Shown in pieces: positions 1 to 64,000 of a stretch of 64,000 bases of DNA (within the stretch, counting starts at the first letter, position 1; every line of letters starts with the position of its first letter). Source of the stretch: Acidobacteriota bacterium. Its GTDB lineage: Bacteria; Acidobacteriota; Terriglobia; Bryobacterales; UBA6623. Location: positions 372,001 to 436,000 of the forward strand of contig WGMB01000003.1 in assembly GCA_016125275.1 (NCBI GenBank), read 5' to 3'. A model generated the notes under the pieces. That model had not been told where the DNA came from, did not search any database, and saw only the letters and a program-made list of their open reading frames with translations. Both the position numbers and the translations under genes were made by a program.

Positions 1-2219
1 AGCAGGTGCCGCCGGGTTTGGGGGCGGTCACTCAGTTTATAGTAGGCTTCGGCCAAGCGATAGTGCGCCGCCGCCTTATCGATCGGCCCCATCGCCAGCG
101 CCGCGCGGAACTCTCGTAGCGCCTCCTGGGAGCGGCCGGCGGCCAGCAACTGCTCGCCCAAACTCACGTGCAGGCCCTCGTCGCCGGGCCAGATGTAGAT
201 CACTTCGGTCAGGGTCTTGATGGAGTCGTCGCGGCGGTCGGCTTCCTGCAGCCAGCCGGCCAGCTTCTCGAGCGTCTCGGGCTGGCGTCCGCCATGGTCG
301 CGGTACTGCTCGAGCTCGGCGATGGCCTTGTCGCGGGCGCCCTCTTCCTCATAGGCCTGGGCCAGCGCCACGTAGGCGTTGCCCGCCTCCACGTAGTCGG
401 GGTAGAGCTCCTTCACCGACTCGCCCTTCTCGATCACCGCCGACCAGTCCTTTTCGCGGGCCGCTTCGAGCAGAGCCTTCCACTCCTTGCGCCACTTCTC
501 CAGCCCTTCCTTCTCCGCCACCGCGCCCAAGCGCATCTTCAGGTAGACGTTGAAGCGCTCGTCGAACTCCTCCGGCTCCACACCGAGGGCGGTGCGGATC
601 GCGTCGGCGGTCGAGCGGTCCTTGCCGAACTCGGTCAGCATCGCCACCAGCTTCTCGGTTCCCCACTCGCGGTCGATAAGGCGGCAGATCAGCCCGGCCT
701 GAAAGTACGAGACGGCGATCTGGTTGGGGTAGCTCGGCCGGATGAAGCCCTCGTCGAGGTCCGCCACCGGCAGCAGCTTGCCCTCTTGCAGGGCGTTGAT
801 GAAGTCCGGCGAGATCTGCTCGCCCCAGTTCGGGCGAGCCTCCCACTCCTCATACATCGAGACGCCTTCGCTGAACCAGCGCGGCACCAGGTGATCGGTG
901 GCCTCCAGCGTAAAGACGTGGGCCATCTCGTGCCACAGCGTCGTACCCCAGTGGAACGAGCCCGGCTTGCGGCCCGACGGACTGTCCATCGCCACCAGAT
1001 AGCCGAAGGTCACGCCCAGCAGTCCCACGCCCGGCATGCCCATCGTCCGCACGGCGAAGTCGTCGTGGTCTGGGTAGAGCTCCACCCAGACGGGGCGCTG
1101 CGGCGTGAAGCCGTACTTCTTGGAAAAGCTCGCCACGGCTTCGTCGGCCAGCTCGATCACATACGGCCGCAGTAGGTCGGCTTCCTTCTCGTGCAGACGC
1201 ACGATCACTTCCGGCTTGGCCAGATCCTCCGCCGTCGGCTGGAGGCCCTCGTCGCGCAGCAGATCCTTGTTGGAGAAGGTCTTGAAGTGCTCGAACGAGT
1301 CCAGCAGCCGCAGCGTGTTGACCGTCTTGGCGCTGAACGGGTCGCCTTGGAAAGCGATCTCGAGGTGCTTGCGACCCTCCTGCTCGCGCGCCTCGCGCAG
1401 CAGGTTCACGCCCAGATCGGCATGCGCCGACCAGTTCTCCGGATCGACCTGGACGGCCTTCTCATACAGCTCGATGGCTTCGCGGTAGCGCCGCGTGATG
1501 ATGTAGTAGCGCGCCGGGATGGAGTAGATCTCGCCGTAGCGGGGGTTGTATTCCAGGGCCTTCTTGGTCCACTCGCTGTCGGTCGTCTCGCGCAGCAAGT
1601 CCACCGAAGCCTTCAGCGCGTAGAGTTCCAGCGGCGAGCGTTGCTGCGCAGCGGCCAACTCCAGGGCCTTGTCGAGCGACTTGTCGGCCTCGGCCAGGTT
1701 GCTCACTTCCAGCCGCAGACGGCCTTGCAGCAGGTGCGCTTCCACCGACTCCGGGTTGGCTTCCAGCGCTTCGTCCACCAGCTTCTGGGCCTTGTCCTCG
1801 AAGCGCTCGGCAAAAACCCTCGCCAAGCCGAGCTTCGCAGGCAGGCACTTCTCGTCGATCTCCAGGGCTTCGCCGAACAGCGCCAGCGCCTCGCCCTCCT
1901 GGTGGGTCTGGAGATACAGGTAGCCCCAGCGCACGCGCAGATCGGGATTTTCGGGCTGGGCCTTGATGGCGTCTCGGAAGACTTCGTTGGCGCTCTTCAC
2001 GTCGCCCAGGGCCCACCAAGCCTCCGCCCGCGCGGCCAGGTCGTCCGAGCGCAGCAGATCCGTGTAGCACTGTCGAGCCGCCGCCCGGTCGCCGCGATCC
2101 CAACTGGCGTCGCACGGCTCGAGCGCCGCCGGGCGCTTGCCCTGCTCCTCGCCCCACACCGACGCCGTCGCCGGCAGCGCCGCCAGCGCCAGAGCCGTCA
2201 CGGCCCACCAACGCTTCAA
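1..2219 (-). CDS. TPR protein with HExxH (gluzincin, peptidase MA-like) domain, C-terminus cut by window edge
   Basis: The predicted protein has an N-terminal signal peptide (LKRWWAVTALALAALPA), TPR-like helical repeats over roughly residues 35-330, a peptidase domain and further TPRs. The metalloprotease motif HEMAH sits at residues 430-434 and is followed by a WFSEG segment that can supply the third zinc ligand, as in the peptidase MA/gluzincin group. This suggests an exported zinc protease or a scaffold on a protease fold. The TTG start at 2219 overlaps the upstream stop (TTGA), so it is translationally coupled and is the last readable gene of the 6171-to-1 operon. The reading frame is open at position 1, so the C-terminus is missing. 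The substrate is unknown. Confidence 0.8.
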   Translation of the reverse strand, partial: MKRWWAVTALALAALPATASVWGEEQGKRPAALEPCDASWDRGDRAAARQCYTDLLRSDDLAARAEAWWALGDVKSANEVFRDAIKAQPENPDLRVRWGYLYLQTHQEGEALALFGEALEIDEKCLPAKLGLARVFAERFEDKAQKLVDEALEANPESVEAHLLQGRLRLEVSNLAEADKSLDKALELAAAQQRSPLELYALKASVDLLRETTDSEWTKKALEYNPRYGEIYSIPARYYIITRRYREAIELYEKAVQVDPENWSAHADLGVNLLREAREQEGRKHLEIAFQGDPFSAKTVNTLRLLDSFEHFKTFSNKDLLRDEGLQPTAEDLAKPEVIVRLHEKEADLLRPYVIELADEAVASFSKKYGFTPQRPVWVELYPDHDDFAVRTMGMPGVGLLGVTFGYLVAMDSPSGRKPGSFHWGTTLWHEMAHVFTLEATDHLVPRWFSEGVSMYEEWEARPNWGEQISPDFINALQEGKLLPVADLDEGFIRPSYPNQIAVSYFQAGLICRLIDREWGTEKLVAMLTEFGKDRSTADAIRTALGVEPEEFDERFNVYLKMRLGAVAEKEGLEKWRKEWKALLEAAREKDWSAVIEKGESVKELYPDYVEAGNAYVALAQAYEEEGARDKAIAELEQYRDHGGRQPETLEKLAGWLQEADRRDDSIKTLTEVIYIWPGDEGLHVSLGEQLLAAGRSQEALREFRAALAMGPIDKAAAHYRLAEAYYKLSDRPQTRRHL

Positions 2220-3118
2220 GGCTGGCCCTCCGTCTTGGCGGTGATCTCGGCCTGGACTTCCGCCAAGTCGATCAGCAAGGCCTGCAACTTGTTGAAGTAG
2301 TCCTCCTCGCTCATGGCGTCTTTCTGCAGCTTCAGCTCGTCGATGGCGATCTCGAGCTTTTCGCGCTTGGCCGTGAGCGGACGCAGGGCGGGGTCGTTGA
2401 GAGCCTCCGCCGAAGCCCCCAGCCGCGCCAGCACGAAGCTCTCTGCCAGCTCGCCCTCGATGCTGGGATGCTCGGTCGCCAGCCGCTTGGCCTCGTCGAA
2501 GTACGCCGCCACCTTGGCTTGGGCGAACTGGAAGGCCTCAGCCACGGTGATCGTCTCATTCTTGTCCTGGTCGGCCTCGGGCGCCTCGAAGGCGTCGGCC
2601 CAGTACCGCGAGAAAACCGTGGCGTTGCGCTCCCGGCCGTTCTTGGTGGCGCTCACGACGATGCGCGACGGGCCCTTGAGGGCGTCCACGGCGCCGCCGG
2701 AGGCGCTGGTGGTATTGACCACCAACTGCCGCTTGACGGGAATCTTGTCGAGCAGGTTCGCCAGCCGCTCGGCGGTGATGTCCGGCCCCGGAATATTGAA
2801 CTTGTACTGCTCGCCGTCGTCGGTCCCGTGCCCGATCAAGATCACGGCCAACGAATCGTCCGGGCTCAGCGCCTGGAGGCCGCTGAAGACCTTCACCAGG
2901 TTGTCCAAGCGAGCCTCCGGCCCGCGCAGCAGGCGCACGTTGGCGTCGTCGCCGGAGGAGCGCCGCGCCGCCGCGGCCACCCGGCCCGCCTCGTCGGCAA
3001 AGCGCTCGGAGTACTCCGGCGCGCCGCCGAGACCTTCGATGATGACGAACTGCGACGCGGCCCCAAGAGGGGACAGCCCCGCCAATCCGACAGCCATGCC
3101 GAGGAACAGAGCTCTCAT
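2216..3118 (-). CDS. Secreted C13 (legumain/caspase-like) family protein lacking the catalytic cysteine, with EF-hand-like loop
   Basis: This is a 300-aa protein with a signal peptide (MRALFLGMAVGLAGLSPLGA). The caspase/legumain-like core shows the histidine motif ILIGHGTDDG (His97), but the strand that normally ends in the nucleophilic Cys reads VNTTSASGG (residues 134-142) with no Cys. Residues 183-194 (DQDKNETITVAE) fit an EF-hand calcium loop except that Glu replaces the usual Gly. A charged, probably coiled-coil tail follows (about 245-295). The ATG at 3118 overlaps the stop of the VWA gene (ATGA), so I preferred it over an in-frame upstream start at 3199. The fold assignment is moderately secure; loss of peptidase activity is inferred from the missing Cys. 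It may be a binding partner of the VWA and HExxH proteins beside it. Confidence 0.75.
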   Translation of the reverse strand: MRALFLGMAVGLAGLSPLGAASQFVIIEGLGGAPEYSERFADEAGRVAAAARRSSGDDANVRLLRGPEARLDNLVKVFSGLQALSPDDSLAVILIGHGTDDGEQYKFNIPGPDITAERLANLLDKIPVKRQLVVNTTSASGGAVDALKGPSRIVVSATKNGRERNATVFSRYWADAFEAPEADQDKNETITVAEAFQFAQAKVAAYFDEAKRLATEHPSIEGELAESFVLARLGASAEALNDPALRPLTAKREKLEIAIDELKLQKDAMSEEDYFNKLQALLIDLAEVQAEITAKTEGQP

Positions 3119-5358
3119 ATCGTTCCCCACTTGCGACGCAGCAGCCACTCCGAGGATTTCAGGCCCAGCAACAAAAGGAACAGCGCCGGCATGTCCCACA
3201 AGTCCAGGTTCTCCCGCGCCGTGATGCCCGCCTCGGAGAAGCGCACCTCCTCGGGCAGGCCGGCCAGCTCGCTCAGCGTCCAGTAGCGGCCGCCGGTTTG
3301 CTCCGAGAGCCGCTCGAGCAGTTGCCGGTTCTGCGCCGGCTGAAAGTCCTCCGCCACTCCGTCTTCGCGACGAATGTGCAGCAGGGCCGAGCCCAGGGCG
3401 TCGTCGCCGAGGAAGGCTTTGGCCTCCACCCGGTAGGAGCCCGGCTGCGTGGCGGTCGTTTCAGCCAAGTACACGCCCTCCTCGTTCGGCGCCGGGAACA
3501 TCTCTACCGTCAGGGGTTCTCCCTTCTCCGGCGTGATCGTGGCCGTGACCGTGGCGTTGTTGGCGATCTCGTACTCCTTGGTGCGGACTTCGGCGCGCAG
3601 CTTCACTCGCGGGTCGTCGGCGTAGAGCGAACGGTCGCTCGTCAGAGTGACCGGCCCCGGCGAGTTCGCCGCCAGCCCTCGTATCAATTGACGCCAAAAG
3701 GTGAAGTGGCGTTCATCCTCATGCGGCAATTGCATCTTCCAGCGCCAAGAACCGCCGGTGGCGAACACCAGCGCCTTGCCCCGCCCGAAGCTCTGGCTCA
3801 CCAGCAGCGGCCGCCATTCCGCGCCCGCCTGCACTTCCAGCAGACTCACCGCCGCCGGCTTCATGTCGCCCAGCAATTGATAGTCAGCCACCTGCGGCAT
3901 CTCCTTCCAGAGCTCGGCGTTCTTGGCCGGGTCGCCGTCGAGGCGGCAGATCAACGAATCGGCGCCCCGCGCGGTCAGCCGCACCGCCGCCTTCTCGCGG
4001 GTGAATGTGTTCGCGTTCAAGCCGGTCAGCGAGACCGGAAAGGCGTCGGCGGTCTGCGAAGCGTCCCAGCCGCCGTCGGAGAGCCCGCGCTTGCCGCCCA
4101 GCATCAGCAGGCTGCCGCCGCGGCGGTTCACGAACTCGCGGATCATGCGCTGCTGCTCCGGGCTGAAGAAGGCCGCCTCGAAACTACCGATGATCAGCCC
4201 GTCGTAGGCGAACAGCTCCTCGGCCTTCAGGGGAAAGCCGTCCTCGAGCTCTCCGTCGTGGTCCACGCCCTGGCGGTAGTACTTGTTGGCCGAGGTCCGC
4301 AGCAGGCTCACCAAGCGAACGCTGGGATCGTCAGTCAGCGCCCGCCGCATGAACTTGTACTCCCAACGCGGCTCGCCTTCCACGTACAACACCGAGCGGG
4401 AACCGCGGGGCACATCCATCACACGCGCTTGGGCGTTGTTGCCGGTGATCTCTTCTCCGGGGAGCGGGTCGATCGCAAAGCGCAGGTCACGCAGCCCGGG
4501 GTCGCCGGCCGGAAAGTCGATCCACTCCACCTGCGAAGGCTCGTTCGGCCGCAACTCGATGTCCTTCGAGGCCAGAATCTTCGAGCCGTCGCGGACCGTC
4601 AGCCGCGTTTTGCCGGTGGAGCCGTCATGCCGGATCGTCGCCTGGGCGCTCACCTGCGATTTGGGCAGAGCCTTGGGGGCCACCACCACGTCGGCCAGCT
4701 CCAGGTCGTTGGGAATCTTCTCTCGCCCCACGCCGACGGTGTGCACCGGCACGTTGCGCTTGCGGATCTCCGCCATCAGCTCGCGGTTGAAGGTTCCGGA
4801 ATTGTCCGAGCCGTCGCTGACCACGATCACGGCGCCCAACGGGGCCGCCGCGGACTCCCGCAGCACCGCCGCCACCGACTCGCCGATGCGGCTGCTCGAA
4901 CCGGGCGCGGGCACGTCGGCGAGCGACTCCATGCGATCCACATCGGAGGAGAAGCTGTAGAGCCGTACCGCGAACTTCTCGCTCAGCCCCTGCACCACCG
5001 CCGGCAGCGCCTCGAGCGACTGATCCAGCCGCGACTTGCCGTTCTCGGCCAGGCCCATCGAGCGCGAGGCGTCGAGCAGCACCGACACCACGTTCTGCTG
5101 GTTGCGCAGCGACTGGATGCCCAGCGCCGGCCGCCACAGCAGCAGCAGCGCCAGCGCCGCCATCGCCGTCTGCAAGCCCCACAACACGACCTTGCGCCGA
5201 ACGCTGAGCCGGTTGGGCGACTGCGCCAGGTTCCACCACAAGAAGCCGCCGGCCGCCGCGATCAGCGCGAGCAGCAACCACAGCGGCCAGCCGCTGGCGA
5301 ACAGCAGCTCGCCCTTGCGCCAAACCGAGACCGGATATTTGAAGAAGAGCTCCAGCAC
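3115..5358 (-). CDS. Membrane-anchored VWA-domain protein with glutamine-amidotransferase-like domain
   Basis: This 747-aa protein has two N-terminal membrane helices (about 24-42 and 57-76), a VWA domain with an intact MIDAS (DASRS at 96-100, SDGSD at 181-185), a beta-rich middle, a class I glutamine-amidotransferase-like fold around 385-430 (YDGLIIGSF ... GGSLLMLGG) without an obvious catalytic Cys, further Ig-like segments, and a final membrane helix ending RRKWGTI. This architecture is common in Acidobacteria, Planctomycetes and Bacteroidetes BatA-like/DUF4159 operons. The bulk is probably periplasmic and metal-dependent ligand binding is likely. It lies 9 bp after the DUF4159 gene and overlaps the next gene by ATGA. 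Confidence 0.85.
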   Translation of the reverse strand: MLELFFKYPVSVWRKGELLFASGWPLWLLLALIAAAGGFLWWNLAQSPNRLSVRRKVVLWGLQTAMAALALLLLWRPALGIQSLRNQQNVVSVLLDASRSMGLAENGKSRLDQSLEALPAVVQGLSEKFAVRLYSFSSDVDRMESLADVPAPGSSSRIGESVAAVLRESAAAPLGAVIVVSDGSDNSGTFNRELMAEIRKRNVPVHTVGVGREKIPNDLELADVVVAPKALPKSQVSAQATIRHDGSTGKTRLTVRDGSKILASKDIELRPNEPSQVEWIDFPAGDPGLRDLRFAIDPLPGEEITGNNAQARVMDVPRGSRSVLYVEGEPRWEYKFMRRALTDDPSVRLVSLLRTSANKYYRQGVDHDGELEDGFPLKAEELFAYDGLIIGSFEAAFFSPEQQRMIREFVNRRGGSLLMLGGKRGLSDGGWDASQTADAFPVSLTGLNANTFTREKAAVRLTARGADSLICRLDGDPAKNAELWKEMPQVADYQLLGDMKPAAVSLLEVQAGAEWRPLLVSQSFGRGKALVFATGGSWRWKMQLPHEDERHFTFWRQLIRGLAANSPGPVTLTSDRSLYADDPRVKLRAEVRTKEYEIANNATVTATITPEKGEPLTVEMFPAPNEEGVYLAETTATQPGSYRVEAKAFLGDDALGSALLHIRREDGVAEDFQPAQNRQLLERLSEQTGGRYWTLSELAGLPEEVRFSEAGITARENLDLWDMPALFLLLLGLKSSEWLLRRKWGTI

Positions 5359-5367
5359 CCGCGCTTC

Positions 5368-6171
5368 CTAGTGCGTCATCGCATAGATGACGTAGTTGAC
5401 GCCGAACCGATAGGAGAGCGCCGTCATGGGCTCGGGGTACCGCGGGTCGTCGGCGTGCTCCCAGGCATCGCCCAGATCCATGTTGAAGTTGATCGCCACC
5501 ATCAGTCGCTGCTCATCATCATAGATGCCGCGCCAGTACGGGGGTTTTCCGTCGACGCGCTCGTAGGTGTACCCGCTCATCACCGCCCGGATGCCGGGAA
5601 TCTGGATGCGCTGGTTCAAATCGTACAGGACGTGCAGCACCTCGTCGTCGTCGCCGATCTCCACGATCGGCCGATCGGGAAAGACGCGGCGCATCGAATC
5701 CACGAACGCCGCCCACTCGTAGCCGCCGTGAAAATCGTCCACCACCAGGAAGCCGCCGCGCAGCAGGTACTCGCGCAGCCGCTCGGCCTCGGTCTCGTCG
5801 AGCATCCAGTTGCCGACCTCGACGGCGTAGATCCAGGGGTACTCGAACAGCTCGTCGTCCATGGGGGAGACGTAGCGGCCGCCATCGGCGGCGTCGAGCA
5901 CCGTCAGGCGCTTGACGCCCTGCATCAGGTGGTACTCGGCGTCGGGCCAGTCGGTCGTCCAGGCGCCCCGGCCCCAGCCGCGGCCTCCGCCGCCGTCCGA
6001 GTACGCCAAGCGCGTGAAGAAGAATTCGGCGCGGACGCTCTCGTCCGCCCAACCCATTCCGGGAGGATAGGATCGGCGGCCACGCCGTCCGAACTGACCA
6101 ACCAGGGGGAGCGCCAGCGCCACGACCAGCGCTGCGATCCAGAACGGGCGGCGGCGTGGGACGGCTTTCAT
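5368..6171 (-). CDS. DUF4159 domain protein
   Basis: This 267-aa protein is the first gene of the four-gene minus-strand operon. A basic N-terminus and one hydrophobic segment (MKAVPRRRPFWIAALVVALALP) indicate export or anchoring. The rest matches the DUF4159 family: the FFFTRLAYSDGG start, WTTDWPDAEYHLMQGVKRLT, a Rossmann-like GGFLVVDDFHGGYEW strand, and a C-terminal GVNYVIYAMTH. DUF4159 proteins have a GATase-like fold of unknown activity and are usually encoded with VWA membrane proteins and MoxR/DUF58 genes; MoxR and DUF58 are absent here. ATG 6171 is chosen because it sits just before the signal sequence; an in-frame start at 6237 would add 22 unconvincing residues. Confidence 0.82.
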   Translation of the reverse strand: MKAVPRRRPFWIAALVVALALPLVGQFGRRGRRSYPPGMGWADESVRAEFFFTRLAYSDGGGGRGWGRGAWTTDWPDAEYHLMQGVKRLTVLDAADGGRYVSPMDDELFEYPWIYAVEVGNWMLDETEAERLREYLLRGGFLVVDDFHGGYEWAAFVDSMRRVFPDRPIVEIGDDDEVLHVLYDLNQRIQIPGIRAVMSGYTYERVDGKPPYWRGIYDDEQRLMVAINFNMDLGDAWEHADDPRYPEPMTALSYRFGVNYVIYAMTH

Positions 6172-6295
6172 CCGAGGTGTCCGGCCACGGTTGGCGCAGT
6201 CAAAGCGTAACATAGCGCCAGGCGGGCCGATGTGCAATTTTGGATGCGCGTTTGGACCCCGAGGTTACCGCCCCGAGAGCGCGATCTTTCGGCAC

Positions 6296-6301
6296 TATAC
6301 T
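6296..6301 (+). promoter_or_regulatory. -10-like hexamer TATACT
   Basis: TATACT ends 12 nt before the ATG at 6314. No Shine-Dalgarno and no good -35 are visible. It supports a very short leader for the small cysteine-rich gene. Confidence 0.4.
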
Positions 6302-6313
6302 GAACTTTTAGGC

Positions 6314-6577
6314 ATGTCCAAGGTGACGTTGGTTTCGCTGCTGTTCGGTCTGGCCGTCCTGGGTACGCTGATCTACTCGACGATGGGCCTGCGGGGGTAC
6401 TCCTGCGAGGTCTGCATGACCTTCGAGGGGCGCACGCAGTGCGCCAAGGCCTCCGGCACGACCAAGGAAGAGGCTCAGCGCACCGCCACAGACACCGCCT
6501 GCGCCCCGATCTCGAGCGGCATGACCGAGTCCATCCAGTGCTCGAACACGCCCCCCGACAAGGTCACCTGGTTCTAG
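6314..6577 (+). CDS. Small cysteine-rich single-TM protein, unknown function
   Basis: This 87-aa protein has one N-terminal hydrophobic helix (about residues 4-23) and a short exported part with five cysteines (31, 34, 43, 63, 76), including a CEVC pair. The composition (CxxC, TKEEAQRTATDTAC) suggests a small periplasmic or membrane-tethered domain held by disulfides or a metal. I do not recognise the family. ATG 6314 was chosen over an in-frame start at 6191 because the latter adds a sequence with no signal character and overlaps the divergent gene. It is monocistronic between the divergent DUF4159 operon and the symporter. Confidence 0.6.
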   Translation: MSKVTLVSLLFGLAVLGTLIYSTMGLRGYSCEVCMTFEGRTQCAKASGTTKEEAQRTATDTACAPISSGMTESIQCSNTPPDKVTWF

Positions 6578-6629
6578 CCGCCGTTCGGAACAGGAGCCTT
6601 CGCCGGGCTGCTATCCTTTCCCGTCACCG

Positions 6630-7841
6630 TTGACGGCCCTTCGCCCCAAGCTTTCTCTGACCTCCTGGATGCTGCTCGCGGCGGCCGGAGGCGTCCTCTG
6701 CGGCCTGCTCGCGCCGGAGCTGGCGGCCAAGCTCGGCTTTCTGAGCTCGATCTTCCTGCGTCTGATCCGCTCGATCATCGGCCCCGTGCTGGTGGGCGTG
6801 CTGGTGCGGGCCATCGCCGGCGCGGGCAGCCTCGGCAACCTGGGCCGGCTGGGCTGGAAGTCCGTGGTCTACTTCGAGGTCGCCACGACCCTCGCGTTGC
6901 TGATGGGCTGGTTCACGGTGACCGCTTGGCAGCCCGGGGCCGGTCTCTCGCTGCCGGCCGACGCCGGGGCCGCCCCGAGCTCGACCGGCCTGGGAGAGGC
7001 GCTCGAAAGCGCCGTCCCGGTGAGCATCATCGACGCTTTGGCGCGCGGGGACGTGCTGCAGATCGTCGTGTTCTGCTTCCTGTTCGGCGCGGCTTGTCTG
7101 GCGGCGGGCGAGAAGGCCCGGCCCATCGTGGCGCTCGCCGATTCGCTCGCCGAGGTCGCCTTCCGCTACGTGGACTACGTGATGCTGTTGGCGCCGCCGG
7201 CCGTCTTCGCAGCGCTCGCCAACACCGTCGCCGACGGCGGCCGGGAGACCCTGGAGGGGTTGGCCCAGTTCATCGCCGCGGCCTGGTTCGCCCAAGTCTT
7301 CTTCCTGTTGGTCGTGCTGGTCGGCGGACTGGCGTGGGCCGGCGTACCGCTGGGACGCTTCGTCCATTTCGCCCGGGAGCCGTTCCTGATCGCCTTCGCG
7401 ACCACTTCCAGCGCCGCCGCCCTGCCCCAGACGCTCGAGAACATGGAGCGCTTCGGCATCCCCAAGCGCATTCTCGGAGTCGTCGCGCCGTTGAGCCTCA
7501 GCCTAAACCTCAACGGCAGCACGATTCACCTGGCGATGGCCGCTCTGTTCGTCGCGCAGGCGGCGGGTATCGAGCTCTCGTTCGAGAGACAGCTCGTGAT
7601 CCTGCTGACCCTCAAGCTCACCAGCAAGGGCGTGGCGGGCATTCCGCGAGCCAACTTCGTGATCCTCACGGCGCTGTTCGAGAGCCAGGGGCTGCCGCTG
7701 GCCGGGCTGACGATGCTGTTGGGCGTGGACGCGCTGATCGATCCCGTCCGCACCAGCGTCAACGTCGTCAGCCACTGCGCCGCGCCGGCCGTCGTCACGC
7801 GTTGGGAGGGTGAAAGCTTCAGTCCGCCTCGGAACTCCTGA
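6630..7841 (+). CDS. Dicarboxylate/amino acid:cation symporter (DAACS/SDF family)
   Basis: The 403-aa polytopic protein matches the GltP/DctA fold. It has the re-entrant loop motif TTSSAAALPQTLENM, the NLNGST motif of TM7, the second hairpin TSKGVAGIPRANFVIL, and the TM8 motif VDALIDPVRTSVNVV with the substrate-binding Asp, Arg and Asn in place. Family members import C4-dicarboxylates or acidic/neutral amino acids with Na+ or H+. The position that is Asp405 (a sodium ligand) in GltPh appears to be His here, which argues for proton or altered coupling (inference). The start is TTG, 12 nt after a TATCCT hexamer (6612-6617). It is convergent with the TRAP genes, so an organic-acid uptake neighbourhood is plausible. 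Confidence 0.9.
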   Translation: MTALRPKLSLTSWMLLAAAGGVLCGLLAPELAAKLGFLSSIFLRLIRSIIGPVLVGVLVRAIAGAGSLGNLGRLGWKSVVYFEVATTLALLMGWFTVTAWQPGAGLSLPADAGAAPSSTGLGEALESAVPVSIIDALARGDVLQIVVFCFLFGAACLAAGEKARPIVALADSLAEVAFRYVDYVMLLAPPAVFAALANTVADGGRETLEGLAQFIAAAWFAQVFFLLVVLVGGLAWAGVPLGRFVHFAREPFLIAFATTSSAAALPQTLENMERFGIPKRILGVVAPLSLSLNLNGSTIHLAMAALFVAQAAGIELSFERQLVILLTLKLTSKGVAGIPRANFVILTALFESQGLPLAGLTMLLGVDALIDPVRTSVNVVSHCAAPAVVTRWEGESFSPPRNS

Positions 7842-7856
7842 AAAAACTGGGCTCTC

Positions 7857-8840
7857 CTACTTCTTCGCGCGGTACTCGTTCCGCAGCCGGATCGCTTCGT
7901 CGAACAGCTCCGACGGAGCCAGCACGCCGCGCAGCTTCGGGTAAGCCGCCTCCACTTCCTTCAGCCAAGCCTGCCGGTCGGCCTCTACCACGGTCAGACC
8001 ACGCTGCTTCATCTGCGCTACGGCGTCGGAGCCGAGTTTGCGGATCTCCTCGCGCGTCTTGTCGCCCGCTTTCCGGGCGGCGTCCATCAGCTTGGGCTGC
8101 AGGTCGACCGGAATGCGGTCCCAGGTCTTCTTGTCGATCACGGTCCCGCCGATCACCGGCGCCCACTTGATGTCGGTCATGAAGGGGGCGCGCTCGAAGC
8201 TGCCGTCCAGCATGGCGTAGAGCGGCGGCACGTCGATGGCTTCGATCAGCCCGGTCTGCAAGCCCGTCATCATGTCGCTGAGGGTCAGCGGCGTCACGCG
8301 CAGGTCGAAGTCGGCATAGAGCCGCTCGGTCTTGGCGTCGCCGGCCGAGATCCACAGCTTCATCTTGCGGATGTCGTCGAGGGTCTTGGCCGGCTTCTTG
8401 GTGAAGAACTGCGCCCAGCCGCCGTCGGACCAGTTCAGGACCACGAAGCCCTTGTCGGCCAGCCGCTGCTCCAGCTTCGGCGCCAGCTTGTCGCGCACGT
8501 AGTCGAGCTCCTCGTAGGAGTTGAACAGCATCGGGATGTGCAGCGCGTCGATGCCCTCGTCGATCTGCGCCAGCCCGATGCCGGTGGTAGCCATCGCCTG
8601 GAGCTGGCCGATGCGCACTTTGCGCAACATCTCCACTTCGTCGCCCATGGACTGGCCCGCGTAGACGCGCATGTCGACCTTGCCGCCGGAGATCTGCTTC
8701 CAGTCCTGCTGCATCTGCTGCAGGATCTCGTACCAGGGCGAGCCGCTCGGCACGACGGTGCCGAGGTTTACGCGGATAGCCCGCTGGGCGGCCAGAGGAG
8801 CGGCCAGCAGAACGGAGAAGAGTGCGATTCGCTGCAGCAT
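7857..8840 (-). CDS. dctP: TRAP transporter substrate-binding protein (DctP family)
   Basis: This 327-aa periplasmic protein has a cleavable signal (MLQRIALFSVLLAAPLAAQ). Typical DctP features are VNLGTVVPSGSPWYEILQQM, GLAQIDEGIDALHIPMLF, KKPAKTLDDIRKMKLW, and the GLIEAIDVPPLYAM region before the signature helix. It would bind an organic acid and deliver it to a DctQM membrane complex. It lies 22 bp downstream of the T-component gene, but the next gene is a convergent symporter, so no DctQ or DctM is encoded here. ATG 8840 directly precedes the signal peptide; a longer frame to 9128 only shadows the neighbour. Confidence 0.88.
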   Translation of the reverse strand: MLQRIALFSVLLAAPLAAQRAIRVNLGTVVPSGSPWYEILQQMQQDWKQISGGKVDMRVYAGQSMGDEVEMLRKVRIGQLQAMATTGIGLAQIDEGIDALHIPMLFNSYEELDYVRDKLAPKLEQRLADKGFVVLNWSDGGWAQFFTKKPAKTLDDIRKMKLWISAGDAKTERLYADFDLRVTPLTLSDMMTGLQTGLIEAIDVPPLYAMLDGSFERAPFMTDIKWAPVIGGTVIDKKTWDRIPVDLQPKLMDAARKAGDKTREEIRKLGSDAVAQMKQRGLTVVEADRQAWLKEVEAAYPKLRGVLAPSELFDEAIRLRNEYRAKK

Positions 8841-8862
8841 GATTCCTTTGGGGGCAACGTGA

Positions 8863-9804
8863 TTACTGAGGGGCGGGCTCGACGACGAGGAACAGATCTT
8901 CGATCCGGTCCAGCAGCCACTGCGCTCGCCGTTGCGCCAGCATGTTCGCCAGCCGGTCGTCGGGATACTTATCAATATCGACCGCCAGAGCCTTGCCGAG
9001 CAGCTCGCGGAACTGCGCAACGTCCTGCTCCGGCACCGCGATCGCTTCCGCGTAGGCCACGTAGACGCCGGCGTTACCGCCATGGCTGAGCTCGATCGCG
9101 CGGTGATAGCTGCGATCGACCAGCTCACGGTCCAGCCTTCCCGGCCGCGACGAGGCGAAGGTCACCTGGAAGGCGTGCAGCGCGCCGTCGTCCCAGTCCG
9201 GTTCCAGCTCCATCGCGCGATTCAGCAAGGCCTCCACCTCCGGCAGGCGCGCCAGCAAGGACACATCACTCTGCGCCGTCGAGGCGGCCAGCCCCAACGA
9301 GGCGGCCGTCCAATACAACAATGGCAGGTCGCGCTCGGCTTTCTTGGGGTCTGTGACGGCGACGGCCTCGGCGGGGTTGCGCCGCAGATTCTCTTCAAAG
9401 CCGGGATACAGGCTGTCCAGCGCTCGGAAGCCGTACCGCAAGGCCCTCTCGTAGAGCTTGCTGGCGCGGGCGTGCATCCGCCGCCCCTCCGCCAGATCCT
9501 CCTCGATGATCTTGTCGGCCTCGAAGTCCACGTAGGCGTAGGAATACAGGGTGAAGCCCCGCGCGGCCGTCAGCAGCAGGTTGCGGTCGTCGGGAACCTC
9601 CGCCAGCAAGCTCTCCACGAACTTGAGGCTGAACGGCAGAGCGTCGCCGATGAGCTCGACGTCCTCGTCGGACTCATAGACCGACGAGCCGGAGCTCAGC
9701 GAAGCGCCCACCTGCCGGATCGCATACTTCTTGACCGAACAGGCGCTCGACGTCGCGGCCACCCCGACCGCGATCCAACAGGCTATCCCCAGAAAGCCTC
9801 GCAC
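8863..9804 (-). CDS. TRAP transporter T-component (TatT) lipoprotein
   Basis: The 313-aa protein has a lipoprotein signal (VRGFLGIACWIAVGVAATSSAC) and a helical TPR-like body typical of the TRAP-associated TatT family: YESDEDVELIGDALPFSLKF, the GFTLYSYAYV segment, RGLRYGFRAL-like helices and a DDGALHAF motif. TatT proteins are periplasmic homotrimers that bind the DctP protein and may help pass hydrophobic ligands. The GTG start at 9804 is chosen because TATGAT lies 9 nt upstream on this strand and the lipobox then falls at a normal distance; the alternative at 9879 adds 25 hydrophilic residues. It forms a two-gene operon with dctP. Confidence 0.85.
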   Translation of the reverse strand: MRGFLGIACWIAVGVAATSSACSVKKYAIRQVGASLSSGSSVYESDEDVELIGDALPFSLKFVESLLAEVPDDRNLLLTAARGFTLYSYAYVDFEADKIIEEDLAEGRRMHARASKLYERALRYGFRALDSLYPGFEENLRRNPAEAVAVTDPKKAERDLPLLYWTAASLGLAASTAQSDVSLLARLPEVEALLNRAMELEPDWDDGALHAFQVTFASSRPGRLDRELVDRSYHRAIELSHGGNAGVYVAYAEAIAVPEQDVAQFRELLGKALAVDIDKYPDDRLANMLAQRRAQWLLDRIEDLFLVVEPAPQ

Positions 9805-9813
9805 GGATTTCTG

Positions 9814-9819
9814 ATCATA
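9814..9819 (-). promoter_or_regulatory. -10-like hexamer TATGAT for tatT-dctP
   Basis: On the minus strand TATGAT is followed by 9 nt and then the GTG at 9804. No Shine-Dalgarno is present, which is consistent with a leaderless transcript. Confidence 0.45.
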
Positions 9820-9888
9820 CCGAAAGGTACGCTCGCCCGCCTTCGGCGGCCCGTCGGGGCGTCCTTTCCGCCCCTGCATGCTGCGAAG

Positions 9889-11247
9889 ATGGTCGAGTTG
9901 AGCGGCATGGACGCAAACGACGCCGGCGGACGCCCCTTTCTAGCCGCGCCGCACCGCACGCTGCTCACCCTGGCCCTTCCTGTCCTGGGCTCTCTCATCG
10001 CCGAGCCGCTGACCGGGCTGGTGGATACGGCGTTCGTGGCGCGACTCGGCGCGGAGCCCCTGGCGGCGCTCGGCGTCGGCGCCACGATGCTGTCGGCGGC
10101 CTTCTGGGCGTTCAGCTTTCTGGGCGTGGCGACCCAGACTGAGGTCGGCACGCTGCTGGGGCGCGGCGACGAGGCGCATGCCGCGCAGGTGAACGCCCTG
10201 GCGTTGACGCTGGCGGCGTTGCTGGGGCTGGCGCTGACCCTGTCGGCCTGGCCGGGCGTCCCGATGGCGGTGGGCCTGCTGGGCGCGGAAGGCTCGGTAG
10301 CCGAGCTCGGCGTGTCCTACGCCCGCCTGCGTCTGCTCGGGGCGCCGGCCGTCCTGCTCACCTTCGCCGCCTTCGGCGCTCTGCGCGGCTTGCAGGACAT
10401 GCGTACGCCCCTGTGGATCGCCGCCGCCGTCAACATCCTCAACGTCCTGCTGGACTACCCGCTCGTCTTCGGCCTCGGTCCCGTGCCCGCCCTCGGCGTG
10501 GCCGGCGCCGCCCTGGCCAGCTCGCTGAGCCAGTGGATCGGTGCCGTCTGGGCATCGCTGGCGGCGCTGCGCCGGCTGGGCCGGCCCGACGCCCTGGACT
10601 GGTCGCGGGCCCCCGCCATCTTCACCGTCGGCCGTGATTTGTTCTTGCGCGCCGCCACGCTCAACCTGTTTCTGCTGGTGGGAACCCGCACGGCCAACAA
10701 CATCGGAGCCGAGGCCGGCGCCGTGCATCAAGTGATTCGCAGCGCCTGGATGTTCGCCGCCCTCTTCCTCGACTCCTTCGCCCTCTCCGGGCAGAGCCTC
10801 ACGGCCTACTTCGTCGGCTCCGGCCGGCTCGACGCAGCCCGGCGGGTGGCTCAGGTCGTGTGCCAGTGGTCGGCCGGAACCGGGGCGCTGCTCGGCCTCG
10901 GCATGCTGGTCACCGAGCGCTGGATGCTCGAGATCTTCGTCCCTCCGGAGGCGGCGTTCCTGTTCGCGGTTCCCTGGCGCATTTCCGCCTTGAGCCAACC
11001 GATCAACGGCCTCTCATTCGGCACAGACGGCATCCACTGGGGCACGGGAGATTTCCGCTACTTGCGCAACGCCGTCATCGTCGCCACGGCGGTCGGAATC
11101 ACCGGCCTGTTGCTGGTGGATGAGTCCGCCCCGGGAGCGCTGAGCCTCGTCTGGCTGGCCGCCGTGGCGTGGGTCAGCGTGCGGGCCCTGTTGGGCGTGT
11201 TGAGGGTCTGGCCCGGCATCCTCGACGCGCCGTTGCGCCGCCGCTGA
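9889..11247 (+). CDS. MATE family efflux transporter (DinF-like)
   Basis: This 452-aa protein has about 12 membrane helices with MATE features: PVLGSLIAEPLTGLVDTAFVARLG near the N-terminus, FGALRGLQDMRTPLWIA, DYPLVFG, and the C-lobe repeat SAWMFAALFLDSFALSGQSL. It is shorter in its loops than NorM and closest in style to the DinF branch. It probably expels cationic or amphipathic toxic compounds using an H+ or Na+ gradient. ATG 9889 gives a short N-terminus before helix 1; ATG 9907 is an alternative. It is divergent from tatT with an 84-bp gap. Confidence 0.9.
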   Translation: MVELSGMDANDAGGRPFLAAPHRTLLTLALPVLGSLIAEPLTGLVDTAFVARLGAEPLAALGVGATMLSAAFWAFSFLGVATQTEVGTLLGRGDEAHAAQVNALALTLAALLGLALTLSAWPGVPMAVGLLGAEGSVAELGVSYARLRLLGAPAVLLTFAAFGALRGLQDMRTPLWIAAAVNILNVLLDYPLVFGLGPVPALGVAGAALASSLSQWIGAVWASLAALRRLGRPDALDWSRAPAIFTVGRDLFLRAATLNLFLLVGTRTANNIGAEAGAVHQVIRSAWMFAALFLDSFALSGQSLTAYFVGSGRLDAARRVAQVVCQWSAGTGALLGLGMLVTERWMLEIFVPPEAAFLFAVPWRISALSQPINGLSFGTDGIHWGTGDFRYLRNAVIVATAVGITGLLLVDESAPGALSLVWLAAVAWVSVRALLGVLRVWPGILDAPLRRR

Positions 11248-11259
11248 CCGTCGCGGGCT

Positions 11260-11769
11260 TCAGCCTTTGCGGACCAAGACGGCTCCGCAGCCGATCAACA
11301 GGAAGAACTTCAGCAGGTCCAGGCCGGTGTAGGTGTGGTGCAGTCGCCAGAACGTCGCGGCCACGTCGCCGGCGTTGCGGTCGAAGTCCATCAGCTCGCC
11401 CAGCCGGATCGTCTCCGGCACGACGTAGAGTTGCAGGAACAGGGCGATCAGCGCGCAAACGACCGCGACGGTGCGAAACGCCGTCCCCTGCCCGCTCGCC
11501 CAGGCCAAGCCGACCAGCGCCGCCGCCAGCAGCAACTGCGTCCAGCCCCAGCCCTCGAAGAACAGCCGATTGACCGTCGACGCCTGGTAGCGCAGAGCCG
11601 CCCGCACGTTCTCCGGCGGCAGCGGACGTACGGCCTCCTCGAAACCCGCGGGCGGTTCGGCCAGCACCCGCTCAACGACCTGAAAGTTCCGGGTCGCCAC
11701 CATCCACATGAAAGGCGTGCCCGCGACCCAAGCGCCGATCACCAACGCCAACAGCAACTTTCCACGCAT
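11260..11769 (-). CDS. Four-TM integral membrane protein (DUF4149-like)
   Basis: The 169-aa protein has predicted helices at about 4-24, 78-97, 101-120 and 147-166. The pattern (GTPFMWMV near the start, WRLHHTYTGLDLLKFF near the end) resembles the DUF4149/TMEM205-like group, but this is a weak match and no function is known. ATG 11769 overlaps the stop of the upstream PQQ-propeller gene (ATGA), so it is co-translated with it. The alternative GTG is one codon upstream (11772). Confidence 0.7.
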   Translation of the reverse strand: MRGKLLLALVIGAWVAGTPFMWMVATRNFQVVERVLAEPPAGFEEAVRPLPPENVRAALRYQASTVNRLFFEGWGWTQLLLAAALVGLAWASGQGTAFRTVAVVCALIALFLQLYVVPETIRLGELMDFDRNAGDVAATFWRLHHTYTGLDLLKFFLLIGCGAVLVRKG

Positions 11770-12989
11770 CACCGCAGCCTCAGCGCCACCAAAGTCTTCT
11801 CGTCGCGCACGTAGAGCGTCCCGTCGGCCAGGGCCGGATAGGCCCGCACCACCGTCGGCAGCACCTGCGCCCGCGCCAACGGCCGAAAGGCCTTCGGGTC
11901 GGCCTTGGCCGTCACCAGCTCACCCTTTTCGCGCATCAGGATCAGCGTGTCGCCGGCCAGCGTCACAGTGCCTGCTCCAAAGCCGTCCTCGTTCCACAGC
12001 ACCTTTCCGGTACGCAGCTCCACTGCCCGCAGGCTCGGCCCGTACTCTTGGCGGCCGTGGTAGCCGTAGAGCACGCCGTCCGAGAGAACCGCCGCGGCGT
12101 AGTGATTGGTCAAGCCGTCCTCGCCGGACCATAGCTCGACCGGTTCGTCGCCTTGACTGAAGTCCAGCGCAATGGCGCCGGTTCCGTAGCTGGCGGAAAA
12201 GAACACGATGTCGCCGTCCACGAGCGGGGCGGCGGCGTTCACCGAGGCGTCCATGCGCGCCCGCCAGCGCTTCTCGAAGACGACCTTGCCTTCGGGCGTG
12301 GTCAACACGATGCCTTCCCTGGTGAAAAAGATCACGCGCGGCTCGCCGTGCAACTTGGCCAACACCGGCGAGGCGTAGCTGGCGTCATGGTCGAGAGCCT
12401 TCCACAGCTCGCGGCCGGTGTCCTTGTCCAGGGCCACGATGCCGGCCCCGTCGGCGCCGCCCAGGTTCAGAAACAACCGCGAACCGTCGGCCAAGGGCGT
12501 CGCCCCGGCCCCAAAATATCCCTTCTGCACGCCGTATTCCTGGTTCAAGGTGCGCTGCCAGATTTTCTTGCCCGTGGCGAACGACACGCAGGTCATCACG
12601 CCCTCGGCCCCGAAGGTGTAGACCTGGCCGCCGGCCACCACCGGGCTGGCCCGGGGCCCCGGATCGAAACCGAAGCCGTCGCGGTACGTGGTGGGATAGG
12701 AGAACTTCCAGACCGTCTTGCCGGTGGCGGCTTCCAGCGCCTCGATCACCTCTTCGCCGCCCAGCCGGTGGAAGACGATCACTCGGCCGTGCGCCACGAC
12801 GGGATTGCTGAAGCCCGCCCCGACCGGCTTGTCCCAAATCACGGTCGGACCGCCCTCGCCCCAACTCGGCGCGACCGCCTCGGCGCTGCGGCCGTCCCGG
12901 TGTGGGCCGCGAAAGTCCGGCCAGTCTTCCGCCGAGGAGGCGGCGGTCACAAATGTCGCCAACAGCAGGCAGCGGACAACGGTTCTCAT
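11769..12989 (-). CDS. Secreted PQQ-like beta-propeller protein
   Basis: This 406-aa protein has a signal peptide (MRTVVRCLLLATFVTAASSA) and then DWPDFRGPHRDGRS, a hallmark of the PQQ-repeat outer-membrane/secreted proteins common in Planctomycetes and Acidobacteria. Blades repeat patterns such as ALEAATGKTVWKFSYP, SFATGKKIWQRTLN, LDKDTGRELWKALD and ELRTGKVLWNEDG. No cytochrome motif or dehydrogenase active-site residues are apparent, so it is more likely a binding propeller (BamB-like role) than an alcohol dehydrogenase. It is divergent from the histidine kinase with only 37 bp between start codons. Confidence 0.85.
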   Translation of the reverse strand: MRTVVRCLLLATFVTAASSAEDWPDFRGPHRDGRSAEAVAPSWGEGGPTVIWDKPVGAGFSNPVVAHGRVIVFHRLGGEEVIEALEAATGKTVWKFSYPTTYRDGFGFDPGPRASPVVAGGQVYTFGAEGVMTCVSFATGKKIWQRTLNQEYGVQKGYFGAGATPLADGSRLFLNLGGADGAGIVALDKDTGRELWKALDHDASYASPVLAKLHGEPRVIFFTREGIVLTTPEGKVVFEKRWRARMDASVNAAAPLVDGDIVFFSASYGTGAIALDFSQGDEPVELWSGEDGLTNHYAAAVLSDGVLYGYHGRQEYGPSLRAVELRTGKVLWNEDGFGAGTVTLAGDTLILMREKGELVTAKADPKAFRPLARAQVLPTVVRAYPALADGTLYVRDEKTLVALRLR

Positions 12990-13026
12990 TCGCGCGGACC
13001 CGCACTCATAGTAGCCTGGGGGGCGG
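12990..13026. promoter_or_regulatory. 37-bp divergent promoter gap
   Basis: Only 37 bp separate the ATG of the propeller gene (minus) and the ATG of the kinase gene (plus). It holds a minus-strand TACTAT (13008-13013) and a plus-strand TAGCCT (13012-13017) that overlap, so both -35 regions must lie inside the opposing coding sequences. Confidence 0.35.
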
Positions 13027-14250
13027 ATGGCGCGCGCTTGGACGGGGTTGGGCGGCAACGACGTCGTCTGGTTGCTCTTTCTCGGGGCCCTGGCTTCGCT
13101 GGGCCTGACGAAGCCCGAGCACTCTCCCTATGAATGGCTGGCGCTGCTGGCCCTGGGCGCGCTGCAAGTTACGGAAGGGAACCTCGGCTGGACCGAGGCG
13201 CCCCGCAAGGCCGCCGCTTCGGTCGCCGTCAAGCTGGCCCTGTGCTACGTGCTGGTATGGGCTACGGGCGGCATCGAGAGCAGCTATTACCTCATCTTTC
13301 TGCTGCCCATTGTCTCGGCCGCCTCCATGTTCGGCTTTGGCGGCTCTCTGCTCACCGCCGCCGTTTCGAGCGGGCTGTACCTGTCGTATCTGCTGTTCGT
13401 GCTCGAGAGCTACTACGTGCCGCCGGAGGGCGCCCGCGAGCTCACGGTCCGCGTACTGTTCTTCTTCCTCAGCGCCATCCTGGTCAACCGGCTCGCGGCG
13501 GAGAACCGCCTCAAGACCCGGCGGCTCTCGCAGGCCAACCAGGAGCTCAGCCAGGCCCAAGCCGACGTGCGCCGCGCCGAACGCCTCGCGGCCCTGGGCC
13601 AGCTCTCCGCAGGCCTGGCGCATGAGATCCGCAACCCCTTGGGGGTCATCTCCGCCTCCTCCGAGCTGCTCGCCAAGCGGGTCGCCGGGCAAGACGACGT
13701 GGCGCGCGAGATGGCCGACTACATCCGCAGCGAGGTCAACCGCGCCAACGCCCTGGTAACGCGCTTCTTGGACTTCGCGCGGCCCTCCAAGTTGCACCGG
13801 GCGACCGGGCAGCTCAACGACGTGGTGCGCCGCGCCGTCGCGTCGTTGCAGGAGAGCCGTCCGCCTGACGCGCCCGCCGTCCGGCTCGAAGCCGAGCTCG
13901 GCGACCTGCCGCGCTTCTTCTTCGACGAGACCCTCATCGAGAGCGCCGTCTTCAATCTGTTGCTCAACGCCCGTGAAGCGCTCGAGGCCGGCGGCTCCAT
14001 CCGAGTCTCCACGTCCCGCCAGGAGGACGAAGCGCTCATCGTCGTTTCCGACGACGGGCCCGGCATTCCGGCCGATAAGCTCGAAGACGTCTTCAATCCG
14101 TTCTTCACCACCAAACCCCGCGGCGTGGGTCTGGGACTCGCCATGGTCTCCAAATTCGTGGACAGTCACGGCGGCAAGATCAGCGTCGAATCCGAGCCTG
14201 GAAAAGGCGCAACCTTTCGCGTCCTTCTCCCCATCCAACAAGACGAATGA
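13027..14250 (+). CDS. Membrane sensor histidine kinase (NtrB-type)
   Basis: This 407-aa protein has an N-terminal membrane domain with five or six helices (about 12-160) and no large periplasmic domain. A short coiled linker follows (NQELSQAQADVRRAERL), then a HisKA domain with phospho-acceptor His199 in AHEIRNPL and an HATPase_c domain with N box NLLLNAREAL, G1 DDGPGIP, F box FNPFFTTK and G2 GVGLGLAMV. It should autophosphorylate and pass phosphate to the overlapping sigma-54 activator (ATGA overlap at 14247-14250). The absence of a sensor PAS domain implies signal detection within the membrane. Confidence 0.93.
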   Translation: MARAWTGLGGNDVVWLLFLGALASLGLTKPEHSPYEWLALLALGALQVTEGNLGWTEAPRKAAASVAVKLALCYVLVWATGGIESSYYLIFLLPIVSAASMFGFGGSLLTAAVSSGLYLSYLLFVLESYYVPPEGARELTVRVLFFFLSAILVNRLAAENRLKTRRLSQANQELSQAQADVRRAERLAALGQLSAGLAHEIRNPLGVISASSELLAKRVAGQDDVAREMADYIRSEVNRANALVTRFLDFARPSKLHRATGQLNDVVRRAVASLQESRPPDAPAVRLEAELGDLPRFFFDETLIESAVFNLLLNAREALEAGGSIRVSTSRQEDEALIVVSDDGPGIPADKLEDVFNPFFTTKPRGVGLGLAMVSKFVDSHGGKISVESEPGKGATFRVLLPIQQDE

Positions 14251-15632
14251 AACCGCCTGATCGCAAGCGCATCCTGGTCGTCGACGACGAGTCGAAGATG
14301 CTGCGGGTCCTCGAGCTGCAGCTCCAGACCGCAGGGTTCCAGATGACCAAGGCCGAGTCGGCCGAGGTCGGGCTGAAGCTGCTCGACTCCGCCGACTCCG
14401 ACGGGCAGCCCTTCGTGCTCGTGCTCACGGACCTGCGCTTGCCCGGCATGGACGGTTTGGCCTTCCTGAAGCACGTCCGCAAGCGGGACGCTCCGCCGCC
14501 GGTCATCGTCATGACCGCCTTCGGCACCGTCGAGACCGCCGTGGAGGCGATGAAGTCCGGCGCCAGCGACTATCTCCTCAAGCCCTTCTCGCTCGAGGAC
14601 ATGATGATCACCATCGAGAAGGTGCTCGAGCTGCACGCCCTGCGGCAAGAGAATCGCCAACTCAAGGTCGAGCTGACGCGGCGCTATGACTTCGGCAAGA
14701 TCATCGGCCGCAACGAGCGCATGCGCGAAATTTTCGAGACCGCCGAGCGCGTCGCGGCCACCCGCGCCACCGTCCTGCTCGGCGGCGAGAGCGGCGTGGG
14801 CAAGGGCATGCTGGCCCGGGCCATCCACCTCAGCTCGCCCCGCAAGGACGCTCCGTTCGTCAAGATCACCTGCTCGGCCATCCCCGAGAACCTGATGGAA
14901 GCCGAGCTGTTCGGCTATGAGAAGGGCGCCTTCACCGGCGCCATCCGCTCGCACGCCGGCAAGTTCGAGCAAGCCGACGGCGGCACGGTCTTTCTCGACG
15001 AAATCGGAGACGTCCCGCCGCAGGTGCAGGTGAAGCTGCTACGCGTGCTGCAAGAGCGGGAGTTCGAGCGCCTCGGCGGAACCAAGACCACGCAGGTGGA
15101 CGTGCGCATCATCGCCGCCACCAACCAGGACCTCCGTGCGGCCCTCGAACAAGGCGCCTTCCGCGAAGACCTCTACTACCGCCTCAACGTGGTGCCGCTG
15201 AACCTGCCGCCGCTGCGCGAGCGTCGAGAGGACATCCCCGCCCTGGCGCAGCACTTCTTGGAGCGCTTTGCCGCCGACACCGGCGACCGCGTCCGGGGCA
15301 TCTCCCAAGCCGCGCTCGACAAGCTGCGCGCCTACCACTGGCCGGGCAACGTCCGCGAGCTGGAAAACATCATCCAGCGCAGCATGGTGCTGGCCCAAGG
15401 CGAGATCATCGACGACGACGACATCCGCCTGGACGGCGTCACCCGCCCGCCGGCCGCCGTCAACGGCTCCGGCTTCCTGCCCGACGGCATGACACTCGAC
15501 GAATACGAGCAGGAGATCATCCGCGAGGCCATGCGCCGCGCCGACAACAACAAGAGCCAGGCGGCGCGCCTGCTGGGCCTCACGCGGAACGCCTTGCGGT
15601 ACCGCCTGAGCCAGATGGGCATCGACGAATAG
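14247..15632 (+). CDS. Sigma-54-dependent NtrC-family response regulator
   Basis: The 461-aa protein has three domains. An N-terminal receiver carries phospho-acceptor Asp62 in LVLTDLRLPGMDG. An AAA+ domain carries Walker A GESGVGKG at 180-187, the sigma-54 contact loop GAFTGA at 227-232, Walker B GGTVFLDEIGDVP and an arginine-rich sensor region. A C-terminal Fis-type HTH includes NNKSQAARLLGLTRNALRYRL. Phosphorylation by the upstream kinase should trigger oligomerisation and ATP-driven opening of sigma-54 promoters. Nothing else in the window clearly marks its targets. Confidence 0.95.
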   Translation: MKPPDRKRILVVDDESKMLRVLELQLQTAGFQMTKAESAEVGLKLLDSADSDGQPFVLVLTDLRLPGMDGLAFLKHVRKRDAPPPVIVMTAFGTVETAVEAMKSGASDYLLKPFSLEDMMITIEKVLELHALRQENRQLKVELTRRYDFGKIIGRNERMREIFETAERVAATRATVLLGGESGVGKGMLARAIHLSSPRKDAPFVKITCSAIPENLMEAELFGYEKGAFTGAIRSHAGKFEQADGGTVFLDEIGDVPPQVQVKLLRVLQEREFERLGGTKTTQVDVRIIAATNQDLRAALEQGAFREDLYYRLNVVPLNLPPLRERREDIPALAQHFLERFAADTGDRVRGISQAALDKLRAYHWPGNVRELENIIQRSMVLAQGEIIDDDDIRLDGVTRPPAAVNGSGFLPDGMTLDEYEQEIIREAMRRADNNKSQAARLLGLTRNALRYRLSQMGIDE

Positions 15633-15639
15633 CTCTTTC

Positions 15640-15666
15640 GGCGGCGCTGCCGCATAAGACGCCGCC
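15640..15666 (+). terminator. Hairpin after the NtrC gene (no U-tract)
   Basis: GGCGGCG at 15640-15646 pairs with CGCCGCC at 15660-15666, 8 bp after the stop codon. No T-run follows, so an intrinsic terminator is uncertain; it may be an RNA 3'-end stabiliser. Confidence 0.3.
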
Positions 15667-15685
15667 GTAAGACCCTATAGGCTCT

Positions 15686-15706
15686 CTACGGAGGATAATT
15701 CCGTAG
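15686..15706 (+). promoter_or_regulatory. Dyad CTACGGA-7-TCCGTAG upstream of the GGDEF gene
   Basis: A perfect 7-bp inverted repeat with a 7-nt loop lies 45-65 bp before the GTG at 15751, just upstream of a TACCAT hexamer (15739-15744). Its position suits an operator or a transcript hairpin; the factor is unknown. Confidence 0.3.
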
Positions 15707-15750
15707 AAAACTCCCTAGTCTGATTCAGTGTCGGCCCCTACCATGGGCCT

Positions 15751-17124
15751 GTGGATACTCAGCTCAATTCGGATCGAATGCGATCCGCATTCGACGCCTT
15801 CCCGGACGAAGCGGTTCTGGTGGACGCTCAGTCGATCATCTTGGCGGCGAACACGGCCTGGCTGCGCTTCTTCGAGGCCAACTCCTGCGGCCGCAAGTTT
15901 TGCTTCGAGGGCGTGAACTATCTCGAAATCTGCCGCGCGGCCTCCGGCCCCGACGGTCAATTCGCCCGGCAAGCCGCGGACGGTATTGCGGCGGTCCTCG
16001 CCGGACAAATCACGGACTTTCGCCTCGAATATCCCTGCAATAGCCCGCTCGAGAAGCGTTGGTTCGGGCTGCACGCGCGCCGCCTGCAGGGGGCGGACGG
16101 CGGCGCCCTCATTCTGCACCGCAACATCACGGAGCAGAAAGGCCTCAACAGCCTGCTGCGGCGCAACTATCAGAGCTACGCGGCGGCGTTCCACGCCTCG
16201 GAGTCGTCGATGTGGGAGTGGAGGACGTCGGAGTGCGTGATGCACGTGCGCGACGCGGACGACGACCCCCAGGAGCCCTCGACCGGCATGCAGTTCGCCG
16301 ATTGGCTCGGGCAGGTGCACCCGAAGGATCGGGCGATCCTCTCCCGCGCCCTGCGCGCCTGCGCCGAGGGGGCCAGCGCCCACCTGCGCGTGGAGCATCG
16401 CCAGCGGGACGCCGAGAACAGATGGCGCTGGATCGTGACCCAGGGCGTGGTGATCGAGGACGAAGCCTCGGGAGGAGCTTACGTCGTCGGCTCGCAGTCC
16501 GACGTCACCCGGCGCCGTGAGCGGGAGGACGACTTGGAGCGCGCCGCCCTGCACGACGCCCTGACCGGTTTGCCCAACCGAGCCCTCCTGCTGCGGCGGC
16601 TGAGCGACCACTTGCAGGACCCGGAACAAGCCGGCGTGGGCATGCTCTTTCTGGACCTGGACGGATTCAAGGCAGTCAACGACCACTACGGCCACGGCGT
16701 GGGCGACCGCGTCCTCAACCGCGTCGCCCAACGCTTGGAGGTGGCGGTGCGGAGCCAGGACACGCTGGCGCGCCTGGGCGGCGATGAGTTCGCAGTCCTG
16801 CTCGACGGCGTGTCGCAGCGCTCGGAGGTGGAGGCAGCCGCCGTGCGCCTGTGCGTCGCGCTGCAGGCGCCGATCGACATCGATGGCCAAAGGCTGCCTG
16901 TCGGGGTGAGCGTCGGCGGCTGGCTGCACGAGGGCGAAGCCCACACGGCGGAGGAGGTGCTGGCCGAAGCCGACCGCGCCATGTACGAGGTGAAACGCTC
17001 GGGAAAAGGCGGCTTCCTGGTGCTCGACGGCGCAAGCCGCCGGAAGGCGGACCACCGCCCGCGACGGGTCTCAGCGGCCCGGGTAGCGCGGAACCCCCGT
17101 CGCAAGCCTATAATGGGAGTTTAA
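15751..17124 (+). CDS. PAS-domain diguanylate cyclase (GGDEF) with I-site
   Basis: This 457-aa cytosolic protein has two PAS-type sensor domains (about 5-130 and 145-260; the second contains WEWRTSECVMHV and ends in the PAC-like YVVGSQSDVTRRRERE), then a GGDEF domain. The active-site motif RLGGDEFAVLL is intact (GGDEF at 343-347). RSQD at 334-337, five residues upstream, is the product-inhibition I-site. It should make c-di-GMP from GTP with feedback control; no EAL or HD-GYP domain is present. The GTG at 15751 is 6 nt after TACCAT; an ATG at 15778 is an alternative. Its last codons overlap the promoter of the tRNA gene. Confidence 0.92.
   Translation: MDTQLNSDRMRSAFDAFPDEAVLVDAQSIILAANTAWLRFFEANSCGRKFCFEGVNYLEICRAASGPDGQFARQAADGIAAVLAGQITDFRLEYPCNSPLEKRWFGLHARRLQGADGGALILHRNITEQKGLNSLLRRNYQSYAAAFHASESSMWEWRTSECVMHVRDADDDPQEPSTGMQFADWLGQVHPKDRAILSRALRACAEGASAHLRVEHRQRDAENRWRWIVTQGVVIEDEASGGAYVVGSQSDVTRRREREDDLERAALHDALTGLPNRALLLRRLSDHLQDPEQAGVGMLFLDLDGFKAVNDHYGHGVGDRVLNRVAQRLEVAVRSQDTLARLGGDEFAVLLDGVSQRSEVEAAAVRLCVALQAPIDIDGQRLPVGVSVGGWLHEGEAHTAEEVLAEADRAMYEVKRSGKGGFLVLDGASRRKADHRPRRVSAARVARNPRRKPIMGV
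17109..17114 (+). promoter_or_regulatory. -10 element TATAAT of tRNA-Ser
   Basis: A consensus TATAAT lies 17 nt before the tRNA 5' end and inside the last codons of the GGDEF gene. No recognisable -35 is seen at the normal distance. Confidence 0.6.
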
Positions 17125-17131
17125 CCCTCGC

Positions 17132-17221
17132 GGAGAGATGGCCGAGTGGTTGAAGGCGCACGCTTGGAAAGCGTGTATAGGGGAAACTCTATCGAGGGTT
17201 CGAATCCCTCTCTCTCCGCCA
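17132..17221 (+). tRNA. tRNA-Ser(GGA)
   Basis: A class II tRNA cloverleaf. The acceptor GGAGAGA pairs with TCTCTCC, the D-arm contains TGGCCGAGTGG, the anticodon loop CTTGGAAAG gives anticodon GGA (reads UCC/UCU), a long variable arm follows (TATAGGGGAAACTCTATC), and the T-arm is GAGGGTTCGAATCCCTC. The 3' CCA is encoded (17219-17221). Confidence 0.97.
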
Positions 17222-17495
17222 CTTCCCCCTTTTTGAACGACGGACCGGCAGTCGCCGCATCCGATTCCTGACCGGGAGCTGATCGCCCCTTCGGTTTCGC
17301 CCATCGGCGGACGCGACCCGTCCGGGCTCACGCTGCCCCCGCGGGTATCTCTCCCCGGTCTCCGTGACGAATTATCCCGAGCGGAAGCATGCGCCGAGAG
17401 TGCGAATAGATTCGACCAAACACTCACAGCCAAAGAAAAAGCAAATTCACCTCAACTAAATTCGAAGGTCAAGCGTCTAAGACCTACAACGCCCC
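17222..17495. other. Intergenic region between tRNA-Ser and the adaptor operon
   Basis: This 274-bp stretch has no convincing gene. Its last 100 bp (about 17400-17480) are clearly AT-richer than the surroundings, as expected for the promoter of the four-gene adaptor/permease operon. A TACAAC hexamer at 17485-17490 ends 5 nt before the ATG at 17496. A minus-strand reading frame across the tRNA is spurious. Confidence 0.4.
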
Positions 17496-18590
17496 ATGAG
17501 CGCCCCCCATCGACAACGCCCGACGTGCTCCGGGCCGCTGCAGAGAGGCCTCCTTCTGGCCTGCGGCTGGGGCCTTTTAGCCTTGGGATGCGGCGGTGCG
17601 GCCGCCGCGGATAGCGACCTGACCCAGGCAGCCAAGCCCGCCGTCGAGACTCCTGCCGACCAGTCAGAAACTCAGTCCTCCAAAGTACGTCGGGAAGTTC
17701 GGGCGACCGGTACAACCCAGGCGGTTCGATATTTAGTGGTCCAGTCGCCGCGGATCAGCGGACAAGGCAGCCGGCTCACGCTCGTACAACTTGCGCTGAA
17801 TGGCTCAACGGTCCAGGAAGGCGAGGTTCTTGCCGAGTTCGATCCGACCGATCAATTGGAAGCGGATCGTCAGGCTGAAGCCAAGTTCGAGGATCTGGGG
17901 CATCAGGTGGAACAGAAGCTCGCCGAAAACGAGGCCGAAGCCGCCAAGCGTCGATTGCAGCTCAGCCAGGCGGAGTCCGAGTTGGCGGATGCGGAGATCG
18001 AGCTCCGCAAGGGACCGCTGCTGAGCGAGATCGACCGTCTCAAGAACGAAACCAAGGCCGCAGCCGCGCGGGCGAAGGTGAAGAGCCTCCGCATTTCGAG
18101 TGAGCACCGCGAGGCGGCCGAGCAGAGCGCCCTGCGCGTCTTGGAGCTCCAGCGCGAGCGCCAGCGGGTGGCCCTCGATCGCGTGCACAACAACCTCTCC
18201 AAGCTCAAGCTCACCGCGCCGCTCGGCGGCATGGTGGCGCTGGAAGCCACCTGGCGCAACGGCTCGATGGGGCACGCCCAGGAGGGCGACCAAATCTACC
18301 CGGGCAGACCCCTGCTCCGCATCTTTGACCCCTCGGAGATGGAAGTGGCCGCCTATGTGGCGGAGACCGACCGGGGCGCGCTCCACCCCGGCCAGACCGC
18401 CGTCGTGGAGCTGGACGCCTATCCCGACGTGCGTTTCTCGGCGAAGCTCGCGTCGGCCAGCCCGGTGGCCGCGTCGGCGATCGGAAGTCCGATCAAGACC
18501 TTCCTGGCCCGGTTCCGTCTGGACCAGAGCGACGCCCGACTGCTGCCGGACCTGTCGGCGGTCGTCGTGCTGCAGGTGGACGAACCATGA
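17496..18590 (+). CDS. HlyD-family periplasmic adaptor lipoprotein (first of three)
   Basis: This 364-aa protein has a lipoprotein-type signal (GWGLLALGC lipobox). The adaptor layout follows: a lipoyl-type half with VQSPRISGQGSRLTLVQLALNGSTVQEGEVLAEFDPTD, a long coiled-coil hairpin (about 125-235, Glu/Ala/Arg-rich), the second lipoyl half KLTAPLGGMVAL, and a beta-barrel with DPSEMEVAAYVAETDRG and HPGQTAVVELDAYP. Adaptors bridge inner-membrane ABC or RND transporters to an outer-membrane channel. It overlaps the next adaptor by ATGA, so expression is coupled. No outer-membrane factor gene is nearby. Confidence 0.85.
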   Translation: MSAPHRQRPTCSGPLQRGLLLACGWGLLALGCGGAAAADSDLTQAAKPAVETPADQSETQSSKVRREVRATGTTQAVRYLVVQSPRISGQGSRLTLVQLALNGSTVQEGEVLAEFDPTDQLEADRQAEAKFEDLGHQVEQKLAENEAEAAKRRLQLSQAESELADAEIELRKGPLLSEIDRLKNETKAAAARAKVKSLRISSEHREAAEQSALRVLELQRERQRVALDRVHNNLSKLKLTAPLGGMVALEATWRNGSMGHAQEGDQIYPGRPLLRIFDPSEMEVAAYVAETDRGALHPGQTAVVELDAYPDVRFSAKLASASPVAASAIGSPIKTFLARFRLDQSDARLLPDLSAVVVLQVDEP

Positions 18591-19879
18591 CGGAAACGGC
18601 GCGCCAGCCCGGCTTGGAGCCGGAGCCGCGGGCTGCGTCCGCCCCGACGCGGGGCAAGCGCCGCTTGTGGGCCGGCCTGCTCATGGTTGCTTGCTTGGCG
18701 GCGATCGCCGCGGGCGGAGCCTCCCTGTTTCGCGGCCGACAGACGGACGGGAACTTGCCGACGGCGCAGGCCCGCGTGGGAGAGTTCCTGGCCTTGGTGC
18801 GCTGTCGCGGCGAGCTGCGCGCCGGCCGTTCAGCGCAGATGGTGGCGCCCCTCAACGTTCCCGAGCTGCGCATCGTCTGGCTGGCCAAGGAGGGAGAGCC
18901 GATCCGGCAAGGCGAACCCGTGATTCGCTTTGACCCCTCCAGCGCGTCGCGGCAGCTTGCCGAGAAGAAGGCGGCCCTCGAAGAGGCGACGGCGAAGCTC
19001 GAACAAGCCGAAGCGGAGGCGCGAATCGAAGCCGAACAGGACCGCTTGGATCTCGCCAACGCCCGCTATGAGGTGGAGAGGGCGGAGCTGGAGGTCTCGA
19101 AGTCCGAGATCCTCAGCGCCATGCAGGCCGAGCGCAGCCGGTTGGCTCTCGAGCTGACCCGCGAGAAGCAGCGCGTGCAGGAAGCGACGAATCGGCTGCA
19201 CGTCGCCTCGAGCGCCGCAAAGGTGGCGGCGCTGCGTCGGGGCAAAGACGAGGCGCAATCCGAGGTCGAGCTGACCGAGTATCGCCTGTCCCGGATGGAG
19301 CTGACCGCGCCGCTGAACGGCATCATCGTCTTTCTCGACAACTACTCGCAGGGCTGGATGAACGCCAAGCCGTTCAAGGTGGGCGACCAGGTCTGGCCCG
19401 GCGCGGCGATCGCGGAGATCCCGGATCTGTCCACGCTGGAGATGGAGGGCAAGCTGGAGGAGACCGATCGGGGCCGGGTGCGGGAGGGCCGCGAGGTTCG
19501 GGTTCGGCTGGACGCTCTGCCCGAGCTCTCCCTGGAGGCCCGGCTGCGAGGGGTTTCGCCGCTCACGCAGCAGAGCTTCGACTGGCCGCCGACGCGGGAT
19601 TTTCGCGGCTACGCCCCGATCGCGAAGCCCGACGAGAGGCTGCGGCCCGGCATGACGGGGACGATGGACATCGTCGTCCATCGCATCGCCGACGCGGTCA
19701 TCGTCCCGGCGCAGGCGCTATTTACGCTCGAAGGCAAGCCGGTCGTCTACGTCAGGCAGGGCCGTTCCTACCGCCCGACGGTCGTCGAGATCACCGCGGA
19801 GAACCCGGATGAGTTTGCGATCGCCGGTATCGCCGGCGACGCGACATTGGCGCTGGCTGAACCGGAGGCCCAGCCGTGA
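18587..19879 (+). CDS. HlyD-family periplasmic adaptor, membrane anchored (second of three)
   Basis: The 430-aa protein has an N-terminal basic stretch and one TM helix (about 25-46: LWAGLLMVACLAAIAAGG). It continues with a lipoyl half ending AKEGEPIRQGEPVIRFDPSS, a long Glu/Ala/Arg coiled-coil hairpin (about 120-235), a second lipoyl half MELTAPLNGIIVFL, and beta-barrel/membrane-proximal domains (EETDRGRVREGREVRVRLDALP; RLRPGMTGTMDIVV). It has MacA/HlyD-type domain order but only modest sequence resemblance to the other two adaptors. It overlaps both neighbours (ATGA upstream, GTGA downstream), which suggests stoichiometric expression. Confidence 0.85.
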   Translation: MTETARQPGLEPEPRAASAPTRGKRRLWAGLLMVACLAAIAAGGASLFRGRQTDGNLPTAQARVGEFLALVRCRGELRAGRSAQMVAPLNVPELRIVWLAKEGEPIRQGEPVIRFDPSSASRQLAEKKAALEEATAKLEQAEAEARIEAEQDRLDLANARYEVERAELEVSKSEILSAMQAERSRLALELTREKQRVQEATNRLHVASSAAKVAALRRGKDEAQSEVELTEYRLSRMELTAPLNGIIVFLDNYSQGWMNAKPFKVGDQVWPGAAIAEIPDLSTLEMEGKLEETDRGRVREGREVRVRLDALPELSLEARLRGVSPLTQQSFDWPPTRDFRGYAPIAKPDERLRPGMTGTMDIVVHRIADAVIVPAQALFTLEGKPVVYVRQGRSYRPTVVEITAENPDEFAIAGIAGDATLALAEPEAQP

Positions 19880-21162
19880 AGCTGTTTCTGGCGCTGGCCG
19901 GGGCCCTGGCGGCGCTCGGTCTGATCGGCGTTTGGCTTCATGGTGAGGAAGACGCCGAGGCCGTGGCGACCGTCGCGGCGGCCCCCAGCACTCCCAGCAC
20001 GGTCGTGCGCAGCGGCGAGGTCGTCTTCAACGTGACCGCCCGGGGCGAGTTGCAGGGCAGCCAGAGCGTCATGTTGACGGCCCCGATGACGGGCAGCGCC
20101 GAGTTGGTCATCACCGACCTGCGCACGGCGGGCGAGCTGGTGCAGGAGGGCGACGTGGCGGTGGAGTTCGACATCACCGAGCTGACCTTCAATCTGCGCG
20201 AGGCGCAAGCGGATTTGGCGGAGGCCGAGCAACGGCTGGCGCAGTCCAAAGCGGAAAGCCTGGCCAAAGCGGAAGAGGCCCGCTTCCTGTTGCTGCAAGC
20301 CGAGAGCGACTTGGCGATCGCCGAGTTGGAGGCGCGGCGCAATGAGCTGCTCGCCGCCATCGTGGCTCGTCAGAACGATTTGGCCGTAGGCTCCGCTCGC
20401 GACCGTCTGCAACAGCTCCAGACCGACTTGGCCAGCCGCCAAGCCACCAGCGACGCCGGCGTCGCCATCCAGGAAGCCGCCGTCAACAAGGCCCGCGTCA
20501 AGGCCGAAACGGCGCAGAAGACGATCGAGTCGATGACTCTGCGGGCGCCCCGGGACGGCTATGTCTCGCTGCAGCAGAATCAGGGCAGCGGCTTCTTTTC
20601 CTGGGGCATGCAGTTGCCGATCTACCAGGTCGGCGACACGGTTCGGCCCGGAATGGCCGTCGCGCAGGTGCTCGACCTGGGCGGCTGGGAGCTCAGCGCG
20701 CGGCTGGCGGAGTTGGACCGCGGTCACCTCTCGGTCGGCCAGCCGGCTCGCATCCGCGTGGCGGGCGTGCCGGGCAGCCGCTTCGAGGGCCGCGTCAAGA
20801 GCATCGGCAACACCAGCGGTCCGCCATGGGATCGCCGCTTCGAGTGCAAGCTCTCGATCGAGAACCCCAGCCCGGACTTGCGTCCCGGCATGAGCGCCGA
20901 GATCGAGATCGAGACCGAACGCATCGAGGCCGCTCTGTGGGTGCCGTCCCAGGCCCTCTTCGATCGGGACGGGCAGAAGTTCGTGTACCGCTGGGATGAC
21001 GGCGCGTTCTCCGCCGTGGACGTCGGACTCGTGCGGGCCGGAGAGAGCCAGACCGTCATCGAAGGGTTGGCCGAGGGAGACGTCGTCGCGCTCGCCGATC
21101 CTTCCAAGATGCAGGAGGCGGTCACGTCGTCCACGGCGACGGACGCACTGACGAACCGATGA
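19876..21162 (+). CDS. HlyD-family periplasmic adaptor (third of three)
   Basis: The 428-aa protein begins with a hydrophobic anchor or signal (KLFLALAGALAALGLIGVWL). Next come a lipoyl half (LRTAGELVQEGDVAVEFDITE), a coiled-coil hairpin of about 125 residues (95-220), the second half TLRAPRDGYVSL, an insertion (NQGSGFFSWGMQLPIYQVGD), and beta-barrel and membrane-proximal domains ending with DLRPGMSAEIEIE and VPSQALFDRDGQKFVYRW. The GTG start at 19876 overlaps the preceding stop, and its own stop overlaps the permease start (ATGA). It is the best candidate for the direct MacA-like partner of the permease that follows. Confidence 0.85.
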   Translation: MKLFLALAGALAALGLIGVWLHGEEDAEAVATVAAAPSTPSTVVRSGEVVFNVTARGELQGSQSVMLTAPMTGSAELVITDLRTAGELVQEGDVAVEFDITELTFNLREAQADLAEAEQRLAQSKAESLAKAEEARFLLLQAESDLAIAELEARRNELLAAIVARQNDLAVGSARDRLQQLQTDLASRQATSDAGVAIQEAAVNKARVKAETAQKTIESMTLRAPRDGYVSLQQNQGSGFFSWGMQLPIYQVGDTVRPGMAVAQVLDLGGWELSARLAELDRGHLSVGQPARIRVAGVPGSRFEGRVKSIGNTSGPPWDRRFECKLSIENPSPDLRPGMSAEIEIETERIEAALWVPSQALFDRDGQKFVYRWDDGAFSAVDVGLVRAGESQTVIEGLAEGDVVALADPSKMQEAVTSSTATDALTNR

Positions 21163-22442
21163 GCGCACCGGTACGGCGCAGCTTTGGCTACAGCCTGCGG
21201 CGCGGGCTCGCAGATCTCCGCATGGCCGCCGAGAACCTGCGCGCGCAAGCCGTTCGCACGCTGCTCACGGCGCTGGGGATCGTCTTCGGCGTGGGTTCGG
21301 TGATCGGCATGCTCGCAATCGGAGCCGGAGCCCGCGAAGAGTCTCTGCGCTTCATCGAAGAGCTCGGCGTCCGCAACGTGCTGGTGGAGTCCCGGCCGGC
21401 GGCGAGCCGCGAAGAGCTGCAGCAGCGGCGCAAAACATCCCCCGGGCTCACCGAGCGCGACGTCCGCATTCTGGAGGCCAACATTGCGGACCTCGAAACC
21501 CTTTCCCCGCGGCGAACCCTCCACCCCAGCCGGCTGCTACCGAAACCCTCCAAGGAAACCCCGGAGATGTATGGGGTTCGATCCTCCTACGCGGTCATTC
21601 ACAGCTTGCGGGCGGGCGAGGGGACGTTCTTCAACGACGACCACGACGCCTCCAGCGCCTCGGTCTGCGTGCTCGGAGAGGCCGCCAAGATCAACCTGCT
21701 CGGCTACGGCTCGGCGCTGGGCAAACACATCAAGGTCAATGACACCTGGCTCGAAGTGATCGGGGTGCTCGGCGAGCGCTCCCGCGCGGGGGACCGCAGC
21801 CTAGGCGGCCAGTTGGAAGACCTCAACAACCGCATCTACATCCCGTTCAATACCTTCCAGTACCGCTTTTGGGACCAGAGCAGCTTCATGAAGGACGAGC
21901 TCGACGGCATCGACCTGCGGTTGACGCCGGAGGCCGACAGCATCGCCACTGCCAAGGTGGTGACGGCCGTGCTCAGCTCGACGCACAAAGGCGTGGAGGA
22001 CTTCTCCGTCACCATTCCGGCGGCCCTGCTGGCGCAGCAGCAGAGAACCCAGACGATCTTCACCTACGTGATGGTCGCGATCTCGGCGATCTCGTTGCTG
22101 GTCGGCGGCATCGGCATCATGAACATCGTGCTGGCCACCGTCCTCGAGCGGACTCGCGAAATCGGAGTGCGGCGCGCCACGGGAGCCCGCCGAGTGGACA
22201 TCGTGCGCCAGTTTCTAGCCGAGGCGACCCTGATCTCCATCGGTGGAGGCCTGCTGGGGATCGGCTTCGGCTTCTTCTTGTCCTGGCTGATCGCCAACGT
22301 GGCTCAGTGGAAGACGATCGTCACGCCCGTCTCGGTCGGCGTGGCGTTTGGGGTTTCCGTGGCGATCGGAGTGCTGTTCGGGCTCTACCCGGCGGTCAAA
22401 GCCGCGCAGATCGACCCGATCGAAGCCCTGCGGTACGAGTAA
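21159..22442 (+). CDS. MacB-like ABC transporter permease (FtsX/MacB_PCD), no ATPase domain
   Basis: This 427-aa protein shows the MacB type VII ABC topology: an N-terminal helix (LRAQAVRTLLTALGIVFGVG), a periplasmic core domain (about 60-300) and three C-terminal FtsX helices. The typical motif SLLVGGIGIMNIVL is followed by ERTREIGVRRATGAR. It ends DPIEALRYE, as MacB-type permeases do. Such permeases work by mechanotransmission and need a cytosolic ATPase, which is absent from this protein and from the operon; the next gene is convergent 2 bp away. The ATPase must be encoded elsewhere or shared. Confidence 0.9.
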   Translation: MSAPVRRSFGYSLRRGLADLRMAAENLRAQAVRTLLTALGIVFGVGSVIGMLAIGAGAREESLRFIEELGVRNVLVESRPAASREELQQRRKTSPGLTERDVRILEANIADLETLSPRRTLHPSRLLPKPSKETPEMYGVRSSYAVIHSLRAGEGTFFNDDHDASSASVCVLGEAAKINLLGYGSALGKHIKVNDTWLEVIGVLGERSRAGDRSLGGQLEDLNNRIYIPFNTFQYRFWDQSSFMKDELDGIDLRLTPEADSIATAKVVTAVLSSTHKGVEDFSVTIPAALLAQQQRTQTIFTYVMVAISAISLLVGGIGIMNIVLATVLERTREIGVRRATGARRVDIVRQFLAEATLISIGGGLLGIGFGFFLSWLIANVAQWKTIVTPVSVGVAFGVSVAIGVLFGLYPAVKAAQIDPIEALRYE

Positions 22443-22444
22443 AG

Positions 22445-23371
22445 TTAGCGCGGTGCCGTCGCGGTCACGGCGAGGCTGTGGACCTGGATCAGCATGTCAG
22501 CGGCGCGGTCGCCGTCGGGATCGTTCTCCGGATCGAGCGGAACGAACAGCGTGACTTCCTCGCGCCGGGACAGGACGTTGCTGGCCACCAGGGCCCGCAT
22601 CATCCAGATGGCCGTCTCCACGTCCGGGCCATCGAATCCGCACCAGCCGGGGTAGTCTCGGGTCGTCGGGCGGAGCCCGGTGGCCCGCTGGACCTTCTCG
22701 GAGAGTCGAGCCTTGACCGCCAAGAGCCTTTCCGGCTTCACGACGGAACCTGGAAACGCCGGCTGGAGCAGCGGCGCCGTGTCCGCCATGCGGCCCAGCA
22801 GCTCAGCGACCTCGCGCTGTTCGGCGGGCCGCGTGTGGTCGAGCCAGTAGTGCGCCGTCTTGGCTACGGCCGTCACTACGTTCTTGATTTCCTTCTCGAT
22901 CCGGTACGTCGGTCCGGCCGGCAGATACAGCTTCGTCCCCCGCCAGAAGGCCGGCACGTTCTCCATGTTGATCGCGCGCACCAGCCAGTCCGCCGATGTC
23001 TCGGCCACGCACTCCAGCGAGATCCAGCCGGGAATCTCCGAGGGCCCGCCGCGCAGCCCGGTCGCCAGGATGATTCCCCGGCAGATCTCCGCGGCCACGT
23101 CCTCATAGCGCTCCTGGTCGTCGGCCACCTCCACGGCGGTGGCGGAGGCGAGCAGATTGCCTTTGTGGGGAGGACCGCCGGCCATGGCCAAGTCGCAGAA
23201 CGATCCCCAGATGCGGTTCCAGGCGACCTTGCCTTCGCCGTCGTACTTGAGGCCGGCGGAGCCCATCGAGACCGGCTGCACGTCCTCGTAGCAGTAGCGG
23301 TACTGCTCGGGAAGCAGCGTCCGGATGCGGGACTCCAACGACTCGAGCGTCCCTGGGATCTCCATGCTCAT
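22445..23371 (-). CDS. Uncharacterised protein with internal duplication
   Basis: The 308-aa soluble protein belongs to no family I recognise. It has no signal peptide or TM helix. Two gapless 49-residue copies are visible: residues 103-151 (starting ATGLRGGPSEIPGW, with WLVRAINMENV) and 230-278 (starting ATGLRPTTRDYPGW, with WMMRALVASNV), sharing 16 identical positions. The N-terminal part has the distinctive segments WNRIWGSFCDLAMAGG and PPHKGNLL, which could form an active or ligand site. ATG 23371 (or 23365) is preferred because AAGGA lies 6 nt upstream and the frame above it (to 23530) is arginine-rich noise. It sits between the adaptor operon and ADOP, on the same strand as ADOP. Confidence 0.7.
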   Translation of the reverse strand: MSMEIPGTLESLESRIRTLLPEQYRYCYEDVQPVSMGSAGLKYDGEGKVAWNRIWGSFCDLAMAGGPPHKGNLLASATAVEVADDQERYEDVAAEICRGIILATGLRGGPSEIPGWISLECVAETSADWLVRAINMENVPAFWRGTKLYLPAGPTYRIEKEIKNVVTAVAKTAHYWLDHTRPAEQREVAELLGRMADTAPLLQPAFPGSVVKPERLLAVKARLSEKVQRATGLRPTTRDYPGWCGFDGPDVETAIWMMRALVASNVLSRREEVTLFVPLDPENDPDGDRAADMLIQVHSLAVTATAPR

Positions 23372-23481
23372 GATCGTCCTTGTTCGACGAGCTCCCGCAC
23401 GTCGGGCCGGGACGGCCGTTGCGACGCCCCGCCTCTTCCAGCTTACCGATTCGCGCACGGGGCTGCGAAGGAGCTGCGGTC

Positions 23482-26199
23482 CTACTCGTTGCGGAGCGCG
23501 ACGTTCGGGTCCACACGCGCGGCGCGCCACGCCGGCAGCCCGCCGGCCGCCAGAGCGACTGCCGCCATCGTCGCCACCACGAAGGCGATCGTGCCCGCGT
23601 CGGTCGGCTGCACGCCGAACAGCAGCGACGCGATCAGCCGGTTCAGCACCAGCGCTCCCGCCAGACCGAGGACCACGCCGATCGCCGTCACCGCCAGACC
23701 CTGCCTCAGCACCTGGCCGACCACGTCGGAACGAGTCGCCCCCAGGGCCACGCGAATGCCGATCTCGCGCCGGCGCTCGTTGACCATGTAGGAGAGCACC
23801 CCGTAGGCGCCGAGGGCCGCCAGCAGCAACGCCGCTCCGGCAAACGCGCCCAGCAGCAGCGCCAACAGCCTCGGCCGGCGAATGGCTTCGGCAAAGACCG
23901 ATTCCATTTCCCGCAGCCGCACTACCGGGACGGCCGGATCCACGTCCCGCACGACGCGTTCGACTGTTGCGGATAGAGCCGACGGCGGCAGCGTCGTCCG
24001 CATCACCACGTTCATGCTCGGCGGCGCCACGCCGTGCTGGTCCAGTGACAGGTAGACTTCCGTGCCGGCCGAGCGCTCGACGCCGCGCTGCGGAACGTCC
24101 TTGGCGACGCCCACGACCGTGTGCCAGACGTCCTCGGAACCGCCGAACGACCAGCCCGGAGGCCGCAGCCGACGACCCAGCGGATTCTCGTCCTTCCAGA
24201 GCCGCTTCGCCAACGTCTCATTGACGACGACGGACTTCGCCTGTGATGCGCCGTCGTTGCGCTCGAAGCCGCGCCCGGCGACGATCGGAACGCCCAGCGT
24301 CCCAAAGTAGTCGCCCATCACGAACTGGTAGTAGTCGATCGCCTCGGACGGCTTTCCCTCGTCGGAGACGTAGTTCTCGATCGGCGTCGCGATCGCGTCG
24401 GGGGTCCGGTTGGGCGGCAGCCCCGACATGGCGACCGTTCCCAGCACCCCTGGGACGGAGCGCAATCCGTCGAGGACGCGCTGGTACGCTTGGGCGCGCG
24501 TGTCGGCTTCGGAGTTCGCCATCGGCAACGTCATCGAGAACGTCACCAGGCGCGAACGATCAAAACCCGCATCGAGCTCGGTGAGGTTCCGGACCGTCCG
24601 CACCAACAAGCCCGCGGCGAGGACCAGCATCACCGCGCAAGCGACCTGAGCGACCACCAATCCGCGGCGCGCGTATTGCCGCGAGGCGCCGGCGGAGCCT
24701 CTCCCGCCCTCCTTGAGCGCGGCCGCCACGCCGGGACCGCCTCGGCGACCGAGCGACACGAATCCGAACAGCAGGGCGGCCCCCACGGAAAGCCCGAGGG
24801 CCAGTAGCAGCGCCGGCCCGTCGAGCGTCAACTCGGCCGCCCTGGGAATGCTGCCGGGATAGGCGCGGACGAGCGCCCGGAGGCCGGCGTCCGCCAGCAG
24901 CAGCCCCAGGATTCCGCCGGACGCAGACAAGATCGCGCCTTCGGTGACCGCCTGCCGCAGTAACCGCCCGCGACTTGCGCCGAGCGCGGTGCGCAGCGCC
25001 AGCTCCCGCCTCCTGGAGCCTGCGCGGGCCAGCGCCAGATTCGAGAGGTTGGCGCAGACGATCAGCAGCACGAATCCCACGGCGGCTTGGAGCGCCCAAA
25101 GCGGTTCCCTGGCGCCTCCGACGATGGCGTCCCGCAGCGGCTGGAGCCGGAGCGTGTGGTCCGAGATGGCCGCGGGGCGATTGGTGGGGACGTGGCCGGC
25201 GTCACCGACGCGCTCGCCCCACTGGTCGACCAGCGCGCTGAGCTCGGCCTCCGCCGCCTTCGCGGAGACCTCCGCCTTGCGCCTCGCTATGGCGTAGAGG
25301 ACGTGGGTCTCTCGCTGCCGGGCCATGTCCGGGTGCAGCCAGAGGGGCAGCCAAACTTGGACGCGGCGATCCATGACGTCAGCCCCGGGCGGCATGACGC
25401 CGACGATCTCATGCGGCCGGCCCTCGATCGGAACGGTTTGTCCCACAAGGGGCCGCGCGGAGAATGCGGTCGTCCACAGCTCGTGGGAGAGGATCGCGAC
25501 CGGCGGCGGCAGCGTCCCCGCCCAATGCTCGGTCTCGTCCTCGGTAAAGAGCCGGCCCTGTTGCGGCAGGAGCCCGAGGGTCCCCAGCAGATGCGCGTCG
25601 ACGGAAACGGAGCGCACGCGCAGCGGCTGGTCTCCGGCGACCAGGTTGACCTCGCCGGTGGTGTAGGTGGCCCCGCCCGTGGCGTACGCGCCCACGTCGG
25701 CGAACGATCGGCTCATGCGACGCAGCTCGGCGTATTCGGGCGCGGAGAGAGGCCCTCGAAGCTCCCCCGCGGCCGGCGAGGCCGCCGTTAGATCCATCAG
25801 TTGCTCGGGGTCGGGATAGTCGAGAGGCTGGAGCAGCGCGTGATCGACGATCGTGAAGATCGCCGTGTTCGCCCCGATTCCCAACGCCAGGGTGGCGATG
25901 ACCACGGCCGCGAAGCCGGGGCTCTTTCTCACCGATCGCACGGCATGGCGCAAGTCCCGCACAAAGTCCTCGATCAGCCGCACGCGTCGCATGTCCCGGC
26001 ATTCCTCCTTGTAGAGCTCGACGCCTCCGACCGCGCGGCGCGCTGCCCGGCGAGCCTCCTCCGGCCCCATGCCGGCCGAAAGGTTCTCCTGGGTCAAGTG
26101 ATCCAGGTGGAAGCGAAGCTCGGCGTCGAGCTCGCCGTCGACCTCGTGGCGGCGGAACAGCGACCGCAGCCGCAAGCGAAGTTTTTCGAACATCCGCAT
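23482..26199 (-). CDS. ADOP-family permease (acidobacterial duplicated orphan permease)
   Basis: At 905 aa this is full length for the family. The N-terminal cytosolic region (MRMFEKLRLRLRSLFRRHEVDGELDAEL, split here by the helix start near residue 80) is typical of ADOP proteins. It is followed by a first MacB_PCD/FtsX module (ALGIGANTAIFTIVDHALLQPL; GARREL-like SRRRELALRTALGASRG) and a second module (AYGVLSYMVNERRREIGIRVALGATRSDV), ending in VDPNVALRNE. These duplicated permeases have no dedicated ATPase and are numerous in Acidobacteria; substrates are unknown. A GGAGG Shine-Dalgarno precedes the ATG. A 24-bp dyad sits 38 bp upstream; PadR regulators often accompany ADOP genes but none is in this window. 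Confidence 0.95.
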   Translation of the reverse strand: MRMFEKLRLRLRSLFRRHEVDGELDAELRFHLDHLTQENLSAGMGPEEARRAARRAVGGVELYKEECRDMRRVRLIEDFVRDLRHAVRSVRKSPGFAAVVIATLALGIGANTAIFTIVDHALLQPLDYPDPEQLMDLTAASPAAGELRGPLSAPEYAELRRMSRSFADVGAYATGGATYTTGEVNLVAGDQPLRVRSVSVDAHLLGTLGLLPQQGRLFTEDETEHWAGTLPPPVAILSHELWTTAFSARPLVGQTVPIEGRPHEIVGVMPPGADVMDRRVQVWLPLWLHPDMARQRETHVLYAIARRKAEVSAKAAEAELSALVDQWGERVGDAGHVPTNRPAAISDHTLRLQPLRDAIVGGAREPLWALQAAVGFVLLIVCANLSNLALARAGSRRRELALRTALGASRGRLLRQAVTEGAILSASGGILGLLLADAGLRALVRAYPGSIPRAAELTLDGPALLLALGLSVGAALLFGFVSLGRRGGPGVAAALKEGGRGSAGASRQYARRGLVVAQVACAVMLVLAAGLLVRTVRNLTELDAGFDRSRLVTFSMTLPMANSEADTRAQAYQRVLDGLRSVPGVLGTVAMSGLPPNRTPDAIATPIENYVSDEGKPSEAIDYYQFVMGDYFGTLGVPIVAGRGFERNDGASQAKSVVVNETLAKRLWKDENPLGRRLRPPGWSFGGSEDVWHTVVGVAKDVPQRGVERSAGTEVYLSLDQHGVAPPSMNVVMRTTLPPSALSATVERVVRDVDPAVPVVRLREMESVFAEAIRRPRLLALLLGAFAGAALLLAALGAYGVLSYMVNERRREIGIRVALGATRSDVVGQVLRQGLAVTAIGVVLGLAGALVLNRLIASLLFGVQPTDAGTIAFVVATMAAVALAAGGLPAWRAARVDPNVALRNE

Positions 26200-26236
26200 C
26201 GCTCATCCTCCGCCCAAGGCCAGACGGGCACACCTA

Positions 26237-26260
26237 GATCGTCAACAATTGTAGATGATC
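26237..26260 (-). promoter_or_regulatory. 24-bp imperfect palindrome upstream of ADOP
   Basis: GATCGTCAACA-AT-TGTAGATGATC pairs at 9 of 11 positions, with a perfect ACAATTGT core at 26245-26252. It lies 38-61 bp upstream of the ADOP start, in an AT-richer island, and looks like a dimeric repressor operator. The surrounding 26200-26397 holds no gene. Confidence 0.45.
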
Positions 26261-26397
26261 AATGTATCGACCGACAAGCCGAGATCCCGGGCAGTCCTAT
26301 GGCCCAGCTTCCGGAAGTCTATGGGGATGGGGAGGGGCGGGCGCCAGGAGGACCGGCAACCTGGTTGGGACTCAGCGGAGACTCGTCGAGCGGCCGG

Positions 26398-27081
26398 CTA
26401 GACGGTCTCAGCGAACAGCAGCGCGGCGCGGTCGCGCGACACGGGGCGGTCGACGAACTGCAGACCGGCTAGAAAACCCTTCCCATCGGCGAGCGGCTTG
26501 CAGTAGCGCATCGAACCGGCGCACTCGACTTGGCGGCCGGTGACGCGTACGTAAGAGCCGTCCGGGATGGTCCGGTCGGCCTCGATCTGCATGCCGGCGT
26601 CGGAGAGGTTGCGCACACGGCAGTCGCAGGATTCCGACGTTCCCGCCGGTCCGATCCAACGCGCCCGGGCCGGTCCGTCGGCCGGTTGGCGCTCATAGCG
26701 GCGCTTCTCGCGGCGCACGACTTCAAGGGCGATCAAGTAGGACCCTTTGGCGACCTGGGACTGCGCGGCGTCGGCGACTTCGACGCGGCGCACCATGCCG
26801 CGGATCGCCGGCGCTTGGGCGCGCAGAATCCAGGCTCCCTGTCCCACTTCCGGCGCGGAGCCGGCTGTGACCAGCAGACCGCTGTTGGAGACATTGAGCA
26901 CCAGCCCCGGAGCCGTCTCGAACTCGCCATCCACCGTCGCCCACTGGATGAAGATGTCGCCCGAGCTGTCCGAGCGCGGACTTCCGCGCCGTTCCCGCGC
27001 TTCTTCGGGCTCGGGTTCGGGCGAAGCCGCCCTCTCCCGGCCGACCAGGCCGTCCCAGAAATGGCGCAGCACACTGTGCAC
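26398..27081 (-). CDS. Tandem PilZ-like c-di-GMP binding protein
   Basis: This 227-aa cytosolic protein shows two PilZ-like modules. The first (about 30-120) has an arginine cluster RERRGSPR and the motif NVSNSGLLV. The second (about 125-220) has REKRRYERQ and NLSDAGMQI, which match the PilZ signature RxxxR plus (D/N)xSxxG. The second module is the more complete c-di-GMP site; the first may be degenerate. It could relay c-di-GMP made by the PAS-GGDEF protein at 15751 or others, but the output is unknown. The GTG start at 27081 follows CATACT by 7 nt. It is not obviously in an operon with ADOP (198 bp apart). Confidence 0.8.
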   Translation of the reverse strand: MHSVLRHFWDGLVGRERAASPEPEPEEARERRGSPRSDSSGDIFIQWATVDGEFETAPGLVLNVSNSGLLVTAGSAPEVGQGAWILRAQAPAIRGMVRRVEVADAAQSQVAKGSYLIALEVVRREKRRYERQPADGPARARWIGPAGTSESCDCRVRNLSDAGMQIEADRTIPDGSYVRVTGRQVECAGSMRYCKPLADGKGFLAGLQFVDRPVSRDRAALLFAETV

Positions 27082-27269
27082 GAAATCGAGTATGCACCGC
27101 TATTCCCCATAGAGCAATAGAGGGATGGTCCCGGCCACTTTAGTACCAAAGTTCCGATCACGTACCACTGTGGACAGACATCCCAAACTCCGCGCCGACT
27201 CGGTTGCGCCGGGGAACGGCGGTCGGGCATGCTGAGAACCGTCGGGAAACCGGCAGACCTCCGCGAGCC

Positions 27270-28064
27270 GTGCCCTGGCAAACCCTCATTCTGACCCTGT
27301 CCCTGGGCGGAGGCGCATTTCTCTTCTCCATGTACGGACAGGGTGGAGGCGGCCTCTACGCTCCCGTCCAGTTGCTGTTCGGGACGGACTTTCAGTTGGC
27401 CGCGGCGCGCAGCCAGCTCTACATCGTTCTGACGGCCATCTCGGCGACGCTGGTCTATCGCCGCGCCGGACGGATCGACTGGGGGCTGGCCGCCGCTCTC
27501 GAGGTCACCGCGTCGGTGGGCGCCTTTGCCGGGTCGCGGCTAGCCGGGCTGTTTCCGGCATTGTGGCTGGAGATCCTGCTGGGCGTGACCGTCCTGCTGG
27601 CGGCGGTGACGATGCTGATGGAGCCGCCGACCTGGAACTTCGACGATAACGATGAGCGCCTGTGGCTGTGGCGCCGCGAGGTCAGCGGACGCTCCTACAC
27701 CGCCAACATGCTGATCGGCCTGCCGGCGGCCGCCCTCATCGGCGTCTTGAGCGGCTTGACGGGCACGGCGGGCGGCTTTTTGAAGACTCCGTTGCTGATC
27801 ATGGTCTTCGGGATGCCCGCCGATCTGGCCTGCGGCACCACGGCGTTCATGGTGAGCGTGACGGCCGCGGCAGGCTTTCTGGGTAGGGCGGAGGTCCTCG
27901 CCGGCGACTTGCCGACCTCGATCCTGCTGGGCGTGGCTGTGTTCTTGGGAGCTCAGATCGGCCCTCGCGTCGCGCTGCGGACGGACCCGGCCAAGCTGCA
28001 ACGTTGGTTCTCGCTCTTGCTCGGAGCCGTCGGCTCGGCCACACTAATCAGGGCGCTCTGGTGA
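27270..28064 (+). CDS. TauE/SafE family membrane permease
   Basis: The 264-aa protein has about eight helices in two halves with a cytosolic linker (about 108-140, FDDNDERLWLWRREV). The family's repeated motif appears as MYGQGGGGLYAPVQLL in the first half and LSGLTGTAGGFLKTPLLI in the second. TauE/SafE proteins export or import sulfonates, sulfite or related anions; the substrate cannot be read from sequence. The GTG at 27270 starts directly before helix 1; a TTG at 27204 would add 22 hydrophilic residues, and the choice is uncertain. Confidence 0.8.
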   Translation: MPWQTLILTLSLGGGAFLFSMYGQGGGGLYAPVQLLFGTDFQLAAARSQLYIVLTAISATLVYRRAGRIDWGLAAALEVTASVGAFAGSRLAGLFPALWLEILLGVTVLLAAVTMLMEPPTWNFDDNDERLWLWRREVSGRSYTANMLIGLPAAALIGVLSGLTGTAGGFLKTPLLIMVFGMPADLACGTTAFMVSVTAAAGFLGRAEVLAGDLPTSILLGVAVFLGAQIGPRVALRTDPAKLQRWFSLLLGAVGSATLIRALW

Positions 28065-28090
28065 AGAGCGGCTCTGTCGAGGAGCGCTGA

Positions 28091-28096
28091 TATACT
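28091..28096 (+). promoter_or_regulatory. -10-like hexamer TATACT for the S41 protease gene
   Basis: TATACT ends 19 nt before the ATG at 28116, which would give a leader of about 12 nt. Confidence 0.4.
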
Positions 28097-28115
28097 AAAG
28101 CCGGTTCGGGTTCGG

Positions 28116-29693
28116 ATGACTCGGGACGCCGTTTCTCTGCTCGGTGTTGCGCTGGTTTGCGCCGGCGCCGCGCTGGTCGGGGGCAACTTCGGCGAGACCT
28201 TGGGGCGGCCCGGACGCGTCACCAGCTCGGACGTCGTCACCGAAGAGACCGGCCGGTTCCGGCAGGCGCTCGATCTGATTCAGCAGAATTTCGCCGACCC
28301 GGTCGATCCGGAAGCGGCGCTCTATCACGGCGCCATTCCCGGCATGCTGGCGCGCCTGGACCCACACTCGCAGTTCTTCGACCCGGAGCGCTTCGAGCGG
28401 CTGCGCGAGGAGCAGCGCGGCGAATACGCCGGCGTCGGCATGCAGATCCGGCTGTTCCGCAACGACCCGATCGTCGATTTCCCATTCCCCGGTACGCCCG
28501 CCTTCCGGGCCGGAGTGCGTCCCGGGGACGTGATCCAGACCATCGACGGCATTCCCACGTCCGGACTGGACGTCGATGAGGTGGCCCGGCGCGTGCGCGG
28601 ACGCCCCGGCACCAGCGTGCGTCTGGCGCTGAGCCGCGGCGGAGGCGTGGGCCGGCTCGACGTCGCCCTGGAGCGCGACGAGATCATCCGCCCGACGATC
28701 CCGATCTCATTCGAGCTCCAGCCCGGCGTAGGCTACCTGCGGATCACCTCGTTCGGACAGACCACCGGAACCGAGCTGCACAAGGCGCTCGACGATTTTT
28801 CCAAGCACGAGCTGCGGGGCTTGGTGATTGACTTGCGCGACAACCCGGGCGGCCTGCTGCAGGCCAGCGTGGACGTGGCCGGCAGCTTTCTGGAGCCCGG
28901 GGCGGCCATCGTCTCCCACCGCGGCCGCAATGAGCGGCGGCAGCGCTACCGGGCGCCGATGGGCGGCTCGCCGCCGAGCTACCCGATCACCGTGCTGGTG
29001 AACTGCCGCTCGGCTTCGGCGTCGGAGATCGTGGCCGGGGCCTTGCAGGATCACGACCGGGCCCTCATCGTCGGCTCCAACACCTTCGGCAAGGGTCTGG
29101 TGCAGAGCATCTACACCCTGCCCAGCGCGGCCGGCCTGACGCTGACCACGGCGCGCTACTACACCCCCAGCGGCCGCCAGATTCAGCGGGACTGGGAGGG
29201 GCTCTCGCGCGACGCCTACTACGCCGACCCCTGCGAATCGACCTTCGAGCCGCAACACTCCGAGCTGCGGCACACCACCAGCGGACGGACGGTCTATGGC
29301 GGCGGCGGGATCGCACCGGACGTCTACATGCCCGAACAAGGCCTGACCGAGGTGCAACGCCGGTGGCTGGACGAGAGGGTGTTCGCCCGCTTTGCCGAGA
29401 CCCTCGACACGCGCACCCTCAGCCATGCTTGGCGTCCCGATCGCGCGACTCTCGACAGCTTCCAGAGCTATCTGGTGCGCGAGAGCCCGGAGACGGCGGG
29501 GTACTATCCGGACAACCAAACCTTCGTGCGGCGCTACCTGGCCGGACGGGTCTTGACCGCCGCTTTTGACGTCGACCTAGGCGCTCGCGCGGAGGCTGAA
29601 GCCGATCCGATGATCCAGAGCGCGGCGGCCCGGCTCGACGAGGCGGCGCGCTTGCTGAACAAACGGCCGAGCGCGGTCGCCCGGGCCGACTAG
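28116..29693 (+). CDS. S41 family C-terminal processing protease with PDZ domain
   Basis: This 525-aa periplasmic protein has an N-terminal signal or anchor (VSLLGVALVCAGAALVGG). A helical segment (FRQALDLIQQNF) is followed by DPHSQFFDPERFERL, a PDZ domain (GVGMQIRL ... GTPAFRAGVRPGDVIQTIDG) and the S41 core with catalytic Ser in RSASASEIVAGAL and the general-base Lys in NTFGKGLVQ. The tail after about residue 370 is longer than in minimal CtpA proteins and includes GGGGIAPDVYMP, normal for the family. It probably degrades or trims periplasmic proteins with non-polar C-termini. It is convergent with the phosphorylase gene. Confidence 0.93.
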   Translation: MTRDAVSLLGVALVCAGAALVGGNFGETLGRPGRVTSSDVVTEETGRFRQALDLIQQNFADPVDPEAALYHGAIPGMLARLDPHSQFFDPERFERLREEQRGEYAGVGMQIRLFRNDPIVDFPFPGTPAFRAGVRPGDVIQTIDGIPTSGLDVDEVARRVRGRPGTSVRLALSRGGGVGRLDVALERDEIIRPTIPISFELQPGVGYLRITSFGQTTGTELHKALDDFSKHELRGLVIDLRDNPGGLLQASVDVAGSFLEPGAAIVSHRGRNERRQRYRAPMGGSPPSYPITVLVNCRSASASEIVAGALQDHDRALIVGSNTFGKGLVQSIYTLPSAAGLTLTTARYYTPSGRQIQRDWEGLSRDAYYADPCESTFEPQHSELRHTTSGRTVYGGGGIAPDVYMPEQGLTEVQRRWLDERVFARFAETLDTRTLSHAWRPDRATLDSFQSYLVRESPETAGYYPDNQTFVRRYLAGRVLTAAFDVDLGARAEAEADPMIQSAAARLDEAARLLNKRPSAVARAD

Positions 29694-29731
29694 TTGCGAT
29701 CCAACCAGCGGCTCCGGCGGCGACCGCGCTC
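29669..29731. terminator. Long hairpin between convergent S41 and phosphorylase genes
   Basis: A perfect 13-bp inverted repeat (GAGCGCGGTCGCC at 29669-29681, GGCGACCGCGCTC at 29719-29731) extends inward with further imperfect pairing. It spans the S41 stop codon and could stop transcription from both sides. There is no U-tract, so rho-independent action is unproven. Confidence 0.4.
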
Positions 29732-29754
29732 CGCGATCTCCGGTGGGTACAGGC

Positions 29755-31515
29755 TCAGACCCGCGCCGTGGTGGCGTAGGCGTTGAAGATGTACTGCAGC
29801 AGCATGCGCTGAGTGTTGAAGAACGACCCGTTCAGCGCCATCGACGAGCGCATGACCGTCGCATAGCCGTCGGGGTCCTTGTAGTACAGCGGCAGGATGA
29901 CCTTCTCGAGCTTGTCGTACATCGAGGCGATCTCCTCGGCCTCGCTGCCGTTGTCGTCGTCGATCGACCAGCCGGTCAACCCTTCGACGTGACCCTCGAT
30001 CCACCAACCGTCGAGCGTGCTCAGCGACGGCACGCCGTTGAGGGCGCACTTCATGCCACTGGTGCCGGAGGCCTCGCGCGTCTTGATCGGCGTATTGAGC
30101 CACAAGTCCACGCCGCCGGTGATCAGACGGCCCCAGCGCCATTCGTAGTTGGGGATGTAGACGATCTTGACGGCGTCGCGCAGCTTGCCCGCGGCCTCGA
30201 AGATCTTACGAATGTTGGCCTTGCCGCCGTCGTCGCGAGGGTGGGCCTTGCCGCCGTAGATCACTTGCAGGGCGCCGGAGCGTTCGACGATCTCCCGAAT
30301 GCGGGCCGGGTCGCTCATGAACATCGGCGCGCGCTTGTAGCCGGTCGCTCGTCGCGCGAAACCGATGGTGAACACCTGCGGGTCCAGCCTCTCGCCCGTC
30401 TCGGCCTCCACGGCCTGCAGCAGCTTGATCTTGGCTTCCTGGTGGGCGCGGCGGATCTCGGAAAGCTCGATGTTGATGGCGTAGCGCAGGTAGACGTTGT
30501 CGTGGCGCCACTCCGGGATCTCGCGGTCGTAGAGCTCCTGGACGCTCGAAGCCGTCCAGGTGGCCGCGTGCACGCCGTTGGTGAGGGCTTTGACGCGGTA
30601 GTTCGGGAACATCAGCCGTGACACCTCGCCGTGCTTCATCGCCACGCCGTTGACGTAGTTCGAGTGATGCAGGGCCAAGTGCGTCATGTTCAGCCGGTCA
30701 TGCCCGGTGAAGCCCGTGGAGAACAGCAGCGTCGAGCGGTTCAAGCCCAACACCTGCCGCACCAAGTTGCCGGAGAACTCATCGTGCCCGGCCGGCACCG
30801 GCGTGTGGGTGGTGAAGACGCAGTGCCGTCGAATCTCGGCGATGTCTTCCGACGACGGGAAGCGATTGTCCTGCTTGGCCAGGCGACGCTCGACGAGGCG
30901 CAGCGCCAACAGCGCCGAGTGCCCCTCGTTCATGTGGTACGTCTCGATGTCGTGGTGGCCGATCTTCGAGAGCATCTCCACGCCGCCCACGCCCAGGATC
31001 AGCTCCTGGCAGAGGCGGTAGTGCTCGTCGCCGCCGTAGAGATGATCGGTGAGGGTCTGGTCGAACTCGGAGTTCGTCTTGACGCTGGCGTCGAGCAGGT
31101 AGACCGGCACGATGTGCCCGCCCACGCCGACGATGTCATAGCGCCAGCAACGCAGGTTGACCGGCCGTCCCTCGATCGTCACCGTCGCAATGGGATCGAG
31201 CAGGTCCAGGTAGTCCTCAGGAGCCCAGGAGACGGCATGCTCGATCTGTACGCCCCGGGCGTCGAGCTCTTGCTGAAAGTAGCCCTTGCGATACAAAAGC
31301 GTGACGCCGACCATCGGCACGCCGAGATCCGCGGCGGACCGCAACGTGTCGCCGGCCAGCACGCCCAAGCCGCCGCTGAACGTCGGGATGGACTCCGACA
31401 GGGCCACTTCCATCGAGAAGTAGGCCACCTTCGGAGGCCGCAAAGAGCCCCGCCCCGGGGAGGTCCCCATCACGCCGGGCTCCGCCACTTTCGTTCGACT
31501 CCCCATTTCGTCCAT
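29755..31515 (-). CDS. glgP: Alpha-glucan phosphorylase (short GT35 form)
   Basis: This 586-aa enzyme belongs to the shorter archaeal/bacterial alpha-glucan phosphorylase branch. It would release glucose-1-phosphate from glycogen-type glucans in the cytosol. Family features are YFSMEVALSESIPTFSGGLGVLAGD, CVFTTHTPVPAGHDEF, ALTNGVHAATW, GFARRATGYKRA, IYGGKAHPRDD, and the pyridoxal-phosphate region TREASGTSGMKCALNGVP. The ATG at 31515 is preferred over GTG 31545 because GAGGA sits 5 nt upstream of it. It is divergent from the SDR gene. Confidence 0.92.
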   Translation of the reverse strand: MDEMGSRTKVAEPGVMGTSPGRGSLRPPKVAYFSMEVALSESIPTFSGGLGVLAGDTLRSAADLGVPMVGVTLLYRKGYFQQELDARGVQIEHAVSWAPEDYLDLLDPIATVTIEGRPVNLRCWRYDIVGVGGHIVPVYLLDASVKTNSEFDQTLTDHLYGGDEHYRLCQELILGVGGVEMLSKIGHHDIETYHMNEGHSALLALRLVERRLAKQDNRFPSSEDIAEIRRHCVFTTHTPVPAGHDEFSGNLVRQVLGLNRSTLLFSTGFTGHDRLNMTHLALHHSNYVNGVAMKHGEVSRLMFPNYRVKALTNGVHAATWTASSVQELYDREIPEWRHDNVYLRYAINIELSEIRRAHQEAKIKLLQAVEAETGERLDPQVFTIGFARRATGYKRAPMFMSDPARIREIVERSGALQVIYGGKAHPRDDGGKANIRKIFEAAGKLRDAVKIVYIPNYEWRWGRLITGGVDLWLNTPIKTREASGTSGMKCALNGVPSLSTLDGWWIEGHVEGLTGWSIDDDNGSEAEEIASMYDKLEKVILPLYYKDPDGYATVMRSSMALNGSFFNTQRMLLQYIFNAYATTARV

Positions 31516-31596
31516 GTGTTCCTCAAACACCAATCCTACCGACACTATCGGTTCACTCGCCGAATCTGTCCAACTGCGGCACGGAGGCCGACGGGC

Positions 31597-31602
31597 TAGA
31601 AT
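31597..31602 (+). promoter_or_regulatory. -10-like hexamer TAGAAT for the SDR gene
   Basis: TAGAAT ends 27 nt before the ATG at 31630 in the phosphorylase/SDR divergent gap. Confidence 0.35.
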
Positions 31603-31629
31603 GGGCCGTCAAGCCGCTCGAGAATCGCC

Positions 31630-32430
31630 ATGTCCGACAATTCCGTCCACCCTCATACTCACTCGCCGAAAACAGCCCTGGTCACCGGAGCGTCCCGGGG
31701 CATCGGGCGGGCCATCGCTTTGGAGTTGGTTCGCCAAGGCTGCGCGGTCGCGGTCAACTATCGGTCGCAGGCGGCAGCCGCCGAGCAGCTAGTCTCTCAA
31801 ATTCAATCGGCGGGCGGAAGGGCCCTCGCGGTCGCCGCCGATGTCTCGGAATCCTCGCAGGTCAAGGCGATGATCGCTCAGATCGAGGAAGGTCTTGGGC
31901 CCGTCGACATCCTGGTCAACAACGCCGGTGTTCTCTATCCGGGCCGCCTCTTGGACTATCAGGAGTCCGAATTCGACCAGATGTGGCGGATCAATGTCAA
32001 GGGAACCGTGTACTGCGCCGAGGCCGTCGCCCCGGGCATGATCGAGCGCGGCTGGGGCCGCATCGTGAACCTCTCGTCCAACGCCGCGATCGGCACGTCG
32101 ATGCCCGGCACGACGATGTACGCGGCCATCAAGGGCGCCGTACTGACCCTTACCAAACGCTTCGCGCTGGAGCTCGGGCCCCACGGCGTGACCGCCAACG
32201 CCGTCCTGCCGGGGTTCACGAAGACGGACATGACGCTCGGAGCCAAGGACGAGTCCGCTCGGCAGGCGGTATACGACAAGATCTCCGGCATGTCGATGCT
32301 GCGCCGCGTAGGCGAGCCGGAGGACATCGCCGGGGTGGTCGGATTCCTCTGCTCGGACGCCGCCAGCTTCATGACGGGGCAGTTCCTGCTGGCCGACGGC
32401 GGCCGGATGGATTACCTGGCGATGACCTGA
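31630..32430 (+). CDS. SDR-family oxidoreductase, 3-oxoacyl-ACP reductase-like (FabG-like)
   Basis: The 266-aa classical short-chain dehydrogenase has the nucleotide-binding TGASRGIG, structural NNAG, catalytic Ser in VNLSSNAAI and YAAIK as the YxxxK motif. The C-terminal ADGGRMDY is typical of FabG-like enzymes. It probably reduces a 3-oxoacyl thioester or related ketone with NAD(P)H. The next gene, 49 bp downstream, is FabV, so a role in fatty-acid elongation is plausible; SDR substrates are hard to assign from sequence alone. Confidence 0.88.
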   Translation: MSDNSVHPHTHSPKTALVTGASRGIGRAIALELVRQGCAVAVNYRSQAAAAEQLVSQIQSAGGRALAVAADVSESSQVKAMIAQIEEGLGPVDILVNNAGVLYPGRLLDYQESEFDQMWRINVKGTVYCAEAVAPGMIERGWGRIVNLSSNAAIGTSMPGTTMYAAIKGAVLTLTKRFALELGPHGVTANAVLPGFTKTDMTLGAKDESARQAVYDKISGMSMLRRVGEPEDIAGVVGFLCSDAASFMTGQFLLADGGRMDYLAMT

Positions 32431-32479
32431 TGAGCTGGCGGAGGGCTGGGTCTGTCATGCTGGAGAGTTTGGGAATCTC

Positions 32480-33676
32480 ATGGCTCTGACGGTCGTTACT
32501 CAGAAAGTTCGCGGCTTCATCTGCACCAACGCGCACCCGGCGGGCTGCGCCCGCTCGGTGGAACGCCAGATCGAAAGCGTGCTGGCGGCCCGGCCCGCCA
32601 ACGCGACAGGCCCCAAGAATGCGCTCGTCATCGGCTCCTCCACCGGCTACGGGCTGGCCTCGCGCATCGCCTTGGCCTGGGGCTTCGGGGCCAAGACGCT
32701 GGGCGTGTTCTTCGAGAAGGAGCCGAGCGGCAAGCGTACCGGTACGGCCGGCTACTATCATTCGGCCGCGCTGCACGCGCGCGCCCGCGCTGACGGCCTG
32801 TTCGCCGAAGGAATCAACGGCGACGCCTTCTCCGAGGAGATCAAGCGCGAGGCCGCCGCGCGGATTCGAGCGGAGATGGGGCAGGTCGACGCCGTCATCT
32901 ACTCCCTGGCTTCGCCGCGGCGCGTGAACCCTCGCAGCGGCGAGACGCTGCAATCGGCGCTCAAGCCGATCGGCGCGTCCTACAGCGGCAAGACGATCGA
33001 CCTCGGCAACAACGAGGTCAAGATGACCAGCGTGGAGCCCGCCACCGACGACGAGATCCGCCAGACCGTCGGCGTGATGGGCGGCGAGGACTGGCGCTGG
33101 TGGATCGAGATGCTGCTCGAGGAAGGCCTGCTGGCCGAAGGCGCGCGCACGCTGGCGTACTCCTACGTCGGCCCCGAGCTGACCTGGCCGATCTACCGGG
33201 ACGGCACGATCGGAGCGGCAAAGAAGGACTTGGCGAAGACCGCCGACGCTCTCAACGATCTCTTGGCGCATCGGCTGGGCGGCGGCGCCTGGGTCTCGGT
33301 GAACAAGGCGGTGGTGACGCAGGCCTCGGCGGCGATCCCCGTCGTGCCGCTCTACATCAGCCTGCTGTTCAAGGTGATGAAGGCCAAGGGCGTGCACGAG
33401 GGTTGCATCGAGCAGCTCCAGCGGCTGTGCTTCGAGCACTTGGCGGACGGCAAGACTCCTCGGGTCGACGCAGACCGTCTGATCCGCCTCGACGACTGGG
33501 AGATGCGCGAGGACGTGCAGCGCGAGACCATGGCGCTGTGGCCGCAGGTCGACACCGAGAACCTCGACCAGCTCAGCGACTACGAAGGCTTCCGCAAAGA
33601 CTTCAATCAGCTCTTCGGCTTCGAGATCGACGGCGTGGACTACGAAGCCGAGGTGGAGACCGAGGCCGCGCTGTAG
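32480..33676 (+). CDS. fabV: Enoyl-ACP/trans-2-enoyl-CoA reductase (FabV)
   Basis: At 398 aa this is full length for FabV. Diagnostic segments are VRGFICTNAHPAGCARSVERQI at the start (split by Cys), ALVIGSSTGYGLASRIA for nucleotide binding, GFGAKTLGVFFEK, FYTAGYY-like GTAGYYHSAAL, DAVIYSLASPRR, and the catalytic Tyr-x8-Lys in YRDGTIGAAKKDL. FabV catalyses the last NADH-dependent step of the fatty-acid elongation cycle and is not inhibited by triclosan as FabI is. It lies just downstream of a FabG-like SDR on the same strand. Confidence 0.95.
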   Translation: MALTVVTQKVRGFICTNAHPAGCARSVERQIESVLAARPANATGPKNALVIGSSTGYGLASRIALAWGFGAKTLGVFFEKEPSGKRTGTAGYYHSAALHARARADGLFAEGINGDAFSEEIKREAAARIRAEMGQVDAVIYSLASPRRVNPRSGETLQSALKPIGASYSGKTIDLGNNEVKMTSVEPATDDEIRQTVGVMGGEDWRWWIEMLLEEGLLAEGARTLAYSYVGPELTWPIYRDGTIGAAKKDLAKTADALNDLLAHRLGGGAWVSVNKAVVTQASAAIPVVPLYISLLFKVMKAKGVHEGCIEQLQRLCFEHLADGKTPRVDADRLIRLDDWEMREDVQRETMALWPQVDTENLDQLSDYEGFRKDFNQLFGFEIDGVDYEAEVETEAAL

Positions 33677-33689
33677 GAGGCGCGCCCCC

Positions 33690-33695
33690 TAGACT
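33690..33695 (+). promoter_or_regulatory. -10-like hexamer TAGACT for tilS
   Basis: TAGACT ends 9 nt before the GTG at 33705, with no Shine-Dalgarno in between; consistent with leaderless initiation. Confidence 0.45.
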
Positions 33696-33704
33696 GAGAT
33701 CACG

Positions 33705-35135
33705 GTGCTCGACCGAATCCGCAGCGCGCTGAAAGCCCTCGAACCGGCGGTAGCCGGACGGACGCTCGGCGTGGCCTGTTCCGGCGGGGCGGACTCCACG
33801 GCGCTGCTGACGGCCCTGGCGGCGCTGCGCGGCGAGCTGGGCTTCGATCTCGCGGTCGTGCATCTCAATCATCGCCTGCGCGGCGAGGCTTCCGAGGCCG
33901 ATGAGATCTTCGTGCGGGATCTCGCGGCGGCTCATGGGCTGGCGGCGCACGTCCGAGGCGAGGACGTGGCGACGCTGGCCGCCGACTGGGGTTGCGGCCT
34001 GGAAGACGCCGGCCGGCGAGCCCGCTACGCCTGGTTCGCCGGGCTGATCGCCGAGGGCATCTGCGACCGGATCGCCACCGGACACACGCTGTCCGACCAA
34101 GCCGAGACCGTCCTGTTCCGGCTGGCCCGGGGGAGCGGATTGCGGGGGCTGGCCGGCATCCGCCCCGAGCGCGAGCCCGGCATCATCCGGCCGCTGCTGG
34201 GAGTGAGCGGTTCGGAGATCCGGGATTTCCTTCGCGAACGCGGCCTGACTTGGCGCGAAGACGAGAGCAACCGGGACCGTCGTTTCCGCCGCAATCAGAT
34301 TCGCCATGACGTGGGACCGCGGCTGGCGGAGATCAATCCGCGTTGGGAGTCCGCCCTGGCCCGCACCGCCGAGCAAGCCCTGAGCGAAGAAGCCTACTGG
34401 AGTGAGATTGTCGCCGTAGCCGCGGCGCGAGTTTTGCAGCGCGGCGAGGCGGGAATCCGCCTGAAAGTCTCCGCCTTCAGCGAGTTGCATCCGGCGGTGC
34501 AGCGACGACTGCTGCGAACGGCCGCCGAGGAAGCCGGCGGCGCGGCCCTCGGCGCCGACCACATCGAGGCCTTGCGAGAGCTGTGCGAGCCGGGCCGTGG
34601 AAGCGGCGAAGCGAGTATGCCGGGCCTGACGGCGCGCCGTTCGCTGGATGCCGTGATGCTCTCCCCCCCGGCGCGGGCGGAGGTCCCCGTCGAGCCGGCT
34701 CGGCGGGTTGAGCCTCCGGCCGAGCTCCTCGCCCCCGACCGCCGCTCCCGCATTCGGTTCGAAATCGCCTCGCAACATTCCGGAATCGGGCGCTATACTG
34801 AGCCAATCCGGGCGGGTCTGGACTGGAAACGTCTGCCCGCCCCCTTGGTACTGAGGGCATGGCGGCCCGGAGATCGGTGGCAATCCAGCTCCCCGAGCCG
34901 CACGATGAAGTTGAAGAGCCTATTCCAGAAGGCGCGCGTGGAGGTTTGGGATCGCCCCGGTTGGCCGGTGCTTTGCGCCGGCGATCAAGTGGTGTGGACC
35001 CGGGCCTACGGCGTAGCGGAGCCGTGGCAGGCTGACGCCGAGAGCCGCGAATGTCTGACGGTGCGAGAGGTCCATCTCACGGGTCGAGAAATTTGCGGAA
35101 TCGAACAGTGGCTGGACTCCGTCTATGGTTTGTAA
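33705..35135 (+). CDS. tilS: tRNA(Ile)-lysidine synthase
   Basis: The 476-aa protein has the PP-loop ATP pyrophosphatase motif CSGGADST near residue 25 and VVHLNHRLRGEASEADEIFV, ATGHTLSDQAETVLFRLARGSG, EDESNRDRRFRRNQIR, followed by the TilS substrate-binding and C-terminal domains (LRAWRPGDRW; LKSLFQKARV). It modifies C34 of tRNA-Ile(CAU) to lysidine, an essential reaction. It lies 37 bp upstream of ftsH as in many genomes, although the hpt gene that often sits between them is missing. Confidence 0.95.
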   Translation: MLDRIRSALKALEPAVAGRTLGVACSGGADSTALLTALAALRGELGFDLAVVHLNHRLRGEASEADEIFVRDLAAAHGLAAHVRGEDVATLAADWGCGLEDAGRRARYAWFAGLIAEGICDRIATGHTLSDQAETVLFRLARGSGLRGLAGIRPEREPGIIRPLLGVSGSEIRDFLRERGLTWREDESNRDRRFRRNQIRHDVGPRLAEINPRWESALARTAEQALSEEAYWSEIVAVAAARVLQRGEAGIRLKVSAFSELHPAVQRRLLRTAAEEAGGAALGADHIEALRELCEPGRGSGEASMPGLTARRSLDAVMLSPPARAEVPVEPARRVEPPAELLAPDRRSRIRFEIASQHSGIGRYTEPIRAGLDWKRLPAPLVLRAWRPGDRWQSSSPSRTMKLKSLFQKARVEVWDRPGWPVLCAGDQVVWTRAYGVAEPWQADAESRECLTVREVHLTGREICGIEQWLDSVYGL

Positions 35136-35172
35136 CGGCGCGAGCGCAACAGGCTCGTAGGCCGAAGGAAGC

Positions 35173-37098
<1,926 letters not shown>

Positions 37099-37122
37099 GC
37101 CCCACGCTCCCGCAGAAAACCC

Positions 37123-37152
37123 AAGGCCCCCGAGAGATCGGGGGCCTTTTCT
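37123..37152 (+). terminator. Rho-independent terminator of ftsH
   Basis: A perfect 11-bp stem, AAGGCCCCCGA (37123-37133) and TCGGGGGCCTT (37138-37148), with a GAGA loop and a T-tract (TTTTCT), 24 bp after the ftsH stop. Confidence 0.9.
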
Positions 37153-38248
37153 ATGGCCCCTGCAACCCGCCGCCGGGAGCGATCCCGGTCTCGACCCACT
37201 CGCGCAGATCGCGGAACCCGGCCCGAATCTCCTCGCTTTCGATCGCGCAGTGGCCCGGTCGCGGCGTGTATCGCTGCACGAACAAGGCTCCCGATCCGGC
37301 GCGCTCGGTCAGCTCGGCATAGCGGTTCGGGACCCACGGCGGCACCAGCGGATCGTACGTGGTGTGGATCGCCAGCATGGGCCGCGTGATTCTGCCGTGC
37401 GGCTCGTAGTAGAGGCGCAGGTACTCCGCGGCGCCCGGCTCGGCGGCGTAGCGCTCGACGGCGGCGTTGAGCCAGTCGTCGTCCGGGCTGCCGGAGTAGA
37501 GGGTGTTGCGGTTGTCAAACGCGTTGCCGCCGGAGCGTTGCTGCAGGTCCATCAGCACGAACGTCCAGAAAGCCGCCGTGCGCGCCAGCTCCTGGTCCGT
37601 CCGCAGTGCGGTGTACTGCCGGAGGGCCGCGGCCTTCTCCGGGTGGGCGGACAGCAAGGCCTCCAACCGGGCGTTCTCCTCGGCCGTATTGCGGTACCCC
37701 GTAGGCGTGCGGGCGGGCGAAGGCAGGGCCCCGGGGAAGTAGGCGTCGAAGACGACTCGAAAGTCGAAGACGCGCCGTTCCATGAACCAGGCCGCCGGCC
37801 CCAGCGGACCGCACAACGGAAGCCCCGCCGCGTAGATGTGCGGAAAGCGCTCGATCATCGTCATGGTCAAGAATCCGCCCATCGAGTGGCCGGTGACGAA
37901 GGTCTCGCGCGGCTCGCCGTACTCGGCCACGAAGCGCCGCCGCAGCGCCTCCGTCTCCTGAATGGCCTCTTCCACGGCCCAGCCGCCCGCCGAGTAGCCG
38001 GAGCGCAGCAGTGCGTAACCCTCGTCGAGGAAGAAGCGCAGCCGCTCGGTCTGCCGCTCGTCGTCGGGATCGTTGGGCGCCGGGCTGTAGCCGTGCATGT
38101 AGACGACCAAGCCGCGATTCCACTCCTCCGGAATGTCGATCCGGTAGCGCGCGCCGCCCAACTCGCCGGTCTCCACCACGGCGATGCCGGCTTGGCTCGC
38201 CGGAACCAGAGCCAGGGCGACCAGCGCCCGCCAGAAACTCGTCGGCAT
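37151..38248 (-). CDS. Secreted alpha/beta-hydrolase
   Basis: The 365-aa protein has a short signal peptide (MPTSFWRALVALALVPASQA). The alpha/beta-hydrolase fold shows the oxyanion region VVYMHGYSPAPND, the nucleophile elbow TGHSMGGF (Ser122), Asp in HTTYDPLVPP and His in RPGHCAIE near the C-terminus. It probably cleaves an ester or related bond outside the cytoplasm; the substrate is unknown, and peptidase or PHB-depolymerase-like activity are alternatives. It lies 34 bp downstream of the SDR gene on the same strand with GAGGAG upstream, so the two form an operon. Its 3' end abuts the ftsH terminator. Confidence 0.85.
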   Translation of the reverse strand: MPTSFWRALVALALVPASQAGIAVVETGELGGARYRIDIPEEWNRGLVVYMHGYSPAPNDPDDERQTERLRFFLDEGYALLRSGYSAGGWAVEEAIQETEALRRRFVAEYGEPRETFVTGHSMGGFLTMTMIERFPHIYAAGLPLCGPLGPAAWFMERRVFDFRVVFDAYFPGALPSPARTPTGYRNTAEENARLEALLSAHPEKAAALRQYTALRTDQELARTAAFWTFVLMDLQQRSGGNAFDNRNTLYSGSPDDDWLNAAVERYAAEPGAAEYLRLYYEPHGRITRPMLAIHTTYDPLVPPWVPNRYAELTERAGSGALFVQRYTPRPGHCAIESEEIRAGFRDLREWVETGIAPGGGLQGP

Positions 38249-38282
38249 GGGTGTGGGGCTCCTCGTTCTCCGGTCGGCGGCC

Positions 38283-39068
38283 TCAGCTCATCACCAAGCC
38301 GCCGCAAACGTTGTACGCCTGCCCGGTGATCATGCGGGCGGCGTCGCTCGCCAAGTAGACCGCCATCGGGGCGATGTCCTCCGGAACCAGGCGCCCGCCG
38401 ATCGGCGTCTGGAGCCGCTCGTGCTCAGCCATGTCGCGGCCCAGCCGCTTGGCGTCGTACTCCATGCGCTTGTCGTTCATCAACGACACCACCGGCCCGG
38501 GACAGATGCAGTTGACCGTCACGCCGTCCGCGGCGGTCTCCATGGCGATGGTCCGCATTAGGCCCAGCACGCCGTGCTTGCTGGCCGCATAGGCGGCGCC
38601 GTGCAGCGAACCGCGGCGGGAGTTGATCGAGGCGATCGTGAGGATGCGCCCGTGCCTGCGCTCAAGCATTCCCGGCAGCACTGCGCGAGAGAGCAAGTAC
38701 GGCGCGGTCAGGTTGACGGCCAGGCTCAGGTCCCAAAAATCGTCGTCGAAAGCGACCAAGGGCTTGGGGTTGGAGCTGCTGCCGACGCCGGCGTTGTTGA
38801 CCAGGATGTCCACCGGCCCCATCTCGAGCTGCACCTCGGCGACCAGGGCCGCCGGAGTGGGGCGTTGCGACAAATCCGCCTCGAAGGCGACGGATTCTCC
38901 GCCGGCTTGGCGGATCAAGCCGACCACCTCGTCGAGCTCCGAGCGAGTGCGCGCGCTCAGCGCCACGCGAGCGCCTTCGCCGGCCAGCGCGATGGCGATG
39001 GCGCGGCCGATGCCTCGGCCGGCTCCCGTTACCAGGGCCACGCGCCCTTGGATTCCCGTCAAATTCAT
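38283..39068 (-). CDS. SDR-family oxidoreductase
   Basis: This 261-aa classical SDR has TGAGRGIG, NNAGVG, catalytic Ser in IASINSRRG and YAASK as YxxxK. The C-terminal AYNVCGGLVMS is usual for sorbitol-6-phosphate/3-ketoacyl reductase-like members. Arg in SARTRSELD after strand 2 hints at NADP(H) preference. The substrate is unknown. ATG 39068 has a strong GGGAGGA site upstream; the in-frame extension to 39173 is alanine/glycine-rich and unlikely to be translated. Confidence 0.87.
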   Translation of the reverse strand: MNLTGIQGRVALVTGAGRGIGRAIAIALAGEGARVALSARTRSELDEVVGLIRQAGGESVAFEADLSQRPTPAALVAEVQLEMGPVDILVNNAGVGSSSNPKPLVAFDDDFWDLSLAVNLTAPYLLSRAVLPGMLERRHGRILTIASINSRRGSLHGAAYAASKHGVLGLMRTIAMETAADGVTVNCICPGPVVSLMNDKRMEYDAKRLGRDMAEHERLQTPIGGRLVPEDIAPMAVYLASDAARMITGQAYNVCGGLVMS

Positions 39069-39296
39069 GCGTCCTCCCACGGCGGCCGCGGCCGCGGCCC
39101 AAACGATATCACACGCCGAGCCGCGGAACCTGGCGCAGTGCGGTTCCGAACCTAGGGGCTTTTCGATTGGCACGCCCCGTGCTTATCCCTGACCGTCAGC
39201 CCGCCCGTCTGATCGTTCCCAACCGTTCACTCGCAACTCGCGCCACAGCCGCTTCGGGCGGCCCGCTCGAGGTGCGCCCCAAAGAGGAGTCAAAGC
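39069..39296. other. Divergent intergenic region, no gene seen
   Basis: This 228-bp gap separates the SDR gene (minus) from the SBBP-repeat gene (plus). The only clear sites are the GGGAGGA ribosome site of the SDR gene and GAGGAG 7 nt before the ATG at 39297. Confidence 0.4.
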
Positions 39297-42059
39297 ATGA
39301 AACCGATCCACCATTTCTGGTTCAGCACGTTCGCCTGCTTGGCGATGCTGGCCCTGTTGGCCACGCTGGCCGAAGCCGCCGTCCCCGCGGACGCCTATGG
39401 CCGGGCGCCGCTTCGTTTTGAAGCCAATCACGGACAAACCGACCTGCAAATCTTGTATGTGGCGCGACAGGGCCAAGGCAGTGTTCTTCTGACACGCAAC
39501 GCCCTGTCGATCGCCCACGGCGACTCGCTCGTTACGCTGCGGCCCGCCGGCGCGCGCGCGGTGGAGCCCGTGGCCGAACAGCCCCTGCCGAGCCGCAGCC
39601 GCTACATCCTGCCGCGGGGGCGCGTCGTCGCGCCGCACTTCGGCCGCGTGCGCTATGCCGGCGTCTATCCCGGCATCGACCTCATCTACTACGGCGACCC
39701 GGTGCGCCTGGAGCACGACTTCGTGGTCGCGCCCGGCGCCGACCCGTCGCAGATCGGCTGGCAAGTCGAAGGCGCCGACGCCCTCCATCTCGATGCCGAC
39801 GGCGGCCTCGCACTGGTCTCTCCCGACGGCGAGTTGCGGCTGCTGGCGCCGGTGGCCTACCAGTTCGTCGACGGCGAGCGCCGCCCCGTGGAGGCCGCCT
39901 TCGAGCTGACCGCCGACCGCACCGTGACCTTCCGGCTGGGGGACTATGACGCCTCGCGCGAGCTGATCATCGACCCCGTGCTCGACTACGGCTCCTACCT
40001 CGGCGGAGGCCGCGCCGACACGCACGCCGCGATCCGGGTCAACGCCAACGGCGAAGCTTACGTGGTGGGCGCCACCCGCTCACTCGACTTTCCCGCCTCC
40101 ACCGGCGCCGCCCAACCGGCCTACGCCGGAGGCTCATGCGGCGGAGCCATCGTCGCCAGCCCCTGCTTCGACGTCTTTGTCGCCAAGCTCAACGCGGACG
40201 GCTCCGACCTGCTCTGGGCCACTTACTTCGGCGGAACCGGTAACGACCTGCCGGCCGACGCAGCACTCAACGCCGCCGGCCATCTCGCGGTGGTCGGGAC
40301 CACTGAGTCCCACGACTTCCCTGCCTCCGCCGGCGCCCTCCAGACCACCTCGAGCGACGCGGCGGCGGTGCGTTCGGACGCCTTCGTCCTGCAGCTCGAC
40401 GCCGAAGGAGAGCTCGTCTACGCCACGCTGCTGGGCGGCTCGTCCGTCGATCAGGCGACCGCCATCGCCTTGGGCGATGACGGGGCAGCGGCCGTCGTCG
40501 GCCACACCGAATCCTCCGACTTCCCCGTCACAGGCGCCGCCGCGCAGCCGAGCAAGGCGGGCGACGCCGAGCGCACCGACGTCTTCTTCGCGCGGCTCAA
40601 CCCCGCGGGGAGCGCGCTGAGCTATTCGACCTTCCTGGGCGGCCGGCTCGACGAGCGCGGCGGCGGAGTGGCGTTGCTGGCTGACGGACGCTTCGCCGTC
40701 TCGGGCTCCACCGGCTCGGCCGACTTTCCGCTGGGCGCCGGCGCCTCGCCGATCGCCACGGCCGGGGGAGCCGACGCCTTCGTCGCCCTGTTCAGCGAGC
40801 AGGCCTATGAGGGCGGGCTACTGCTGGGAGGCTCGGGCAGCGACGCCGGCGGCGAGCTCGTGGCGGACGGCGATCAGGGCCTGTACCTGATCGGCTCGAC
40901 CGACTCCCGTGACCTGCCGGCCACGGCCAACGCCCCGCTGCCGGTGTGGAAGCGCTCGCTCGGCTTTCTGGCGCACTACACGCCCGGAGACGCCAAGCCG
41001 GACTTCCTGACCTACGTGGTGGGCAGCGCGGACGAGCTTTCCGTGGACGAGGGCGGCTCGGCCTGGGTGTCCGGCGTCACCGGCTCCAGCTCGCCGCTGT
41101 TCGGCGGGCCGGTCGTACCGGGTTGCAACGGGTCCCTGCTGCGCCGCTATGACGGCGCCCGCTTGGCCTACTCCGGGTTCCTCCCGGGCCTGGGAGACAT
41201 CGCCGCCGTCCGGGAAGGGGTGGTCTTCAGCGCCGGCACCAGCGCGGGCGCGACTCTCCGCACCACGCCGGGAGCCTTCCAGCCGTCCGCGCCGGGGCAA
41301 AGCGACGTCTACGTCTCCAAGTGGACGGTCGCCGATGCCGACGAGATCTCGATCACCTGCGTCGAGCACGGGGCCAGCTTCACGCCGGGCGAAGTCGCGC
41401 CGGGGCAGCTCGTGTCGCTGTTCGGCTCCGGGCTGGGCCGCCCAAATCCGGCCGGACTGGTGGTCGAGAACGGGCGCGTGACGACCGAGGTCGACGGCGT
41501 GCAGGTGCTGTTCAACGGTGAGCCCGCGCCGCTGCTGTTCGTGTGGTGGAACCAGATCAACGTGGTGGCGCCGTACGGCATCGCCGGCAGCGAGGAGGTC
41601 GAGATCGTCGTGGTCAAGGACGGCGTCGAGTCCGAACCCTTCGTGCTGCCGGTTTCCGACGCCCACCCGGGCCTGTTCACCCGCGACTCCACCGGTTCCG
41701 GTGTGGGTGCGCTGCTCAACGCCGACGGAACCATCAACACGGCGGACAACCCGGCGCAGGCCGGCTCCATCGTCACGCTGTACGGCACCGGCGAAGGCCG
41801 CCCGGACCGCAACGTACCGAACGGCTCGGTGATCGGCGACATCCTCGCGGAGCTGCCGCGACCGGTGCTGCCGGTGACGGTGACCATCGGCGACCAGACG
41901 GCGGAGGTCGCCTACGCGGGCTCGGCGCCGGAGCTGGTGGCGGGCGTGCTGCAGATCAACGTCCGCATTCCGGCCGGCACGCCTCCGGGCTTGGCGCCGC
42001 TGCGCGTCACGATCGGCGGCAAGTTCAACCGTCAGCCGGTGTTCGTGGCCGTCCAGTAG
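39297..42059 (+). CDS. SBBP-repeat beta-propeller protein with TIGR03437-like C-terminal domain
   Basis: The 920-aa secreted protein has a signal peptide (FWFSTFACLAMLALLATLAEA). An N-terminal domain (FEANHGQTDLQILYVARQGQGS ... YPGIDLIYYGD) of the DUF7948 type precedes SBBP propeller repeats (about 235-680) that recur as LNADGSDLLWATYFGGTG, LDAEGELVYATLLGGSS and LNPAGSALSYSTFLGG. The last ~230 residues (SFTPGEVAPGQLVSLFGSGLG ... APYGIAGSEEVEIVV ... VTIGDQTAEVAYAGSAPELV) match the Solibacter-type C-terminal domain TIGR03437. Its role is unknown; these are cell-surface or secreted proteins of Acidobacteria. A GAGGAG ribosome site supports the start. Confidence 0.93.
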   Translation: MKPIHHFWFSTFACLAMLALLATLAEAAVPADAYGRAPLRFEANHGQTDLQILYVARQGQGSVLLTRNALSIAHGDSLVTLRPAGARAVEPVAEQPLPSRSRYILPRGRVVAPHFGRVRYAGVYPGIDLIYYGDPVRLEHDFVVAPGADPSQIGWQVEGADALHLDADGGLALVSPDGELRLLAPVAYQFVDGERRPVEAAFELTADRTVTFRLGDYDASRELIIDPVLDYGSYLGGGRADTHAAIRVNANGEAYVVGATRSLDFPASTGAAQPAYAGGSCGGAIVASPCFDVFVAKLNADGSDLLWATYFGGTGNDLPADAALNAAGHLAVVGTTESHDFPASAGALQTTSSDAAAVRSDAFVLQLDAEGELVYATLLGGSSVDQATAIALGDDGAAAVVGHTESSDFPVTGAAAQPSKAGDAERTDVFFARLNPAGSALSYSTFLGGRLDERGGGVALLADGRFAVSGSTGSADFPLGAGASPIATAGGADAFVALFSEQAYEGGLLLGGSGSDAGGELVADGDQGLYLIGSTDSRDLPATANAPLPVWKRSLGFLAHYTPGDAKPDFLTYVVGSADELSVDEGGSAWVSGVTGSSSPLFGGPVVPGCNGSLLRRYDGARLAYSGFLPGLGDIAAVREGVVFSAGTSAGATLRTTPGAFQPSAPGQSDVYVSKWTVADADEISITCVEHGASFTPGEVAPGQLVSLFGSGLGRPNPAGLVVENGRVTTEVDGVQVLFNGEPAPLLFVWWNQINVVAPYGIAGSEEVEIVVVKDGVESEPFVLPVSDAHPGLFTRDSTGSGVGALLNADGTINTADNPAQAGSIVTLYGTGEGRPDRNVPNGSVIGDILAELPRPVLPVTVTIGDQTAEVAYAGSAPELVAGVLQINVRIPAGTPPGLAPLRVTIGGKFNRQPVFVAVQ

Positions 42060-42069
42060 CCGGGGCGCA

Positions 42070-42119
42070 AAGGCGCGGAGCGCAAGGGCCTCCGGGGGGG
42101 CCCTGAGGCTCCGCGCCTT
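42070..42119 (+). terminator. GC-rich hairpin after the SBBP gene
   Basis: AAGGCGCGGAGC (42070-42081) pairs perfectly with GCTCCGCGCCTT (42108-42119); the loop contains a second GGGCC/GGCCC pairing. It follows the stop codon by 10 bp. The T-run is weak. Confidence 0.6.
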
Positions 42120-42126
42120 CCTTTGC

Positions 42127-42132
42127 TACCGT
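42127..42132 (+). promoter_or_regulatory. -10-like hexamer TACCGT
   Basis: TACCGT ends 6 nt before the ATG at 42139; no Shine-Dalgarno is present. Confidence 0.3.
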
Positions 42133-42138
42133 AGCGGC

Positions 42139-43374
42139 ATGCTGGATCGCAGAGCGTTCCTCCTTGCCGGCGCCGCCGCGTTGGGCTGCGGCCCCTCCCA
42201 ACCGGATGAGCCCGCCGGGGCGCCGGAATCCGGGGCTTCCGGCGACTTGGTGGAGTCCATCGCCGTCGAAACCATCTGGGACGGCCCCAAGATCGGCAAG
42301 AGCTGGTTCCATCCGCGCGCCTGCCGCACCCCCGACGGCCTGTTCATGAACGTGCAGACGATCTACGGCTCCGACGGCTTCGGCCCGGTGCACTGGTCGA
42401 CCTCCACCGACGCCGGCCGCACCTGGAGTGAGCCCGAGCCCGTGCCGGGCTTGGGCCGCAAGCTTCACGACGACGGCGTGGAGGAAGGCGTCTGCGACAC
42501 CGTGCCGACCTATCATCCGCAAACGCGGACTATCCTCTCGATGGGTTGGAACGTCTACTACAAGGACAACGTGTTGACACGTCCCAACGAGCAGCGCTGG
42601 CCGGTCTACGTGGTGCGCCGCGCCGACGGAACGTTCAGCACGCCGCAGAAGCTCCCCTGGGACGACCCCGAGGCGGCGCGCATCTACGGCAGCAATTGTT
42701 CGCAACGCGTGACGCTGCCGAACGGCGACCTGATCATCCCGCTCACCTTCGCCAACTACGAGCGAGAGGACCGCTTGGTCGCCACCGTCCGCGCTACGTT
42801 CGACGGTGAGAGCCTGGCGATCCAGGAGCGCGGCAACACGCAATCGCTGGCCGTCAAGAGAGGCTTGGTCGAGCCGTCCGTCGTCCGTTGGGGCGACGCC
42901 TACTGGATGACGATTCGGGCCGAGGACGGCCACGGCTACGTAACGCGCTCCGACGACGGCTTGCAGTGGGAGGAGAAGCGGCCCTGGACCTGGACCGACG
43001 GCGAGCCCCTGGAGATGTCGACCACGCAGCAGCACTGGCTCGACCACAGCGACGCGCTGTATCTGGTCTACACCCGCAAAGACCCCTCGAACCTCAACGT
43101 GGTGCGCTGGCGGGCGCCGCTCTGGATGGCGCGATTTGACCCAGACGCGCGCGCCCTGGTGCGTGAAAGCGAGCGGATCGTCGTGCCGATGAGCTCGGAC
43201 GGCGTCAACGACGCGGCGCATACCGCACGCCTGGGGAACTTCCACGTCGCCCACGCCTCGCCCCAGGAAAGCCTCGTCACCGTGGGCGAGAGCATCCCAG
43301 ACTTCGCCTACGAAGGCCGCGCGCTGCAGGCCCGCATTCGGTGGAATCGGCCGAACAAGCTCGCCGATGTCTGA
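42139..43374 (+). CDS. Sialidase-fold (BNR repeat) exo-glycosidase-like lipoprotein
   Basis: The 411-aa protein starts MLDRRAFLLAGAAALGC, a Tat/lipoprotein-type signal. A six-blade propeller follows, with an Asp-box STDAGRTW and related repeats (RSDDGLQW). Conserved-looking sialidase elements include FHPRACRTPDG (possible first active-site Arg) and PNGDLIIPLTF. Families of this kind include sialidases and rhamnosidase or rhamnogalacturonan-type enzymes; a complete catalytic set cannot be confirmed by eye. It lies upstream of a sulfatase-like gene with which it overlaps slightly in possible starts, suggesting a co-regulated glycan-handling pair. Confidence 0.75.
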   Translation: MLDRRAFLLAGAAALGCGPSQPDEPAGAPESGASGDLVESIAVETIWDGPKIGKSWFHPRACRTPDGLFMNVQTIYGSDGFGPVHWSTSTDAGRTWSEPEPVPGLGRKLHDDGVEEGVCDTVPTYHPQTRTILSMGWNVYYKDNVLTRPNEQRWPVYVVRRADGTFSTPQKLPWDDPEAARIYGSNCSQRVTLPNGDLIIPLTFANYEREDRLVATVRATFDGESLAIQERGNTQSLAVKRGLVEPSVVRWGDAYWMTIRAEDGHGYVTRSDDGLQWEEKRPWTWTDGEPLEMSTTQQHWLDHSDALYLVYTRKDPSNLNVVRWRAPLWMARFDPDARALVRESERIVVPMSSDGVNDAAHTARLGNFHVAHASPQESLVTVGESIPDFAYEGRALQARIRWNRPNKLADV

Positions 43375-43399
43375 TTTGGAACGCATGCAACCGCACAGC

Positions 43400-43405
43400 T
43401 ACACT
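43400..43405 (+). promoter_or_regulatory. Promoter hexamers TTGGAA / TACACT for the sulfatase-like gene
   Basis: TACACT ends 9 nt before the ATG at 43415, with TTGGAA (43376-43381) 18 bp upstream as a -35. This supports 43415 as the start rather than the in-frame ATGs at 43367 and 43385. Confidence 0.45.
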
Positions 43406-43414
43406 TCGAAGTAC

Positions 43415-44809
43415 ATGGCCTCGTCGCTCAACCGCCGCCGTTTCGGCGCCACTTTGACCGCCGGACTGCTCGGATCGCGCGCCGCGCGGGCGCAGCAGCC
43501 TCCCAACGTGCTCGTGATCCTGACCAGCGAGATGCGCGCGGACGCCCTGAGCTCGATGGGCGCGGCGATCGCGAAGACGCCCGCCATCGACGCGCTGGCC
43601 AAGGAAGGCTGTCTGCTGCGGCATTCCATTACGGCTATTCCGGAATCGGCCCGAGGCGGCATGGCGCTGCTGACCGGCCGCTACCCCAAGCAGCGCTCGG
43701 TGGAGGGAGACGCGTCCCAGGCCTTCCAGGGCTTTCCGACGCTAACGGAGCTGTTTGCCAAGAGCGGCTACAAGACCGGCCTGATCGGAGCGCCTCCGAG
43801 GCCCGTCGCCAAGCTCTCCGCCGATACCGTCAAGCTCTACCCCGAGCCCGACTACAAGGCCTTTCTCGACGAGAACTACGCGCATTTCGAGGGCGATCCG
43901 CATCGCCCGATGCAGCCGCTCACGCACGGGCCGGAAGGGCCTCCGCCGTGGGACGTGGGAGCGACGGCGCTGCCGGCGACGGGATTCCCCACCGGGTGGA
44001 TCGGCTCGCAGACGCGGGAATTCTTCAACGCCCACAAAGAGGGCGGGCCGTGGTGCTGCCTGACGACGTTCTGGAAGCCCCGCGAGCCCTACATTCTGCC
44101 GATGCCGTGGGCGAAGCGCTATAACACCGAGCGCATCCCGGCGCCGAACCTTCCGGCCACCCATCCGACTCCGCCGACGGCCTCCGACCAGCCTCGCGAC
44201 TACGCGGTGGGGTCGCAGGCGCCGCTGATCCGGCTGCTGATGCAGTCCTACTTCGGCTCGGTCGCCTACGTGGACGACGAAGTGCGCGCCATCGTGCGCG
44301 AGCTGAAGATCCTAAAACAGTTCGACAACACGATCATCGCCGTGGTGGGCGACTGCGGGCACATGCTGGCCGACCATGGCCGGATGTTCGGCGCGGTTCC
44401 CTACGAGGGCGCCCTGCGAACGCCCGGGGTGCTGCGCTTCCCGGCGGGGATCAAGCCCAACGGGCGGATCGAAGCGCCGGTCTCCACGACGGCGATTCTG
44501 CCCACTCTGCTGGAGTTGGCGGGTGTGAAGAGCAACGCCCGCTTCGACGCGCCGAGTTTGGCGCCGGCCCTGCAAGACTCTTTGCAGATGCGCGAGGGCG
44601 ATGCGTTTGCGGCGATGGGTTTCGAGGCGGTCCAGACCGCCGGCTGGAAGCTCGTCGAGGCGGGCGATCACCCAACCTGGGAGCCGCAGCTATTCGATCT
44701 GTCGGCCGACCCGGGAGAGACGAATAACCTCTACGGCAAGCCCGAGGGCGCGCAAGCGCAGAAGGACTTGGCCAAGAAGTTGGACGGCTGGCGCAAAAGG
44801 CTGGGCTAG
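43415..44809 (+). CDS. Sulfatase-fold protein with degenerate active site, Tat signal
   Basis: The 464-aa protein has a twin-arginine signal (NRRRFGATLTAGLLG). The alkaline-phosphatase/sulfatase fold is clear from NVLVILT, TPAIDALAKEG, LLTGRYP, PTLTELFAKSGYKTGLIG, SVAYVDDEVRAIVREL and LFDLSADPGETNNLYG. Key residues are missing: the metal-binding LTDD reads LTSE (residues 36-39), the formylglycine site CxPxR reads SARGG (78-82), and the SDHG metal site reads GDCGH. It is therefore unlikely to be an active sulfatase and may bind glycan or have a changed chemistry (inference). One base separates it from the USP gene. Confidence 0.8.
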   Translation: MASSLNRRRFGATLTAGLLGSRAARAQQPPNVLVILTSEMRADALSSMGAAIAKTPAIDALAKEGCLLRHSITAIPESARGGMALLTGRYPKQRSVEGDASQAFQGFPTLTELFAKSGYKTGLIGAPPRPVAKLSADTVKLYPEPDYKAFLDENYAHFEGDPHRPMQPLTHGPEGPPPWDVGATALPATGFPTGWIGSQTREFFNAHKEGGPWCCLTTFWKPREPYILPMPWAKRYNTERIPAPNLPATHPTPPTASDQPRDYAVGSQAPLIRLLMQSYFGSVAYVDDEVRAIVRELKILKQFDNTIIAVVGDCGHMLADHGRMFGAVPYEGALRTPGVLRFPAGIKPNGRIEAPVSTTAILPTLLELAGVKSNARFDAPSLAPALQDSLQMREGDAFAAMGFEAVQTAGWKLVEAGDHPTWEPQLFDLSADPGETNNLYGKPEGAQAQKDLAKKLDGWRKRLG

Positions 44810-44810
44810 C

Positions 44811-45719
44811 GTGCAAGACATCAAGAAGATCCTCGTTTTCGTGACGGCTCGGACCGAGGGCTCTCCGGCCCTGGAGCAGGCTCGACGCATCGCCAAGGCG
44901 ACCGGCGCCGAGATCGAGCTCGTGGATGTGATCGGCGAGTTGCCGATGACTCTGCGTGCGCCGGGTTTCGGCTATCCCGATCTGCTGGAGACGCTGAAGA
45001 AGGAAGCCTATGAGGCGCTGGAGGGCGCCGCCGCGCCGATTCGCCATGCAGACGGCACGCCGGTGAGCGCCAAGGCGCTCTACGGCAAGCCGTTCCTCGA
45101 GGTCACGCGGGAGGTTCTGCGCGGCGAGCACGACTTGGTCCTGCTGGACGCCCGCCGCGACGGCTCGCTGCATCTGTGGGGCACGACAGCCATGCGCCTG
45201 TTCCGGGTCTGCCCCGCGCCGGTGTGGGCGGTCCACCCGGAGCGTTCCGGAGCGTGCCGCAAAGTTCTGGCGGCAGTCGATCCCCTTTCGGGCTACGACG
45301 AAGAGAACGCGCTGAATCGGCGCATTCTGGAGGCCGCCCTGGACGTGGCGCGACTGCAGCAGGCGGAGCTGCACGTGGTGCACGCCTGGGGCGAGCAGGA
45401 AGAATCTCCCGAGCTTCTGGTGCGCTTCGAGGAACGGATGAAGGCCGCCGCGAGAGAGGCTCTGGACGCGCTGCTCGCCCCCTACTCCGACAAAATTCCC
45501 GCCGAGCGCGTCCATCTTGTAGCAGGACGGCCCGCTGAAGGCATCCACCAAGTGGTTCGCGACGAAAACGTGGATCTGTTGGTGATGGGCACGCTGGTGC
45601 GTACGGGCATTCAGGGCGTGCTGATCGGCAACACCGCCGAGAAGCTGCTGGGGCAGGTGGAATGCTCGATTCTGGCGTTGAAGCCGGACGGGTACCGGAC
45701 GCCCGTCGAGCTCGAGTAG
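44811..45719 (+). CDS. Tandem universal stress protein (two UspA domains)
   Basis: The 302-aa cytosolic protein has two USP folds: residues 1-145 (KKILVFVTARTEGSPALEQARRIA) and 150-300 (CRKVLAAVDPLSG ... DLLVMGTLVRTGIQGVLIGNTAEKLL). The second domain keeps a glycine-rich ATP-type loop and the C-terminal VECSILALKPDG; the first lacks a clear loop. USP proteins of this kind bind ATP and modulate stress survival or partner transporters. The GTG at 44811 is used because it directly follows the upstream stop. The P-type ATPase follows 27 bp later, so it may regulate that pump. Confidence 0.88.
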   Translation: MQDIKKILVFVTARTEGSPALEQARRIAKATGAEIELVDVIGELPMTLRAPGFGYPDLLETLKKEAYEALEGAAAPIRHADGTPVSAKALYGKPFLEVTREVLRGEHDLVLLDARRDGSLHLWGTTAMRLFRVCPAPVWAVHPERSGACRKVLAAVDPLSGYDEENALNRRILEAALDVARLQQAELHVVHAWGEQEESPELLVRFEERMKAAAREALDALLAPYSDKIPAERVHLVAGRPAEGIHQVVRDENVDLLVMGTLVRTGIQGVLIGNTAEKLLGQVECSILALKPDGYRTPVELE

Positions 45720-45746
45720 CAATTCCCGGCCCGGAAGGACGATTCC

Positions 45747-48428
45747 GTGGCGGAACCCCACCAACTGAGCATCGAGGAGTCGCTGGCCGCGCAGGGCAGC
45801 GACGCCGCAGGCGGGCTCTCTGAGGAGGAGGCCCGCCGAAGGCTCGAGGAGCGCGGCCCCAACGAGCTGACCCAGCGGCGAGGCAAGAGTCGCTGGAAGA
45901 TCCTCGCCGAACAGCTGAGCGAGACCCTCATCCTGGCGCTCATCGCCGCCGCGGTCGTCTCCGCGGCGCTCGGCGATGTGGAGGATGCCGTCGCGATCCT
46001 GGCCATCGTGGGCCTCAACGCTTGGCTCGGCGTCCGCCAGGAATACAAGGCCGAGCAGGCTATGGCGGCGCTGATGCGGATGGCGCAGCCTTCGGTTAGG
46101 GTGCGGCGCGGCGGCCATGTGACGGAAGCTCCGGCCCGCGAGATCGTGCCGGGCGACGTTGTGCTGCTGGAGGCCGGCGCCATCGTTCCGGCGGACGGGC
46201 GGCTGCTCGAAGCCGCCAACCTGCGAATCCAAGAATCGGCCCTGACTGGCGAATCCGAACCGGTGGAGAAAGACGCCTGCGCCGTCCTCGACGAACAGAC
46301 GGCTTTGGGCGATCGGCGCAACATGGCCTATCGCGGCTCCGAAGCTGTCTACGGCCGGGGCGAATTGCTGGTGACCGCCACCGGCATGGGCACGGAGCTG
46401 GGGCGCATCGCAGAGCTGATTCAGGACGCCGGCGATGTCCAGACGCCTCTGCAGAAGCGCCTGGATCACCTCGGCAAGGCGCTCGTTCTGGTGGCGCTGG
46501 TGATCGTCTCCCTGGTCTTCGTGGAGGGTTTGTGGCGTGGCGGCGAGCTGCGGCTGATGTTCCTGACGGCGGTCAGCCTGGCGGTTGCCGCCGCCCCGGA
46601 AGGCTTGCCGGCTGTGGTGACGATTGCCCTCGCCCTCGGAGCTCAGCGCATGCTGGATCGCCAAGCGCTGATCCGGAAGCTGCCGGCGGTCGAAACGCTC
46701 GGCTCGGTCACCGTAATCTGCTCGGACAAGACGGGTACGCTCACCCAGAACCGCATGAGCGTGGAGCGCATCGAGCTCCCCGGGCGGGCTGAGGCCGAGG
46801 AGGGCGCTCCCGCCGAGCTGCTCCTGCTGGCCGCGGCTGCGCTCTGCAACGACGCCGTGTTGGAGCGTGACGAGAGCGGCGACCGAACCGCCCTGGGCGA
46901 CCCCACCGAAGCCGCGCTGGCGCTGGCCGCCGAACAAGCTGGGCTGCCCAAGCCAGACCTCGACGCTCGCGCGCCCCGCGTGGCCGAAGCCCCCTTCGAC
47001 TCCGACCGCAAGCGCATGACGACGGTCCATGAGCTGCGCCCTGACGGCCCTCTCCAGGAGGCTTGGTCGAAGCTCCTCGGCGCCGCGCCGGATCTGAAAA
47101 GCGCCTCCCACGCGGCCTTCGCCAAAGGGGCCGTGGAGAGCCTGCTCGAGGTCGCCGCGCACGTGTTGGAGAATGGCCGGATCGAGCCGCTGGACGAGGC
47201 TCGCAAGCAGGCCATTCGCGAGACTCACGACCAACTCGCCTCGCAGGGCATGCGTGTGCTGGGCTACGCCTACAAGGCCCTGGGGGCGGAACCCGCCGAG
47301 ACCGCCGCCGAGACCCTGGAGCAAGAGCTGGTCTACCTGGGACTGACGGGCATGATCGACCCGCCACGTCCCGAGGTTCGCGAGGCCGTCGAGCAGTGCC
47401 GTTCGGCCGGCGTCCGCACGATGATGATTACCGGCGACCATCCGGCCACGGCGGCCTACATCGCCGAGCAGCTCGGAGTGGGCGAGGGCGGCGCGTTGTG
47501 GACCGGCGCCGACCTGGACGGCAAGTCGGACCAGGAGCTGGAGGAGATCGTCGACAAGGCCGGCGTCTACGCCCGCGTCTCTCCCGAGCACAAGCTCCGC
47601 ATCGTTGCCGCCTTGCAGCGGCGCGGGCAGATCGTGGCGATGACGGGCGACGGGGTCAACGACGCTCCGGCGCTCAAGCGCGCCGACATCGGCGTCGCCA
47701 TGGGCTTGACCGGCTCCGACGTGGCGCGCGAAGCGGCAGACATGGTGCTGCGCGACGACAACTTTGCCACTATCGTCGCCGCGGTCGAGGAAGGCCGCAT
47801 CATCTTCGACAACATTCGCAAGTTCATCCGCTACCTGCTCTCGGCCAACTGCGGCGAGCTCTTGGTGATGTTCTTCGGGCCGCTGCTGGGCATGCCGATC
47901 CCCCTGCTACCGTTGCAGATCCTTTGGATGAATCTGGTGACCGACGGCCCTCCGGCGCTGGCGCTGGGCGTGGAGCCGGCCGAGCGCAACACCATGCAGC
48001 GGCCGCCGTATGCTCCGGGCGAGAGCGTCTTCAGCCGCGGCGTGGGACGCGACATCCTGGGCGGCGGCGGCCTGATGGGCTTGGTCGCGCTGGGCTTGGG
48101 CTGGCGCTACTGGTCGCTCGGCCTGGAGCAGTGGCAGACCGTCCTGTTCACCACGCTCACCTTGAGCCAGATGGCGCTGGCCCTGGCGACCCGTTCGGAG
48201 CGGGAGTCCGTCTTCACGATGAACCCCGCCTCGAACTGGTACCTGTATGCGGCCGTCGGAGCGTCCACGGCGCTCCAACTCGGCGTCGTCTACTGGCCGG
48301 CGGCACAGTCTCTGTTCCAGACTACGCCGCTCTCGTGGGAGGACCTGGGCGTCTGCCTGGCCGCCTCCACCGCGATCCTGTGGGCCGCGGAGCTCGAGAA
48401 GCTGATCAAGCGATCCAAACGGTCTTGA
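45747..48428 (+). CDS. P-type (P2A) cation-transporting ATPase, probably Ca2+
   Basis: At 893 aa it has the P2A layout: an N-terminal cation-ATPase domain ([18 protein letters not shown]), an actuator domain with [13 protein letters not shown]4 PEGLPAVV as in SERCA-type calcium pumps, phosphorylation site [11 protein letters not shown] (Asp327), the nucleotide domain, hinge [20 protein letters not shown], and TM5/TM6 with ANCGE and [13 protein letters not shown]. It should export Ca2+ or Mn2+ using ATP. The GTG start is preceded by GGAAGGA. Its last 23 bp overlap the convergent aldehyde dehydrogenase gene. Confidence 0.92.
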
Positions 48429-49770
48429 TGTTCACGAACTCGCGCATCCCAATGGCGCTGAGCTCACGGCCGTAGCCGGAGCGCTTGATGCCTCCGAAGG
48501 GCAGCCGCGGATCGGACTTGGTCAAGCCGTTGATGAAGACGGCGCCTGCCTCGAGCTCGGTGACAAAGCGCTCGCGCTCGGCTTCGTCGTTGGTCCAGGC
48601 GCTCGACCCCAACCCGAACGAGGTGGAGTTCGCCAAGGCGATGGCCTCGTCGATGTCCGCCACCGGGAACAGCGACGCGACCGGCCCGAACAGCTCTTCG
48701 CAATCGGCCGCCGAGCCCTTGGGGATGTTCGCCAGCACCGTGGGCGGGTAGAAGTAGCCCGGCCGATCCAGGCGCTTGCCGCCCGTCAGGACCTTCGCGC
48801 CGGCCTGGACGGTGCGCTCCACCTGGTCCGCGAGCGAGCTCAGGATCTGCTCGTTGACCAGCGGACCGATGTCCGTGGACTCATCGAGCGGATCGCCGAC
48901 CTTCAGAGCCTCCAGCCCGGCCACGAAGCGGCGTTCGAACTCCTCGTAGATGTCCTTGTGGACCAGGAAGCGCTTGGCCGCGATGCAGGACTGTCCGTTG
49001 TTGATGGTGCGGGCGGTGACGCCGGTCTTGACGGCCTTTTCGAGATCCGCGCTGGGCATGACGATGAACGGGTCGCTGCCGCCCAGCTCGAGGACGGTCT
49101 TCTTGAGCCACTTGCCCGACAGAGAGGCCAGGGCGCCGCCGGCGCGCTCGCTGCCGGTCAGCGTGGCCGCCATTACCCGCGGGTCGCTCATGATCGTCTC
49201 CACGGCGGGGACCTCAACCAGCAGGGTCTGGAAGACGCCTTCCGGGAAGCCCGCCTGATGAAAGATCTCTTCGATGACCAGCGCGCACTGCGGCACGTTC
49301 GGCGCATGCTTGAGCAGCCCGACGTTGCCGGCCATCAAGGCCGGCGCGGCGAACCGAAAGACCTGCCAGAGCGGGAAATTCCAGGGCATGATCGCCAGCA
49401 CGGGCCCGATCGGGTCGTAGCGCACGAGGCTCTTGGAAGCGTCGCTCTCGACCTCCTCCGGGGCCAGGATGGACGCTGCCTCGTCGGCGTAGTAGCGGCA
49501 AACGGAGGCGCATTTCTCGACCTCAGCGCGGGCGGCCACGACGGGCTTGCCCATCTCGAGCGTCATCATGCGCGACAGCTCCGTCTTGCGTGCGTCGAGG
49601 ATGTCGGCGGCCCGGTGCATCTTCGACGCTCGGTCGGCGAGCGCGGTCTTGCGGTGCGAGGCGTAGGCGGACGCCGCCAAGGCGATCTTGGCTTCGAGCT
49701 CGGCGGCCGTCAGGGGCTGGAAGGTGCGGAGGGTTTCACCGGTGGCGGGGTTGACGCTTGCGATTGGCAT
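48406..49770 (-). CDS. NAD(P)+-dependent aldehyde dehydrogenase (succinate-semialdehyde dehydrogenase-like)
   Basis: The 454-aa enzyme has the class-defining motifs PWNFPLWQVFRFAAPALMAGN, LTGSERAGG, the general-base Glu in LELGGSDPFIV, and the nucleophile Cys in NNGQSCIAAKRF, ending with LPFGGIKRSGYGREL. Its start MPIASVNPATGE and length resemble the GabD/YneI succinate-semialdehyde group, but substrate specificity is inferred only. ATG 49770 starts the conserved domain; the frame above it is arginine-rich and unlikely. It is convergent with and overlaps the P-type ATPase gene by 23 bp. Confidence 0.92.
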   Translation of the reverse strand: MPIASVNPATGETLRTFQPLTAAELEAKIALAASAYASHRKTALADRASKMHRAADILDARKTELSRMMTLEMGKPVVAARAEVEKCASVCRYYADEAASILAPEEVESDASKSLVRYDPIGPVLAIMPWNFPLWQVFRFAAPALMAGNVGLLKHAPNVPQCALVIEEIFHQAGFPEGVFQTLLVEVPAVETIMSDPRVMAATLTGSERAGGALASLSGKWLKKTVLELGGSDPFIVMPSADLEKAVKTGVTARTINNGQSCIAAKRFLVHKDIYEEFERRFVAGLEALKVGDPLDESTDIGPLVNEQILSSLADQVERTVQAGAKVLTGGKRLDRPGYFYPPTVLANIPKGSAADCEELFGPVASLFPVADIDEAIALANSTSFGLGSSAWTNDEAERERFVTELEAGAVFINGLTKSDPRLPFGGIKRSGYGRELSAIGMREFVNIKTVWIA

Positions 49771-49887
49771 CGTAGTTTTAGGCTGACACATTGCAGCCGC
49801 CGCGGCTTTCCGTCCTCCGTAAAACTTGGCGGCGCGAGCCTGGGCGGAACACTGCGTCGCCGCCGTCGCGGCCGGGCCCAAGCCGGG

Positions 49888-49893
49888 TAGAAT
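49888..49893 (+). promoter_or_regulatory. -10-like hexamer TAGAAT for the Gfo/Idh/MocA gene
   Basis: TAGAAT ends 10 nt before the ATG at 49904, without Shine-Dalgarno or clear -35. Confidence 0.45.
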
Positions 49894-49903
49894 AGGCCTC
49901 GCC

Positions 49904-51094
49904 ATGCAACGACGGACTTTCCTGACAGCCCTGGGCGCGACGGCCGCCTTCCTGCCGGGTGCGCGCGCGCAGTCCCAGCCCGTGCGGATCGGCATTGTCG
50001 GCGGACGATTCGGCGCCACCTTCCAGTGGCATCTCCACCCCAACGCCCGAGTGGAAGCCGTCTGCGACATCAGCAAGCCCCGTCTCGATACGCTCAGCGA
50101 GGTCTACCGCTGCGGCAACCGTTACGAAGACTTCCGCCGGATGCTCCAGCACCCGGGCCTGGACGCCGTGGGCGTCTTCACGCCGGCGCCGCTGCACGTG
50201 TGGATGGCCGAGACCGCCATTAACGCCGGCAAGCACGTGATCAGCGCCGTTCCTGCCGGACTATCGATCGAAGAGTTGGAACGGCTGCTCGAAGCCGTGG
50301 AGCGCACCGGCATGCGCTACATGATGGCCGAGACGAGCTACTACCGCCCGGAGGTCGTCACCTGTCGCGAGATGGCCGAGCGCGGCGAGTTCGGCACGAT
50401 CGTCTATTCCGAGGCCGAATACCACCACGAGGGGCTGCTCGAGCTGATGTTCGACGACCGCAGGCTGCCGACGTGGCGCCACGGCTTTCCGCCGATGTGG
50501 TACCCCACGCACTGCACGGGCATGATCGTACCGGTGACCGGCGAGCGCTTGCGGGCCGTCTCGGCGATCGGCTGGGGAGACGACCACGAGGTCTGCCGCA
50601 CCAACGCCTACCACAACCCCTTCTGGAACACGACGGGGCTGTTCGAGACCGAGCGCGGCAAGGCCAGCCGCGTAACCGTAGCCTGGCATCTGGCCGCCGG
50701 CGGAACCGAGCGCGGGCAGTTCTATGGCGACCGGGCGTCGTTCCTGATGGATCGTCCGGAAGGCTCGCCGGACACGCTGGTGCGCATCGCCCGGAACGGC
50801 CAAACCTCCATCGACGCCAACGGCTACCCCGAAGGCAAGGTGGAGCAGCAGGAGGCGCTGCAGCGAGACTACCTGGAGCGGCTGCCCGAACCGATGCGAG
50901 TGCCGTCCGGCCACGGCGGCTCGCACACCCACCTGACGCACGAGTTCATCCAGGCCATCGCGGAGGACCGGCACCCGGCGGTCAACGTCTGGGAAGCGAT
51001 CGCCTACACCGCGCCGGGCCTGGTGGCGCACGAATCGGCGCTGGCCGGCGGCGAGCGCATGCAGATCCCCGACTTCGGTCGAGCGCCGGCCTAG
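49904..51094 (+). CDS. Tat-exported Gfo/Idh/MocA family oxidoreductase
   Basis: The 396-aa protein begins with a twin-arginine-type signal (MQRRTFLTALGATAAFLPGARA). The Rossmann start is VRIGIVGGRFGATF; further family features are VGVFTPAPLHVWMAETAINAGKHV (usual EKP motif replaced by AVPAG), a catalytic-region WYPTHCTGM, and GSHTHLTHEFIQAI near the end. Members of this exported subgroup are often sugar or polyol oxidoreductases or GH109-like enzymes with a tightly bound NAD(P). Loss of the EKP lysine makes dehydrogenase activity uncertain. It is convergent with the thioesterase gene; their stop codons share CTAG. Confidence 0.85.
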   Translation: MQRRTFLTALGATAAFLPGARAQSQPVRIGIVGGRFGATFQWHLHPNARVEAVCDISKPRLDTLSEVYRCGNRYEDFRRMLQHPGLDAVGVFTPAPLHVWMAETAINAGKHVISAVPAGLSIEELERLLEAVERTGMRYMMAETSYYRPEVVTCREMAERGEFGTIVYSEAEYHHEGLLELMFDDRRLPTWRHGFPPMWYPTHCTGMIVPVTGERLRAVSAIGWGDDHEVCRTNAYHNPFWNTTGLFETERGKASRVTVAWHLAAGGTERGQFYGDRASFLMDRPEGSPDTLVRIARNGQTSIDANGYPEGKVEQQEALQRDYLERLPEPMRVPSGHGGSHTHLTHEFIQAIAEDRHPAVNVWEAIAYTAPGLVAHESALAGGERMQIPDFGRAPA

Positions 51095-51477
51095 GCTTCC
51101 GGCCCCGCCAGCAGAATGTAGGTCATCAGGGCCCGGGCGATCTCCTTGCCGTCCTCCCGGTAGGCCATCGCCTCGCCGACGATCAGCGTCTTGCCGGTCT
51201 TGATGAAGCGGGCGCGAGCCGTGAGCTTGCCCTCGCTCACGGGCCGCATGTAGTTGATCTTGAGCTCGACGGTGGCCGTCTGCTTTCCCGGAAAGTGGTG
51301 CGTGATGGCGATGCCCATCGCCGCGTCGAGCAGGCTCGCCGAGGCTCCGCCGTGCAGTACGCCGTAGAAGTTGTACAGCTCCGGACGCACGTCCATCTCG
51401 ACGCTCAGGCCGTCGTCATGGACCTCGGCGACCCGGATGCCGAGCATGTCGTTGTAGGGTGAACGAGCCACAACCAA
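51091..51477 (-). CDS. PaaI-type hotdog thioesterase
   Basis: The 128-aa single hotdog domain carries the PaaI signature HGGASASLLDAAMG and a typical MDVRPELYNFYGVLHGG lead-in. It probably hydrolyses a small acyl-CoA (phenylacetyl or aromatic type) as a tetramer in the cytosol; the natural substrate is not evident. The start may be TTG 51477 or GTG 51471. It is convergent with the Gfo/Idh/MocA gene and not linked to other aromatic-degradation genes here. Confidence 0.87.
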   Translation of the reverse strand: MVVARSPYNDMLGIRVAEVHDDGLSVEMDVRPELYNFYGVLHGGASASLLDAAMGIAITHHFPGKQTATVELKINYMRPVSEGKLTARARFIKTGKTLIVGEAMAYREDGKEIARALMTYILLAGPEA

Positions 51478-51513
51478 GTTTAGCGCCGCGCCTCGGGTCG
51501 ACGAGAGGCCGGT

Positions 51514-51708
51514 TCAGGTTCCCGACAGGTGAGGGATACCGAGCTGCTTGCAGATTTCCAGGATCAATCGATCGTCGATCTCGGCGTGCCGGGGCACAGG
51601 AGCGATTGCTCCTGTCGCGGTGTTACGAAAGATCGAATGCCGCGACCCTTCTCGGTGGAGCTCGCAGCCGTGGCTCTTCAGGTGCGCGACGAGGGCTCGC
51701 CGCTTCAT
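51514..51708 (-). CDS. hicA: HicA-type mRNA interferase toxin
   Basis: The 64-aa protein is a HicA double-stranded-RNA-binding-fold toxin: LVAHLKSHGCELHREGSRHSIF contains the catalytic His in GSRHSIF, and the second half PVPRHAEIDDRLILEICKQLGI is typical. It would cleave mRNA when free of HicB. It starts four bases inside the hicB stop (ATGA overlap at 51705-51708), so it is translated after the antitoxin. Confidence 0.9.
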   Translation of the reverse strand: MKRRALVAHLKSHGCELHREGSRHSIFRNTATGAIAPVPRHAEIDDRLILEICKQLGIPHLSGT

Positions 51709-51974
51709 CGAATACCGGCGCCGGCGGCCACTTTGAGCTGAACCAGCTCAATCAAGTCGGCCTCGGGGTCGGTGGCGTCCGCATCCGGGGACGGCAACGG
51801 GTTTCCAAGCTCGAGTTGGACCTCCGCGAGGTCTTCCAAGGCGCTCGCGATCATCACTCGCGCGTCGGCCAGGTCAAAACCTTGCGACACGGCTCCCGGA
51901 AAATCCAGGGCTTTGGCCAGCACCTTCTGATTCGGCTGCGTGGGCAGGTAGTACGCAACTCGATAGCTCAGCAT
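51705..51974 (-). CDS. hicB: HicB-type antitoxin
   Basis: The 89-aa protein shows the HicB partial RNase H fold: YRVAYYLPTQPNQKVLAKALDFPGAVSQGFDLADARVMIASALEDL. No helix-turn-helix or ribbon-helix-helix is obvious at the C-terminus, so DNA-binding autoregulation is uncertain. The promoter hexamer TAAACT lies 6 nt before the start. hicB comes before hicA, the reverse of the E. coli order. Confidence 0.85.
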   Translation of the reverse strand: MLSYRVAYYLPTQPNQKVLAKALDFPGAVSQGFDLADARVMIASALEDLAEVQLELGNPLPSPDADATDPEADLIELVQLKVAAGAGIR

Positions 51975-51980
51975 CGCCTT

Positions 51981-51986
51981 AGTTTA
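51981..51986 (-). promoter_or_regulatory. -10-like hexamer TAAACT for hicBA
   Basis: On the minus strand TAAACT is followed by 6 nt (AAGGCG) and the ATG at 51974. Confidence 0.4.
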
Positions 51987-52019
51987 GCGCCGTCCGGCTG
52001 ACGGAGAACGCGGAATCGC

Positions 52020-52025
52020 TACACT
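52020..52025 (+). promoter_or_regulatory. Promoter CTGACG / TACACT for the broken sulfatase
   Basis: TACACT ends 8 nt before the ATG at 52034, and CTGACG at 51998-52003 is a plausible -35 with 16-bp spacing. No Shine-Dalgarno is seen. Confidence 0.5.
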
Positions 52026-52033
52026 GGCTGGCG

Positions 52034-53522
52034 ATGCGCCGGCTCCTGCTCGCACTACTCCTCATTGGCTCGGGCTGCGCCACGGAGCAAGCGGTCAGAC
52101 CCAACTTCGTCCTCGTGCTCACCGACGACCAGGGCTACGGCGACCTCGCCGCCCACGGCAACGAGCATATCCGCACGCCGAACCTCGACCGGATGGCGCG
52201 CGAGGGCGTGGAGTTCGAGCGGTTCTACGTCGAGCCCGTCTGCGCGCCCACGCGCTCGGCGCTGATGACGGGCCGCTATCACTACCGCACCGGCATCATC
52301 CACACCTCCCGAGGCGGCGCCAAGATGCACTCCGACGAGACCACCCTGGCTGAGATGCTGCGCGCGGCCGGCTACCGCACCGGTATTTTCGGCAAATGGC
52401 ACCTGGGCGACAACGACCCGATGCGGCCGATCGACCAGGGCTTTGAAGAAGCCGTGTGGCACAAGTCCGGCGGCATCGACCAGTCGCCCGACCGTCCCAA
52501 CTCCTACTTCGATCCTTGGCTCTACCGCGGGGCCGAGCGCTTCCAGGCGAAGGGTTATTGCACGGACGTGTTCTTCCGCGAGGCGCTGGACTTCATCGGC
52601 CGCCACGCCGATGAGCCCTTTTTCGTGTACCTGCCGACCAACGCGCCGCACGATCCCCTGCAAGTCGCCGACGAGCTCTGGAAACCCTATGCCGAGATGG
52701 GCCTAGATGAGAAGACGGCGCGCGTCTACGGCATGGTCCAGAACATCGACGACAACATGGGACGTCTGTTCGAGAAGCTCGACGCGCTCGGGCTGCGCGA
52801 GAACACCGTCGTCGTCTTCCTGACGGACAACGGTCCCCAGCGCGCCCGCTACGTGGCGGGGCTCCGTGGAACCAAGTCCGACGTCTACGAAGGCGGCATC
52901 CGTTCGATCAGCCTGTGGCAGGGGCCGGACTTCGCCGCGCCGCGCAAGGTGGAGCGGTTCGGCGCTCACGTCGACGTGGTTCCGACCTTCCTCGAAGCGG
53001 CCGGGCTGGAGCCGCCCGCCGGAGTCCGGCTCGACGGCCGCAGCCTGCTCCCCCTGCTGCGGGGCGAAGGCGCGGAATGGCCCGAACGAACGCACTTCAC
53101 GCAGGTGCACCGCGGCCTCGACGTCCACTTGGCGCACAACGCCGCCGCAATCACGGACCGCTACAAGCTCGTGCTCAGCCCGGACACGTTCGCCCAGGAG
53201 GACCCGCCGCCCCACCTTCGTCGACGGCAGACCCACCACCTGGAGCATCGAGATCGAAGACGCCGGCCCCTACGAGATGACCGTGCGGCTGGGCGACGAC
53301 GAGCAGGGCAAGGCGGGCAAGGTCGTCCTGGAGGTCAACGGCGACCGGGCGGAAATGCCGATCTCAGAGGACGAGCCCACGGCGACATTCGACCTGCCGG
53401 CAGGTCCGGCGCGGCTGGAAGTCTGGTTCGAGGCGGCCGGCGAGCCCCGGCGCATCCACGACCAGAACAACCCAGTCGGCGACGTGATCGTGCGCTGGTT
53501 GGCTGGCGATGGGCAACAATGA
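52034..53522 (+). pseudogene. Sulfatase lipoprotein broken by a frameshift or out-of-frame deletion
   Basis: The first frame encodes a normal type I sulfatase: lipobox SGCAT, metal ligands LTDD (Asp31, Asp32), the formylglycine motif CAPTR at 70-74, TGIFGKWHLG, FVYLPTNAPHDPL and FLTDNGPQ. After about 53205 the frame (…DTFAQEDPPPH) turns into arginine-rich nonsense that runs to 53713. The matching C-terminal domain (TFVDGRPTTWSIEIEDAG ... EVWFEAAGEP) continues one base out of frame to a stop at 53520-53522. The usual segment between them (LYDL..DPGE..NL) is absent, so an out-of-frame internal deletion fits better than a one-base indel. A sequencing error cannot be excluded. Confidence 0.8.
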
Positions 53523-53631
53523 GCGCCCGGGTTTACCTGGGCGTTCGCTGGTTCGTTCGAGACGGATTCAACGCCCTGCAACCGCGGCAGGGCTGCTTGC
53601 GGATTGACCGCCGGGAAATCTCGGCGGCTCA

Positions 53632-54735
53632 TCACTGCGCGACCTCCGGCCGCCCCATCAGCTCGGCATACAGGCCGACCCATAGGTTGCGGACGTTCTT
53701 GTCCCAACTGTAGCGGTCCAGCTCGGCTCGACCGGCGCGCGTCAGCCGCAGCGCCAACCCCTCCTCCTCCAGCAGGCGGAAGGCGGCGTTCGCCATGGCT
53801 TCGTCGTCGTCCTTCGGGACCAGCAGCCCGGTCGCCTCGTCGAACAGGATGTAGGGGATGCCTCCCGCGTCGGTGGCCACGATGGGCAGGCCGGAGGAGT
53901 AGCACTCCAGCAACGACCCGGGCATGCAGTCCAGGTTCGGGCTGGTCAAGTAGATGTCGGCGGAATCGTAGAGCGCGGCGATTTGCCTGTGCGGCACCTT
54001 GCCGACGAACTTCGTGTTCCGCAGCCCCAGGCCCTGGGCGTACTCCTCCAGCTCCTGCCAGGAAGGCCCTTCGTGGGCAAGCGTCAACGTCGCGTCCGGG
54101 TAGCGTTGCTGGATGCGCTGGAAGGCCCGCAGGGTGCACTGGATGTTGTACAGCGGCTCCAGGATGCGGTTGTGCAGGAAGATCGGGCGGGGCTTGGGTC
54201 GCTCGCGGTAGAGGAAGGGGCTGGGGTCGATGATGTTGAAGATCGACCGCGCCTTCAGCCCGAACTTGGCGAACACGTCGACCAAGTAGCCGGACGGCGC
54301 CACGATCACGTCCGCCATTTGGATGATGCGGAACGCGATGGGCCAGTTGCGCAGGTGGTCTTCGGCCTGGCCGTCCCGGTAGTTCAGGATGACCTTCTTG
54401 CCGAAGAGCTTGCCGACCAAGATGGCGGGCGCAGGCGCCCAAACGAACGAGAAGTACGCCGCCGCGAACACGTGCACGATGTCGTTGCGCGGAACCAGCC
54501 ACAGCAGGCGCACCAGGAAGGCGAACACGGTGGCCGCCGTCCGCACGAACTTGATCTTCTTGAGGAACTGCAGCGGACCCAGCCGCGGGTTCATCGGCAG
54601 GAACGTCGCCTTCACCAGCGGCTCCCGGGCGAGATTGCCCAGGATGCGGGAAGCCTGCACGGACTGGCCGCCCAGGATGTCCGACGACGGCGCGATCAAC
54701 AGGACGCGGACGGGCTGGCCGGAGGAAGCGCTCAT
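53632..54735 (-). CDS. GT4-family glycosyltransferase
   Basis: The 367-aa GT-B protein has an N-terminal PSSDILGGQSVQASRI start (usual glycine-rich acceptor loop), an IVHVFAAAYFSF strand, and a C-terminal donor-binding region with ADIYLTSPNLDCMPGSLLECYSSGLPIVATDAGGIPYI, matching the GT4 EX7E area (E in LLECYSSG). It transfers a sugar from a nucleotide donor, probably for an extracellular glycan. It follows the dehydrogenase fusion by 3 bp on the same strand, so the two form an operon typical of polysaccharide clusters. Confidence 0.9.
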   Translation of the reverse strand: MSASSGQPVRVLLIAPSSDILGGQSVQASRILGNLAREPLVKATFLPMNPRLGPLQFLKKIKFVRTAATVFAFLVRLLWLVPRNDIVHVFAAAYFSFVWAPAPAILVGKLFGKKVILNYRDGQAEDHLRNWPIAFRIIQMADVIVAPSGYLVDVFAKFGLKARSIFNIIDPSPFLYRERPKPRPIFLHNRILEPLYNIQCTLRAFQRIQQRYPDATLTLAHEGPSWQELEEYAQGLGLRNTKFVGKVPHRQIAALYDSADIYLTSPNLDCMPGSLLECYSSGLPIVATDAGGIPYILFDEATGLLVPKDDDEAMANAAFRLLEEEGLALRLTRAGRAELDRYSWDKNVRNLWVGLYAELMGRPEVAQ

Positions 54736-54738
54736 GGA

Positions 54739-56901
54739 TCAGGGCAGCTCGATGGTCGCCGGCGCCAGGTTCTTGGCGGACTCCAGCATGGCCAGGCAGC
54801 CGATGGTCGCCCGAGCTCCGTCGCGAGCGGTGATTTCCGGCGGACGCCCCTTCTTCACGGCTTCCACAAAGGACTCGAGCTGCTGCTGGTAGCCCTTTTC
54901 GGCAAAGAAGCGTGATTTGCGCGACTGGCTCGCGCCGTTGATCGCCAACCGCTGGAAGTCTTCCGTCCAAGCGCCCACGCCTTGCGCAAAAATCTCCACG
55001 CGCTCGCCGCCGGAAGTCTTGCCGCCGACGGTGCAATAGGTCAGCGAGCCCACCGAGCCGTCAGCGAACTGGAAGCTGGCCGTCATGTTGTTGATGCCGA
55101 CCGGATCTTCCACATCGGTCGGCAAAGTATGCGCCGAGACGCGGACGGGCTCGCTATCGAGCAGCCAGTACATCAGGTCCACGAAGTGGCAGGCCTCGCC
55201 GAGGATGGCCCCGCCGATCTTCGGATCGGCCATCCAGTAGTCCCCGGAGATGCCGGGCGAGTTGATGCGACAGTTGACGACGGCCGGCGCCGAGCGCCGC
55301 GCCAGCTTGTCCCGCAGCGGCGTGTAGAACGGCGAGAAGCGGCGGTTGAAGCCGACGGCTACGCTGCAGCCGGACCTCTCAGCGGCCTCCAGAATCTGCT
55401 CGCACTCCTCGCGCGTGAGGGCCATCGGCTTCTCTACGAAGACGTGCTTGCCGGCTTGCAGGGCTTTCAGCGTCTGCGGCGCATGCTGCTGGTTGCGGCT
55501 GGCGATCAGCACCAGGTCCACGTCCGGGTCGCGGAGGATCTCGTCGTAGTCGGTGGTGCAGTAGGCGGCCCCAAAACGTTGCGCGTAGCTCTTGCCGCGA
55601 ACGCCGCTCGAAGAATGCACGGCGCGCAGGTCGGCGAGCTTTTGCAGGATCGGCAAGTGCTCCCACTTGGCGAGGTTCCCCGCGCCGACCACCGCGGCCC
55701 CCAAACGCTCCTTACTGGCCGCCCGCGGAGCCACCTCCACGCGGCGCACCGGCCGGCGCTCCTGCCCGGCGGACGCGTCATCCAAGTCGGCGTCGGGGTA
55801 GCGCAGCACCACGGCCAAGCTGCGGGCGGCGGGGTCCATGATAGTGGAATAGCCCTGCGGCGCCTCGCTCAAGGGGTAGCGATGGCTGATCAACGGGTCG
55901 ATCTGCAGCGAGCCGCGCCCGATCAGCCGCAGAAACTCCTCCATGTTGCGGTTCTCCGTCCAGCGCACGTAGGAGAACGGATAGTCGACCGCGGCCCGCT
56001 CATAGTCCGCGTCGTAGCTGCCCGGCCCGTAGGCGCGGGACATGAACAGTTGGATCTCCTTGATGTACATCTGGGCCCAAGGAAACTCCATCTGCACCGC
56101 GCCCACGACGACGATCCGGCCGCGGTCCCGACAGATCTCGAGCGCCGCCTGCGCCGGCCCGGAGGACTTTTTCGCGGCGGCGGCGATGATGACGCAGTCC
56201 GCCCCATGGCCGTCTGTGACCGCGCCGACCGACTCGGCCAAGCCGTCGCCGCCGGCGATCACGTGGTCGGCCCCAAGCTGCTTCGCAAGAGCCATGCGCT
56301 CGGGCAACAGGTCCGAGCCGATCACCTGAGCCCCTTGCAGCCGCGCCAACTGCACGACGAGCTGACCCACCAGGCCGAGCCCGATCACCGCCACACGGTC
56401 GCCCAAGCCGACCCCGGAGGTCCGCACGGCGTTCATCGCGATGGCGCCGAGCGTGGCAAAACTGGCGTGGTCGTAGGAGACGTTGTCGGGGATGCGCGCC
56501 GCCAGCAGCCGACCGGTGACGATGGTTTCGGCGTGGCCTGTGCCCTCGCCGCCGTAGGCGACCCGCTCGCCGATCTCCAGATCGTCCACCGAAGGATGCT
56601 TGTCCACAACGACGCCCGCGCCGGAGTAGCCCAGCGCGGCCAAGTCGTTGAACTTGGCTCGCACTTCGCGGGCCGTCCGTAGAGGACCCATCTTCCGCGC
56701 CACGTTGAGCACGGTTTGGATGTGCGAGGGGTTGTCCTGGACGGTCTTGAGCACGCCCTCGGCGTGGATGTCCGCCGTCTCCGTGCCGGAGCTGATGAGC
56801 GAATAGCGGGGCCGGATGAGGACGTGTCCGGAGGGCGCGAAGGGTTCGGGGACCTCGACGACCTCCATCTCGCGGATGCCCTTGCGAACGACTTGTTTCA
56901 T
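54739..56901 (-). CDS. Fusion of zinc-type alcohol dehydrogenase (MDR) and Gfo/Idh/MocA oxidoreductase
   Basis: The 720-aa protein joins two dehydrogenase folds. Residues 1-370 are an MDR domain (MKQVVRKGIREMEVVEVPEP; GYSGAGVVVDKHPSVDDLEIGERV; nucleotide motif AVIGLGLVGQLVVQLA). Residues 395-720 are a Gfo/Idh/MocA domain (GAAVVGAGNLAKWEHLP; EKPMALTREECEQIL with the catalytic-type Lys; GEACHFVDLMYWLL). Such bi-domain oxidoreductases are found beside glycosyltransferases and probably modify nucleotide sugars in exopolysaccharide synthesis. ATG 56901 begins the conserved domain; the frame to 56964 is basic noise. Confidence 0.9.
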   Translation of the reverse strand: MKQVVRKGIREMEVVEVPEPFAPSGHVLIRPRYSLISSGTETADIHAEGVLKTVQDNPSHIQTVLNVARKMGPLRTAREVRAKFNDLAALGYSGAGVVVDKHPSVDDLEIGERVAYGGEGTGHAETIVTGRLLAARIPDNVSYDHASFATLGAIAMNAVRTSGVGLGDRVAVIGLGLVGQLVVQLARLQGAQVIGSDLLPERMALAKQLGADHVIAGGDGLAESVGAVTDGHGADCVIIAAAAKKSSGPAQAALEICRDRGRIVVVGAVQMEFPWAQMYIKEIQLFMSRAYGPGSYDADYERAAVDYPFSYVRWTENRNMEEFLRLIGRGSLQIDPLISHRYPLSEAPQGYSTIMDPAARSLAVVLRYPDADLDDASAGQERRPVRRVEVAPRAASKERLGAAVVGAGNLAKWEHLPILQKLADLRAVHSSSGVRGKSYAQRFGAAYCTTDYDEILRDPDVDLVLIASRNQQHAPQTLKALQAGKHVFVEKPMALTREECEQILEAAERSGCSVAVGFNRRFSPFYTPLRDKLARRSAPAVVNCRINSPGISGDYWMADPKIGGAILGEACHFVDLMYWLLDSEPVRVSAHTLPTDVEDPVGINNMTASFQFADGSVGSLTYCTVGGKTSGGERVEIFAQGVGAWTEDFQRLAINGASQSRKSRFFAEKGYQQQLESFVEAVKKGRPPEITARDGARATIGCLAMLESAKNLAPATIELP

Positions 56902-57017
56902 GGGGAGATCGTCCGACGCCGCCCGGCCGATGCAAAAGGGCCGGGCGCGCCGCGGATTTTCCAATCTTATCGCACGGATCAGCGCCCTTCGATAGCCCCG
57001 CCCCCGCGACGCCGGAC

Positions 57018-58646
57018 CTAGGGCTGGTACCCCGGCCCGCGAATCACGCGCCCTGGCAACGCGCCGGTGTGCTTCCCGTTGTCGAGCACGAGCTCGCCAT
57101 TGACGATCACGTAGGGAATCCCCACCGGGTACTGGTGCGGATTCTCGAAGGTCGCCTTGTCGGCCACGGTGTCAGGATCGAACAGCGTGATGTCGGCCCG
57201 CAGCCCTTCCTTGAGCAAGCCCCTGTCGAGAATCGTGATCTTGTCGGCGTTCATCGACGTCATCTTCTTGATCGCGTCCGGCAGCGTGAGCGCCTTCTCC
57301 TCGCGGACGAACCGCCCCAGGATGCGCGGGAACGTTCCGTAATAGCGCGGGTGCGGGTGGGTGGCGGCGTACTTGCCGTCCATGCTGATGGCCGAACCGT
57401 CCGAGCCCACGGACACGTAAGGCTGCTTCAGGGCGTAGAGCATGTCCTTCTCGTCGTGGTGGAAGTACACCGTGCGGACGCTGCCGTTCTCCTCCAGCAG
57501 CACGTCGAACAGCACCTCCACGCCGTCGCCGCCGCGCGCCGCGATCAGATCGCTCATGCGCTTGCCGATGAAGGGCTTGTTCTTGGGGTTCGAGAAGCCC
57601 ACCAGCAGCATGCGCGACCAGTCCGAGCCCACGGCGGTGTAGTGGTTGTACCAGCCGGGCAGGCCGTTGATGATGTCGTGGCGCATCTTCTTGCGCATCT
57701 CCGGGTCGCGCAGGCGCGCCAGCATGGCCTCGTTGCCGCCGTCGTGCGCCCACGGCGGAATGATGGCCCGCAGGTTGTTCTGGCCGGCGTTGTAGGGGTA
57801 GACGTGGGCGCGGATGTCGTAGCCTTCGCGCCGGGCGCGGTCGATCATCGCGATCACTTCGTTCATCTGTCCCCAGAACTGCTGGTCGGCGATCTTCATG
57901 TGGATGATGTCCACGCGGATGTCCGCGCCCTTGCCCACATTGATCGCTTCCTCGATCGAGCGGAATACGCCGGCGCCCTCGTCGCGAATGTGCGAAGAGT
58001 AGATGCCGCCGTACTGGGAGGCCACCTTGGCCAGCTCGATGAGCTGCTCGCTCTTGATCTCGCTCGAAGGCGGCATCAGCAGTGACGTCGACAGGCCCAT
58101 GGCGCCCTCGCGCATCGCTCGATCGACCTCGGACTTCATCGCCTCGATGTCGCCGTCGTCCGCCGGCTCGATCGCTTCGCCCTTCACGTAGGTCCAGATC
58201 TGGGTCTGGCCCACGTAGGAGCAGATGTTGGCGGCCACGCCCTTCTTCTCCACGTAATCGAAGTAGCCGCCGAGCGTCTTCCAGGGCAGGTCCGTCTCGC
58301 GGGTCGGCCCCATGGAGCCGCCTTCGCCCAGCACCATGGTCGTCACGCCCTGGCGGATCATCGACTCGCACTTCGGCTCTTCAAGGAGCGACTGATCGGA
58401 GTGGTTGTGCATGTCGATGAAGCCGGGCGAGACGACCAGGCCTGAAGCGTCGATGATGCGCTCGCCGGTCGCCTCCGGCATCACGCCAATGCGGCTGATC
58501 CGGCCGTTGAGCACGCCGACGTCGGCGCGATAACCGTCCGCGCCGGTCCCGTCGACGACCAAGCCGCCGCGTATCAAGATGTCGAAGCGCTGCTGCGCGA
58601 ACGCGCCGCAAGCGAGGGTGAGCAACAGCAGGAGGAGTTTCTGCAC
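57018..58646 (-). CDS. D-aminoacylase-like amidohydrolase (N-acyl-D-amino-acid deacylase family), exported
   Basis: The 542-aa protein has a signal peptide (VQKLLLLLLTLACGAFAQ). The amidohydrolase fold shows the first metal site PGFIDMHNHSD, SSHIRDEG, VDIIHMKIAD, and a late GSDGSAISMDG metal ligand. The D-aminoacylase-type C-terminal motif TLPDAIKKMTSMNADKI and ADITLFDP are present. It probably removes an acyl group from a D-amino acid or dipeptide outside the cytoplasm; it could also be a dihydroorotase-like relative. The GTG at 58646 is selected because TACAAT lies 6 nt upstream and the signal starts directly. Confidence 0.88.
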   Translation of the reverse strand: MQKLLLLLLTLACGAFAQQRFDILIRGGLVVDGTGADGYRADVGVLNGRISRIGVMPEATGERIIDASGLVVSPGFIDMHNHSDQSLLEEPKCESMIRQGVTTMVLGEGGSMGPTRETDLPWKTLGGYFDYVEKKGVAANICSYVGQTQIWTYVKGEAIEPADDGDIEAMKSEVDRAMREGAMGLSTSLLMPPSSEIKSEQLIELAKVASQYGGIYSSHIRDEGAGVFRSIEEAINVGKGADIRVDIIHMKIADQQFWGQMNEVIAMIDRARREGYDIRAHVYPYNAGQNNLRAIIPPWAHDGGNEAMLARLRDPEMRKKMRHDIINGLPGWYNHYTAVGSDWSRMLLVGFSNPKNKPFIGKRMSDLIAARGGDGVEVLFDVLLEENGSVRTVYFHHDEKDMLYALKQPYVSVGSDGSAISMDGKYAATHPHPRYYGTFPRILGRFVREEKALTLPDAIKKMTSMNADKITILDRGLLKEGLRADITLFDPDTVADKATFENPHQYPVGIPYVIVNGELVLDNGKHTGALPGRVIRGPGYQP

Positions 58647-58652
58647 TTGAGC

Positions 58653-58658
58653 ATTGTA
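58653..58658 (-). promoter_or_regulatory. Promoter CTGTCA / TACAAT for the deacylase
   Basis: On the minus strand TACAAT is followed by 6 nt and the GTG at 58646; CTGTCA lies 18 bp upstream as a possible -35. The small divergent gap also serves the gene at 58693. Confidence 0.5.
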
Positions 58659-58692
58659 ACCGGCGAATGGAGAAACTGACAGACTGTTACCG

Positions 58693-60948
58693 ATGGAGCG
58701 CGAAGCCCTGGAAAGGCTGCTCAAGGAGCTTGCCGGCGGCGGGGCCGTGATCGCTTCGTCGTGGTGGCTGGGACGCGCCTTGCTGGCTCACCGCGCCCGG
58801 GGTCTGACGCGGCCGGAGCTGGAGCTGTTCTCATTTGCGCTGGGGGCGGCGGCGCTCAGCCAGATCGTTTTCGTGCTCGGGTTGCTCGGCCTGTACTACG
58901 ACGCGGTTTTCGGGGGGCTGGCCGCGGGCTGCCTGGCGGCCTGGTTCCGCTGGGGACGCGACTATCGCCAGTTGGATCTACCTACGTTCGAGGAAGACCC
59001 TTTCTGGCGGCGTACGGCGTTCGTCGTCGCGGTCTTCTACGGTCCCCTCTACCTGCTCAACGCACTGGCCCCGGATGCCGGGCCGGATTCTCTGGGCTAT
59101 CACCTCGGTCTGGCCTCCCGCTACTACCGCGAACACGGCCTGACAGCCGCCACAGGCAACATCTACGGGCTGTTCCCGCAAGGCGTGGAGACCCTGTACG
59201 TTTTCGCGTTCGCCTTCGGCCGCCACAACGCGCCGCACCTGGTGCACTTCGCCTTCTTCGCGGCGACGCTCGCGGCGCTGGTCTCGTTGGGCCGGCGGCT
59301 GGGTTCCGCAGCGGTCGGTTGGACCGCTGCTTTGCTCTATGGCTTGACGCCGGTGGTCGCCTATGACGCTGTGCTGGCCTACAACGACTGCGCCTTGGCG
59401 CTGTACGAGCTCCTTACGCTCTACGCTTTGCTGCTGTGGAGAGAAGACAGAGCGCCTTGGACGGCGGTGGCGACCGGAGTCTTCGCCGGCTTCTGCTACG
59501 CCGTCAAGATGACCGGCGGACTGGTCGTGGTGGCCGCGGGCGCCGCGTTGCTGGGCCTCTCCCGCGGCAGGCTCCGGCCGATAGCGCTCTACGGCGCCGC
59601 GGCGCTGCTGTTCGTGGGAGCCTGGGCCGGGCGCAACCTCGTGATCGCGGGCAGCCCTACGGCTCCGTTCTACAACGAGGCCTTCCCAACGCCCTATGCC
59701 ACGACGCTGTGGGAGCAGGGGTTTCGGGACTTCGTCTCCGACTACCGCCACGCAGGCGAGCGGAGCGAGGGCTCGGACCCGTTGTGGAAGCTTTGGGAGG
59801 TCACCGTGGGTGGGGAACGGCTCGGAGGGTTTACTGGCCCGGTCTTCTGGGCGGCGCCGCTGGCGCTGCTCGGGTGGCGACGGCGGGGCTTCGCGCCGTT
59901 CGCCTTGGCGCTGGCCGTCGCCGTCATCCCGTGGTTCTCCAACGCCGGGACGCGTTTCCTGATTCCCGCCTTGGCGTTCCTCTCCTTGCTGATGGCGCTG
60001 GGGCTCCAAAGCCTGGGCCGCGGCGCCCGTTGGGCCGGATTGGCGTTGGTCGCCTTCCACGGCGTGAGCGTGTGGCCGACGGTGGCCGAGCAATGGTTGG
60101 CCGAGCCGAGGATCTTTCGCATCGAGGAGGAGCCTTGGCGCGTGGTCCTCGGCTTTGAGCCCTGGGAGGTCTTCGTGCAGCGCCACAACGCCGCCTTCAC
60201 CGGCGCGCGCGGGTTGGCGAAGAGCGCGCCGCCCGGCAGCCGCGCCCTCGCTTTCGACCTTTCGGCGGACGCTTACTTCCCGGGCGAGATCCTCGACAGC
60301 CGCTTCAGCGTCCTGGGCGGGGATGCGCTCCGCGACCTGCTCCTGCCGGTCGAGCCCGATCTGGCGCCGACCTGGCGCATCCGGCTGCTGTGGGACGCGG
60401 CCCGCGAAGTGCAGGAGCTCGAGCTGCGCCAAACTGCAGCAGGGCCGGTCGAGTGGGAGATCGCGGAGATCCGCACGATCCCCCAGGCGGAGCTGCGTGT
60501 GGAGCCGGACCGGCGGCCTTGGACGGCCGACCGTCTCTCCGACGGCGATCCGCTGAGCGTGTGGCGGAGCGGATCGTCGCTGACGCCGGCTCGGCTGACG
60601 GTTCGGTTGGCGCGTCCGGCCCGGATCGAAGGGTTGGAGATCGTCACACCGCTCAATCAGCGCGACGCCAAGTTCGAGATCAGCCACTTCCCTGCCCGAA
60701 TCGCCATCGACCGACTGCAGTTCTCACCCGCTGCGCTCCGCGCCGCGGCCCACAACTCACTGCGTAACAAGGGCATCGGCTACCTGATGGGCAACCTCGA
60801 CGCGGGCGGCCACAGCGTGGCGCTCGCGCCGATCGACCGCGACCCGGCCGCCTGGGGCCTGCGAGAGGTTTGGCGCGAAGGTCCTTGGCGAGCTTTTCAG
60901 GTCCTGCCGCAGGCGCCGCCGTCCGCGACGGCGAGCGAGACGCCGTAA
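58693..60948 (+). CDS. Polytopic GT-C-like membrane glycosyltransferase with C-terminal discoidin-like domain
   Basis: The 751-aa protein has about 11-12 membrane helices (roughly 18-450) with the first large loop holding APDAGPDSLGYHLGLASRYY, where an Asp/Glu pair near a periplasmic loop resembles the GT39/ArnT type of catalytic site. Residues 470-750 are extracytoplasmic and include a discoidin-like beta segment (DGDPLSVWRSGSSLTPARLTVRL). It probably moves a lipid-linked sugar to a surface acceptor, but no specific function can be read. It is divergent from the deacylase. The ATG at 58693 is the only good start. Confidence 0.72.
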   Translation: MEREALERLLKELAGGGAVIASSWWLGRALLAHRARGLTRPELELFSFALGAAALSQIVFVLGLLGLYYDAVFGGLAAGCLAAWFRWGRDYRQLDLPTFEEDPFWRRTAFVVAVFYGPLYLLNALAPDAGPDSLGYHLGLASRYYREHGLTAATGNIYGLFPQGVETLYVFAFAFGRHNAPHLVHFAFFAATLAALVSLGRRLGSAAVGWTAALLYGLTPVVAYDAVLAYNDCALALYELLTLYALLLWREDRAPWTAVATGVFAGFCYAVKMTGGLVVVAAGAALLGLSRGRLRPIALYGAAALLFVGAWAGRNLVIAGSPTAPFYNEAFPTPYATTLWEQGFRDFVSDYRHAGERSEGSDPLWKLWEVTVGGERLGGFTGPVFWAAPLALLGWRRRGFAPFALALAVAVIPWFSNAGTRFLIPALAFLSLLMALGLQSLGRGARWAGLALVAFHGVSVWPTVAEQWLAEPRIFRIEEEPWRVVLGFEPWEVFVQRHNAAFTGARGLAKSAPPGSRALAFDLSADAYFPGEILDSRFSVLGGDALRDLLLPVEPDLAPTWRIRLLWDAAREVQELELRQTAAGPVEWEIAEIRTIPQAELRVEPDRRPWTADRLSDGDPLSVWRSGSSLTPARLTVRLARPARIEGLEIVTPLNQRDAKFEISHFPARIAIDRLQFSPAALRAAAHNSLRNKGIGYLMGNLDAGGHSVALAPIDRDPAAWGLREVWREGPWRAFQVLPQAPPSATASETP

Positions 60949-60984
60949 CGGAGCTGCAACGCAGCGCTCCTTCCCCGCATCACA

Positions 60985-60990
60985 TACAAT
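60985..60990 (+). promoter_or_regulatory. -10 element TACAAT of tmRNA
   Basis: TACAAT ends 12 nt before the tmRNA 5' end; no strong -35 is visible. Confidence 0.5.
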
Positions 60991-61002
60991 GACGGTAAGG
61001 AG

Positions 61003-61359
61003 GGGGGCGTACTGGATTCGACAGGTCAGTTATCGCTATAGAGAGGCATGCCGGGTTCCGAGCTCCCGTTAAACGATCGGTTTTCACAGCTGCCAACAAC
61101 AACACGCAGCTCGCTTACGCAGCCTAATTAGGCTACGGCGTCTCCGGTTTCGGGCCCATACGGGCCGGTCGACGTAAAAACCTCATGGGCTGGACCGAGA
61201 GCTTCTGTTCGGAGCAGCAGGTCGAGATTCAATCGGACTGGATCGCATCCGCCTTGTCCATTCATTAGGGCGCGGTCGAGACAAAGGAATGGAATAAGCA
61301 TGTAGTCTCTTTGTAGGGATCTGTCTTGGACGCGGGTTCGATTCCCGCCGCCTCCACCA
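61003..61359 (+). ncRNA. ssrA: tmRNA (ssrA)
   Basis: The one-piece tmRNA begins GGGGGCGTACTGGATTCGAC, whose first seven bases pair with the 3' CGCCTCC before ACCA (with one G-U). The T-arm is GCGGGTTCGATTCCCGC and the CCA is encoded at 61357-61359. The resume codon GCC is at 61092-61094 and the tag frame reads ANNNTQLAYAA followed by TAA (61125-61127), ending in the usual LAYAA degron. It rescues ribosomes stalled on broken mRNAs. Minus-strand frames across it are artefacts. Confidence 0.96.
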
Positions 61360-61663
61360 TCCTTTCCCCAAGTTTCGCGAGTCCTACCGGGCGGTTATCC
61401 CCCGGTAGGACTTTCTTATTCCGTGCAACTTTTGCACGAAAAGCCACGGTTCGGGCTCAGCGCTCCAGCTGCGGCCGTCCTCTCCGCCTCGCCACTCGCA
61501 GCCCGCCAAACCCACCACATCTTGGGCCCAGTACTGCACACACCCTATCGGTAGCAGTACACCGAGGGTGAGTGTGTCCTGAGAATCACATCCGACGGGG
61601 GCGCCGGGAACAGAGTGGCCCCGGGAATGCCTCTCCCTATTGCGTTCGAGGAGGACCCAAAGG
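61360..61663. other. Intergenic region after tmRNA, two hairpins but no gene
   Basis: This 304-bp stretch starts with the tmRNA terminator (61380-61417) and then a short perfect palindrome CGTGCAA-CTT-TTGCACG (61422-61438). The remainder (61440-61640) contains no frame with signal or family features. Position 61650-61656 provides the GGAGG ribosome site of the next small gene. Confidence 0.4.
61380..61417 (+). terminator. Terminator of tmRNA
   Basis: AGTCCTACCGGG (61380-61391) pairs perfectly with CCCGGTAGGACT (61401-61412), followed by TTCTT; 21 bp after the tmRNA 3' end. Confidence 0.85.
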
Positions 61664-61834
61664 ATGTTCAAGTGGCTTACAACTCTTTCACTCCTAGCGG
61701 TCGTCGTACCGTATTTTTCGCCCGACGTCGTTTTGAAGGCGTCCAGCGCCCTCGCCCAGGGGATGTTTGTTGTGACCCCGCCGGCTTTCTTGGCAGGAGC
61801 CGGACTCTCGCTGTTGCGCCGCGGCGCGGCCTAG
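61664..61834 (+). CDS. Small two-helix membrane protein, unknown function
   Basis: The 56-aa protein (start MFKWLTTLSLLAVVVPYF) has two hydrophobic segments (about 4-18 and 33-51) and a basic end LLRRGAA. A GAGGAGG sequence 8-14 nt upstream of the ATG makes translation likely. It precedes the ABC exporter gene by 30 bp and may belong to the same transcript. I do not recognise the family; a type I-toxin-like or transporter-accessory peptide are possibilities only. Confidence 0.55.
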   Translation: MFKWLTTLSLLAVVVPYFSPDVVLKASSALAQGMFVVTPPAFLAGAGLSLLRRGAA

Positions 61835-61864
61835 CTCCGTAGCTCCAGCGAGCAGCCCAAGCCA

Positions 61865-63709
61865 TTGCAAACCAAAAACCAGACCGCAGGCGGCGAGCCG
61901 GCGGGTTTCTGGGCCGGGTGGAGAAAGCGCCTGCGGGCGCTGAAGAACGTCCCCCCGGTCCTGAAGATCCTATGGGAGGCCGGAGGCGGTTCCGTCGCCG
62001 CCAACGCCGTCCTGCGGATCGTCGCCGCCCTCATACCGCTGGCCACCCTCGGCGTCGGCAAGCAGATCATCGACTTGGTCGTGCAGACGGCGCGCGGGGG
62101 AGGGCCGATTCCTGACGACCTCTGGGCCTGGGTAGGCCTGGAGTTGGGGCTGGCTACCTTGGGAGCCGTCCTGGCCCGAGCCATCGACTATGTCGACAGC
62201 CTGCTGGCGGACAAGTTCAGCCGCCATCTGAGCGTCCGCACCATGCGGCATGCCTCGCGCCTGGACTTGGCGAGCTACGAAGACCCCGTCTTCTACGACA
62301 AGCTCGAGAGGGCTCGGGTGCAAGCGACTGACCGCCTGGGCATGATCCAGGCGATGGGCCGGCTGCTGCAACTCGTCGTCACCACGGTCAGTCTCTCGGC
62401 CGGAATCCTCGTCTTTTCTCCCTGGCTGCTGGTCGTGCTCGTGGTCTGCGTTTTCCCGGCATTTCTCGGCGAGAGCCATTTCGCCTTCCTGGGCTACTCG
62501 CTGAGCTTTCAGCAGACTCCCGTCCGGCGTCAGTTGGACTACCTGCGCGTGCTGGGGGCGAGCCGCGAGAGCGCCAAGGAACTCAAGCTGTTCGGTCTCA
62601 GCGACGAGCTGACGGACCGCTTTCGGCGCCTCTCCGATCAGATCTTCGACCAGAATGTGGCGCTGGCCAAGCGGCGGCTTTGGGCCAGCTCGCTGCTGTC
62701 CCTGCTCAGCATCGTCGGCTACTACGGCTGCTACGTCTGGGTGATCGCCCAAGCAGCGGCCGGAGAGATCACGGTAGGGTCGCTGACCTTCCTGGCCGGG
62801 GCCATCGCCGGCGCCAGCGCCAACATTCAGTCGATCTTTTCGACGTTCTCGAGCATCGCCGACCAGGCTCTCTTCCTGACCGACCTGCTCGAGTTCTTCG
62901 CCACCAAACCCACCATCCGTTCCAAGCCGGATGCCCTGCCGGCGCCGCGGCCCATTCGCGAGGGCTTCGTCTTCGACGACGTCTCGTTCTCCTACCCGGG
63001 CAACGACCGCATGGTACTCGACGGCTTGAGCTTCCGGCTCGAACCTGGGCAGCGGGTGGCTCTCATCGGCGAGAACGGCCAGGGTAAGACGACCATCGTC
63101 AAGCTCCTGACCCGCCTCTACGACCCCACCGCCGGACGCATCCTGCTCGACGGCGTGGATCTGCGCAACTACTCCACCGAGGATCTCTGCAAGCAGATCG
63201 GCGTGATCTTCCAGGACTTCATGCGCTACGAGATGACGGCCCTGGAGAACATCGCCGTCGGACGGATCGACGGCGCGGGCGATCGCGCCGAGATCGAGCG
63301 GGCCGCCCTCAAGAGCCGCGCTTCCGAGGTGATCGCCCGCCTGCCGAAAGGCTACGACCAGCTCCTGGGCCGCCGCTTCGAAGGCGGGTTGGACCTCTCC
63401 GGCGGCGAATGGCAAAAGATCGCGCTGGCGCGAGCGTATCTGCGCGACGCCCAGGTCCTGGTCCTGGACGAGCCCACGGCGGCCCTCGACGCCCGCTCCG
63501 AGTACGACGTCTTCCAGCGCTTCACCGAGCTGACCGAGGGCAAGATGGCGCTGTTGATCTCGCACCGGTTCTCCACGGTGCGGATGGCCGACGAGATCTT
63601 CGTCCTCGAGGACGGGCGCATCGTCGAGCGCGGCGACCACGACCGGCTGACAGCCGTCGGCGGGCGCTACGCGGACATGTTCGAGTTGCAGGCGGCCAGC
63701 TATCGCTAG
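61865..63709 (+). CDS. ABC transporter with fused membrane and ATPase domains (exporter type)
   Basis: The 614-aa half-transporter has six membrane helices (about 40-320) and a nucleotide-binding domain with Walker A GENGQGKTT, Q-loop IFQDFMRYEM, signature LSGGEWQK, Walker B VLVLDEPTAALD and switch His in LLISHRFST. It should act as a homodimer or heterodimer exporting lipids, peptides or drugs. The start is a TTG at 61865 with no strong ribosome site. The gene starting at 63732 follows 22 bp later with its own GGAGG. Confidence 0.9.
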   Translation: MQTKNQTAGGEPAGFWAGWRKRLRALKNVPPVLKILWEAGGGSVAANAVLRIVAALIPLATLGVGKQIIDLVVQTARGGGPIPDDLWAWVGLELGLATLGAVLARAIDYVDSLLADKFSRHLSVRTMRHASRLDLASYEDPVFYDKLERARVQATDRLGMIQAMGRLLQLVVTTVSLSAGILVFSPWLLVVLVVCVFPAFLGESHFAFLGYSLSFQQTPVRRQLDYLRVLGASRESAKELKLFGLSDELTDRFRRLSDQIFDQNVALAKRRLWASSLLSLLSIVGYYGCYVWVIAQAAAGEITVGSLTFLAGAIAGASANIQSIFSTFSSIADQALFLTDLLEFFATKPTIRSKPDALPAPRPIREGFVFDDVSFSYPGNDRMVLDGLSFRLEPGQRVALIGENGQGKTTIVKLLTRLYDPTAGRILLDGVDLRNYSTEDLCKQIGVIFQDFMRYEMTALENIAVGRIDGAGDRAEIERAALKSRASEVIARLPKGYDQLLGRRFEGGLDLSGGEWQKIALARAYLRDAQVLVLDEPTAALDARSEYDVFQRFTELTEGKMALLISHRFSTVRMADEIFVLEDGRIVERGDHDRLTAVGGRYADMFELQAASYR

Positions 63710-63731
63710 CCGGCCCGCCGGAGGATTCGTC

Positions 63732-64000
63732 TTGGATTTCACCGTCATCCGTCACCCTTCCGCTCCCGATCCCGCTTTGTCCGGGGCCGACGATCCCTCG
63801 AAGGCCTCGGCGGCGCGCTTGGCCGCGCGGGCGGCTGAAGATCGCCAAGCGTGGAAGCCTGTCACGCCGGAATCCGCGCGGCGCAAGCTCAGCGAAGCCG
63901 CCGCCACGGTGGACGCCGCCTGGGAGCGGGCGCGGCCAAGTCGCAGCGACCGGGACGCGGCGGCCCCGGATCAGGATCTGTGGCTGATTGAGAATCACCG
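63732..64000 (+). CDS. Unidentified protein, N-terminus only (window edge)
   Basis: TTG at 63732 is preceded by GGAGG (63719-63723). The readable 89 residues form a soluble, helix-rich, Arg/Ala/Glu-biased N-terminus (LDFTVIRHPSAPDPALSG ... LAARAAEDRQAW ... LSEAAATVDAAWERARPS) ending DLWLIENHR, open at the window end. The last motif vaguely recalls the WLLDN-type stretch of large glucan synthase/phosphorylase proteins, but this is too short to assign. It is probably in the ABC exporter operon. Confidence 0.5.
   Translation, partial: MDFTVIRHPSAPDPALSGADDPSKASAARLAARAAEDRQAWKPVTPESARRKLSEAAATVDAAWERARPSRSDRDAAAPDQDLWLIENH

Follow-up and report, generated by a model that had tools for sequence, protein, structure and literature searches.

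Organization of the adaptor-permease cluster

The window analysed here is a stretch of 64,000 nucleotides from an Acidobacteriota bacterium. Four overlapping open reading frames occupy positions 17496-22442 of its forward (+) strand and encode three different HlyD-type adaptors, named A1, A2 and A3, and one MacB/FtsX-type permease (PERM). The successive overlaps are ATGA, GTGA and ATGA. A1 (17496..18590, 364 aa) is a predicted lipoprotein which matched HlyD_D23 with 56 bits. Its lipobox reads ...LALGC with the cysteine at residue 32, and the A-L-G-C codons (residues 29-32) span 17580..17591 on the same strand. A2 (18587..19879, 430 aa) scored 42 bits with HlyD_D23 and 97 bits with RND_mfp, while A3 (19876..21162, 428 aa, GTG start) scored 57 and 110 bits, respectively; both RND_mfp scores are above the cut-off. 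A hydrophobic segment is present at the N-terminus of A2 and of A3. In the Pfam search, HlyD_D23/HlyD_3 was assigned to all three adaptors, MacB_PCD (112 bits) and FtsX (78 bits) to PERM (21159..22442, 427 aa, without ATPase domain), and no ABC domain to any of the four proteins.

A1 stops after the beta-barrel and lacks the C-terminal membrane-proximal part. In its model (mean pLDDT 79.6, residues 1-62 under 50) a hairpin is formed by residues 118-171/178-236. The best structural match was MacA 9qgy_G (Z 17.0, rmsd 6.9, 261 aligned), in a comparison covering chain residues 38-302 only. The adaptor tip motif for TolC binding, R-x6-L-x3-S, was matched now and then, but judged by eye most of these positions were not in the hairpin, and the motif was uninformative. 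The promoter scan returned no match and the terminator scan gave the same result as in shuffles.

Walker A and ABC-signature motifs were found together, in window frames longer than 150 codons, only in a fused exporter at 61865-63709, 39 kb from the cluster. The sequence-only reading of this DNA had described three different adaptors, one of them a predicted lipoprotein, strictly coupled to a single permease with no ATPase in or near the cluster. Coordinates, Pfam, lipobox and overlaps agree with the first part, and Pfam together with the motif scan with the second.

Recurrence of the cluster in Acidobacteriota and other phyla

The same gene order, which the sequence-only reading had proposed to look for in acidobacterial genomes, recurs widely. 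At order level it was found in 17 of 20 loci (11 of clade I and 9 of clade II, one of the 20 being the second copy of the window genome itself, at C11:37431-45240). In the remaining three loci A1 was not in line, one of these lying at a contig end. Across the phylum, exactly three in-line adaptors and a permease in this order were present in 57 of 60 loci (59 other Acidobacteriota genomes), drawn from at least 72 places with ten second copies not included; two of the other places are the window genome's own clusters, both with three adaptors. Gene labels come from profiles built from these same loci and are curated only where Pfam or NCBIfam is named. Positives are lower bounds, as the best 7 or 11 candidates per genome were scored phylum-wide and at most the best 29 for the order-level permeases. 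When 11 order-level negatives were re-scored with all or 150 candidates, no permease exceeded 305 bits; the cluster-positive G035 gave two permeases at 709-731 bits.

The claimed absence of an outer-membrane channel holds for the window, where an OEP profile built from the studied loci had no match, and for some relatives but not for others: an OEP (TolC-type) gene follows the permease in all 9 clade II loci and in 3 of 11 clade I loci. With the same kind of profile, it was detected at 3 of 60 phylum loci. In a rule-based scan of the A1 rows, clade I showed a lipobox in 6 of 8, clade II in 0 of 7 and the rest of family W in 3 of 6.

A MacB-type ATPase stands in line in 6 of the 60 phylum loci. 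It is also in line outside the phylum, in the order ABC-3 adaptors-PERM in Shewanella (L094, L099) and Duganella (L096), and in the order 3 adaptors-PERM-ABC in two Bacteroidota (L093, L105). The sequence-only reading had counted a cognate ATPase beside the cluster in relatives as evidence against itself, and such neighbours do exist, to this extent. Because these relatives carry a cognate ATPase, the cluster most probably encodes an ABC exporter powered by ATP, and not a machine that does without an ATPase.

A stand-alone ATPase as candidate motor

The earlier suggestion of a shared ATPase gained a good candidate, a stand-alone MacB-type ATPase at C7:96552-97295, on a different contig from the cluster. 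A profile built from six in-line ATPases scored it at 355 bits, against 284 for the next best in the window genome, and picked one ATPase per genome in 8/8 genomes (344-373 bits; next at most 293). The best PDB match of the ATPase profile was the Spr0693-0694-0695 structure (5xu0/5xu1, 316 bits). In a 60-row tree, from which Duganella L096 was left out for its long branch and its position outside the main group in an earlier tree, all 11 included in-line ATPases fell within one 40-row group (85/84). Among ten sampled ATPases of the window genome, only the C7 ATPase fell inside this group. The in-line ATPases of family f21 nest within a phylum-wide stand-alone clade (100/95).

Of 61 relatives, 58 have exactly one copy of the C7-type ATPase (438-504 bits), and so do 7 of 8 genomes carrying two three-adaptor permeases. 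A fourth adaptor, A4 (C7:97323-98654), adjoins it in the window genome and lies directly beside the ATPase in 22 of 27 loci. The C7-type ATPase is probably shared, because its clade adjoins a three-adaptor permease in f21, whereas elsewhere its neighbours are two permeases of another kind.

In G113, a genome in a single contig, an ABC ATPase lies within ~1.5 kb of 9 of 11 MacB_PCD hits (7 places), and no MacB-type ATPase was found in the stretch examined around its two three-adaptor permeases. Its stand-alone C7-type ATPase scored 357 bits against 252 for the next, with an OEP gene nearby. Next to the G113 cluster (L252) there is an ABC hit of 65 bits. It was rejected as a MacB-type partner and assigned to the ABC-2 type, since the frame after it looks, by eye, like an ABC-2 permease.

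Several observations weigh against the pairing of this ATPase with the cluster. Over 247 genomes the two did not co-occur beyond expectation (47/60 cluster-positive vs 142/187 cluster-negative genomes, Fisher p 0.86), and co-occurrence is thus unsupported as proof of partnership. Of 11 order-level relatives without the cluster, 10 nevertheless have the ATPase, and G035 (97% complete) has both clusters and no C7-type ATPase. No in-line ATPase was present at the counted locus in 9 of the 13 cluster-positive genomes without a C7-type ATPase. In-line ATPases occurred in 4/13 genomes without the stand-alone ATPase vs 0/46 with it (Fisher p 0.0016); as the four span only two families (f7, f47), this argues weakly for mutual exclusion. 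In G091, one of the 13, an in-line ATPase does accompany another cluster (L321, its permease split over two frames), which lies outside that count.

Elsewhere the usual neighbours of the C7-type ATPase are A4 and a permease pair, P1-P2, so this pair may be its sole partner. The pair or more was present at 10 ATPase loci and one permease at 5; 20 of the loci studied were partly picked for a known nearby permease, and among 20 less selected loci a permease adjoined the ATPase in two (L227, L232). The cluster could then be energised in trans by another ATPase, with the C7 ATPase serving only its ancestral partner P1-P2. Other families do have A4, ATPase, P1 and P2 as a single operon (L323, L324, L331-L337, L227), the window-genome P1 and P2 are the best hits of permeases from those operons, and P1-type permeases match in at least 213 of 247 genomes. 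At least four other ATPases of the window genome also have no permease detected nearby, namely those at C9:235k, C9:113k, C14:1184k and C1:212k, but these four fall outside the in-line ATPase group of the tree. Moreover, in f21 the C7 ATPase clade stands in line with the three-adaptor permease, and G113 keeps the C7-type ATPase while P1 was not found at 1e-70 among the best 7 of 35 candidates. A different motor for the cluster is rather unlikely.

Structure and conserved surface of the permease

The PERM model (pLDDT 88.7, pTM 0.73) matched 5xu1_M best (Z 29.6), followed by MacB 5gko_A (Z 24.3; rmsd 4.1, 398 aligned) and 5nik_J (Z 21.6). Among the features of type VII transporters, PERM has the MacB-type periplasmic core and the four-helix FtsX permease; the MacA-type adaptor is present threefold, A1 in its shortened form; and an ATPase fused to or beside the permease is absent from the window cluster. 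The model also predicts a permease surface for NBD contact, made of two coupling helices. The putative major one, residues 332-340 (22152..22178, + strand), sits between membrane helices 2 and 3, and segment 329-345 is the most conserved in both alignments (4.03 bits vs a mean of 3.34 in 18 ATPase-less permeases). The putative minor one, residues 420-426 PIEALRY (22416..22436, + strand), lies in segment 417-427, which ranks second in conservation in alignment A1 and third in alignment A4. Positions of the CH1 and CH2 coupling helices in MacB are given in part of PMC8277102.

Because the predicted NBD-contacting helix is the most conserved segment of PERM, an ATPase is expected for it. This conservation, and the in-line ATPases retained by relatives, make it improbable that PERM has no need of ATP hydrolysis and serves to present the adaptors, in a signalling or structural role in the membrane. 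Many MacB_PCD permeases of the window genome do lack a neighbouring ATPase, and acidobacterial ADOP-type permeases are called orphan in a portion of PMC10564751.

PERM stays below the cut-offs of three curated models. It scored 192 bits with the MacB equivalog NF007826 (curated cut-off 966), 117 with ADOP (TIGR03434, cut-off 622), PERM being single and not duplicated, and 36 with lolCE, the model for LolCDE lipoprotein release (cut-off 362).

Adaptor lineages and selection

In a tree made by a quick method with SH-aLRT supports only, family W splits by adaptor position into three clades of 21 rows (SH-aLRT 95, 99 and 99). In one close pair, omega was 0.014-0.058 over the four cluster genes and 0.026-0.058 for the adaptors, which have no internal stops. 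By these measures the four cluster genes are under purifying selection, and A1, A2 and A3 are intact and represent three separate old lineages that are inherited together, contrary to the recent, decaying paralogues that the sequence-only reading had named as its possible undoing. That chance or a recent duplication brought the adaptors of three exporters together, the extras being redundant or decaying, is thus largely refuted and highly improbable: duplication is common among adaptors that share a fold, A1 is truncated here and L077 and L079 have no A1 in line, but three in-line adaptors recur across the phylum with a separate clade per position under constraint. A triplication ancestral to all three-adaptor systems is unsupported, as the adaptors group apart in this tree for family W, for family S (which includes Shewanella, G105 and G196) and for the two Bacteroidota.

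Proposed mechanism of the exporter

The reading we prefer, with a probability of about 0.55, is that of an ABC exporter of MacAB-TolC type whose genes are split over the genome, with the C7 ATPase as its most likely trans motor and A1-A3 as its tube. It would work as a type VII transporter, by mechanotransmission. PERM would dimerise and recruit the stand-alone ATPase, which would be common to the window cluster, the C11 cluster and an orphan permease pair at C1:527670-530155. The coupling helix would relay ATP-driven motion to the periplasmic domain, and this domain would push a periplasmic substrate into the adaptor tube and out through a TolC-like channel. The three adaptors may form the tube together, perhaps as a six-member ring with each present twice, in which A2 and A3 would hold the permease and the lipid-anchored A1, without its membrane-proximal part, would lengthen the tube. 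As a tentative extension, one vertically inherited stand-alone ATPase (with A4) may act across Acidobacteriota as a hub driving several unlinked permeases, the three-adaptor module being an obligate hetero-adaptor pump with non-interchangeable subunits.

If true, the adaptor rings could be tested as obligate hetero-oligomers and the motor of an ABC exporter as a common resource, as MsmK is for sugar importers. It may also explain the abundance of MacB/FtsX permeases lacking ATPase genes in acidobacterial genomes. In automatic annotation, clusters of this kind will be labelled incomplete.

Comparison with known systems

The usual description of a tripartite pump has a motor of its own and a single adaptor, or two at the most, and to our knowledge none has been described with a shared hub ATPase or three non-interchangeable adaptor subunits. 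Among the papers listed from openly licensed full texts, none described a three-adaptor ABC exporter or a shared exporter ATPase. MacAB-TolC (E. coli, A. actinomycetemcomitans, A. baumannii) resembles the cluster in permease fold, periplasmic core, MacA-like adaptor fold and, for many relatives within the order, an attached gene for a TolC-type channel, while the cluster has three adaptors rather than one and an ATPase neither fused nor linked. TriABC-OpmH of Pseudomonas aeruginosa is an RND pump driven by proton-motive force. Like the cluster it has more than one adaptor gene per pump, as given in a section of PMC8277102, but the number is two. Spr0693-0694-0695 of Streptococcus pneumoniae likewise has permease and ATPase as separate chains, yet, according to that source, it is a linked Gram-positive operon with one adaptor and no outer-membrane channel. 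MsmK of streptococci is one ATPase common to several ABC transporters (an excerpt of PMC4519317), although these are sugar importers and not exporters. The Shewanella, Duganella and Bacteroidota loci share three adaptors and one MacB-type permease with the cluster and differ in their in-line ATPase; in a tree without L096, the adaptors of L094, L099, L093 and L105 lie outside the family W clades. The ADOP family (TIGR03434) has an orphan FtsX/MacB-type permease common in Acidobacteriota, but this is duplicated and not accompanied by three adaptors. An ADOP-like permease, judged by size and domain, adjoins the cluster at 23482-26199.

Organization of the cluster and structure of its permease

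The sequence-only reading recognized four overlapping genes as three HlyD-type adaptors (A1, A2 and A3) and one ATPase-less MacB/FtsX permease (PERM), and this was confirmed at 17496-22442 (+), where neighbouring genes overlap by 4 bases each. A1 is a lipoprotein adaptor, and A2 and A3 are adaptors with a hydrophobic N-terminal segment. Pfam assigned MacB_PCD and FtsX domains to PERM and no ATPase domain. A tRNA-Ser gene (17132-17221) is situated upstream, and the neighbourhood of the cluster offers no pointer to the substrate. MacB_PCD matches number 62 in total in the window genome (7.55 Mb, 20 contigs). Next to the cluster, at 23482-26199 (-), a 905-aa duplicated MacB/FtsX-type permease without ATPase was found, ADOP-like by size and domain matches. 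A tmRNA gene (61003-61359, +) and a fused ABC exporter of 614 aa with TM and ATPase parts (61865-63709, +) lie near the window end.

The PERM model showed a mean pLDDT of 88.7 and matched 5xu1_M (Z 29.6), LolE (26.3) and MacB (24.3). The cytoplasmic helix between membrane helices 2 and 3, described in PMC8277102 as the major coupling helix of MacB, was the most conserved region both among 18 ATPase-less permeases (4.03 versus a mean of 3.34 bits) and across a wider selection of 37 permeases (3.50 versus 2.39 bits). Judged from sequence and model, PERM is predicted to expect an ATPase.

Conservation of the three-adaptor cluster

Named relatives whose permeases are 53-68% identical to PERM place the window in the order Bryobacterales of the Acidobacteriota. 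PERM was matched in 50 of 61 order-level relatives at a threshold of 1e-60. The permeases fell into two groups, clade I in 11 relatives (68-72% identity) and clade II (mostly 51-57%), the latter taking in a second copy on contig C11 of the window genome. A search for the four-gene order in 20 fetched loci (11 of clade I, 9 of clade II; stretches of 5.9-19.5 kb) found adaptor-adaptor-permease order in all 20 and all three adaptors in line in 17; L066 ends at a contig end, L077 has an A1-like gene on the opposite strand and no A1 was seen in L079. The 4-base overlaps occurred at all three gaps in clade I loci L062, L063, L065 and L071 and were absent from the three clade II loci measured. The earlier claim of a missing outer-membrane channel holds for the window cluster and some relatives; a TolC-type channel gene (OEP) follows the permease in 9/9 clade II and 3/11 clade I loci, and many order-level relatives carry it within the cluster. 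Pfam confirmed OEP in all five genes tested (L066, L068, L071, L072, L078), namely four post-permease genes of the 20 loci and one further clade II gene.

Across the phylum, the permease profile matched 60 of 247 genomes at 1e-105. All of these except the window genome were annotated (60 loci, 59 genomes), and a scan able to register at least four adaptors found exactly three in line in 57 loci; L250 and L299 have one and L311 two, L299 and L311 running into contig ends. OEP was seldom met by the cluster outside the order (3/60 phylum loci, for most of which about 4 kb downstream was read). The absence of a cognate ATPase at the cluster stood for the order, with no ABC ATPase in any of the 20 loci over the stretch fetched, and had exceptions in the wider sets. 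Six of the 60 phylum loci have an in-line MacB-type ATPase, namely L254 and L314 (family f21), L257 (f47) and L279, L291 and L308 (f7), and among 80 named loci three adaptors with an in-line ATPase occur outside the phylum in Shewanella (L094, L099), Duganella (L096) and Bacteroidota (L093, L105), and two adaptors with one in Latescibacterota (L086). In G091, one of the phylum genomes, a further three-adaptor cluster with in-line ATPase has its permease in two frames (L321:10831-12037) by frameshift or sequencing error. Ten Bacteroidota loci (L087, L089, L090, L091, L095, L097, L100, L104, L106, L107) carry a single HlyD-type adaptor with a MacB-type permease and no ABC ATPase seen in the flanks covered (up to 10 kb on either side), possibly representing another detached-ATPase exporter.

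The three adaptors

A tree built from 104 adaptors resolved each of the three adaptor positions of the window-type family as one clade (first, second and third, 21 rows each; SH-aLRT 95, 99, 99). The same held for the second family, which includes Shewanella (9 rows each; 95, 94, 99), and the two sets stand apart. A4, the adaptor beside the candidate ATPase, formed its own clade (8 rows, 100). For two genomes of one genus (L069/L070, dS ~0.9-1.0), omega was 0.014 for PERM, 0.026 for A2, 0.058 for A3 and 0.057 for A1; a second pair gave 0.12-0.14 for PERM, A3 and A2 only, with dS saturating. The suggestion that the adaptors are decaying recent paralogues was contradicted by these position-specific clades and low omega values, which rule out decay for the copies measured. 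Window A1 stops after the beta-barrel, in agreement with its structure model, as do those of L082, L085 and both Shewanella rows; the C-terminal part is retained in L081 and clade II. Clade II A1 has a long Gly/Ser/Thr-rich insertion (L083:5060-6883, L084:5255-7003) not found in clade I.

A candidate stand-alone ATPase

A profile built from six in-line ATPases picked one ATPase at 344-373 bits in 8/8 Bryobacterales genomes, the runner-up reaching at most 293. In the window genome the best match is the ATPase at C7:96552-97295, which adjoins A4, an arrangement immediate in 22/27 loci. Its ortholog is single-copy (438-504 bits) in 58/61 relatives; G020 (64% complete) gave nothing above a 326-bit match and none was found in G001 (74% complete). 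In the ATPase tree, it alone of ten window-genome ATPases sampled fell inside a 40-row group (85/84) including all 11 in-line ATPases placed from three- or two-adaptor clusters, and the f21 three-adaptor permease (L232/L254, L314) has an in-line ATPase of the C7-type clade (100/95). Exactly one C7-type ATPase was present in 7 of the 8 genomes bearing two three-adaptor permeases among the 61 relatives. The strongest argument for use of an ATPase in trans is the complementary set in G113, a genome assembled as one contig. An ABC ATPase lies no farther than ~1.5 kb from 9 of its 11 MacB_PCD matches (7 places), and the remaining two are its two three-adaptor permeases (L252, viewed over 16.5 kb; L339, viewed with 1.5 kb on each side, a stretch showing one adaptor). 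Its stand-alone C7-type ATPase lies near an OEP gene. In f27 loci L319, L320 and L322 an ATPase gene is beside or near an OEP gene, and L319 and L320 have no permease near it.

Other results speak against the link. ATPase and cluster were not associated (47/60 cluster-positive versus 142/187 cluster-negative genomes, p 0.86), and 10/11 cluster-less order-level relatives carry the C7-type ATPase. G035 (97% complete) has two three-adaptor clusters and no C7-type ATPase. In nine cluster-positive phylum genomes it was below threshold with none in line at the counted locus, several of them having other MacB-type ATPases (262-346 bits). The window genome has four more stand-alone ATPases besides C7. 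One at C9:235.7k lies beside mltG/yqgF-like genes. At C18:389457-390689 (L261:8457-9689) a permease, LolC/E-like by its first residues, adjoins a lysS-like gene with no ATPase alongside.

Working model and other partners of the ATPase

The cluster would be an ABC exporter of MacB working type, with an ATPase probably brought in trans and common to several modules. Strict co-inheritance of the three adaptors suggests an adaptor tube assembled from A1, A2 and A3, and exit would probably be via a TolC-like channel, borrowed in the window genome. No description of this exporter type was found in the literature searched; the closest known systems include MacAB-TolC, Spr0693-0695, TriABC, which has two adaptors instead of three, and MsmK, a shared ATPase of importers.

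Downstream of A4-ATPase, other families carry the permease pair P1-P2 or more (L323, L324, L331-L337, L227) or a single permease (L325-L329), so P1-P2 was probably the ancestral partner of the C7-type ATPase. The tandem window-genome P1 and P2, best matches of the permeases in those operons, are orphaned at C1:527670-530155 (L259:9671-12156) and with their ATPase may represent a second exporter divided across the genome.
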